Below are positions 1 through 64,000 of a stretch of 64,000 bases of DNA, piece by piece. This DNA comes from Paralichthys olivaceus. Its lineage: Eukaryota > Chordata > Actinopteri > Pleuronectiformes > Paralichthyidae. How positions within the stretch are numbered: position 1 is the stretch's first letter; every line of letters begins with the position of its first letter. The notes under the pieces were generated by a model. It made no database searches and had not been told where the DNA came from. It saw only the letters and a program-made list of their open reading frames with translations. The stretch spans positions 284,001 to 348,000 of the forward strand of contig NC_091108.1 in NCBI RefSeq assembly GCF_024713975.1, read 5' to 3'. The position numbers and the translations under genes were made by a program.

Positions 1-837
1 GGGGCTCAGCGGCTACTGAACGGCTGCGTGTTGCGGTTGAGGTTTACAGGTGTTAGAGAGAGACAAGTTCTTCACATTAACTTTTAATATAACTGCAGCC
101 TTTCTGAGGTTTCTGGTACAACTGGCAGTACATCTTCCGCTCCTGCAAATATTTCACATTTAAAAACCTTTCAAAAACAAATGGATTCAGTCAACAGAAA
201 CGCTGGAGAGCTTTATTTTGAAATGGTGGGCTACAGAAAGTGTAAAAAACATAAATGTTCGTAACATGTCTGACAGATGAACATTGAAACTGTGCTGAAA
301 GGTCATTTTCTGTGTCTGTTCAGCTGTGAACTGAGCAGAATGCGGAAAATATCAGCGAGACCCCGAATCTGTAGAAGAGCAGCGCGGCTTAATCGCAGTT
401 TGTGTGGCAGCTCTAACCTGTTAACATAACCGTGGTAATGATTTATTTATTTTGTGAAAAACAGAGCTAACTTACCAATGTGACTAACATGCTAACGCAA
501 CGTTTAGTAAGGTTAACTTTATTTAAACCTGGACGTTAATACAATCAGGCATTCACAAGTCTGCAGATCAACAACTTACGATCAGTTAAATTTGAGTCAG
601 TATTGGTAATCATCATGAACACGGCTCCAGACTGCGACCACTTAGTGGCATTTTGTGACTATTTCGGAGACAGAGCGGATAACTTTAATAACTAGGCACA
701 CCAGTGTAACTATGCAAATATGCCCCCCTTTAAAAAAAAATAAAAATCATCGTTTAGGCCATCATATTATCATATTAAAATCATATTAAAATTGATTAAA
801 AACTAGTGACTGATTGTTCAAACAGAAAAAACATCAC

Positions 838-1340
838 ATGCCTCAATACTGCTCCTGTGGTGTCAAGTGTCCGTAAGCACCGACATTCAAATTCAACTTG
901 AAACAAGGTCCTTTCACCAAGTTTTCAGCCTTAATGTTGTCTGATGGCCTCCTCAGAGGCGTGTTCACGTACACACGGGCACACCTGAAAACCGCAACAC
1001 ACTCACCTCAAGGGCACGCGCAGGTTGCACGTTCACATAGCTAAGTCCACTAGCATCGCTCCTTGCGGTATTGGATGATTAGGCTAAAAACCTGGTGTAA
1101 ATGACGCTGTTTTGAGTTGAATTTGAATGTCGTGGCTTCCGGACACTTGTTTGAAGCCACATGAGCAGTATGGAGGCGTGCTATGCTTTTTCTGTTTTAT
1201 TACGTCTGAAGAGGAGGTTGCCTTGGCTGAAACAGTTTACCCCTGAAAGTGTTTTGTGGACTTAAAACACTTTACACACGCCTCCATCTTTAGTTCACCA
1301 TTTTTTTGGTAAACTATCCCTTTCAAGTTCACCCGGATCT
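838..1340. mobile_element. Foldback (long inverted repeat) element, copy 1
   Basis: Sequence at about 840-905 (cctcaatactgctcctgtgg, then GACATTCAAATTCAACT) reappears as its reverse complement at about 1113-1180 (TTGAATTTGAATGTC, then gagcagtatggagg), so the segment can fold into a long hairpin. The outer right flank to ~1340 also matches, inverted, the flank of the second copy at 37265-37820. No protein is encoded. It looks like a non-autonomous DNA element; the superfamily was not identified. Confidence 0.6.
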
Positions 1341-1894
1341 TGCTTCGTAGTACAGGCCCCAGGTCTCTGTCTTTTTCTTGTGGTTATGTATGAATTTTTC
1401 AGTTAATAGTTTATTATTAGGTGAACCCATTTGAAAAATTAATGAATAACCAACATCACATAATGTTTTTATTGTACTGTTATTACACTTATATATGTAT
1501 ATTAAAATACATCCATATTAAACACAAAAAAGTATCTAGTACTTCTACTTATTGCACATGTCTGTACTGGTGGAACACAAGAATTTCCCCTCGGGGATGA
1601 ATGAAGTATGTCTATCTATCTATCATCATTGCTGACACTTTATTTTAAGGGAACTTTAATAATACTGTAAAGATTTCAGCCTGATATGGATTTTCTGTGA
1701 CCAATATCCAGATAACTAGTCAATGATTACTAAGATGTCGTCATTTCCCTATGTATATTTTACTTCAACCATAAATCGTATTACAAATAACTATAGATAA
1801 AAAGAAAACACAAGTACAACTAAATATATGAAACATATTTTCTGCATTGCTGTGTAAAATCAATTTTTAATCAGCAAACACTGATGCTGATTAA

Positions 1895-2272
1895 AGGTCC
1901 AGTGTGTACAACTTAGTGACATCTAGTGTTGAAGTGTCATGTTGCAGCTGAACACCCCTCCCCTCCCCCTCTCCTTCCAAACATGAAGAACCTGTGGCAC
2001 CTTCAGTCGTCATAAAAACTCAAAAGGTTTTTAGTTTGTCCAGTCTGGATTAATGAAAGAAACATGGCAGCCTCCGTAGAGAGGGTCCCCTCGGTGCAAA
2101 TATAAAGTATTTAAATATAAAGTATTTAAATATAAAGGGCCTTTTCTAGGGTAAAGAAAACTACGATTTGTACAATTTAGACCAAATGAACTAGTGAAAA
2201 CATCATGAGGATTATTCTACATTAAATTTCTGCCAATAGTTCCCTTTCACCTGAATCTTACACACTGGACCT
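1895..2272. mobile_element. MITE with AGGTCCAGTGTGTA terminal inverted repeats
   Basis: The segment begins AGGTCCAGTGTGTA and ends with the exact reverse complement TACACACTGGACCT, giving a 14-bp perfect terminal inverted repeat around ~378 bp of non-coding DNA. Partial relatives are at ~6521-6590 (same 'tgaagtgtcatgttgcagct' interior) and at ~38210-38280 (reverse orientation end). It has no coding capacity, so it would be non-autonomous. Confidence 0.75.
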
Positions 2273-2883
2273 GATAGCTGACAGAACTCATAAATCTGTC
2301 GAGTTGTAGCAACAAAAACAGTCACTGTTTTTTCTATTGAGATTGAATCAACAATCATTTCATTAATATTATTGAAGCCACTGCTTTTCTCACCTTCTCC
2401 TTTATGTTCATTTGTTTAATCACTTTCTACACATCCTCTGTTGTGATGCTTGTGGTCGGTATGTGAGCTTCGGTCACTTAGCATGACTGTTTGTCATTCC
2501 CAGCTTCATGTTTGACCATGACCCTAACAGCTGTAAATAGTTCATGTTTGATACTGTAATGTAATAGAGGTTGGTGATGACAGTGAGTTTGGTTTCCTGG
2601 TTCCTGTTCTCTGACTAACAAAGATTGTTGAGTGAACAGATTGATGGTTCAGAACAGACTGAATCACTCTGTCTCATCTCTGGGTTTGTTGTTCAGCAGA
2701 GAAATGATCAGAGTTCTGGATCAGTTTGTTTCACCCATTTCTTTCATTGTCACATCAATCAATAATGTTTCAGATCAGGCTTCAATAATGTTGATGAACT
2801 GAATCTTTATGTATAACCTCAGTCTCTGACAAATGTATTGACCTTCAGCTCTAACCACCGGGTCTCGCCACCTGCAGGTTTAG

Positions 2884-14769
<11,886 letters not shown>

Positions 14770-15076
14770 TCCTGAAGAAAAAAACTCTCAAGATCCTCCT
14801 GTCCTTTGGTTGTGACCCTGCTAGTCCCTCCAGACCTGAGACCATACCCTGACCAACCCTCGGACTGACGTTTGGTCATGTGACACGGATGTGTGCTGCT
14901 GTGGAGAACGGTGGCTTGTGATTGGAGGGACTGGCAGGTGACATTTTAATGTAAGATACTGTAGAGAAGCTCCGCCTCTTTTATTTCACCCAATCTTTTG
15001 TCTTCAGCTTGTTTTTGTCGTTTTTTGTAAAAGATTTCTATGTTTTTATGTCTTCACTGACTCCACTGAGGTGGAC

Positions 15077-15082
15077 AATAAA
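15077..15082 (+). promoter_or_regulatory. wdr33: Probable wdr33 poly(A) signal AATAAA
   Basis: A canonical AATAAA lies 308 nt after the wdr33 stop codon, in 'gtggacaataaagattcaca', followed by a T-rich/GT-containing stretch. It is the first canonical hexamer downstream of the stop. Confidence 0.7.
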
Positions 15083-15799
15083 GATTCACACTTCAAACTC
15101 CATCTTTACTGCGGCTGCTGGTGTTGACCAATCAAGAGAAAAGATCGTTTAAAGGAGCAGTCCAACATTTCTCAGACTGACTGAACAGGAAAGGTCATTA
15201 TTACACCGTCTCCTCTAGAAACACATGTAGAACTATTTATTTAAAGAGAACTACATGGTAAACATATCCAACTATATATCTAGAACGATTAAACGACATA
15301 TAGTTGTTTGACTATATATGACAATTAAAATGTATCATAAGTTACTTTAAATATATGTGTGAGTGTCACTGAGATTTGTTATGAAGTCAGCTGATCATTC
15401 TGATGCTGCATTCAGGTTAAATTGTACAAATCAAAATTATAAACAGTGTTTGTTGCATCAGACAAATGTTAAACATCTGCAGGTAAGTAAGAACAGAATC
15501 GTCACGGTGACACCTCCACACATGTTCACAGTGTGATGACCTCTGACCTCTACAGTTTCATCATGAAACAAAGTCTCTTTAATCTTTCCTCTTCCACACG
15601 AGTACTGATCAGTGAAACTGATCATATTGATTTAATATTGATGAACACACCGGAGCTGTTTACATCAGGTCATTGATCAGGAATCATGACATTAGTTTTG
15701 AATTAGATTTTAATAAGAAACAACCATGAAGTGAAAAGACCTCAGATCCATTGTCCAGCTGACAGGATCAATCATCCATTGTCCATAATCCGCAGCCTG
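15083..15799. other. Convergent intergenic spacer wdr33 / sft2d3
   Basis: AT-rich spacer between two convergent genes. It contains 'gtttaaaggagcagtccaac' near 15147, a dispersed sequence also seen just upstream of the (GT)41 tract at ~35325. No exon or RNA gene was recognised. Confidence 0.6.
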
Positions 15800-15805
15800 T
15801 TTATT
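15800..15805 (-). promoter_or_regulatory. sft2d3: Probable sft2d3 poly(A) signal
   Basis: TTTATT on the plus strand reads AATAAA on the minus strand, 68 nt beyond the sft2d3 stop codon. Confidence 0.6.
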
Positions 15806-15872
15806 TCCTGGAGGAATGTACTGATCACTTGGTCCTTTCTAGTCCGGGGCGGATCTGACGCTCAGTCTCCGG

Positions 15873-16529
15873 TCAGATGGGAATGGTTTTCCCGGTGACG
15901 GTCCTTTTGATGGCGGAGGCCGCCATGCCCCCCATGAAGCGGATCCCGGCGCTGCCTCCGGGCAGAAGCGATACCACGTATCCGACGATGACAGCCACCT
16001 GCAGGGCCGCGCCCAGCGCGGTCAGCACGGTGCTGTGGAGGCTCAGCGCCGCGTACAGAGTTCCTCCGAGGGCGCACAGGTACACGGCGGCTGCAGGGGA
16101 GGTGGGGAGGCCGGCGACGAGCCTGCTGGGGCCGCGCAGCACCGCCGCGGCCGCGATAGCGAACAGCGAACCGAGCGACCAGAGCAGGGCGAACTTCCGG
16201 GCGTAGATCAGCAGCAGCGGCGCGTACAGCGCGGACAGCCCGAAACACAGCGCGGAGAACGACGCGCACACCCCGAACCCCACCAGCCGCTGCCGCCGGC
16301 CCATGCCCGGCAGACAGGGGTCCGGCTCGGCTGACCACGGCCAGGAGATGCCACTGTTTGAATTGGAGCTCTGGCCGGACCACGGGCTGGACCACCGCCC
16401 GAACCAGCTGCTGGGGACCGGCTCCGGGTCATCCAGGTCCACCGTGGTGCTGGAGTGGGAGATGGTCTTCGCTCCGCCGCCCTTGGACTGAGTCAGGTAT
16501 TCCTGGAGCTGTCGGTTCAGGTCCGCCAT
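15873..16529 (-). CDS. sft2d3: SFT2 domain-containing protein 3, intronless
   Basis: A single 218-aa open frame matches vertebrate SFT2D3, a small multi-pass membrane protein of the SFT2 family implicated in retrograde endosome-to-Golgi traffic. It starts MADLNRQLQEYLTQ, near-identical to the human start. A Ser/Trp-rich variable segment covers residues ~22-75. Four hydrophobic segments follow at roughly 80-106, 110-131, 146-165 and 170-190, including the family core CFGLSALYAP and ARKFALLWSLGSL. The tail ends GKTIPI (human KVLPV). The gene has no introns and is strikingly GC- and CpG-rich compared with its flanks, as in mammals. It sits tail-to-tail with wdr33, the same partner as in human, which supports orthology. 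Confidence 0.95.
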   Translation of the reverse strand: MADLNRQLQEYLTQSKGGGAKTISHSSTTVDLDDPEPVPSSWFGRWSSPWSGQSSNSNSGISWPWSAEPDPCLPGMGRRQRLVGFGVCASFSALCFGLSALYAPLLLIYARKFALLWSLGSLFAIAAAAVLRGPSRLVAGLPTSPAAAVYLCALGGTLYAALSLHSTVLTALGAALQVAVIVGYVVSLLPGGSAGIRFMGGMAASAIKRTVTGKTIPI

Positions 16530-16687
16530 GACGGAGGGAGCTAACGGCTAGCTGTTAGCATCACTTTGTTCTTCTTCGTCTTTCCGGCAGACTTGGCACG
16601 ATTCAGCGCATTACTGCCCCCCCCGGTATGAAACACCAGTGCAGCCTTCTTCTCCTCCTCACTGAGCCGAGTGTCAGCAGCACAACG

Positions 16688-17435
16688 AGCTTCGTCTGTC
16701 TCATGTCTCTCTCTCATGTCTCATGTCTCTGCCTCATGTCTCTGTCTCATGTTTCTGTCTCTGTCTCATGTCTCTCTCTCATGTCTCTGTGTCATGTCTC
16801 TCTCTCATGTCTCATGTCTCTCTCTCATGTCTCTCTCTCATGTCTCATGTGTCTGTCTCATGTCTCTGTGTCATGTCTCTCTCTCATGTCTCTGTGTCAT
16901 GTGTCTGTCTCATGTCTCTCTCTCATGTCTCTGTGTCTGTCTCATGTCTCTGTGTCATGTGTCTGTCTCATGTCTCTCTCTCATGTCTCTGTCTCATGTG
17001 TCTGTCTCATGTTTCTGTCTCATGTCTCTGTGTCATGTCTCTGTCTCATGTGTCTGTCTCATGTTTCTCTCTCATGTCTCTGTGTCTGTCTCATGTCTCT
17101 GTCTCATGTCTCTGTGTCATGTCTCTGTCTCATGTGTCTGTCTCATGTTTCTCTCTCATGTCTCTGTGTCTGTCTCATGTCTCTGTCTCATGTCTCTGTG
17201 TCATGTCTCTGTCTCATGTGTCTGTCTCATGTTTCTCTCTCATGTCTCTGTGTCTGTCTCATGTCTCTCTCTCATGTCTCTCTCTCATGTCTCTGTGTCT
17301 GTCTCTCATGTCTCATGTGTCTGTCTCTGTGTCTGTCTCATGTCTCTCTCTCATGTCTCTGTGTCTGTCTCATGTCTCTGTGTCTGTCTCATGTCTCTCT
17401 CTCATGTCTCTGTGTCTGTCTCATGTTTCTCACTG
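16688..17435 (+). repeat. CATGTCTCTSTCT minisatellite upstream of sft2d3
   Basis: About 750 bp are built from 12- to 18-bp variants of 'ctcatgtctctgtgtctgt'. The strand is pyrimidine-rich (mostly C, T, with G and A in CATG). All three plus frames stay open for 230-296 codons (Ser/His/Val/Cys/Leu repeats); this is an artefact of the repeat, not genes. It begins ~160 bp upstream of the sft2d3 start codon, so it may abut its promoter. Confidence 0.9.
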
Positions 17436-17948
17436 AGGCTGCTAAACTGTAGCATCACTTTCTTCTTCACTGATTCTTATTCTTGTCGACTTCCGGCAGC
17501 GTGGTGCCCTCCTGCGCCCCCAACGGTCAGATACAAAATTACATGTGTTTTTTGTGATTAATGCGTCACTTCCTCCTCACGTCACCAGTAAGTAGGGGCG
17601 GAGCCAGAGCCACCGGAAGCACACATACGGGTGATGGGTTCAGGTACGTCAGGACAAAAGAAAGCTGTGAACGGACGACGCTTCAACAACACTGACGATC
17701 ATTTTTTCAATATACAGCTGTAATCTATTAAAGAATCGTCCGCGTGAAAAGCAACCTGAAAACACATTCAGTGTTTCTTCGAGGCAGAGAATTGAACTGA
17801 TGATCTTTAGTAATGGAGTTACTCTAGGAAGTGTTTGAGCCCCATTTCCTGTGACCTTTGACCTGTGTGATAGATCACGTGACTCCAGCTGTCCGTCTAA
17901 AAATAATCCTTCAGGTGATTGGCTGGAGGACTGACACACAACCATCTA

Positions 17949-17991
<43 letters not shown>

Positions 17992-18637
17992 GAGCTCCAT
18001 GTTAACACAGGAACCAGCTGCCATTGTATCCCAGCATGCATTTCACACCAGCAGCTGAAGAAGGGTGCAGGTCGTGAGACGGATAAAGACATTTGCCTTG
18101 ACGTGAACCTGGAGTCGACAGGTGAGAGCGTCCAGTCCTCCGGTCGAGTGTGAAACAGAAGAGCTGATGTTTGTTATCGGTGACGTTCAGAGTGACAGCT
18201 GAGATCAGCTGTGTCATCACCTGTGAACTCAAATCAGAACCTGCTTAAGAAATCTGTTCACGGACAACGTTAGTGTAGCTTAGCTAACAGTTTCCTCCTG
18301 CCTCCAGTCTTTGTGCTATGCTAGGCTAACAGTTTCCTCCTGCCTCCAGTCTTTGTGCTAAGCTAGGCTAACAGTTTCCTCCTGCCTCCAGTCTTTGTGC
18401 TATGCTAGGCTAACAGTTCATTCCTGCCTCCAGTCTTTGTGCTATGCTAGGCTAACAGTTTCCTCCTGCCTCCAGTCTTTGTGCTATGCTAGGTTAACAG
18501 TTTAAATCATCTTATTGACATATGGTTTCTGACACCACTGATCAGACATGAATAATCAATCACTGATTATTGATATTGGCGTGTCAAGGTCCTCAGTAGT
18601 GTACTAACAGCAGTGTGTTTCCGGACAGGTCGGCGTC
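17436..18637. other. Spacer before the DUSP gene, with likely 5' UTR
   Basis: The spacer contains a (GT)20-type microsatellite at 17951-17990 and the minisatellite at 18268-18500. A donor-like GACAG/GTGAGA at 18121-18122 and an acceptor GGACAG at 18628 could join a non-coding first exon to the DUSP coding exon (inference). 16555-16600 and 17450-17500 share a diverged 'atcactttcttcttc...ccggcag' block, so the CATGTCTCT minisatellite is flanked by two similar sequences. Confidence 0.45.
18268..18500 (-). repeat. ~41-44-bp minisatellite, inverted relative of 6488-7170
   Basis: Five to six units of 'gctaacagtttcctcctgcc' + 'tccagtctttgtgctatgcta'. Read on the minus strand, the unit is TAGCACAAAGACTGGAGGCA..AAACTGTTAGCC, the same family as the array in wdr33 intron 5. 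It is a dispersed fish repeat amplified at two places. Confidence 0.8.
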
Positions 18638-19273
18638 ATGTCCATCTCTCAGATCACCCCCACTCTCTTCCTGGGCAGCGCTGACGCCCCCCTCAACGCA
18701 GCACTGATGTCACAGAAAAGCATCACCCTGATCGTTAACGCCACACTGAGCCACACCTGCCCCGCCTACCCTGGGGTGGAGTGTGTACGGGTTCCTGTCT
18801 CTGACTTACCCAGCGCTCGCCTTGGTGATCACTTTGACCGGGTGGCAGAGCGTATCCATGGCAACCGAGCTGGCGGAACACTGGTGCACTGTGCCGCCGG
18901 TATGAGCCGTTCTCCGGCGCTGGTGATGGCCTACCTGATGCGCTACAGGGGGGTGACGCTCCGCCAGGCACATCGCTGGGTGCAGGAGAGTCGGCCCTGC
19001 GTCAGGTTGAACACTGGATTCTGGGACCAGCTCCTGCAGTACGAGAAGCGTCTCTACGGGAAAAACACCGTCAAAGTCGCAACAGTAGAGGAGATGTCAC
19101 CCCCACCTCCCCCCCTGACGCCGAGGACACAGAGGGTGACGAAGTCAACGCAGCTGCAGAGGAACTGGTTCATGCTGGTACCCAGGTCACTGATAGCAGG
19201 GTCACCTGTGATGTCACAAGGTCTGACACCAGGAAACAAGTCAAGAAGAGGAACCAAGTCCAGCAACGTCTGA
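18638..19273 (+). CDS. Atypical dual-specificity phosphatase, DUSP14/18/21-like
   Basis: 211 aa in one coding exon. The catalytic loop HCAAGMSRS gives Cys85 as nucleophile and Arg91 as phosphate-binding residue; Asp56 in VPVSDLPSARL is the expected general acid. Strong family landmarks are the ISQITPTLFLG start, IVNAT at 32-36, AYLMRYRGVTLRQAH, and the GFWDQLLQYEKRLYGKNTV block typical of DUSP14/18/21. These enzymes remove phosphate from phospho-Tyr and phospho-Thr/Ser; DUSP14 acts on MAP kinases and TAB1-type partners, DUSP18/21 are partly mitochondrial. The ~55-residue tail after residue 150 (Pro-rich then basic) is unlike the mammalian tails, so substrate and location cannot be read off. 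The start codon is 10 nt after a good acceptor AG (18628), suggesting a non-coding 5' exon. I could not choose between paralogues. Confidence 0.9.
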   Translation: MSISQITPTLFLGSADAPLNAALMSQKSITLIVNATLSHTCPAYPGVECVRVPVSDLPSARLGDHFDRVAERIHGNRAGGTLVHCAAGMSRSPALVMAYLMRYRGVTLRQAHRWVQESRPCVRLNTGFWDQLLQYEKRLYGKNTVKVATVEEMSPPPPPLTPRTQRVTKSTQLQRNWFMLVPRSLIAGSPVMSQGLTPGNKSRRGTKSSNV

Positions 19274-19420
19274 GCTGTGAGCGCCACAGCATCTGAAACA
19301 TCTTCGAACCAACACTTGTGGTTTTCTTTGGTCCAAACCTGATCATTACTTACCCACAATGCATCTCCTCCACTGACAGGCTAGGAAGCTGCTGGTGTTC
19401 ATGAGAAGAGTTCATTGAAC

Positions 19421-19421
19421 G

Positions 19422-19493
<72 letters not shown>

Positions 19494-19520
19494 AATGCAT
19501 GTCAATGAGTGTCCTCACAA
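19421..19520 (+). repeat. (GT)n with a MITE right-end fragment
   Basis: A GT tract of about 70 bp (19421-19491) is followed by 'gcatgtcaatgagtgtcctc', the right end of the GT-flanked inverted-repeat family also found at 48527-48704, 49950-50582 and 59681-59797. It lies in the 3' UTR/flank of the DUSP gene. Confidence 0.7.
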
Positions 19521-19679
19521 CTATATAGAAACGCCTGTCTGTCTGTCCGACCGGAAGCTGCCTCAGGTCCGCTCGTGCTTCATGTGTGAAGTATTTAAAC
19601 ACAAAACTGCCAGTGATGCAAGTAGTTTTCAGAGTAAAAGCAGATCGAAATAATGTATAAATAATCAAAGATATTCTAA

Positions 19680-19685
19680 AATAAA
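19680..19685 (+). promoter_or_regulatory. Possible poly(A) signal of the DUSP gene
   Basis: AATAAA about 400 nt after the stop codon, in an AT-rich context before the GC-rich start region of pex5l. This would place the microsatellite inside the 3' UTR. Confidence 0.5.
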
Positions 19686-19849
19686 AGACCTAATATATAT
19701 AACTGGTGACGTCATGTGTCGTGGTTCATTCCTGAATTTGAAAGCTGATCTTTATTTTTTGTTGGAGTCGAGTTCATGTTCATTTCTTCATGTTTTTATC
19801 TAAATCTCAGTTTCCATTGAATGACCCTCCACAGTCATGCTTTTATTGT

Positions 19850-20114
19850 GAAAAGCCGCACAGGACGCTGGACCTCGGAGCAGCTCGGGGAGACTCGGCT
19901 CTGCTCGGTTTGTTTTGATCCCGCCCTCCACCGGAACACCGCGACATGACAACCGGACCCCGACGCGTCCGCAGCTCCGGTGACGGGACAAAGAGGACCG
20001 GGACCCGGAGCTCAGACGCGGGGCTTTAAGAGCCGAGCGGCTCAGTGCAGCGGAGCCGGGCTGCGGTGGACTCCTGGCGGCTGCAGCTCCACCTGCGTCC
20101 CGCTGATCTGAGAC
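19850..20114 (+). promoter_or_regulatory. pex5l: CpG-rich promoter / 5' UTR of pex5l
   Basis: About 260 bp of GC- and CpG-rich sequence, in contrast to AT-rich flanks, ends at the pex5l ATG (20115). It contains 'gcggggctttaagagccg', a possible weak TATA-like site, and an upstream ATG at 19946 opening a 27-codon frame that stops at 20027-20029. The uORF matters only if transcription starts upstream of it, which the sequence alone does not show. Confidence 0.55.
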
Positions 20115-23100
20115 ATGTACCAGGTCCAGGTGAGTCTCCTGGATAAAGATGATCACTGACTGTATATAAAGATGATCACTGACTGTATATAAAGATGATC
20201 ACTGACTGTATATAAAGACGATCACTGACTGTATATAAAGATGATCACTGACTGTATATAAAGATGATCACTGACTGTATATAAAGACCATCACTGACTG
20301 TATATAAAGATGATCACTGACTGTATATAAAGATGATCACTGACTGTATATAAAGACCAACACTGACTGTATATAAAGATGATCACTGACTGTATATAAA
20401 GATGATCACTGACTGTATATAAAGACCATCACTGACTGTATATAAAGACGATCACTGACTGTATATAAAGACGATCACTGACTGTATATAAAGACACTGA
20501 CTGTATATAAAGATGATCACTGACTGTATATAAAGATGATCACTGACTGTATATAAAGACCATCACTGACTGTATATAAAGACACTGACTGTATATAAAG
20601 ATGATCACTGACTGTATATAAAGACGATCACTGACTGTATATAAAGACGATCACTGACTGTATATAAAGACACTGACTGTATATAAAGATGATCACTGAC
20701 TGTATATAAAGACGATCACTGACTGTATATAAAGACACTGACTGTATATAAAGATGATCACTGACTGTATATAAAGATGATCACTGACTGTATATAAAGA
20801 TGATCACTGACTGTATATAAAGACCATCACTGACTGTATATAAAGATGATCACTGACTGTATATAAAGACCATCACTGACTGTATATAAAGACCATCACT
20901 GACTGTATATAAAGACCATCACTGACTGTATATAAAGACCATCACTGACTGTATATAAAGACGATCACTGACTGTATATAAAGACGATCACTGACTGTAT
21001 ATAAAGATGATCACTGACTGTATATAAAGATGATCACTGACTGTATATAAAGACCATCACTGACTGTATATAAAGATGATCACTGACTGTATATAAAGAC
21101 CATCACTGACTGTATATAAAGACCATCACTGACTGTATATAAAGATGATCACTGACTGTATATAAAGACACTGACTGTATATAAAGATGATCACTGACTG
21201 TATATAAAGATGATCACTGACTGTATACGAAGATGATCACTGACTGTATATAAAGACGATCACTGACTGTATATAAAGACCATCACTGACTGTATATAAA
21301 GACCATCACTGACTGTATATAAAGATGATCACTGACTGTATATAAAGATGATCACTGACTGTATATAAAGACGATCACTGACTGTATATAAAGACCATCA
21401 CTGACTGTATATAAAGACCATCACTGACTGTATATAAAGACCATCACTGACTGTATATAAAGACCATCACTGACTGTATATAAAGACGATCACTGACTGT
21501 ATATAAAGACGATCACTGACTGTATATAAAGACACTGACTGTATATAAAGACGATCACTGACTGTATATAAAGACGATCACTGACTGTATATAAAGACAC
21601 TGACTGTATATAAAGACGTATAAGAATATATATAAGGGCAGTTTGTCCTGTAGTCGTCCTCTTCTGTATTTACAGTGTGACTGAGTCTCAGGGGAAACTC
21701 TCTCATACAAGATTAATTACAGGTTGAAGCTGTGGGATCATAAATATCTAAACTTCCTGGGGTCAAATATTTTCCTCCAGTCGTCGTCGACCTCGGCTCA
21801 GTTTCACCTCCATGTTTTATTTCTAGTGTTTTTCAGGACAATCACAGAAAAGCTGCTGATGTAATTGAAACCTTGTTATTGACACGGACCAAGAAACATC
21901 TCAGATTCTGTTCAGGGGCAAATCCTTTTGCTTTTCTTTATTCAGTCACTGTACAGTAGCAAATAGATAAACCTATTACCGTTATAAGTATTAATAGTAT
22001 GAATAGTTTTATTAGTATAGAGAGTGTGAGTCAGGATCTTTCAATGTGATTTTAAGCAGCAGCTCTGTTGGGATGATGGAAGACTGTTTGCTCAGCAGGT
22101 TATTTTTAGTCTGACAGCATCTCCAGCAACAACACACACACACACACTCACACAATCACACAATCACACACACACACTCACACAGATGAGCTGGACGAGC
22201 GACACTGTGACAGAGTGGGGAATTAGAGAGAGAGAGAACTTTCAGTTTTTTATCATTAGATTATTCATTTATTCATTATTTTTATTGTGAACAAACAGAA
22301 AATAAAAAGACACAAAATACAAAAATTGTACTTGAGTAAAAGTAGTCAGTTACTTCCATCACTCCATCTGCCAACTCCTCTTTGTAATAATGATTTTTTT
22401 TTTTACATCAATGAAGTCTTTGGTTTTTACTCCATCACTGTAATGATTTATTGATTCATTGATTTGAAGACACACACACGTACACACACACGCAAATTTC
22501 ATCACACGCACAGTTCATCAGTAGCGTGTTGAATCAGACACGTCATGTTGCATCTCGTCACGGTTCATGTGTTTCACTCGTTCTAATAATAAAACTGTGG
22601 CTGATGTTTTATTGATGAACTCCTTGTGCTGCGTTCACTGACATTCTGAAAACACACGTCTGTCTCAACTCTGAGATGAACCACGGCCGGTCACAGCTGC
22701 AGTAACTGCCACAGCTGTGTGGTGGCGCTGCAGCACTACACAGGACACTTCTGATCACAGTTTGAATAAAAGAACACAATTCTGTTTTTATGAAACACAC
22801 ACTGACCCTTTAGTATCATATCTAGATTGTGTTTCTATATCTACATACAGTTTGTGTCCGCAGCATGATCTAGATTATATGATCTGATTTAGATCCTTGT
22901 ATCTGGATTTGTTATTGGATCTAGATCATTTTATCTAGGTTTTGATTAGATCTAGAACCTTGAATCTATGTTGTCATTGGGTCTAGATCTTTTTTATCTA
23001 TATTGTGATTGGATCTAGATCCTTGTATCTACTGTGGGATTGGGTCTAGATCTTTTTTATCTATATTGTATGATTGAATTTCGATAATTTTACCTATGTA

Positions 23101-26100
23101 GTGATGTATCTAGATCTTTGTATTTATGTTGTTTCTGGATCTGGATCCTTGTGTTCTTTTTTGATTGGATCTAGATCCTTGTATCTATGTTGTGATTGGA
23201 TCTAGATCCTTTTTCTCTATTTTGTGACTGGATCTAGAACCTTGATCTATGTTGTGATTGGATCTAGATCATTTTATCTATTGTGTGATTGGATCTAGAT
23301 CCTTTTTCTCTATTTTGTGACTGGATCTAGATCCTTGTATCTATGTCCTGGCTGGATCTAGATCTTTGTATCTATGTAGTGGCTGGATCTAGATCCTTGT
23401 ATCTATGTTGTGACTGGATCTAGATCCTTGTATCTATGTAGTGGCTGGATCTAGATCCTTGTATCTATGTCGTGACTCGATCTAGATCTTTGTATCTATG
23501 TCCTGACTGGATCTAGATCTTTGTATCTATGTTGTGGCTGGATCTAGATCCTTGTATCTATGTCGTGACTGGATCTAGATCTTTGTATCTATGTCCTGGC
23601 TGGATCTAGATCTTTGTATCTATGTTGTGACTGGATCTAGATCTTTGTATCTATGTTGTGACTGGATCTAGATCCTTGTATCTATGTTGTGACTGGATCT
23701 AGATCCTTGTATCTATGTTGTGACTGGATCTAGATCTTTGTATCTATGTCCTGGCTGGATCTAGATCCTTGTATCTATGTAGTGACTGGATCTAGATCCT
23801 TGTATCTATGTCCTGGCTGGATCTAGATCCTTGTATCTATGTTGTGACTGGATCTAGATCCTTGTATCTATGTTGTGGCTGGATCTAGATCCTTGTATCT
23901 ATGTAGTGGCTGGATCTAGATCCTTGTATCTATGTCGTGACTCGATCTAGATCCTTGTATCTATGTAGTGACTGGATCTAGATCTTTGTATCTATGTTGT
24001 GACTGGATCTAGATCCTTGTATCTATGTTGTGACTGGATCTAGATCCTTGTATCTATGTCCTGGCTGGATCTAGATCCTTGTATCTATGTAGTGACTGGA
24101 TCTAGATCCTTGTATCTATGTTGTGACTGGATCTAGATCCTTGTATCTATGTAGTGGCTGGATCTAGATCCTTGTATCTATGTTGTGGCTGGATCTAGAT
24201 CCTTGTATCTATGTCGTGACTGGATCTAGATCTTTGTATCTATGTCCTGGCTGGATCTAGATCCTTGTATCTATGTTGTGACTGGATCTAGATCCTTGTA
24301 TCTATGTTGTGACTGGATCTAGATCCTTGTATCTATGTCCTGGCTGGATCTAGATCCTTGTATCTATGTTGTGACTGGATCTAGATCCTTTTGTGTTTTT
24401 TACCTCTGTACCTGGACCATTGACCTGTGTTTGAATGTGTGTCCTTGAATCTGGGTCTTACCTCGGATCCAGATGTTTGTTTCTGGATCATTTCTCGATC
24501 TGGAGCATTGTGTCATTATCGTTTCCTTGTATCTTCATCCTTGTATATGCTAAGATACTGTTGGATAGTGTAGCTGTTTTGATGCTAGCATAGCACTGGC
24601 TAGCAGCTAGTTGTTTCCAGTGTTATGCTAAACTCGGCTAAACCCGTGACAGATGAGACTGGAGTGATGAAAGTGTGTTTGTTAGACGTCACAGGTTTGA
24701 TCCCGGTGAAGGACGTGAATGTCACAGCGTCCCTATAATACCAGAACGTTGGTGTTATATAGAGAAATGAAGAGCTGACTCAGGATTCATCATGTTCACG
24801 TTGTAGAAACATGTTTACGATGAAAACTTGTTCTTGATTTTTCGCGAGGTCGTTAAACGTGTGAACTCGACGTCACCTGTGAAAGTCAATCCAGTTTCAG
24901 GTGTTTGTCTCGACAGAAACGCACGTAAACTTTTTCTGTCAGACGACCCTGAACCTGAATTACAACCAGAAGAAGTTGTCAGCGTCTGAATCAACCTGTT
25001 GATCTACCTGTTGTAGGGCAAAGGTGAAAGGGTCGTTGCCATGGTGCTGAAGGAGCTTCCTGGTAAAAAGGCCTCCTCTGAAGGAAACCCCCTCCTCACC
25101 GTGACAACCAAGGTTGGCATGACGACCACGCTTGTTTGTTATCTGGCACTATCAGAGATTAATTTTTCTTTTCTTCTTGTTTTTCCTGAAACTTAAAATC
25201 ATTTTTTAAATTGAGTATTAAAATCCTAATATTAATAGTAATTCATATTCTGGAGTAAAAACATGAATCTGAATGAGACTGTTGTTGGTGCTTATTGTCT
25301 AAACGTTATTTGTGTTTGTTCTCACTTCAAACTGTCTCCGCGTCTTATTGGATGATTCTGCTTTTTGCCTTTGATGTTTCACAGCAGGGATGTGCACAGA
25401 CATTTCGGGGGCAGGGGCTCAAGTGAGAAAAAGGGCACTTCTCATAATTATTTATGAAAAAAATGTTTTAAAACTAAAAGTAGTGTACGGTAGAACATCT
25501 CCGACTTACTTAACAATTTATTTTATCACACTCACGCAATTGTTATAAAGTCAACAGTTCACATAAACTAGGTTTATCATCATAGCAACTACAACACAGG
25601 AAACATTGATTCAATGTATCACAGCCACAATAAAAGACTGCGCGTTTTCATCAGTTCATCAATATTAGTTATTAAAGTCAGTCAGATATGAACTTCCTCT
25701 TTATTTAGAAGTACGATAGACTGTTACTGTTATAACAAGTGTGCTATCATCTACAAAATAAGGTTTTCAATTCATAAATCAGCAAGTAACAGTAAGTCTA
25801 TGACGGTGGTCTACACACTGATTGGATTTGATTCAGTTTAGACTTGTGAGCTACACCTAAGATCTAAAACGACAAACTCAGATTATATCCTTCACTGTAT
25901 CAAGATGGCCCCTTTGGTCCCTCTGGTCCTCCTTGGCAGCACCACTGCACTGAGGTGCATTACTCTGCAGGTCAACAAGTGACTCTGCTCCTCCGATGTT
26001 TTCTAATCATGTAGAACTGATTTTTATAAAAACCTGATGAATTCATAATGTTCCTGGATAAATGGGGCGTCGCTTATTCTGTCTTAACCCTGACGTCCTG

Positions 26101-29100
26101 ACTGTGTCGTGTCACTTCTCTTGTTGTGTAGCAGCTTTAAACTTGTGTCTCATAAACTCTAGAGAATCAAACAAACACAAAGTAAACGTCAGTCCTGAAC
26201 GTAACTACCGGATCTTTAATGTGCGTCTGTGCTGAAGCAGTGGTGTTATAATTATTCATGTTTTTATGACCTGTCTCTGCCTGGATGCAGAGTCGTCCAT
26301 GTCGCGGTGCTTCTAAGAATCAAGAAATGTCCACAGCTCTAGTGCTCACCACTGTGCAGGAGTCATAGGCCCAATTCCATTCCACCCCTTCTGCCTAACC
26401 CTAACCCCCCACCTTGTTTTCGAGGGTTGTCTTGCCCCTTGAAACAGAGTCACAGTGTTAGTGGTCGAAATCTTCTCCATGAATTGGGACAGCACTTCAA
26501 GAAGCCGTTACATCATCAGCAGTCATCGATGTAAACAGACGAGACGTCATTGTAATAACGTTGTTGAGATCTTAAATAAAACAAAGCTGTTGTTTGCAGT
26601 TACTAAAGTGACGAACCTTTAATATCCAAGTAACGTCTGTGCTAACGCAGGTGAATCTATGACATTTGAAGTTCAAAAGCTCGGATGCTCGTCATTATTT
26701 CACGTTTGAATCAAAGCAGCGGCTGCTAGCATGCTCTGTATGAAACCTGCAGGACGCTGTGTCATCAGCAGTTTAGTTCAGTAACATCGTTGCTACACGC
26801 TGGGTCAACTAAGAGCATCGTGTGTCTTCAAAGAGGGGGGTGGGATATGAACTTATATGAATATACGAGATTATCATGTAAAAAAAAGATTGCTAGCGCT
26901 AGTGTTAGCATGGTAACGATCTTTATTTTGCATGATAATCCTTTTTTTTTTAAAGTTTGAAGTGAGGGTGTTCGAGGGCTATAAAGCCTGAACACTTGGC
27001 CCTAAATCTAATCACCTGATATTTAGATTTTTTTAATGAATCAATATATTTGCACAAGCAGGAGTTTGATGTCTAACTCGCAGTAAATAGTTGGTAGCTG
27101 CTTTCAGACCTGCACTGAGCTCAGAGATCCTCTGCACTAGGTGTTTGTTTGCGAGCCTCCAGAGTTTCTACTGACTTTCTCAGTCAGACCCCCCCGAGTA
27201 TAAAGTCCATAGAAAGGCCAAAGGAGTCGATGTGAGATCAGAGCAGGAGATTGAATATGTCCACATGTCAACTGGAAAACCAAACATCTGATCTCTGCAG
27301 CAGAATTCAAACATACTTCCTGTCTGCTGCTCCTCACCTGAATCTGCTGCTGTGTCGTTCACGTGAGAATCAAACTGGAGAAAGTCCGTTAGATCAGCTG
27401 GTCCCTTCTGTTCTGATTGGTCAACCGCTGTCGGCCTCTGTTCTCACTTGGTTTTGTTAGGGGGCGTGTCCGACTGGCTGCCAGGTGTGAATTAATGCAA
27501 CGAATGAAAACAGAGTGAACGGAGACATTTGACTTCTGTGTTGGTTTGGTTCAGACTCCTGTCGACAAGTTTCAGGTGGTTCAACCTGGAATCAAATCGA
27601 TTCCAGACCCAGAACTCTTTCACATCCTGTTTCATATTTGTCGTCAGAGACTTTCCTTCTACTGCAGACCTTCATGTAGAATCTCAATGTTTTTTAAGTT
27701 TCCTTCAGTGTCACAGTGATTGAGTCACAACCATCTGTTCATCACTGAGTTCACTGTCAAATCAGCTTCTTTTACTTTGAAAGAACAGGAGCTGATTACA
27801 GTCAATTCAGCTGCTTTTATTTTGAAACAAACTGTAGACAGTTGGAGCCTGATTTCAAGCTGCAGCTGATGACATGCGTCTTCTTCTTCTTCTTATAATT
27901 ATTCATGTTTGTGATGAATCCTTTATCCTGTAATAAGTAAAAAGTCACAGTGACTGAAGCGTCTGCTCGTTTGGTTTGTTTGAATAGATTTCTTTCTTTT
28001 TATTAGCTGTTCTTTAAAATTGAAACAGGATCAGGATGAACTTTACTTCAGGACAATGATCGTTTTCTTCCTCCTCAGTGTTTCAGACATGTCTCCTCGT
28101 TTCTCTGCAGCTGGTCAGCGAGCAGCAGGAGAGTCGCCCCCTGCTGAGTCCTTCCATCGATGACTTCCTGTCAGAGAGCCGTAGCGACACCGCCTCCTCC
28201 CGACCCCTCACCACCAACACAGCAGGTAGAGTCCTGACTCACTAATGATCATCACACACACACTCAGTGCACCCACAACAATCACCATACATCAGACTGT
28301 AAATAAAGATGGACGACATGACGACTCCTTAAACGAAAAGAAAAGAACGAGGAGGATTTGATTCTGTTGTGAACGAGTCTGAGCAGAAAACCTTCTGCTG
28401 AGTTGTTCAGCTGTGAAACATGAACTCTGGAGACGAGTCTCTGGATTCTACCTGGAGCTCACGTCTGAAAACGACTTCACTCCATGATCACCACTGCACC
28501 GACTTTTATTGCAAATGACATCATCACCAGAAGATCTTTGTTTCCAGCCTATAGGACACTCAGGTGCACAGAGAGCCAATCAGATCAGCTGCTTGCTGCT
28601 CATGTGGCGTTCCTGGTTCCTTGGATCCTCTGACGTGATGTTAAAGACTCATGCTCCTTCTCCTCCTCCTTTCCTCACTCTGTTGTTTTCTAACTTTCTA
28701 ACTTCCTGTGTCCTCCTCATTTGTCTCTTACTTCCTGTCCTTGGCCGACCTCCTTCCTGCTTTGTGACCATCTGTCACCTGCAGCGTCCGTTATTCACAC
28801 CTCTGACCTTCTCTTTGTTTCTGTAACCGAGACCAAAATCAGAGGCACTGCTGAAATCAGAATCAAACTGTGGTCGAGTGTCAGCGTGATGAAGGTCACA
28901 GTGACCGCTGCAGCTCATATTCATTAATCAATGTGGCCTAAAGTATGTGGACGGCTGAACGCTGCTGTTCTATTTGTGATCAAATCTCATCAGTTCCTTT
29001 AATTGATTATTTGACTTATTAGTAATTGATATAAATACCAGTTAAACAGCGTAACAATCAATGAGCAGTGAACTTTATTTATTTATTTAATACTCAGAGA

Positions 29101-30712
29101 GAGCGAGAGAGAGAGAGAGGCAGTGGTGCATCATCAGATTCAGCTTTTACGAGTTGTTTTCATGAAAACAATGATAATAATCACACGAAGTCAGTGACAT
29201 TTAGTAAAAAATAAGTGAGGCAGAGAGACAGAATGAAGGAGAGAAGCACTCAGTGCATGATGGGAAATCTCCCTCAGGACTCTCCTGATCCAGAACTATA
29301 GACTTTATCAAAAAGGAACGTTTTAATTTAACTTTAAATATAGAGATGGTGTCTGACTCCTGAACCCAGAGTGGGAGCTGGTTCCACAGGAGAGGAGCCT
29401 GGTAGCTGAAGGTTCTACCTCCTGTTCTCCTCTTACAGACTCTAGAACCCAGAGTGGGAGCTGGTTCCACAGGAGAGGAGCCTGGTAGCTGAAGGTTCTA
29501 CCTCCTGTTCTCCTCTTACAGACTCTAGAACCACAGGAGAACCTGTGTTTTGGTAGTGAACTGATCTTTCTGGATGACACGGTGTTATCAGCTCTTTGAC
29601 ATATGAAGGTTTGATTGTTAAGGTTTAAATGTGAGGAGCAGGATCTTGATATTCTGGATTTTACAGGGAGCTGATGTAGAGAAGACAGGAGTAATATGAT
29701 GTCTCCTTCTACTTCCTGTCAGCACTCTGCTGCAGCACTTTGGACAGTAATCTAGTCTAGAGAGTTTCTCAGCGTCCTTTTGAGACGGGATGTTTCAAAT
29801 CTTAATAATATAACATCCTCCTGACTGTCCTCCTGCCCATCCTCCTGTCCCTCTTTCTGTCCATCAGTTCTGTCCACAGCTCTGGACCTCGTGGACCTCA
29901 GCGAGCCGGGGGAGGTCAGTGGGGGGAGGAAGAGGAGTCCTCTGAGGAGGAAGGGCAGCTCGATGAGTCCTCGACGCCGAGCATGTCCTGAGGAGACAGA
30001 GCTGATCCAGGTGGAGGTGGATCACCTGCCCGTCCGACACACAACACCTGAGCGGATGTCACTGGACTCAGGTAAGGGAACCCCGCCCCCGCTCATTTTG
30101 TTAAAAGCTTTTTAATCTGAGCTTTTACTCTGATGAGACTAACTTCCTGCTACTCATCGTTTCGTTGTCATGGTTACAGTCAGTCTGTCGTCTCCTCTGG
30201 ACAAATGGAATGAGGTGAATCTGGACGTGGAGGACGGAGGACATAGGAGGACACATGAGAATAGATGCACCTCCCATCACTCCTCCAGTGAACTGCTGTG
30301 GTAAAAATCATTATCTCTGCTGGAGTGATCACTGCTGCCTCTAGGTGGTGCTAACGCTAACAACAGCTCTGTATGTTCCTGCTGCAGGTCGGCAGAGTTC
30401 AAGACTGATCCAGGGACCAAGAGCGTCCACAGCTTCACCTCGTCACCACAGGTACTACCACTACTCACACTGTAGTACTACTGCAGTACCACTACTCATA
30501 CTGTAGTACTACTGCAGTACCACTACTCACACTGTAATACTACTGCAGTACCACTACTCACACTGTAGTACTACTGCAGTACCACTACTCACACTGTAGT
30601 ACTACTGCAGTAACACTACTCACACTGTAATACTACTGCAGTACCACTACTCACACTATAGTACTACTTTTTTAGTAGTATTACCTGAGCTGCCTTTTAA
30701 AGACTCTCACAA

Positions 30713-30761
<49 letters not shown>

Positions 30762-33700
30762 TTTGTTTGTTTAGGACTGTGGGGCGTCCAGACAGCGAAG
30801 ACGAACTCGTTGCGTTCTGAACAGAAACGAGTCTCAGGAGGACGAGTTTGTCAGAGCTAAGGCTGCTGTCGAAGTACACACTGACACACACACTCACAAA
30901 CTCACACAAACTCACGCACACTCACAAACTCACACACACACACATCATCTGAGTTGATTGGTGTGGATGAGTTTGTGATGTTCTGCTCTTCAATCCTCTG
31001 TCAACCAATCACAACGTCCGCTCTGATTGATGAGCCGCTGATTAAAACCTCTTCCTGATGTTTTTATCCTCGGAGACGAGGTCAGAGTGAAACGTTTACA
31101 GTCGGTCAGAGAAAACACAGAAACCAGGCGTCAGAACATTTATCAACAGGAACCTTCTGTTTATTTAACTGAAATATTTGACTTAAGTATTCAATTTCAG
31201 GGGTCAGAGGTCAAAGGTCACTGTGACTTCCCAAGTCAAGAACTCTCATGTTATCATGAAGCTGATTGGCTCTGACAGGCTCTGAATTCAAGCTGTGGAA
31301 CTGAGGTTCTGTAAGAACAAATCCATGATCCTGCATCATTCGACTCAAAGGAACTGATCTGAACCTAGTCCGGTTCTGCAGGATCAGTTTATGAGACCCT
31401 TATTAAAAAACACAATGAAAAAAGCCCAACATTTTGTTGTTTGAAATCATGCTGATGTGGATTTGGTTGACGTGAGCCTGTTTTTCAGTCGGACACTGAG
31501 TTCTGGGATAAGATGCAGGCAGAGTGGGAGGAACTCGCTCGGAGAAACTGGCTGGAGGACTCCGAGGATCAGCGGCCGATCCCGCCCACCGTCTCACCTG
31601 TGGAGAAGGTGAGTTTGAACCCTGGGCCTTGTAGACCTGTACATCTGTATTCGTGCCAGATGACCTGAAGTAAACCTGGACCTGCTGAGTTTCCCAGACT
31701 GCATTTCACATTTCTCTTTGTTCATTCAGACTCATTGATACAAAGTGAGAGTTTTTAACAATGACAGATTATTACTGAGGGGGACGTTCGTGGTATTAAT
31801 CTGTCGATTGAATCCTCAGTAATCCGAAATAATCCCGTCTCTGCTTGGGTGTTACATCACCATGGTGACGGAGGTGACGTTGATTTGATGTCGACATGAT
31901 GTCAAACATCTGTTCACTCTGCTGAATCAGATTCACACTTTCATCTTCCTTCTGTTCTTCATTCACTAGTTTCATTCTCACAAACAAAAAAGAGTGGAGA
32001 GAAGAGAGAGAGAGACAATGGGAGGACAAACATAATCATTGACATGTATTAAAATAAATAAATGAGTGTGTGTGTGTGGGGGGGGGAACTTTAGACTTTA
32101 TCAAAGAGGAACGTTTTAATTTAACTTTAAATGTAGAGATGGTGTCTGACTCCTGAACCCAGAGTGGGAGCTGGTTCCACAGGAGAGGAGCCTGGTAGCT
32201 GAAGGTTCTACCTCCTGTTCCCCTCTTACAGACTCTAGAACCCAGAGTGGGAGCTGGTTCCACAGGAGAGGAGCCTGGTAGCTGAAGGTTCTACCTCCTG
32301 TTCTCCTCTTACAGACTCTAGAACCCAGAGTGGGAGCTGGTTCCACAGGAGAGGAGCCTGGTAGCTGAAGGTTCTACCTCCTGTTCTCCTCTTACAGACT
32401 CTAGAACCCAGAGTGGGAGCTGGTTCCACAGGAGAGGAGCCTGGTAGCTGAAGGTTCTACCTCCTGTTCTCCTCTTACTGACTCTAGAACCCAGAGTGGG
32501 AGCTGGTTCCACAGGAGAGGAGCCTGGTAGCTGAAGGTTCTACCTCCTGTTCTCCTCTTACAGACTCTAGAACCCAGAGTGGGAGCTGGTTCCACAGGAG
32601 AGGAGCCTGGTAGCTGAAGGTTCTACCTCCTGTTCTCCTCTTACAGACTCTAGAACCCAGAGTGGGAGCTGGTTCCACAGGAGAGGAGCCTGGTAGCTGA
32701 AGGTTCTACCTCCTGTTCTCCTCTTACAGACTCTAGAACCACAGGAGAACCTGTGTTTTGGTAGTGAACTGATCTTTCTGGATGACACGGTGTTATCAGC
32801 TCTTTGACGTATGAAGGTTTGATTGTTAAGGTTTAAATGTGAGGAGCAGGATCTTGATCTTCTGGATTTTACAGGGAGCTGATGTAGAGAAGACAGGAGT
32901 AATATGATGTCTCCTTCTACTTCCTGTCAGCACTCTGCTGCAGCACTTTGACCAACTGGAGACCTTTCTCAGACTTCCTGTGACGTCCTGATAATAAAGA
33001 GTTAATCTAGTCTAGAGAACAAATGGACGAGTTTCTCAGCGTCCTTCTGAGACAGGATGTTTCTAATGTTCTTAATATTGTGCAGGTGGAAGAAAGCTGT
33101 CCTAGAGACTTGTTCTATGTGTTGGTCAAATGTCCTGGTCCAACATAACTCAAGGTTCCTCACAGTGGAGCTGGAGGACAAACTGACACCAAGGTGACTC
33201 TGTTCAGACAGTGATTCTCTGAGATGTTGAGGGTCAATGACAACGACCTCAGTCTGAATTAGAAGCAAGAAGTTCTGGCTCATCCAGGCCTTGATGTTCT
33301 GGAGACGTTCCTGAAGTTGAACTAAGTGATTAGATTCATCAGGCTTCAGAGAAATGTACAGCTGGGTGTCGTCTGCGTAACAATGGAAGAGTCTGTGGAG
33401 CTTTCTGATGATGTTGCCTAAGGGAGCATATATAAGGTGAAGAGTATCGGTCCAAGGACAGAACCTTGTTGAACTCCATGACTAACTTGCATGTGCATGG
33501 GGGGTGGGGGGGCATTGTTGACGTTAACAAACTGAAATCTATCTGATAGATTTGATTGAAACCAGTCTGATGTTCCTCTGATCCCTTCATGTTGTTCTAG
33601 TCTCTGTGATCTTATGATCTATGGTGTCAAATGCTGCACTAAGATCCAACAGGACGAGGACAGAGACAAGTCCATCATCTGAGGCCATGAAAAGGTCATG

Positions 33701-35348
33701 AGTGACTTTTAACAGCTGTCTCTGTGCTGTCAATGATCTGTTGTGAAGGAGTCTGAGCAGAAAACCTGCTGCTGAGTTGTTCAGCTGTGAAACAAACTCT
33801 GGAGAAGCTCTGGACCAACTCTTCTGTTTTTGATGTTGAACTTTGACGACGAGACATTTGATGCTTTTCTTCGTTTGTTGGTTAAATTCTGACACTTTGA
33901 TTTGTACAGTGTCATAAATGAAAGTGTCTTCTGCGTAACCTGACAATAATTAGAATGTGACAGATCTATTTTATTCTTTTGATGTAACATCACAGTGAAT
34001 ATGTTATTGTACTTTTTAACTTCTGGTACAAAACAAAACATTCAAATAATTACTAAATACTAAAATAAAGATTTTGGTCCAAGTCTCAGTCTAATATAAT
34101 AATTGTTGCAGCAGTGATCTATGATTTCATAGTTTTGTATGAATTGAGGATGAAAGTGTGTAAATGTGAAATAAAAGAGGCCCCAGCGTTGTGCCCTGTG
34201 GAACTCCAGCGATCACTGACATTTTCTTCTGACGTCTGTGGTCATTTGAAAATCAGAGTTTGTTTTGTTCAGGGTTACTACTTCAACGCTAACAACCCGT
34301 ACAGAGAGTGGCCCAACGCCTTTGCCGAGGGTCAGGAGAAAGCTCGGGACGGAGACCTGAATGCCGCTGTCCTGCTGCTGGAGTCCGCCATTTTACAGGA
34401 CCCGCTGGACTCTGAGGTGAATTCTTTTCATAAATCTGTCGTTCAGTATTCAACGATTGATCAGTGGAAGATGAATCAATGACAGTGAGTTTGTGGTGTC
34501 TGACTCAGAAGGAGAAAAAAACTTCTGAGGATTGATATTCTTGATTTTATGTATAAACTATTGTTGCCAAATTTTGTATGAAACACTTTTTCTTTTCAAT
34601 TTATTTCTAATTGCTAAATGACGACAAACAAAACATTTCATATTAACTCGTACGTCTGTGCTTGGTCAGTGTTGGTCAATAAATCAGACCAGATAATATA
34701 TCGGTTAGTTTGGGTGGAAATGTTTTGAACATTTCAAAATAAGGTGCATGAATGGAACCTGCTGTGTGTTGGTGGAACAGGCGGCGGAGACGAGTCCTTG
34801 ACCAACTCTTCTTTGTGTGTTTTCAGGCGTGGCAGCTTCTGGGAACGACTCAGGCTGAGAACGAGAACGAACAGGCCGCCATCGTGTCCCTGCAGAGGTG
34901 AGAGGTGCTATTATACTGTTTTTATTATTAATGTCAGACATATTCAGATGAATGAGTTCACCTGTCTCACCTGCTGCAGGTGTCTGGAGCTCCACCCAAA
35001 CAACCTCCTGGCTCTCATGGCGCTTGCCGTCAGCTTCACCAACAGCAGCATGCAGCGAGAGGCGTGTGACGCCCTGCGCCGCTGGATCAGTAACAACCCA
35101 CGATACAAACACCTGGTCCTGGAGCACAGGAGCCCGCTACAGGGTTCACCGGCCACGCCACGCAGGGGCCCCCACACCTTCACACCGGCCAGGTATGAAC
35201 ACCTGACAGGAAGCTGCAGGTTCATGTTATCGTCTCAACACTACATTACCCACGAGCCTCTCTGGTTGTTACCATGGAGATGATTCCATCCAGTTCTGTG
35301 ACACTTATCCAGTGAGTCATTAAAGGAGCAGTACAACATTTCATATAA

Positions 35349-35434
<86 letters not shown>

Positions 35435-35886
35435 GTTTGAGCTGCAGAGTGTGTTGCTCCTCTTCCAGGATGCGGTTCTGTTAAATCTGGACTCTGTGGA
35501 TCCAGATCTTCAGACTGGACTCGGTGTTCTCTTTAATCTCAGCTCCGACTTCAACAAAGCAGTGGAGGCTTTTACTGCAGCGCTGTCCGTCAGACCACAG
35601 GTACACACATTCAGTACACACACACAAACACGCACATTCGTCACCTGGCTGACCTCTGATAACATCATGGCGATGACCTCGGTCTGGTGTCTCTTCAGGA
35701 CTACCTGCTGTGGAACCGTCTCGGGGCGACGCTGGCGAACGGGAACCGCAGCGAGGAGGCGGTGGAGGCGTACACCCGCGCTCTGGAGCTGCAGCCGGGA
35801 TTCATCCGCTCTAGATACAACCTGGGAATCACATGCATCAACCTGGGAGCTCACAGGTGACACATCTCCTTCTACACACTCATTAT

Positions 35887-35923
<37 letters not shown>

Positions 35924-37135
35924 TTATATTAGTACAAATGTTGTTTGTACAGCTCATATTCACAAATCACAGTTTGTCTCATAGGGTTAACGAGCTGTGA
36001 CCTCATCTGTTCTTAACTCAACAAGAGTAAAACTACTAAAAAACCTTTCAACAGGGAAAAGAACGTAGAGACCTCAGAGACACGTGAGGACCCGTCTCCC
36101 AGGACGGACACAGGTGCAGTAGACGCCACGTGTAACTGAGAAGGTCAGACACAGAAGAGTAGCTCCAGCACTGGTTAGAGGAAACAGTTAGAAGCTTGAT
36201 GGAAGGTGATGAAGAGAGGAGTTACTGTCAGGAAGTCTCTGAGGAGACATGTTGTTGATCAGTCTGTGATCATCGTCCACCATGTGGATCTGTGGACGAT
36301 GAAGCAGCAGGACTCTGGTGGAGAAGTGACGACAGTAACATGTTGATGAGACATTAATGTGATGAAGATGGAGAAGAGGAAAGAGAAGCTCCATGTGTCC
36401 TGTGTGCTCCACATTCTAGACCTCCAGCAGCAGAACTGGAGCAGGTCCAAGACAAACCTGGACCAGCTCTAACTAAACTTTCGTCATGGAGGAAGTTTGA
36501 ATCTTAAACGTAAAGAGGGAGTCTGTCTCCAGAACTGAACCTGAGATGATTCCACAGGAGAGGAGCTTGATGCTCATCGCTCTGACTCCTCCTCTCTGGC
36601 TCCTCCTCTACTTTTAGACTTGAGGGACAACAGACTGAATTCTGGGAGCTCAGGGCTCTAGTGGTGATATGGTACGATGAGCTCCTTAAGGTTTGATGCT
36701 GCCGTATGTAGGTGAGGAGGAGAACTTTAAATTAAATTCTCGATTTTACATAAGTACACTGCTCAGTAAAGTGAGGGAGCCTTAATGTTCACATATATAT
36801 ATATATACACATAAAAATATATATATACATACATAAAAATTAATTTAAATGTGTGACTTTGAATAAATGAACAAGGTTTTAAAAACGTTTGATTACATGA
36901 AAATAAACTGATCTGGTTGTGGTCCCGGTCCTACAGGGAGGCGGTTAGTAACTTCCTGACAGCTCTGAACCAGCAGAGGCGGAGTCAGCGCTGCAGCCAC
37001 CAGCAGATGTCGGCCAACATCTGGGCGGCGCTGCGTATCGCCATCTCCATGATGGACCAACCAGAGCTGTTCCAGGCTGCCAACGTCGGGGACCTGGACC
37101 TTCTGATGAGGGCCTTTGACGTGGGCGACGTCTGA
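20115..37135 (+). CDS. pex5l: PEX5L / TRIP8b, TPR regulator of HCN channels (14 exons)
   Basis: PEX5L is the neuronal PEX5 relative that binds the cytoplasmic part of HCN channels and sets their trafficking and cAMP response. Exons inferred: 20115-20129, 25017-25112, 28111-28225, 29868-30071, 30180-30300, 30388-30451, 30775-30873, 31489-31608, 34273-34416, 34827-34897, 34980-35192, 35435-35600, 35699-35856, 36937-37135; 1785 nt, 594 aa (human 626). Recognised blocks: [20 protein letters not shown] (~38-57); [20 protein letters not shown] (~226-250), the core known to contact the HCN nucleotide-binding domain; TPR repeats ~285-560, including IDPDLQ-like [16 protein letters not shown] and [20 protein letters not shown]; and the tail [20 protein letters not shown]. 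The first exon encodes only MYQVQ. The human exons between MYQ and the GKG block were not found, and in mammals these are alternatively spliced. Exon 2 has a weak donor (GTTGGC). Introns carry two satellites and LINE remnants. Confidence 0.93.
20142..21618 (+). repeat. 23-bp satellite, ~65 copies, pex5l intron 1
   Basis: About 1.48 kb of near-perfect tandem units GATCACTGACTGTATATAAA+GAT (23 bp), with shorter 17-bp variants lacking GATGATC. It starts 12 nt after the exon 1 donor (GT at 20130). The unit resembles the terminal sequence of dispersed elements (gactgtaaataaagatgga at 9874 and 28293), so it probably arose by amplifying one element end. Confidence 0.95.
21619..22865. other. Non-repetitive part of pex5l intron 1
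   Basis: Between the two satellites lies ordinary AT-rich intron with short CA tracts (22132-22190, 22470-22500). No exon matching the alternatively used N-terminal exons of mammalian PEX5L was recognised. Confidence 0.5.
22866..24388 (+). repeat. 31-bp satellite with GGATCTAGATCC palindromes
   Basis: About 49 units of ~31 bp: GGATCTAGATCC + TTGTATCTATG + TTGTGACT with variants (TAGTGGCT, TCCTGGCT, TCGTGACT). Left copies (22866-23150) are degenerate; copies after 23330 are nearly identical. Each unit holds a perfect 12-bp palindrome, so a palindrome occurs about every three helical turns over 1.5 kb. Confidence 0.95.
26369..26995 (+). mobile_element. Inverted-repeat element, left-end copy
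   Basis: Starts GGCCCAATTCCATTCC, whose inverted form ATGGGATTGGGCC ends the related copy at 56590-57000. The interiors share 'gacgtcattgtaataac', 'ttgagatcttaaataaa' and 'gctgttgtttgcagttacta'. The right terminus is missing or diverged here ('gaacacttggccctaaat' is the last recognisable piece). Non-coding. Confidence 0.65.
28360..28445 (-). mobile_element. Small LINE fragment
   Basis: 'gtctgagcagaaaaccttct' + 'gctgagttgttcagctgtga' matches the LINE at 33740-33800; in the minus orientation it reads as part of the same reverse-transcriptase ORF ([13 protein letters not shown]-like). Confidence 0.6.
29204..29790 (-). mobile_element. LINE 3' fragment with two 83-bp units
   Basis: On the minus strand the sequence encodes the typical C-terminal end of an L2/CR1-like LINE ORF2 ([20 protein letters not shown], then an F-K-x-x-L-K segment). 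An 83-bp unit starting CCCAGAGTGGGAGCTGG is present twice (29365, 29448). Sequence beyond the array (29585-29790) matches the second copy at 32804-33010. Confidence 0.8.
30452..30668 (+). repeat. ~31-bp tandem array starting at pex5l exon 6 donor
   Basis: About seven units of GTACCACTACTCACACTG + TAGTACTACTGCA begin at the GT of the exon 6 donor (30452) itself. Units contain GCAGTACC, close to the authentic ACAGGTAC donor but lacking one G, so most copies are not obvious donors. Confidence 0.9.
30714..30774 (+). repeat. pex5l: (GT)n(GTTT)n tract forming pex5l exon 7 acceptor
   Basis: A ~44-bp GT repeat and three GTTT units run into TTAG, the acceptor of exon 7 (exon starts 30775). The repeat therefore serves as the pyrimidine tract. 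Confidence 0.85.
32088..33965 (-). mobile_element. L2/CR1-like LINE remnant with RT domain and 7 x 83-bp VNTR
   Basis: Lies in pex5l intron 8, antisense to the gene. On the minus strand it preserves reverse-transcriptase landmarks in order: [15 protein letters not shown] (~33610-33660), the catalytic [11 protein letters not shown] (YADD at 33368-33379), then [35 protein letters not shown] and the [11 protein letters not shown] tail. The frame is broken many times, so it is dead. The 83-bp unit encoding the tail is tandemly repeated seven times (starts 32158, 32241, 32324, 32407, 32490, 32573, 32656). L2 versus CR1 assignment is from motif style only. Confidence 0.85.
35351..35432 (+). repeat. 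pex5l: (GT)41 ending at pex5l exon 12 acceptor
   Basis: Exactly 82 bp of uninterrupted GT are followed directly by AG and then exon 12 (starts 35435). No C- or T-rich tract separates the repeat from the AG; the branch point must be upstream of the tract, about 85 nt or more from the AG. Confidence 0.95.
36470..36720 (-). mobile_element. Possible diverged LINE tail in pex5l intron 13
   Basis: Contains 'gattccacaggagaggagc', close to the 'gttccacaggagaggagcc' of the LINE units at 32158-32720, followed by 'ctccttaaggtttgatgctg'-type sequence and an AT-rich end. Similarity is short, so the assignment is tentative. Confidence 0.4.
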
Positions 37136-37264
37136 CGGAGGTGCTAGAACAGATTGGTTCCAAACCAAAGAGACAACAGCTGCAGCTCCTTTAAATTAAA
37201 AGAGCACAACCTTTTAGCTTCCTGTTTATAAGAGTGTTTTAAAGGCATCGTTCTCTGTAAAGTC

Positions 37265-37820
37265 CCTCATTCTTCACTACGATGGAGGGTGGGTGAGGTG
37301 TTTGATTCCATAAAAGTTTGAGCTTCAGGGGTAAACGCTGTTTTAGCCTCCACGACCTTCAGACGTAATAAAACAAGAGAAAAAACATTACAAGCCTCCA
37401 TACTGCTTGTGTGGTGTCATCCAGGTGTCCACAAGCCCCGACATTCAAATTCAACTAAAAACCACGTCATTTATACGTATTTACGAGTTCTATTTACACA
37501 ACCAGCAATAGCCATGCCAGAGGATGTAGCCTCAGGATGGTGTTTCTGTGAGGACATGAAGACTCGTAGGACGCTATCAGAGACTTTTAGGCTTAAAACT
37601 TGGTGTAAATGACGTCGTTTCCTGTTGAATCTGAATGTCGGGGCTTGCAGACACTTGATGACGTCACAGGAGCAGGATGGAGGCGTGTTGTGTTACTTTC
37701 CCTCCATAGATGCTGAATGCACTCATTGTAATTTAAGTCGCTTTGGATAAAAGTGTCAGCTAAATGTAATCATAGTGGTGAGGAGATAATGAGGGAATTT
37801 TCATTTTTGGGTGAACTATC
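37265..37820. mobile_element. Foldback (long inverted repeat) element, copy 2
   Basis: 'cctccatactgcttgtgtgg' and GACATTCAAATTCAACT near 37395-37460 pair with GAATGTCGGGGCTTGCAG and 'gagcaggatggaggcgtg' near 37630-37690. The outer arms include 'ggtgaactatcccttaaag' at the right, matching copy 1 at 838-1340. It is the more complete of the two copies and lies in the pex5l 3' UTR/flank. Confidence 0.65.
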
Positions 37821-38093
37821 CCTTAAAGCCATTGAACTGTAAAACTTTACTGCAGTTGTAGCCACGCCCAGTAGTGATGTCACAGTGTACCTACATACCC
37901 GGAGTACACGCCTACATCACTGTGATGAGTCAGATCAGGTCAGAGGTCGTTTTTTTTTTATGAGATTTTATTTTGAAACTGGAGTTTGTGTGTGTCGAGC
38001 ATGTGTCGATCTGCAGGAGGTGTTGATAAAGCTGAATTTTTTTGTTACAATGAGCTCAGTGATTTAATTTAATTAAGAGTTTAGATTTATTTA

Positions 38094-38099
38094 AATAAA
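38094..38099 (+). promoter_or_regulatory. pex5l: Possible pex5l poly(A) signal
   Basis: AATAAA in 'tttaaataaagtttttatta', about 960 nt after the stop codon, followed by a T-rich stretch. Other hexamers further on (for example at ~38315) cannot be excluded. Confidence 0.4.
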
Positions 38100-39289
38100 G
38101 TTTTTATTAAAATAATAATCAGTCTTTCATCTCAGAGACTTGCATGTTGTAATGGCCCCTGAGGGCCACCGTAGATTCTACTACATTATTATCAAGTAGA
38201 GAGAGCACACTAGTATTCACTTGGTTGTAGTAAACAGCTTCACCACTAGATGTCACTGACTACAAACTGACCCTTTAATAAACACTTTACTTTGAAAGGT
38301 GACTCATGTTCACAATAAAAGCTTCTGGCACGACTGACAAATAAAAACATGATTTAATTTAAATCTAAGTTTCCAGTTTAAATCTGAAACTTTTTACTTT
38401 GACCTTTAACCTCTGATGAATGAAGACGAGCTCAGGGAGTCAGTGATGAAGAGGAGGAAGTTATCACTGCTGAGGCTGCAGACTGTCAAAATAAGAGTAG
38501 TAAATATAATTGTGTTGGCTCAACACAAACATTTTGTTGATTTTCATTTGCTTTTGTTTTATTCTGAAGGTCTGGTGTCTGTCCTGCTTCCTGTCTAAAC
38601 TCAGATAAAATATATTTAATCATATTTAAGATGAAATATTAAAACTGTTTAACATTACATTTAAAAATCAACACATTTTAATGTCTGAACATTTAAAACT
38701 GAACCAGAGTAAAATTCTGTTAAAACGTTTCTTATGATTGAAAATTGATCTTTGAATTAAAACAATTAGAAACTCAAAGAAACACTTTTGTACAAACACG
38801 TTAATCAAATATCAACACATCATCAAAAATCAGAAGGTGATAACATCATCTCTTATTCTTCTGTTTCTCATGTAAACAAATGTACAAACATTAATCACAT
38901 GTAAACGTCACTTAAATGTGAATAAAACTATAGATTTTTAATAGTCGATGAGAAAATGTATTAAAGCATATCGAGTCATGTTGAGTTTTTATGTGTCTTT
39001 ATTTTTATATAGTGATGAAACAACTGATTTGACTTTTATTCAAGATTAAATCAATATTATTACGTGTTTGACGCCTCAATAACAATCTGACGAGTTTTTA
39101 AAGCTCGTCGATCGTCTTTGTTTAGTTTTTAATTTTTAGAAAAGAAGAAGCTGCAGAGCTGATGGTTTAAAAATAATAAAAAGATTATAAAAAATTATCT
39201 GCCATTATGATCTGGTCCTCCCACTGAAACCACGCCCACTGTGATGTCACATCAGGGCCCTGTACTACAAACTGAGTGAATCACGTGAT

Positions 39290-40765
39290 GTGGGACACTG
39301 TCTGCACTGACTCTGAGGACACACACTGACTCTGAGGACACACACCGACTCTGAGGACACACACTGACTCTGAGGACACACACTGACTCTGAGGACACAC
39401 TGTCTGCACTGACTCTGAGGACACACACCGACTCTGAGGACACACACTGACTCTGAGGACACACTGTCTGCACTGACTCTGAGGACACACACTGACTCTG
39501 AGGACACACACCGACTCTGAGGACACACACTGACTCTGAGGACACACACTGACTCTGAGGACACACTGTCTGCACTGACTCTGAGGACACACACCGACTC
39601 TGAGGACACACACCGACTCTGAGGACACACACTGACTCTGAGGACACACACTGACTCTGAGGACACACTGTCTGCACTGACTCTGAGGACACACACTGAC
39701 TCTGAGGACACACACTGACTCTGAGGACACACACTGACTCTGAGGACACACACTGACTCTGAGGACACACTGTCTGCACTGACTCTGAGGACACACTGAC
39801 TCTGAGGACACACTGTCTGCACTGACTCTGAGGACACACTGTCTGCACTGACTCTGAGGACACACACTGACTCTGAGGACACACACTGACTCTGAGGACA
39901 CACTGTCTGCACTGACTCTGAGGACACACACTGACTCTGAGGACACACACTGACTCTGAGGACACACACTGACTCTGAGGACACACTGACTCTGAGGACA
40001 CACACTGACTCTGAGGACACACACTGACTCTGAGGACACACACTGACTCTGAGGACACAGACCAACTCTGAGGACACACACTGACTCTGAGGACACACAC
40101 TGACTCTGAGGACACACTGTCTGCACTGACTCTGAGGACACACACTGACTCTGAGGACACACTGTCTGCACTGACTCTGAGGACACACACTGACTCTGAG
40201 GACACACTGTCTGCACTGACTCTGAGGACACACACCGACTCTGAGGACACACTGTCTGCACTGACTCTGAGGACACACACTGACTCTGAGGACACACACT
40301 GACTCTGAGGACACACTGTCTGCACTGACTCTGAGGACATACACTGACTCTGAGGACACACTGTCTGCACTGACTCTGAGGACACACACTGACTCTGAGG
40401 ACACACACTGACTCTGAGGACACACTGTCTGCACTGACTCTGAGGACACACACTGACTCTGAGGACACACTGTCTGCACTGACTCTGAGGACACACTGTC
40501 TGCACTGACTCTGAGGACACACTGTCTGCACTGACTCTGAGGACACACTGTCTGCACTGACTCTGAGGACACACACTGACTCTGAGGACACACTGTCTGC
40601 ACTGACTCTGAGGACACACACTGACTCTGAGGACACACACTGACTCTGAGGACACACACTGACTCTGAGGACACACACTGACTCTGAGGACACACTGTCT
40701 GCACTGACTCTGAGGACACACACTGACTCTGAGGACACACACTGACTCTGAGGACACACACTGAC
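39290..40765 (+). repeat. 19-bp / 26-bp minisatellite, ~1.48 kb
   Basis: Units of ACTGACTCTGAGGACACAC (19 bp) alternate with longer units carrying an extra CTGTCTG (ACTGTCTGCACTGACTCTG..). Three overlapping minus-strand frames stay open for about 490-512 codons; since 19 is not a multiple of three, one repeat cycles through all frames, giving a 19-aa protein period. These are not genes. The array is flanked by GGGCCCTGTACTAC (39255) and AGGCCTGTACGAC (~40770). Confidence 0.95.
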
Positions 40766-40817
40766 ACAAAGGCCTGTACGACTTGAACCTGGAACAAAAT
40801 CAAATCAACAACACAGA

Positions 40818-40823
40818 TTTATT
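40818..40823 (-). promoter_or_regulatory. mfn1: Possible mfn1 poly(A) signal
   Basis: TTTATT on the plus strand (AATAAA on the minus) about 590 nt past the mfn1 stop codon, just before the minisatellite. Position suits a 3' UTR end; not proven. Confidence 0.4.
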
Positions 40824-41415
40824 TTGTATCAGATGTGAAACTCGTGATTATTCAAAATAAAAGTTCTGATCAGAACAAACATCAAGAGCAACACATTAAT
40901 GACTCATAACTGTGAGTAACTACAGTTCAATGAATTAATGCTCAATCGATCAACAATCATCTATTTGTCAACCAGAGTATATTTTCAAGTATCAGATAAA
41001 ATATTCAAGTATTTAGTTCTCATTTTACATCGGTTCATGCAGTTTTAGCTACTTATTACCATCCATGTGTTTATTTGTTTCTGGTTTCGATAGTTTGTAT
41101 TTATTGGTTTGTGTATGTGTGTGTTACTTGTGTGTTTGTGTATTTTGTGAAAGACACAGTTTCTAGTTTTATATGAAAATATTAGGACACAGCAGCGTCA
41201 CGAAATCCCTTTGATCTTTAAAGGACCAGTGTGATTTGTTCGTTAGAACAGGTTAGTGCTCCCCCTACAGGCACACACAGTGTCTGACCACAGGTTCTGT
41301 TCTGTGAGAAACACTGACGTCAGAGTCTTCCTCGTCTCCGTTTGAGCGGCTGGTCTGCTGATTCTGTCAGCAGGGGGCGCTGCTCATCAGCAGAACACTG
41401 TCCAGGTGTAATTCT

Positions 41416-44400
41416 TCAGTTTGCCTGCAGGTACCGAACAGAGAAGTCCTCCAGCTGAGTCTCCAGCTCTGTGGCTCTGTTCCTGTCAGTCAACAACAAG
41501 TCAATCAGTCTTTAATGATATTGGTTATACACATGCAATAGTTCTACTCTCACTGCTTTTATGTTAAACACTCAACATGTCATATTTCTGCCACCAGGGG
41601 GCTTCTCAGTCAGAACAATAACTACAGAGGGAATTTGTTGTGGTGATGCAGCGTGCGATTATGGGAGTTGTAGTCTCCTCCAAGGCCCTGTACTACATAA
41701 AGTACTGTTCCACATATCCACGATCTCTTTCAGTTATCCAGCTGAACTTAACCTAACAATCACAGTCAGGCTAAGTGGTCACATGAAGCTGATTTAAACT
41801 TATGAAGTTAACTCAGGTTTTCCTCTGGATATGAGGGGGGCGGAGTTTACTGCATATGACCAATCACAGATGTGGACAGAGCTAAGGATCAAACTGTTGA
41901 ATAATAAAAATCCGAGGAGAACCAACATCCAGAATAACAAGTATCATAACTGTGTGGGACAGTTTTAGTCTTTCAGGTGAAACCCTGGTGGCTTCAAGCT
42001 CAGCTGGAGGAAATAAAACACAAATATACTGTAAAGATGGAAGTAGACTGATTTTCATATTATGTATTACATATCATAACACTGATTCTATTTCTACTGT
42101 ATAAGGACATCAGTGCGCACATGTACAATGAGGTTTGAAAACAAGTCAGATACGAAAAAGAAAATCAGTAGAAAAAAATAAAGAACAATAGAAACTAAAG
42201 TAAAGACTTTAATGTGTACAATGATAACTGTAGATTGTGTTGAGCTCCTCTGCATCAGCCACAGTGAACAGGTAACACGTGAAGAAGAGTCAGAGGTCAA
42301 ACTCAGCTTCATCATAAAAATCAAACGGGGCGTCTCTGAGGGGCGGAGCTGCCGCTAACTTAAAACATGACGGACACATGACAGCTTCCAAAAGTGAACC
42401 CATAACATCTGACACCCCCTGGTGGCTGGCTGCAGGATTGGTCATTGATCCTGCCTCCTCCTCCAGAATGAATGAATGAAAAACTGTTTCCTTGATTGAA
42501 TCCAGAGATTTCTGCAGAATAGAAAGATGGTGTCTCTGGGTTCAATCTTGAATTAAGATCTGATCTGAGCTCAGGTGTGAGCGTGACCTCTGACCTGAAG
42601 GCCTTCGACCTCCTCTGGATGTTCTCCAGTCTCTGGATCCTGAGGCTCAGCTGTCGGACGTTTCCCTCCAGCTCGGCTTCGCTCAGGTCGACTCTCTGAC
42701 TCAGGCGGCTGAACGTCGCCATCAGTTCCCTCCGACACAAACACAAATCAAAGCTCAGATTATGGTTGTAACCGAGCCACTGTGAGTGACAGGTGGGGGG
42801 TGGGCTTACTTGCACACCTGCTGACTGCAGGCGGAGCTTGTGACGGGGATGACGGTTCTGAGGCGGCGGGCGGCGTGCTCCACAAACTGCTGCTTCAGAA
42901 CACGCTCCCTGCTGATGTCAGTCCAGGTCAGTTTCTCATACAGGTACAGGAGACCATACAGAGAGAGAGAGAGAGCGACGAGACGCCAGCCCACAGACCG
43001 CCACACCTGAGACACACCAGAGACACACACCAGAGACACACCTGAGACACACACCAGAGACACACCAGAGACACACACCAGAGACACACCTGAGACACAC
43101 CTGAGACACACACCCGAGACACACACCAGAGACACACACATACACAAAGTAACGTACCACTCCACCGATCACCAGAACCGTCATTGATGCTCGGGAGGTG
43201 ACAGAGACAAGGCCTGTCGCTATGGAAACCACCATCTCATCCTTAAAGCTGGAGGCATTCTGCAGAGACACAAAGTTACAACAGAGCGACACTGACGAAC
43301 AGCTGCTAGGGATCGAACCTCAGAGACCTGACCTGAGGCCGCGGCTCGCAGCTGCCCAGTGCTCGCTTTGCGTTGGCGGCTCCGATGAAGCGAGTGACGA
43401 GGGCGGTCCAGCCCAGAGAGAACTGAAACTCGATGTTCTCCTGAAAATCTGCACAGAGGACCGCAAGGCCGAGGTCATAGGTCAGCTCGAAGGAGCTGGA
43501 GGAGGAAGCAGAGAGCTGCTCCTGGACAGACAGAGACAGCAGAGGACGGACGCTGTCTGAGGATGGAGCAGAAACAAAAGAAGAACCTTTCAACCACACT
43601 GTCATCATGCAACACGTGAGCAGGATGTCGTCCAGAGTCTGAGGAAGAAGTGGGACGCTGCCATTACCGATCATGTGTCTCTGGGTGTCCCTAATGTCTC
43701 TGAGGATGCCGATGGAGCAGCGATGAGCCAAACAGCCGACCAGCCTCTCCTCCACGTGCTGGAGCAGCTTCTGAGAAGAGATGAGACTGGAACCTGTTTT
43801 CTTCTTCTTTCTTCTCTCAGACATGAACAATGACGGCTGAAGCCAAATGAGATGTCGGCTTTTACAGAGAATTTTTTATTTCTATTTATCTTCCAGATAA
43901 TTGAACCAGATTTTCCCGCCATGCTGCACCGTTAGCTTCTTTGAGCCACTGCAGTTGCTGCAGCTCAGCTGCCCTCATAGCTAGTGCTTTAGCAGTCACT
44001 GTTTTGCAATGAATCATGGGGCTTGAACCTGGTCACTGGTCTCATATCCAACAATACGATCGTCTGGAAACAGACGACCCAACGTTGCCCTCTTGTGATT
44101 TCAACTACCTCTGACTTTAACAACTCAAAATGTTTGTCGACATCACAACATGTTTCACTCACAGTTTTATAGATCTGCAGAGTCTCATGTGTCGGACTGA
44201 AGTCGCACCTGAACTCCTCCACCAGGACAGGAAGTGAACGAGTCTGATCTGAGAGAGCTGAGGTCACCTGATCAGAAACACTTGAATGAACATCAGAGAG
44301 AGAAGAACGAGCTGAAATTACAGAAACATCTTTACAAACATTAATTTAAGGTCTACTTTGAGTTTTAGTTTGGTTCCTGTCCCATCTGCTAACATGGAGG

Positions 44401-47400
44401 AGGTTTATGCTCTAAACCGCAGCCAGACACCAGGGGGCGACTGGTATGTTTTAGCTTAACTTTTAGGAGCTGTCATGTCATCCATCGTTATTGACAGTGT
44501 GTGTTGTGAAGCTACATTAGGAAGATTTCTTCACCTTGGCAGCGACATCATCACTCAGAGTCTTGATCTTATCTCTCACGTTGTCGCTCAGACGGTTAAT
44601 CTGTCCTCGGACAAAGTCCAGCCGGTCCCTCTGCTCCTCTCGCTCCTCCAGGCAGCAGATCCTGACAGAGGTCAGAGGTCAGAGTCAGACACAGGAGGAC
44701 ATTATGAAACAATGAGTTTGTCGGTCTCCCTCACTTTCTGTCAGCAGAGGCGATGTTGATGTCGTCCATCACAGCTTTGATGGCCTCAGTGATCTGCCAC
44801 GCTGTCACCGTGTGCTGCTCAAACTTGGTTTTCACCGCAGACTGAGAGATGAACTCCTGCAGGGTCAGAGGTCATTCACAGTCACAGCTCGGCACAAAGC
44901 ATCGGCCTCAGAGCAAACACTGAATCTGCTGCGTACCTCGAACGTCCTCTCAAAGCTTTGAAACTCCCTCAGTCTGTCGTGGAAACCTTCAGCCAGAGCG
45001 CCACCTGCAGGTAGATACAGGATGTTCAGTTTCACTTTGATGGAGCGGTCAGCTGATCCACGTCAGGTCAGGTCACCGGGTATTATTTTAGCTGCTATAG
45101 TTACACCTGGTGCTCGAGGTAGGAGTGCTGAGGGAATGCAGCACCCTCCCCTGGTGAGGAGCTGTCACTGCATAATACATTTACAATCCAATGTGACATA
45201 GATACATTTACAGGTGATTCTGACCAAGCAAAACATTTAGTTCAATAATATCTGTTGTTGTGTGAAATGATTTAAAGCTGGTTTGTTATTGATACGAACG
45301 TGATGAATGTTTTTATTTAATACAAAATCATGGTACAGACTTTCTCTCTGAGCCACACCTGACTGACTTCCAGCGTCTCTAAAGATCCACATGTCCCCTG
45401 TGAGATGATGACAGTATGATCACATGATCATAAAGTTTGACCTTCGATCTTTGACCTGATTTGTTGATCGATGACTTTATATAAAGACGAACCGTCAAAC
45501 AAACATCAGAGAGATAAGAACGAGCTGAAATGACAGAAACGTCTGTGACAAACATTTATTTAACATCTACTTTGATTTTTAGTTTGGTCCATGTCCCATC
45601 TGCTAACATGGAGGTTTATGACCTGTACTGCAGCCAGACACCAGAAGGCATTGGAGATGCTTTGGCTTTATTTTTGGGAGCTGTCATGTCATCCATCTTT
45701 ATTTACGGTCTGTGGTTTGAAGTCAGCTTGTTGAACATGTTTACAATGAGAAGCTGTGATCTTTGACCTCAGCTGATCTGAGGACTGAGGACATGTTCCT
45801 CACCTGTCTCACCTGTCTCAGGCATGCCCTGCGCTCGCTGCATCCTGGAGCTCAGGACCTCTTTAGCTGAGACGAAGAAGATCCTCCCCGGAGCCTCGTC
45901 CAGACCGACCACCCTCAGCTCCTCAGCCAAGAAACTCACACAGCGGTCCAAGTGCTGCTTCCTCACCTGAGCAACAGGGGGCACACACGCTGCAGTTTTA
46001 CATAACTTCACCTTCTGTATATTTCAGTGAGGCTGTTTGTGTCGTACGTCTGAGAGTCAGTTACACGAGTTTCTCTGTCTTTGGACAGTTCTATTATTTC
46101 TTAAAGGAAAAATTCAGATCTTAACAGGAAGTAGTTCCTTCAGCTGATTCACAATAAAGCCCTTTCTTAAAGAGAGAGCTGATGCAGGCTTTTACTGCAG
46201 GAACACACACACGCACACACACACCTCCTCCATGTACTCGGGTTCGGTGACTGAAGCGTCCCATCTGTTGTGCAGGATGAAGATATTCGGTTTGGAAATT
46301 CTCTCACTGACTTTGTGAAAGAAAAGTTTCTCCTGAAAACAGAAGATGAAAAATTTAAGGAATAAAACTCATCTTCGTCTTTTGTCCTTCGCATACATCT
46401 GTCATTCACAGGTCGTCCTGTAGGGGGGTCCTCACCGTGTTCATCAGCGTCGACTCTGCGTTTCCCACAAGCACAAAGACGTCGGCGTCCAGACAGAACT
46501 TATCGATCCAGCTGTCCAACTCCAGAGTCACGTCAGTCCCAGGACTGAGTCAAAGTTCAGAGATGACAACAGGTTGGATTAAGTGTTTCCTGCTGCTGTG
46601 ACCTTTAACTTTTTATCTAGTCATCGTAGCATCAGAACAAGTTTCTCACAAACACACAGGTAGGGAGGGAGGGAGGGAGGGAGGGAGGGAGGGAGAGAGG
46701 AAGAGAGAGAGAGAGAGAGGGAGGTTTCAGGTCAACAGTTACCTGTCCATCAGGTAAAGACAGTGTTACCTGTCCATCAGATAAAGACAGTGTTACCTGT
46801 CCATCAGATAAAGACAGTGTTACCTGTCCATCAGGTAAAGACAGTGTTACCTGTCCATCAGGTAAAGACAGTGTTACCTGTCCATCAGGTAAAGACAGTG
46901 TTACCTGTCCATCAGATAAAGACAGTGCTACCTGTCCATCAGGTAAAGACAGTGTTACCTGTCCATCAGCACCAGGTCGTCTCTCAGCAGAGCGCAGCAA
47001 CTTTTAGGCCAGAACACTCTGACGAGGCTGCCGGAATCTAGAGTTGGATCCATGTGGAGCGCGTGAGCGAGCTGGTTGACCGTCTGTGGGCGAGGACAGA
47101 GATGTCAGACATGACCAGATTCAGTAAACCTCAGGTCACTTCATTTAATGAGTAAAGAAAAACGTACAGTGACGCTCCGCCTCTCATTGGACGCCTCGGT
47201 GGTGAGGTAAGCCTCGTCTCCGTCGGTTCCTTCCACCCTCAGGAAGCAGTTGGTGGTGTGACCAATGCCGCTGGGCAACACTCGGTCTCTCAACATGGCG
47301 TTGATCACGGTACTTTTCCCGTTACTAGTTCTGAACATCATACATATGAAACACGTGACCATTACCTGAAAATCTGAGTTGTATTTTTTTGGTTCTATTT

Positions 47401-47925
47401 TTAGATTTTAAAATGAATTGTTCCTCGTCATCATATAAAGATTTGAAACACTGGATGTTTCTGTGTTGTGTTCACTGACTGTGTGGAGGGTGAGCTCTTT
47501 CAGTTACCTGCCAAAGAACGCCACCTTCATGTGCCTCCGCAGCAAAACGTCCCTGATGGTCGACAGTTTGGTGGCACAGCTCTGCATGTCCACGCTCTGC
47601 TCCTCCACCGCCACCTGGCCCAGGTCGTCGCTCCGCCATGCCTCTGACATCACGTCAACAAACACAGGTCACATTGTCACGTTTGTATTGTTTACACCAG
47701 CGACCCCCAGTGGTCAGAGGCTGTTTCTTTCTTGTCAACACGATATCTCAACAACACCTCGAAGGAATTTCCTCAAAACTGGTTGAAAGATGAATTGATT
47801 AGATTTCAGAGGTCAAAGGTCATAGTGACCTCATCGTGAACGTAACATGTCAGGAACATGTGAAGAGAGTGAGACTGTGACTGGTTGATGGAAAAAAACC
47901 ACTGCACACTTTTCATTGTTCATCA

Positions 47926-47993
<68 letters not shown>

Positions 47994-48128
47994 TGTGTGT
48001 GTGTGTGTCTGACCGTCTACAAAGGCAGAGCCGTCCTTCACAAAGTCCAGCAGCTGATCAAAGATGGAGGTGATCGAACGCTTTGCTACAACAAAATGAT
48101 GCAGAGGAGACGGATCCTCAACATCCAT
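41416..48128 (-). CDS. mfn1: Mitofusin, MFN1 type (17 exons)
   Basis: Outer-mitochondrial-membrane dynamin-like GTPase that tethers and fuses mitochondria. Exons in gene order: 48014-48128, 47508-47643, 47168-47330, 46959-47083, 46436-46544, 46225-46332, 45813-45966, 44937-45004, 44735-44856, 44535-44661, 44163-44267, 43668-43770, 43333-43556, 43158-43259, 42810-43006, 42595-42729, 41416-41482; 2160 nt, 719 aa (human MFN1 741). GTPase motifs: G1 [10 protein letters not shown] (~81-90), G2 GHTTNCF, G3 DSPGTD (~180, split by intron 4), G4 NRWD (~239). Two adjacent membrane segments lie at ~562-608, then the HR2 coiled coil to the end. N-terminus [20 protein letters not shown] and block [13 protein letters not shown] favour MFN1 over MFN2, as does the pex5l neighbour. 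The proline/threonine linker before the membrane segments is ~20 residues shorter than in human. Paralogue a or b is undecided. Confidence 0.95.
43007..43141 (-). repeat. mfn1: GTGTCTC array abutting mfn1 exon 15 acceptor
   Basis: Minus strand: units of GTGTCTC(T/A)GGTGTGT. The authentic acceptor CTCAG/GTGTG at the exon 15 start (43006) is copied about three more times in the array (near 43041, 43090, 43099); other units have CTCTGG and lack the AG. Confidence 0.85.
45804..45812 (-). promoter_or_regulatory. mfn1: Tandem 9-nt duplicated 5' splice site, mfn1 exon 7
   Basis: On the minus strand exon 7 ends ACAG/GTGAGACAG/GTGAGG: two identical donors 9 nt apart. The upstream one (exon end 45813) gives the conserved protein; the downstream one would insert Gly-Glu-Thr in frame after the conserved GMPET segment. 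Confidence 0.8.
46741..46958 (-). repeat. mfn1: 27-bp array of copied mfn1 exon 4 5' splice sites
   Basis: Eight tandem 27-bp units follow the exon 4 end. Each unit on the minus strand carries GATGGACAG/GTAACA (one copy GTAGCA), reproducing the last nine exon bases and the donor. In the mitofusin frame every unit reads GAC AGG TAA, so use of any distal donor would introduce a stop. An open frame encoding a 9-aa repeat exists in another frame but is not mitofusin. Confidence 0.95.
47926..47999. repeat. mfn1: (GT/CA)n after mfn1 exon 1 donor
   Basis: In gene orientation the exon 1 donor (GT at 48012-48013) is followed by CAGACACACACACACAG and a long CA tract. A second CA tract lies just upstream of the start codon (48138-48192 on the plus strand). 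Confidence 0.85.
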
Positions 48129-48145
48129 CACACCTGCACACACAC

Positions 48146-48186
<41 letters not shown>

Positions 48187-48526
48187 CACACACATTTTGT
48201 TGATCAGACATTGACACAAAAACAAACTCTTGGACAAATTGACACTAACTGTGTCTAACGTGTGTGTGTGTATTTTACCGTGTTGTGTGTCTTGGGGTCA
48301 GAGATCACTTGTGTTTTCGTGATTCTTCTCCGTCGAGTTGTCGTCAGCTCCCATCTTCCCTCTGTTCAACACATGGATGACCGCACATCAACTGAACTGA
48401 TCCTCAGCACACAAATCTCAGCTTACACTGTGTGTGTGTGTGTGTGTGTGTGCAGATAGATCCTCTTAGCAGGAATTAGAGCTGCTTCACCTGCAGCCTC
48501 AAACCTGTGTGTGTGTCTGTGTGTAT

Positions 48527-48700
48527 GTACTTGTACTGATATCTTTGTGAGGACATTTTGGCCGGTCCTCACTTCCTAAAGCACCTTTAATGGTGTTTCA
48601 GGGTTAAGACCTCGGGTTGTGTATGTATTCAGTGTGGAGGTTTGGGTTCGGGGCTAGGGAATATATCATGTCAATGAGTGTCCTCACTAAGACAAGAGTT

Positions 48701-48704
<4 letters not shown>
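48527..48704. mobile_element. GT-flanked inverted-repeat element
   Basis: The left end 'atctttgtgaggacatt' and right end 'gtcctcactaagacaagagt' are imperfect inverted repeats, with GT microsatellites outside both ends. The interior contains 'ggccggtcctcac' and 'gtcaatgagtgtcctcac'. Same family as 49950-50582 and 59681-59797. Confidence 0.75.
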
Positions 48705-48736
<32 letters not shown>

Positions 48737-48820
48737 GCAGGGTATCTGCAGGTATACGGAGTATGTTCTGTTGTTCGCATCATTCAGTCATGTCCTGCAA
48801 GGACGGCGAAAGCATCACCT

Positions 48821-48873
48821 GCCTCTGATTGGTTAGATAGGATAAGAATATCAAAGTAAGCCAATCAGAGGCC
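48821..48873. repeat. Hairpin with CCAAT boxes
   Basis: GCCTCTGATTGGTTA and TAAGCCAATCAGAGGC form a ~15-bp stem with a ~21-nt loop. ATTGG and CCAAT sit in the arms, ~700 bp upstream of the mfn1 start codon. It could be a promoter element or simply a dispersed inverted repeat. Confidence 0.5.
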
Positions 48874-49893
48874 GGGTAGGGTGGGTCCTATCTGTAATGT
48901 CTTCCTGGTAAAAAATGATTCTTCTTCTTTTCCTGATTAACAGAACTCATTGGTTAAAGGTGGAGCACTTTGAGGGAACTAGCTTGGAGGCGTTGGATGC
49001 TAATGAGGCTGAACGGACGAGGTTCAGTCAGAGCAGAAGAGCTAAAGGCCTCAACATATATGTTTACATTTATCATTTATTTATTTGGTATTAATGTCTT
49101 AAAAAACAGCAAGGCTAGGCTAAAGGCTAGGCTAAAGGCTAGGCTAAAGGCTAGGCTAAAGGCTAGGCTAAAGACTGGGTAAAAAGAAGAAAAAATAAAT
49201 TAATAAAGAACAGCGGTTAAATTGTGTTTTAAGCATCTTTTATAACATTTTATAGAAGAACACTTCTTGACCACCTGTGAAAAGCCATCCCATAATTGAG
49301 CTCCTCGAAATTGAATTGAAAATTGATTTGTGTTAGTGCTGTTCTGTTTTATTTGTGTTATTTTTACCTTTCACTTATTATAAGATATTAATTCAAATGT
49401 ATGCTTTTTATTTCTTCTTTAATCTTTTCTCTTTTTTGATCTCAGATTTGAAATTGTTGTCTTTTAATATTTGTCGTGTGTTGTACAGCACCTTGAATCG
49501 ACCTCTGAAATGTGCTTTATCAATAAAACCGCCTTGCGCTGCCTAAAATGACAGAAATACTCTCTGACAAACATTTATTTAACGTCTATTTTAAATGTTT
49601 TATTTTGGTCCATGTCCCATCTGCTGACATGGAGGAGGTTTATGAGCTGGACTACTGTGTGTTCAGGACCAGGAAACTGTTCTCAGGTCAGAGCTGCTCT
49701 GAGGTTCAGGTGTTGATAACGTGTGTGTTCAGGGTGTGGCGTTGACATGGGAACAGGGCGTGGCCCTGATGTGTGTGTGTGTATTGAGGCCTGCGGCGAT
49801 GTATTTGTGCTGGGGAAAGTGCATATGAGTGTAAGCAGGGTGTGTGTGGTGCATCATAATGTGTGTGAGTGAGTAAGTGTGTGTCTGAGGTTT

Positions 49894-49945
<52 letters not shown>

Positions 49946-49949
49946 CCTG

Positions 49950-50580
49950 TACTTATATCTTAATAAGGACCATCTTCAGCATAGACCTACAGAGTGAGGA
50001 CATTTGTCTGACCATCACTTCTTCAATGGTTGTTTGAGGGACTTGGTGTTCAGAATCAGGTTTAGGTTAGAGTTAGAGTTAGTTAGAGTTAGAGTTAGTT
50101 AGAGTTAGTTAGAGTTAGAGTTAGTTAGAGTTAGAGTTAGTTAGAGTTAGAGTTAGAGTTAGAGTTAGTTAGAGTTAGTTAGAGTTAGTTAGAGTTAGAG
50201 TTAGAGTTAGAGTTAGTTAGAGTTAGAGTTAGAGTTAGAGTTAGAGTTAGAGTTAGTTAGAGTTAGTTAGAGTTAGAGTTAGTTAGAGTTAGAGTTAGAG
50301 TTAGAGTTAGTTAGAGTTAGTTAGAGTTAGAGTTAGTTAGAGTTAGAGTTAGTTAGAGTTAGAGTTAGAGTTAGTTAGAGTTAGAGTTAGTTAGAGTTAG
50401 AGTTAGAGTTAGTTAGAGTTAGAGTTAGTTAGAGTTAGTTAGAGTTACAGTTAGTTAGAGTTACAGTTAGTTGGACTTAGAGTTAGTTGGAGTTAGTTAG
50501 AGTTAGAGTTATTTAGAGTTAAAGTAGAGTTAGAGTTATAGTTAAAGTTAGAGTTTAGAGTCCTCACTATGATAGAACAA

Positions 50581-50582
<2 letters not shown>
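49950..50582. mobile_element. GT-flanked inverted-repeat element with internal array
   Basis: Left end 'tacttatatcttaataagg' and right end 'tcctcactatgatagaaca' are inverted relatives; (GT)n tracts flank both sides (49895-49943, 50583-50626). The interior is expanded by the TTAGAG array. Confidence 0.75.
50065..50560 (+). repeat. (GTTAGA)n / GTTAGTTAGA array
   Basis: About 500 bp of GTTAGA hexamers mixed with 10-bp GTTAGTTAGA units, ending in degenerate copies. It resembles a one-base variant of the telomere hexamer (TTAGGG to TTAGAG) but lies inside an element whose relatives have short GGTTAGGG-like tracts, so local expansion is more likely than a telomere relic. Confidence 0.9.
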
Positions 50583-50631
<49 letters not shown>

Positions 50632-51050
50632 TCAGGGTGTGTCCTACCTCAGCTGCAGACTGTGATTCAAACAAACACTGCAGTTTATAACCTCAGGAGA
50701 CACAAATAAAATCATCATTAACAGAATTATGAAAATGTTGATATATGTTTGGACCATTATCAGCGTTTGATTTTATTGATCTTGTTGATGAGTGTTTTTA
50801 TTTTTCTGGAGAGTGAAACTCTTCCTCCTTCAGATGTTGTGTATTGATAGATTAAGGATTTCTCCTCAGCTGTGATCTTCATGTTTCAGGAACAGAGCGA
50901 GCTTCACGTCCACACTCATGATTTTTAATTTTCTGTCTTGTGAAACGTCTTTGTGTTGTAAAAATGTAAATGTGATGGAAGAGTCCAGAACAACGCCCCA
51001 GACTGTCCCGACACACAGAGGCTGACACACTGCCGCCGTCATATCCTCTG

Positions 51051-51103
<53 letters not shown>

Positions 51104-51221
51104 CACATGTGAGTAAGTGTGAGCCAGTATGTGCAGCCTGTTCAGACCTGCAGCAGCAGAGAAGTTAAAAGACGACTCTTTGAGGAGCTGGATGATTTTT
51201 GTCTGAACACATTTGATCAAC

Positions 51222-54200
51222 ATGTGGAGCAGCAGCTGGATTTTACTCTGCACGCTTTTATCTGCACTTTGTCTCGTCCAGGCCACAAACACGTTTTACT
51301 GTAAGTGTCAAACCTTCTTTACTTCTCTTTGCTTTGACTCTGATGTTTTAATCTGGAGGCTGAAGCAGCTCAGCATCTTTAAACTCTCTCACTCCTCTGC
51401 AGCTCATCTCATTTCTTTTGCTTTTGTCTTGTCTGTTCTCACTGCAGAACAAAACTAGAATCGTAAACTTCATCATCAACGACAAGAAACACAAAGTTTA
51501 GTTTATCAGGATGAAACAACTACACTTTATTCTCTTTAATCCATCCTCAGAGGGGTTAACTGAACTTTAAGAGTAAGAACTGATGTCAATACTGATGTAT
51601 TAACTTTATATATATTAAAAAACACAGATTCTGCTGCTAATATTTGACATCATAACTGAAACCATTGTCCTGTGCGTGTTTCTCCACTAAATAGTCAAGT
51701 TTCAGTCTACATGAGGTCACTGTGACCTTTGACCTCTGAAATCTAATCAGTTCATCTGTGAGTCAAAGAGAAGTTTGTACCACATTTGAGAAGATTATCT
51801 CAAGGTGTTCTTGAGATAATGTGTTCACAAGAAAGGGATGGATGCACAACCCACTTCTGGCCACTGGGTGTCGCTCCATAAAAAGTGAGGATTAAGGGCC
51901 ATGTTTAAGTTTCATTACCATTTACAGAACACATTGAATGATATTACATCACAGATATGTTTATTGTCAGTGCAACAAGATGTCATTTAATAAATAAACT
52001 GCACATATGATAAATAGAGCAGTGGTATTAACGTTATTGTTCTCTGAGGTTTCTAACACGTGACGGACGTGAAACTGGAAGAACACGAATCTCTCAGGAT
52101 GAAGAAGAGGAGCCGAACACGTAGAAGACGAAGACGTCATAAATTAGATATCATAATACAGGGGTTTTCAAAGTGGGAGAATTAGCCCCCCATTGGAGAG
52201 CGCGTCCCACACTCTGAAAAGCCCTGTCATAATATATATAATATATTAAGATTTCCATCACGTTCCATCAAGTTGTCTAAAACCACGACACTGAGACGAA
52301 CAGTAACTAAATTATACAATTTCAAATACAAAACAGCCTGAAGAGTGAGATTAGTTAAGAAAATGAATAAAAATTAAAAGATCAATAAAATACATTTTCT
52401 TCGTGTCGTCCGGCAGCAACAGTTCGATGCGAGTGCAATGGGAGATCTCAGTACTGCCTTCGAGACGCTCTGGGTTTACACTGCGTCGACTGTCAGGGAA
52501 ACACTGAGGGACGCCACTGCCAGCACTGCAAGGCCGGCTTCTTCCTGGAGGGGGCGGCACTGAGCTGCACGCCTTGCCGCTGCAACACTACAGGTGAGAA
52601 AGCACCACACACTGTCCTCAGAGACTTCTTACAGGTGCTGGACGTCTCAAACTGTTGCTTGTCCTCCAGGGTCTGTCAGTGCTACATGTGACAGCAGGGG
52701 GCGCTGCAGCTGTAAAGAAGGCGTGTCAGGAGATAAATGCAACAGCTGTCCAGACGGACCAATCGGACCGAATGGCTGCTCGAAAAGGTAAACAACTCTC
52801 TTCATTCACACATTATAATTTTTCAAAAATCTTACAGGGATGATGTCAACTCAACTGTCGCTTCAACTCTTTTTACATCTTTGACTCAACTGTCGCTTCC
52901 TGTGCTTCTACTTTTATCACTGTGTCAACATCATTCATGTATTTTCACACTTTCACTTCACTGACATTAATTCTTGTTGAGCTTTCACTCAAACTGTCTC
53001 TTAACAGTTTTCATGACTGAAGTTTCATTGAATCTCAGATTTCTTCAGCTCCGCTCTCGCTGACACTTTAACTCCTCTCACTGTTATTTGCCTTTCTGTG
53101 TTTGAACTCCTCTTTCACTATGTTTCATCGGCTACAGCTCAACTAACACTTCAGCTCTTTCTTCTCATTTTTCTTCTTCCCACTGAAACGTTCTTCACTT
53201 TTAGATCAATACACTCTTCAGTTCCTCTCTGTTTGCATCTCATTTCAATCTTTCATTGTTTTCACTGCCTATCTTGGTGTACAGCTCAACAATCAGACTT
53301 TTGTTGTTTGCACTTGAATTGGCTCTTTCCCTGCAACTGACGCTTCAGTGCTTTCACTTTAATTCACATTTTAACTACAGTTACACACTTCACTTCCCAT
53401 CAGCACTTTTACCTAACACATGTTCAATGTGCCCAGTTTCTCTTCACTCCGATCATTTCAACTCCTTTGTGTCTGTACTTTAAACGTATTCTTGTATTTG
53501 CACTTCTGCTGAATCTTTAACTCGTTTCACTGCTTGAATTCCCTCTGCCACTTTAGTTCCTTTCAACAACAGATGAACTCTTTCGTTCTCGCACCTTTAA
53601 CGTCTTTCAGGGTTTAAATGTTATTGTTTTTTGTTCAGTACTTTTGTCTTATTTGTCATTTCAGCTTCGTTCAGTGTCGATCCTTCAAACTGCTCTGTGA
53701 TTCCTTTCAGTCTTTGCACTTCAAATAAATGTTAACATGTTGGTTGAACTTCTTCCAGCGCTTCTGTTTCATCTTTCTCTTCCACTCCTTTCACTGCTTC
53801 AAATTGAACTTGTGGTTGTTCTTGTCCATCTCTGCCTCCTCGCGCCTCGTCGTGGTTCTCAGACGTCAGCTCAGAGAGGATTCTGGGAGTCGACAGACAT
53901 GTTTCTGTTACGGCCACAGCAGCAGATGTTCTGCACAGTTCGGTTTCTCCGTCCACAACATCACGTCGACCTTTACCGACGGTAACCGCTCACCACTTCC
54001 CTTCACAATAAAAGACTAATGTTAGCTTCAGCAATTCATTGTGGGATTCATTTTTAAAACGAAAGCATCAGGAAGTGTGTGTCGTGTTGTTTAAGGTATG
54101 GAGGGTTGGACGGCAGCGACGACTCAGGGCCTCACCCCCGCAGATGTTCACTTCCGATGGTCCCCAACACACCTGGACCTGGAGGTCATCTCTAAAAACA

Positions 54201-57200
54201 GTCTGCCGGTCTACCTGTACGCCCCAGGTGAGAATAAGACCCGCCTCCCTGACCTTCCTTCTTCACCTTTCATGACTCACTCTCTGATTTCTTTATTTTC
54301 CTGTCTCCTCCCCCTCTCCTTCACCTCCTCACATTGTCTTATTGTCTTTCTTTCATTTATTTTCCCCTCCTCCTCTTTCTTCACTTTCCCCTTTTCTTCT
54401 TGCCTAAATCTTACTTTCCTCCTTTCCCCTCCGATCGTGTCTCTCTCTTCTATCTTTTCTTTCCTCACCAGGTGTTTCCTCTCCTCCTCCACAGCTCCTT
54501 ACCTGGGGAACCAGTTGCTAAGTTATGGTCAGAACCTTTCCTTCTCTCTGCGTCTGGACCGTGGCACCCGACACCCGTCCACCGATGACGTGGTCCTTGA
54601 AGGTGGTGGTGTGAGAGTTTCGGCCTCGCTGGGCGACCTGCGATCCATCGTCCCCTGTGGAAAGAAAATCAACTACAGCTTCAGGTCAGTAATCTGATAG
54701 GCTCCACCCACCTGGTGCTCCTCCGTGGTTAAAAGACACACCTCCTGCCGTGACATCTGATCTCATCCTCGCTTCCACTTTAACATTTTTTCTTCACATT
54801 CCTGAAGTTGCAGAGCGAGTAGAAACAAATCTGCTGCTGAGACTCTGACAATAAGACACACCATTCACTGGGAACACAAACACATCGTATACATACAGTA
54901 TATACACACACATGTATTTATATATATATATATCCAAGACTGTATATATATAGATATATATTTATATTATATACTATAAAGAGTGAGTCGGTTGCAGTTT
55001 GAGTTGTAAAGTGTGAAACTGTGTGTTCTGTCGGATGATCAGATTGGACGAGAAGCCCGGTAGCAGGTGGCGTCCTCAGATCTCCTCCTTCCAGTTCCAG
55101 AAGCTCCTGCAGAATCTCACCGCCGTCAAGATCCGGGCGACTTTTGGTGAAAACGGTCCGTTTATACTTCAGCAGCAATTTTCCTGAAACAGCAGCTGAG
55201 TGACCCTGGTGTTTAACTGTTGTGTCTTTTCAGGACGTGGTTACCTTGACAACGTTCAGTTAGTGTCAGCACGGCGTGACGTTGGCGTCCCGGCCCGCTG
55301 GGTCCACACCTGCAGCTGCCCCACAGGGTATGAGGGCGAGTTCTGCGAACGTTGCATGGCTGGTTTCAGGCGCAGCACCCCAGCAGATGGAGCCTTCAGC
55401 CCCTGCGAGCCCTGCAGCTGCAGAGGAGGCAGCTGTGACCCTCAGACCGGAGACTGTTACTCCGCTGATGAGACGCCCGGAGAGCAGAGCTGCTCTCAGG
55501 GGTCTTACCGGGACCCCTGGAAGAGCCCTGGGAGCCCCAACACCTGTGTGAAGTGTCCCTGTCCAGAGGGAGTGTCCTGCTCCCTGGCCACTGGTTCACT
55601 GCAGCCTCAGTGTGACAGCTGTCCGACCGGAACCACCGGTAAGACCCAGAGTCAGATGAAAACATTCGGCTCCTCTTTGGTCACTGTGATGTCACTGCAG
55701 GTGAAAATTGAGCCTGATTATTGACTAAGTGAATCTGAAATGAGGTAAAGTCTTTGAGGACAGAGGAAGAGGAAGGATGCAGCAGCAATGTTTGACATGT
55801 TATTCAATGAACACCAGCTTCCTGTGGGTGTTGGGTTTCAATGAGAGTCTGGACTGGGTGAGAACATCTTACCCGTCTGGTCCAGGTCCTTCAGAGGCTT
55901 GTGAAAACCAACTGTCATAGTAAGCAGCCAACAACCTCGTCAGGCCACCTATCCCAAGATTCACTGTGCGTCGGTGAGGAAGCTAACAAGCTATTCAGAT
56001 GGTTAAGCTGCAGTTACTAAAAGTAGCTAATGATGCAATTGAGCAACAGCTGCTGATGTCAAGAGGAAGTCCTCTGTCGATCAAACATTTCAGCTGGGCC
56101 TCTGTGGACCTCTCAATCTACTTCGTAGACCAAGTCGAGGACACATGTGGTGTAACCAGGTGAAACAGAACAATGGATCAGATGTTCTGGGGAGACCTGA
56201 GCTCTATGTAATGAGCCAGCTGGAAATATAAAGTTATAATCATTCAAACTGAAATAAGATATTTAAACATGACGTTGTTTCTTCTGTCTGACTTCAGGTC
56301 CTCGCTGTGACGTCTGTCAGGAGGGTTTCTATGGCGACCCAGCAGGAGTCACCGGAGAGCGCCGCCCTTGCAGACCCTGTGACTGTAACAGCCACATTGA
56401 CGTAAGCGTGGAAGGAAGCTGCGACCGCAGCAGCGGTGAGTGTCTGAGGTGTGTGAACAACACGAAGGGGCGGAGCTGCGAGGCCTGTGTGAGAGGATTC
56501 TACCGCAGCCGACTCACTGACGCCTGCAAACGTAAGAACCGAGTAACAGGAGGTGATGTCATTAACGCAGGACTCACAAGTTGTCAATGTGAACAGACGA
56601 GAGACGTCATTGTAATAACATTGTTGAGATCTTAAATAAACCAATGCTGTTGTTTGCAGTTACTAAAGTAACAAACCTTTAATATCCAGGTAACATCTGT
56701 GCTGCTAACGCCAGCGCTAGCAATCTTTTTGTTCCATTTTTAAATCATTATTAATTAAGAAATGTATACATTTGTAGGTCTCTCTCAGCTTGCCTGTGAT
56801 TCGCAAGACATTCTGGGAAATTTCCATTTCCTAATTTCCTAACCCTAGGTTTGAAGTGAGGGTCTGAAAAATCTTCATTTCGAACGCTTGGCCCTTCCCC
56901 TCTGTCCCAAAAGGTCTTGGGAGGTATTGGGACAGCCTGCCCCTACACGTGAATGCGAAAAATGAATGGGAAGGGCTAAGGGGTGAAATGGGATTGGGCC
57001 TTACTGAGAAACAGCGCCCTCTGCAGCCTGAGTTTTACTGTGTAATGAATGAAGCTCCGTGGGTTTTTAATAGTGTAAATGTTTCTGACGCTTGTTCTCA
57101 CAGCGTGTGACTGTGACCTTCAAGGCTCTGAGTCCAGACAGTGTGACGACACCGGCCGCTGTCGCTGCAGACCAGACTTCGAGGGCCTGAGGTGTCAACG

Positions 57201-60200
57201 CTCCCACTGCCCCCGATGTTTCAGCCCCATCAAGACACAGGTGACGACCACAAGACGCCACGAGTCAGCAAATGTTGAAGTGACTCATCGTTCACATCAG
57301 TGTTAACCACAGTTCAAATCAGCTGCAAGAGACAAAACAACAAGAACATAAGAAAATATAAAAATGATTGAGTGACTTTTGAGATGATTTAACAGATGGT
57401 GAAGTTTCATGTCGGAGAATTTGGAATTTTCAAAGAACGTCTGTGTGTCACAGTTTAAAGTCTGAACGTGTTTCCTGTGCTCAGGTGGACGTTTACGCCG
57501 CCAGACTGAAGGAGCTGGAGACTCGACTCTCACACATGGATGGAGGTTTGACTCTGGCCAACAGCGCCACCATGGAGGCCGCTCTGAGAACTGCTGAGCA
57601 CCTGGTTGAAGACTTGCAAGACGACACAGAGGAACTGACAGGTGAGAGGATGTCGCTGCATTCATTGATTTCAAATCAGAGTTTTATAGCAGCATCTAGT
57701 GGACACGGGAAGAACTACAGCTTTCCAAGTGCTCATGGGTATTTTTAAAACGAAAAAAGTAAAAAAGTATAAAAGTATCATTGTACTGTTTTTTCAATAT
57801 TTTTTGGGCTGCCTGACTCTAAAGTTGTGGTTATATCGCCACCTGTTGGCTTGACATGCTCCTTAAAACATGTTTTTGAATTTTTTGGGAGTTAAAAAGT
57901 GTAATTGGACAACGTGTTCCACAAAAAGTTATTTTCTGTTTGAGAGAAGTTGTGGAGAAAGTTTTCAGAAGTTCAAATCGATATCATGACCTGATTATTC
58001 CACATCTCCTGTGTCCAATAGAAATGGAGAAGAGGCTGCAGGGCCGTCTGTCGTCCATCAGCAGGAGTCAGCTGGTCGAGGGTCAGAACATCCAAAACAT
58101 CGGCGACACGGTCGACGACATCAAACAACAACAGAGGAAGTACAAGACGGAGGTGGAGGACGTGCAGACTTTGATGACCGCGATGAAACGCAAACTGGAG
58201 GAGGCCAAGACCAACCTCCGATCAGCTGTAAGACTTTCGACCAATCAGCTGTCAGACTTTAGACCAACCTCCGATCAGCTGGTTAATCAATTCAATCAAT
58301 CACAGTCAATTCAGCGGCTTTTATTTTGGAAGAACAGGTAGTTGATCTTATAGTTTAGAGATTTAAAAGTATTAAGATTAAAATATATAAGCATAGGTTT
58401 ATAGATATTGTTTATATGTCCAGTATAATAAGTGAATATAAAGATGTTGAGACTTTGGTGTTTGTTGCTGTGACGAATCCTGTTTCTCTCCTGGCAGGAA
58501 CTTCCTGTCGGAGACGCTCCCCTGGGTTCAAACACCCTGTCATCGTTGGTGCAAACTGCGACCAGCCTCGCAGATAAGTGAGTCCATGATTCTGATATGT
58601 AATCATTAAACATACCAAAGTGTCCGATATTCTCCACTGACCCGTCTCTCTGTCCATCCCTCAGACACCAGACGAAGGCCACAGCCGTGGACGAGACCGC
58701 CAGCAAAGCTCTGAGCGACTCGGAGAAGAGTCTGGCTCTGGTCCGAACTCTCATGAACAAAGAGAATAAAGTTAAAGAGCTGATTGGAGATCTGAAAACA
58801 ACGTGAGTTGCTTCTGTTTGCTCAAACTTCTCCTCCAAAGAGTCTCTCTCTTCCTGTTTCACGAGACAACAGACATGAAGATCATCCAATCACAGCGCTT
58901 CAAACACGGAGGACCAGACACTCTGATGTTGTGAGTTTCCTCAGGACGCTACACGATATTAAAAATACTTTGTCCATTTGTGTTCAGGTTTGATCAGTCT
59001 TCGGCTAGGGTGAAGGGTCTGGAGGACCACGCCATCCGTTTGAGTGGCGAGGCTAAAGATGAGAGCAAGATGGCGGATGGAATGTTGAAAAACATCGCAA
59101 ACATGGAGCGCAACATCCCGACGTCCCTGAAAGTAACAGCTGCTGTTAGATGTCGAAAACAGTTCACTCTCAGAAAACTGATCTTAGAAAACATCCTACT
59201 TGAAATCTCCTTTGTTTAACGCCTCCCCTATTTCCCATGATGCTCAGGGGGAGATTGATGCCATGGTTTCCAAGTTGGATGACCTGAAAGGTCAGGTGGA
59301 GGAGAACATCTCAGGCTTCGAGGCGTTGCAGGACGGCGTGCAGCGAGACAAAGCCGCCACCCAGAACCTGCTGGCCAGGGGGAAGTCTGCTCAGCAGGTA
59401 CTGACACAAACATCAGGAAACATCTGCACAAACATCTGCACAAACATCTGCACAAACATCTGCACAAACATCTGCACAAACATCTGCACCTAGGATTCTG
59501 ACACGCCTCCAAACAGATGAAGAGTGTCAGGGTCTGCTGTGATTGGTCAATCTCTTCCAGCACCTGAAGGAAAAGTTGTTTTCTCCTTAAGGTCGCGTTC
59601 ACTTTCAAAATGTTTCTGTTTAAACGATAACGTTAAAATGTTAAAGTGTCGACAAACATCCAGTGTGCTCTTGCACAGACTCTTTGTGAGGACGTTTGTC
59701 TGGTCCTCACTGTCTGACCCACCGTTAATGGACCTGGTTTGAGGTTAGGGAATGTATGATGCCAACGAGTGTCCTCACTAAGATAGAAGTACAAACAATG
59801 TGTGTGTGTGTGTGTGTGCGTGTTCAGGGCTTCAACGGGCTTCTGGACCGAGTCAACGTTGCGAAGGCCGACACTGAAGCTGCTCTGGGACGAATCGGCA
59901 GCAACACCAACGAGCTGGACGACGCCCTCAATGCGCTGAAAGGTACAGACACACTTCGTGAAAACATTCCTCCACAAACGAAACATCGGACTGAACGCGA
60001 CTCCTCCTTCTCCTCAGGGTTCGACAAGCAGATTGACAGTGGTCGAGCTCAGGCCAAATCCGCCATCAGGCGTCTTCCTGGGATCAACGCCACCATCCAG
60101 CAGGCCGTTAGCAACAATGTGGAGACGCTGTCTGTCCTCGGAGACGTGTCTGAAGATTACAACAGCGCTCTGGGAACCGTGGATGAGCTGCAGGGCCTGG

Positions 60201-61061
60201 TCAGCAGTGTGGAGGTGAAAACACATGTGTAGCCTAGCTTAGCACAAAAACAACCGTTAGCTTAGCTCCATGTCTGTGTCACGTGTTCCGGTGTTGGACT
60301 TCTGCTTCATCCTGAAGTTTCCTTTGTATTCTACAGGGAATGTTCGGGTCGATGCCGTCTAATGTCGGCCTGCTGAGTGACGCCACCAAACTGAGCAGCG
60401 AGGCGGAGGACCTGAAGACGAAGGCGCGCGACTTGACGAGAGACGTGAAGGTTGAGCTGGATGACGCCAGGAATCTGGAGGCTGAAGCAGAGCAGGTAAC
60501 GCGTCCACATGGAGGCGAGCTGACTCACCGATCGACGCACAGAGAGTAACCGTGTAAATGTGTCCTGTGCAGGCTGCCATAGGAGCAGATGCCGCTTTCA
60601 GCAATGCCGGACGGACCAGAGACGCCGTGGGTAAAACACTCAGAGATATCAGCCGCCTGCTGGACAACATGAGTAAGTTCAAGGTTTGCGATCGGGGGGG
60701 AGAGGAGTTAACATTTGTCGTTTTCTAACTGATTCAAACATCACAGGAGGTAAAGGTCAAAGGTCAAACATTCTTCACTCCAGTAAAAGTCTCCTCCTCC
60801 TCCTCAGACCAGCCCGGGACGGTGGATGAAAGTCGCCTGAAGCAGCTGGAGGCGTCTCTGGCCGACGCTCAGAGAGACGTGGAGGCTCATCTGAGGCCTC
60901 GCTTCAGGGACATGGAGCAGCAGGAGGACGCACTGCGTCGCCGGCTGACCACCATCAACCTGGACATCGACACCATCCAGAGAGACATCAAAAACCTGGA
61001 GGAAATCCTGTCTAAAATCCCCCCCGGCTGCTTTAACAGCCCCCCCATCGAGGAGGCCTGA
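51222..61061 (+). CDS. lamc2: Laminin subunit gamma-2 (21 exons)
   Basis: Secreted gamma chain of laminin-332, the epithelial basement-membrane adhesion protein. Exons: 51222-51300, 52417-52593, 52670-52787, 53863-53981, 54096-54227, 54495-54684, 55043-55155, 55234-55638, 56298-56531, 57104-57240, 57485-57641, 58022-58227, 58498-58577, 58665-58802, 58988-59132, 59248-59397, 59828-59942, 60018-60214, 60337-60495, 60573-60672, 60808-61061; 3405 nt, 1134 aa (human 1193). Signal peptide [20 protein letters not shown], then directly laminin-EGF modules with no LN domain, the hallmark of gamma-2. A laminin IV (L4) domain spans ~170-330 ([20 protein letters not shown]), more LE modules run to ~560, then a long coiled coil. 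The C-terminus [13 protein letters not shown] keeps the Cys that links to the beta chain and a Glu third from the end, the residue known to be needed for integrin binding. One LE module present in human is absent. The exon 2 start has two in-frame acceptors (52417 or 52423). Confidence 0.94.
52840..53860 (+). repeat. Pyrimidine-rich degenerate repeat, lamc2 intron 3
   Basis: Nearly the whole intron is made of degenerate 'ctttcacttcaactc'-type words, rich in C, T and A and poor in G on the sense strand. No cysteine-rich open frame is visible. It occupies the place where human lamc2 has the exon(s) for an extra LE module. Confidence 0.6.
56590..57000 (+). mobile_element. Inverted-repeat element, right-end copy, lamc2 intron 9
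   Basis: Shares 'gacgtcattgtaataaca', 'ttgagatcttaaataaa' and 'ctgttgtttgcagttact' with 26369-26995 in the same orientation, and ends AAATGGGATTGGGCC, the inverted match to the left end of that copy. Its own left terminus is missing. Confidence 0.7.
58209..58280 (+). repeat. lamc2: Duplication of lamc2 exon 12 end
   Basis: GACCAACCTCCGATCAGCT at 58209-58227, the last 19 bases of exon 12, is repeated exactly at 58262-58280 in the intron; a diverged third copy lies between them. The second copy is followed by GGTTAA rather than GTAAGA. Confidence 0.85.
59417..59488 (+). repeat. 12-bp tandem repeat near lamc2 exon 16 donor
   Basis: About six copies of ACAAACATCTGC start ~20 nt after the exon 16 donor (GT at 59398). 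Confidence 0.9.
59681..59820. mobile_element. GT-flanked inverted-repeat element, lamc2 intron 16
   Basis: 'tctttgtgaggacgtttgtc' at the left and 'gtcctcactaagatagaagt' at the right are inverted repeats; a (GT)9 tract follows and leads straight into the exon 17 acceptor TTCAG (exon starts 59828). The element end plus its microsatellite thus supplies the 3' splice-site context. Confidence 0.75.
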
Positions 61062-61459
61062 GGCTTGTGATTGGTCCATAAACAGTTACATCACCACAGG
61101 GTCCTGGTGAACGAGTCCTCGTGAAATATAAAACAGTATAAACATAAAAAATGTTTTTTTTCAGAAGCAGAAAAAACTTGTTTTGATTTTGCACTTATCA
61201 ACAGATTGTTCCTCTTTAATGAAAACGATACAACAGATTAAAATATATTTTTCTGTTTGTAATTTCGACCTGTATTTTTCTGACGTCTGAATGTTTGATA
61301 TTTATATCTGTACATATACTTTTTGACTCTTTCACATTTCACAGTTTTTATTTGCACAAATATTTAAATGACTTTTTTCTTTTCACATTAAAACTTTAAT
61401 CAAATCAAAATGTTTCTTCATTTCTGCCCAAAATGTTTTTAACGCTCTGAAAGAATGAA

Positions 61460-61465
61460 AATAAA
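61460..61465 (+). promoter_or_regulatory. lamc2: Possible lamc2 poly(A) signal
   Basis: AATAAA in 'gaatgaaaataaaaatagta', ~400 nt after the stop codon. An ATTAAA variant at ~61386 is an alternative. Confidence 0.4.
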
Positions 61466-63885
61466 AATAGTAAAAGCAGAAACAAATAATTAGACAATGT
61501 GTCAGAAAGAAAAGGTTTTTATTTCCAAACATTATAAATGAATGAACAAAGCCGTGTCAGGACACCGTCACAAGTGTGACAGGAAGTTTGTCTTTTGAAT
61601 GGTTTAGTGCTGAGTTCTTTCCTCAGCCGCTGCCACCAGGCGGCTCGGTGCAGCGTCCTGCTGCAAGCACTCTTCAGGTGAGGGGGGGGCGGGGCTTAGA
61701 GGACAAAGGAGGTGAATTGTTTGGGGAGACAGGAGTTTGGAGTGAGGAGGAACAGGGAGAAGACAGGAGCTGGTTTTCTGCATTTTGATACCTTACCCAG
61801 TGGAAGAAAAGAACACAGAGTGAGTGAAGGACCAGGTCCGCAGAAGTTCTTCTCAACTCGACTCCTGGTGAGTTCTGTTTTTGGCTTTTTGTTTTTGCAG
61901 TGCGTTGTGTTCCCGGATGTGTTTCTGCATTTTGAAGGAAGGACCTTCACTGATTTCTTCTTTCTGTTGGTGGACATTTTGTGGACTGAGCAAACTGCCT
62001 AAGGAGTTGACCTTGTGGACATTTAAGTGGACATTCATTGTTTTCTGTGACTTAAGTTTGGGGGAGGGTTCTTGATAAATTGGAGTTCCTGTTACTAGTG
62101 AGCTGGGTTCAAAGTCCCCTGACACCAAAACTTTCTCTCTTGTTGATTTATGATGAAATGAGATCGAGTCACACTCATCTACTGGATCGATGCAGCGAGA
62201 CGTCATTGTTTGGTTCCGACTCTGTGACGTCTCAGACACACCAGATTGTGACGGGGGGTTTACTGGGACAAACCTCTGAAAGACAGTTTGACATGGGGTC
62301 TCATTGGGGGGTTCTGACCGTGGTCTCCTAGTGGGTTATATACAATGAGCATGCAGGGTAAGCATCGCGGCTGCAGCACCTCCTGCTGACAAGGAGTGTA
62401 ACTACAAGTGGAAAAAGTTTTCTTTCATGTAATTTTCTTTAGAAACATTTTGAGAGCAGCGTAAAAAGATTTATAAAAGATTTGATTTGATTTTTAGAAC
62501 CATGATGTTCTGATGCAGCAACGTAGATATGAAGAACACACAGGAAGTCTGTGTTTATTGTCTGTCATTCAAAATAATACTGAAATCACAATATTGTGCT
62601 GTTGAATTTATTCTACGTCATTATATGATCTGTCCCTGTATCACACCTCCTACCTGTAGGGGGAGCCCCGAGTGGACTGAGGGCAAATCTGACATTGTGT
62701 TGATTTAACAATCAAAGATCAAAGTCTGACCTCTGACCCTGAAAACGCACGCACACACGCACACACACACACATACAGACACACACACACACATACACAC
62801 AGACATACTCACACTCACTCACACTCACACACACTCACACACAGACAGACACACACACACACTCACACACACTGAGCATTGACAGAGTGAATAGAAAATG
62901 TGGGTGCAGATGATTCCCACAGTTTATTGTCAGAGTTATTTTGACTTGTTTTGAAACACGATCACGACAGAGTGATTTTAACTTCATGCTAGAACCAGAC
63001 TCTACGCATGCAGGCTAACAGAGCGAGTGACGAGGAACACACTCACAACAACGACAACAGCAACAACCCTGCTGCTGAGGATTAGGTTTAGAAAAGTTCC
63101 CTTCTTCATCTTCATCTTCATCATGGAAACATCTGTTGAATGTTTGACTCAGTGTTCGTGGGTTCGGTTTGTTTCGCCGCTCACTCGACCGCTAGCGGAG
63201 CCTGAAGCAGCTGCACTGTTGCTATGGTTACCTTTGGTTTAGCACATGCTGAGCTCTGATTAAGCGACGTTTGAAACTGCTGTTGACACGTGTACAGGTG
63301 AGATGTCCGAAAAAAACCAAACCCACGGGCTTCATGCAGGAAGACGTGAAGTTTACGTTGAGTCACATTCGACACCTGAGATGTTAATTATCTCCTCTGT
63401 CTGTGTTTGGTCTCCACCGCGTCCTGAGGGAAACATCTGGCTCCACATGTTCACCAGCTGCTCTCTGACTGACACTGTTCACAGATGTTTACAGATGTCG
63501 GATCAGTGAACAGATAATCGACCTTAAACTCACAGGTTCGGAAAAGAGACGTCAAAAGAAAGAAAAGCACAAGTTTGTGAGCGTGATGAAAACGTGGTGA
63601 CGGAGAGACATCTGTGTCTTGAGTGAAGCTGACGTCCCCTCCTGGTGAACATGTGAATGACTCCTCCCCCCTCAGGTCAGAGTTGTTGTTTCTTTGTTAA
63701 CAAACTTTTTTCAACTTTTAAATTTTCAACGTATCAAGTTTGGCTTCTTTCATTTTTTTACTTCTGAGTTGTTCTTGCATGAAGCTCGTCGGCCTTGATC
63801 CAGTCGATAAGATACAGTCTTATCCGTTAACATTTCCAGTGACATAACGCTGTAATTACCACAACCTCCACCCCTATATACACAC

Positions 63886-63923
<38 letters not shown>

Positions 63924-64000
63924 TATATATAGCTTGTAGATGGATGGACCCCCCCCCCACACACACACACACACACACTCTCTCTCTTCATGTTGTCATG
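61466..64000. other. 3' flank of lamc2, no gene recognised
   Basis: 61667-62340 is G-rich on the plus strand, has several words repeated within it ('tgtggacatt', 'agtggacatt') and differs in texture from its surroundings; it could be part of a retroelement but carries no recognisable protein. 62741-62875 is CA-rich microsatellite, 63884-63930 is (TA)n, and 63951-63978 is C-run plus (AC)n. Short open frames here look like chance. Confidence 0.5.

Follow-up and report, generated by a model that had tools for sequence, protein, structure and literature searches.

Tandem alternative 5' splice sites usually consist of one or two extra donors and are often conserved. The choice of the spliceosome among identical donors has been studied mostly with two-site minigenes. 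The array described here, in intron 4 of mfn1, is like such sites, and like poison exons, in that several donors share one acceptor and the unproductive forms contain a stop. It differs in that its nine donors are repeat-derived and show no sign of conservation in the one genome and the paralogs examined. SRSF1 is described as influencing the choice between two donors (PMC5585400).

Tandem duplication of an AGGT sequence is a described source of introns, represented by the Rogers model and the ATP2A1 case (PMC4974935). In fission yeast, the introns of SPOG_01682/SOCG_00815 are made of several 24-nucleotide repeats; the same source gives the proto-splice site as AGGC and asks for further work on one of its two cases (PMC3629103). 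The mfn1 array is similar to these in that copying an AG/GT segment (the slash marks the splice boundary) leaves the copied block with a GT at one end and an AG at the other. Unlike them, it copies an existing junction, lengthens an old intron, and has more units.

Recursive splice sites, or ratchet points, also consist of a juxtaposed AG/GT, the use of which leaves zero bases (PMC8605326). They occur mostly in long introns, the examined cases having one or two of them each, and donor competition at ratchet points is described in Drosophila (PMC8605326). The arrays reported here are of tandem-repeat origin and have 8 (mfn1) or 44 (tsen2) boundaries in a row, which are candidate sites. A further likeness is with intron 1 of the Sparus aurata growth hormone gene, which contains a polymorphic minisatellite said by citing papers to repress the activity of the gene (PMC4848999, PMC3045353); the mfn1 array is also an intronic minisatellite of a fish gene, a comparison made via those citing papers. 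The position of the repeat within the Sparus intron is not stated in the part of PMC3361217 that was consulted. No report of a minisatellite unit carrying the donor of its own host intron was found among the open-access papers listed, as judged by titles and the beginnings of abstracts.

We read the mfn1 array as a minisatellite that spans a splice junction close to a chromosome end, and as probably (about 0.6) a tolerated, leaky by-product rather than an evolved switch. A hypermutable class of DNA that can capture a splice junction offers a route by which introns may vary in length and gene output may differ between individuals.

The mfn1 gene and its 27-bp array

The window (the whole stretch of 64,000 nucleotides that was analysed) is C16:284001-348000 of a genome of 588 Mb assembled into 25 contigs, and lies less than 350 kb from the start of a 23.8-Mb contig. 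The size of the genome and its three mitofusin loci point to a teleost. Positions within mfn1 are those of the window. In the exon model, mfn1 is on the minus strand and has 17 coding exons (48128 to 41416), an unbroken frame of 719 amino acids, and GT-AG at all 16 introns. The top match of the protein in a PDB search is mitofusin-1 (E 5.5e-177), and the protein contains the Pfam domains Dynamin_N and Fzo_mitofusin.

Coding exon 4 (46959..47083, minus strand) is 125 nucleotides in length, has GATGGACAG at its 3' end, and leaves the D-S codon split in phase 2. Coding exon 5 (46436..46544, minus strand) starts with TCCTGGGACT and completes S-P-G. Intron 4 is 414 nucleotides long. A sequence-only reading of this DNA had placed the end of exon 4 at 46959 and the start of exon 5 at 46544, with the intron splitting the D-S-P-G motif, and the exon model agrees on all three. 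The authentic donor (donor 1; 46957..46958, minus strand) is CAG/GTAACA.

The 27-bp array (46743..46958, minus strand) has eight units of GTARCACTGTCTTTAYCTGATGGACAG, each with a donor at its start and an acceptor-like CAG at its end. The consensus of the unit is GTAACACTGTCTTTACCTGATGGACAG and variants are few, namely GTAGCA in unit 2 and a C-to-T change in units 2, 6, and 7. TRF reports the array at 46738-46969 with 8.6 copies, 97% matches, and a score of 436. In the one assembly available, the array is a minisatellite of near-identical, head-to-tail units. Decoy donors 2 to 9 (46741..46931, minus strand) were located by direct reading of the array. Their first intron bases are at 46931 (GTAGCA), at 46904, 46877, 46850, 46823, 46796, and 46769 (GTAACA), and at 46742 (GTAACT). 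The 16-base junction, composed of 8 exon and 8 intron bases, is repeated eight times in intron 4, with six exact copies, one copy with one mismatch, and one with two. Direct reading, TRF, and this junction count all bear out the eight decoy donors proposed behind exon 4. The unit had been described as the last nine exon bases plus the donor; the donor is indeed copied, and the exon tail copied with it measures 11 bases rather than nine (CTGATGGACAG). Directly 3' of the array, intron 4 contains a pyrimidine tract that reads (CTCC/CT)n on the gene strand (46658..46724, minus strand).

The 32 junctions of mfn1 (16 donors and 16 acceptors) were compared with their surroundings, allowing at most 3 mismatches in 16 bases. 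Three are repeated alongside themselves and 29 are not. Donor 4 recurs in 8 copies, acceptor 15 has 3 decoys, and donor 7 has a single copy 9 nucleotides on. A minisatellite of the (GTGTGTCTCAG)n type (43007-43157; junction array at 43007..43137, minus strand), identified by TRF and the junction scan, fills most of intron 14 and reaches the exon 15 acceptor. Its three decoy acceptors, TGTCTCAG/GTGTG, are 94, 83, and 35 nucleotides upstream of the real exon 15 acceptor, and all are frameshifting. The exon 7 donor and its copy 9 nucleotides later (45802..45812, minus strand) read ACAG/GTGAGACAG/GTGAGG. Use of this copy would add three in-frame codons, with the frame derived by hand. Two of the five arrays that TRF finds within the mfn1 coding span run over a junction, and chance seeding is enough to explain such overlaps. 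By a rough estimate, one in ten random seeds in mfn1 would touch one of its 32 junctions.

Splice signals of the array and predicted transcripts

Predicted pairing with the U1 5' end is -8.0 kcal/mol for eight of the nine donors and -7.7 kcal/mol for donor 2. A weight matrix of the 16 mfn1 donors gives 7.8 to 8.0 bits, with 4.3 bits for donor 2. The remaining GTs of intron 4 have a predicted U1 pairing never better than -4.4 kcal/mol. The nine donors had been called equivalent, which fits the eight with equal predicted pairing; donor 2 (GTAGCA) falls short by both pairing and matrix.

All eight extended forms of exon 4 (152 to 341 nucleotides) have their stop at codon 181, immediately behind LVLMDR. 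The reason is that the unit length of 27 is divisible by three and that the intron opens with bases that read TAA. The sequence-only reading was right that every donor except the first leads to an immediate TAA. In each of the eight forms the premature stop has exon junctions downstream, as in poison exons and alternative splicing coupled to nonsense-mediated decay. Among identical competing donors, preference often goes to the one closest to the acceptor. Such a preference would favour donor 9 and would make mfn1 mostly unproductive. The intact frame indicates that the gene still works, contrary to a mostly unproductive mfn1.

The array also carries signals of the opposite kind. A CAG precedes the next GT at the end of every unit, and each boundary is an acceptor plus a donor. 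The eight unit-end AGs score 6.2 to 6.7 bits with a matrix of the 16 mfn1 acceptors, which is a small model. The real exon 5 acceptor scores 7.5 bits inside its own model and 2.1 bits outside it; each excluded from the model that scores it, the 16 real acceptors span 1.7 to 10.2 bits. Purines at positions -9, -8, -6, -5, and -4 of the unit-end acceptors (GATGGACAG) are unfavourable. With this 16-site model, AG/GT preceded by sequence of acceptor quality, as at a recursive site, is found at all eight unit ends. The branch-point consensus is yUnAy, and words of this kind occur twice per unit; at least two occur in 8% of shuffled units.

Blocks of three to eight units measure 81 to 216 nucleotides. 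An 81-nucleotide block is feasible as an intron because the shortest introns of mfn1 are 73 nucleotides. Excising at least three retained units (GT...AG) would restore the exact exon 4-exon 5 message; one or two retained units (27 and 54 nucleotides) would be too short for such excision. Re-splicing of this kind predicts that one or two extra copies are worse than eight. In human introns shorter than 1,000 nucleotides, lariats are described as mostly of the conventional and not the recursive kind (PMC10156609), which counts against frequent re-splicing in the mfn1 array.

As a leaky by-product, the array would have arisen by tandem duplication across the exon-intron junction in a minisatellite-prone subtelomeric region. 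Each unit would thereby bear a full 5' splice site and a CAG readable as a 3' splice site. The spliceosome would presumably draw on a mix of the nine donors, with donor 1 giving the normal mRNA. The longer forms would stop at codon 181 and enter nonsense-mediated decay unless the retained block is re-spliced. With at least three units retained, the block could be removed by splicing or by ratcheting to yield the exact exon 4-exon 5 junction, and one- or two-unit retention would be the truly lost fraction. Tolerance of such an array would rest on a donor 1 that still works, on possible repair of the longer retentions by re-splicing, and on a paralog that may serve as backup.

A silent array, in which upstream exonic enhancers and exon definition always favour donor 1 and the copies are never used, is an unlikely alternative. 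It fits the intact state of mfn1, and selection would be expected to act against an array that often disrupted splicing in a working gene. It sits poorly with the copying of the local donor sequence, which is equally strong in all copies except donor 2. Nor does folding set donor 1 apart. In a homogenised array, the accessibility of donor 1 minus that of the decoys is -0.02, a value equalled or exceeded in 29 of 100 shuffled units.

The tsen2 array and other donor-bearing repeats

A second array was identified in an intron of tsen2 (C2:392482-394027; loci L041, L046, and L047), directly after the exon and near the end of the contig. The exon before the array is AFFLVYSLGCLSVYLHQ. Joined with the preceding exon, it gives PDB matches to chains of Sen2 (8iss_B, E 8.4e-11). 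The next exon (EPLSIIQLWRKF...) follows after a 1546-nucleotide intron. The exon before the array and the next exon together match Pfam tRNA_int_endo (E 9.6e-07), with the match in the second-exon part.

The tsen2 intron opens with 44 AG/GT boundaries across approximately 1.27 kb. The donors can be sorted into two kinds: CAGGTAACT, at 8.0 bits, accounts for 15 of them and for donor 1, and CAGGTGTCT, weaker at 5.4 bits, accounts for 29. The first units are 41 bp in length and copy the exon tail TGTCTGTCTGTCTACCTGCACCAG. Any retained array gives a stop in unit 1, after V-T-N. The unit-end acceptors score 1.7 to 5.0 bits with a median of 5.0, and the real acceptor scores 9.9 bits. By these low scores, the predicted case for re-splicing is weaker for tsen2 than for mfn1. 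Branch-point-like CTAACTAAC words are present in some tsen2 repeat units.

The tsen2 and mfn1 arrays have the same architecture in a different gene and with a different unit. Fast-changing repeats can draw in splice signals, as the mfn1 array and the tsen2 array near another chromosome end demonstrate. The two genes are natural test cases, mfn1 with nine near-identical donors in the same local context and tsen2 with 45 donors of two kinds. The immediate stop in both arrays is a read-out of donor choice.

Donor-bearing repeats were searched for genome-wide with three patterns. Triples of CAGGTRA with gaps of 8 to 38 bases number 2415, versus 310 for the reversed pattern. The CAGGTRAGT search gives 202 versus 53, and the stricter CAGGTAAC triples give 375 versus 0. 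Donor-like words are over-represented in arrays by this comparison, in which the reversed word is a weak control and is silent on splicing. Many of the clusters are close to contig ends. Among the 100 of 375 CAGGTAAC matches listed in contig order, 11 of 15 hand-counted clusters are at most 1 Mb from a contig end. For CAGGTRAGT, 8 of 9 clusters are at most 0.7 Mb from a contig end (100 of 202 matches listed, in contig order). For the CAGGTRA triples, the count is 9 of 12 clusters at most 1 Mb from a contig end (100 of 2415 matches listed, in contig order), and two of these 12 were dropped because they do not look tandem.

Eighteen donor-bearing loci (10 plus 8) were inspected, and tsen2 alone was tied to an exon end by homology. 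In 16 of the 18, no sign of an exon end was seen by eye and by open-frame length, with the neighbouring exon checked for two. With one of 18 inspected loci tied to an exon end, the idea that junction arrays are the usual kind of donor-bearing minisatellite was rejected. L037 (C1:30357397) has GCCATGGTTACTTTGTTCAAGGCTGGCCCAG, two GTGAGTTTCTCCTCCAG units, and a third unit with GTGAAC; it is a candidate first-exon donor array. The array at L055 (C11:370 kb) is near a WD-repeat-like exon that is antisense to the donors, and the donor-bearing array at L042 (C2:426 kb) is near a PI3K-C2-like exon. Both are apparently within an intron and off the junction.

A broader proposal is that tandem copies of a gene's own AG/GT, removed stepwise, are a feature of genes near chromosome ends, and that mfn1 and tsen2 are members of such a class, which could be called ratchet arrays. 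The class is thinly sampled, with two genes in one genome. We hold this proposal to be doubtful, and lowered our estimate slightly because of the short-intron result (PMC10156609) and the low acceptor scores of tsen2. If it were true, any donor choice would be correctable by a further splice given at least three retained units, and introns could grow by repeat expansion at a splice site with little loss. The leak would be non-monotonic in copy number, and one or two extra copies would be worse than many.

Paralogs, RNA folding, and origin of the array

Two paralogs also have an intron at the position of mfn1 intron 4. The gene at C3:12.006 Mb, which we take to be mfn1-like, has exons 81 to 85% identical to the mfn1 query, and that at C6:1.71 Mb, presumably mfn2-like, has exons 68 to 75% identical to it. 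The C3 paralog keeps the donor CAG/GTAACA at the same position and its intron is short. The array is absent from the C3 intron, and none is present in the first approximately 110 nucleotides of the C6 intron; it is therefore specific to this mfn1 copy in this genome. In our reading, the second mfn1-like gene is a backup for mfn1. Intron gain by AGGT duplication was considered for intron 4 and rejected, since both paralogs share the intron position.

The AGGT of the unit has a higher identity than the rest of the unit in mfn1, in tsen2, and in 13 of 14 other donor-bearing arrays scored, although the search pattern itself favours an intact AGGT. L052 does not have an AGGT consensus, and L037 and L056 were left out of the comparison. 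No signal of selection on the splice motif was found, as the two junction arrays preserve AGGT no more strictly than the 14 unplaced arrays do.

These results bear on a regulatory role, in which the distal donors are regularly used and the repeat number sets the level of mfn1 through nonsense-mediated decay. We judge such a role improbable. It would agree with the stop and downstream exon junctions common to all eight alternative forms, with the nearly equal predicted strength of the donors, and with the Sparus growth hormone minisatellite cited as repressing (PMC4848999). It is opposed by the ordinary conservation of AGGT relative to donor-bearing arrays not placed at exon ends and by the existence of a paralog without the array. 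The acceptor-like unit ends also argue against it, as retention of at least three units could be spliced away. An evolved switch thus receives no support from the AGGT, paralog, and RNA-folding results; an effect on the level of mfn1 is possible.

The folding results are as follows. CAGGTAA and TTACCTG form a 7-base inverted repeat that is perfect in five of the eight units; the remaining three rely on G-U pairing. Compared with 200 dinucleotide shuffles, the array folds better than every one of them (z -3.47). When the middle 12 bases of the unit are shuffled, the energy is matched by 18 of 100 shuffles and the mildly low accessibility of the decoys by 7 of 100. In the widest local folding window, the openness of donor 1 is 0.48, whereas the decoys average approximately 0.35 and one of them reaches 0.54. 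In both of the narrower windows tried, donor 1 is unremarkable, at 0.56 and 0.53 versus 0.40 to 0.59 for the decoys, and in the global fold it is 0.38 versus 0.25 to 0.49. The idea that hairpins within each unit fold the decoys away and leave only donor 1 open was rejected as very improbable, as the folding is not specific to the unit and donor 1, somewhat more open in the widest window, is unremarkable in the narrower windows and the global fold.

The by-product reading is tied to the surroundings of the gene. Repeats with a period of at least 9 occupy a mean of 14.9% of the first six 10-kb blocks of the window, versus 0.8% of twenty mid-chromosome 10-kb samples. In such a minisatellite-rich region, a junction-spanning duplication needs no special cause. 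The richness of the window and the likeness of tsen2 favour a mutational over a regulatory origin. In six 5-kb pieces located 0.15 to 1.5 Mb from contig starts, the same repeats occupy 54.2, 10.9, 0, 8.4, 0, and 2.9%. With a range of 0 to 54.2%, the density of minisatellites near contig starts is patchy.

An ACCTG is present a few bases before CAG/GT in both exons that precede an array (window 46959-46980, and the end of the tsen2 exon), and forms an inverted repeat across the junction. This inverted repeat might help to start duplications. The C3 paralog has the same ACCTG inverted repeat, yet is without an array.

Two other repeats of the window are worth recording. An 83-bp unit forms two arrays 2.6 kb apart (29355-29532 and 32148-32740), with 97% and 99% matches within them, which suggests a very recent spread. 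At 12384-12527, 21-bp repeats (AACATGCAGGGACCCCCAGGA) could code for a proline-glycine-rich stretch.
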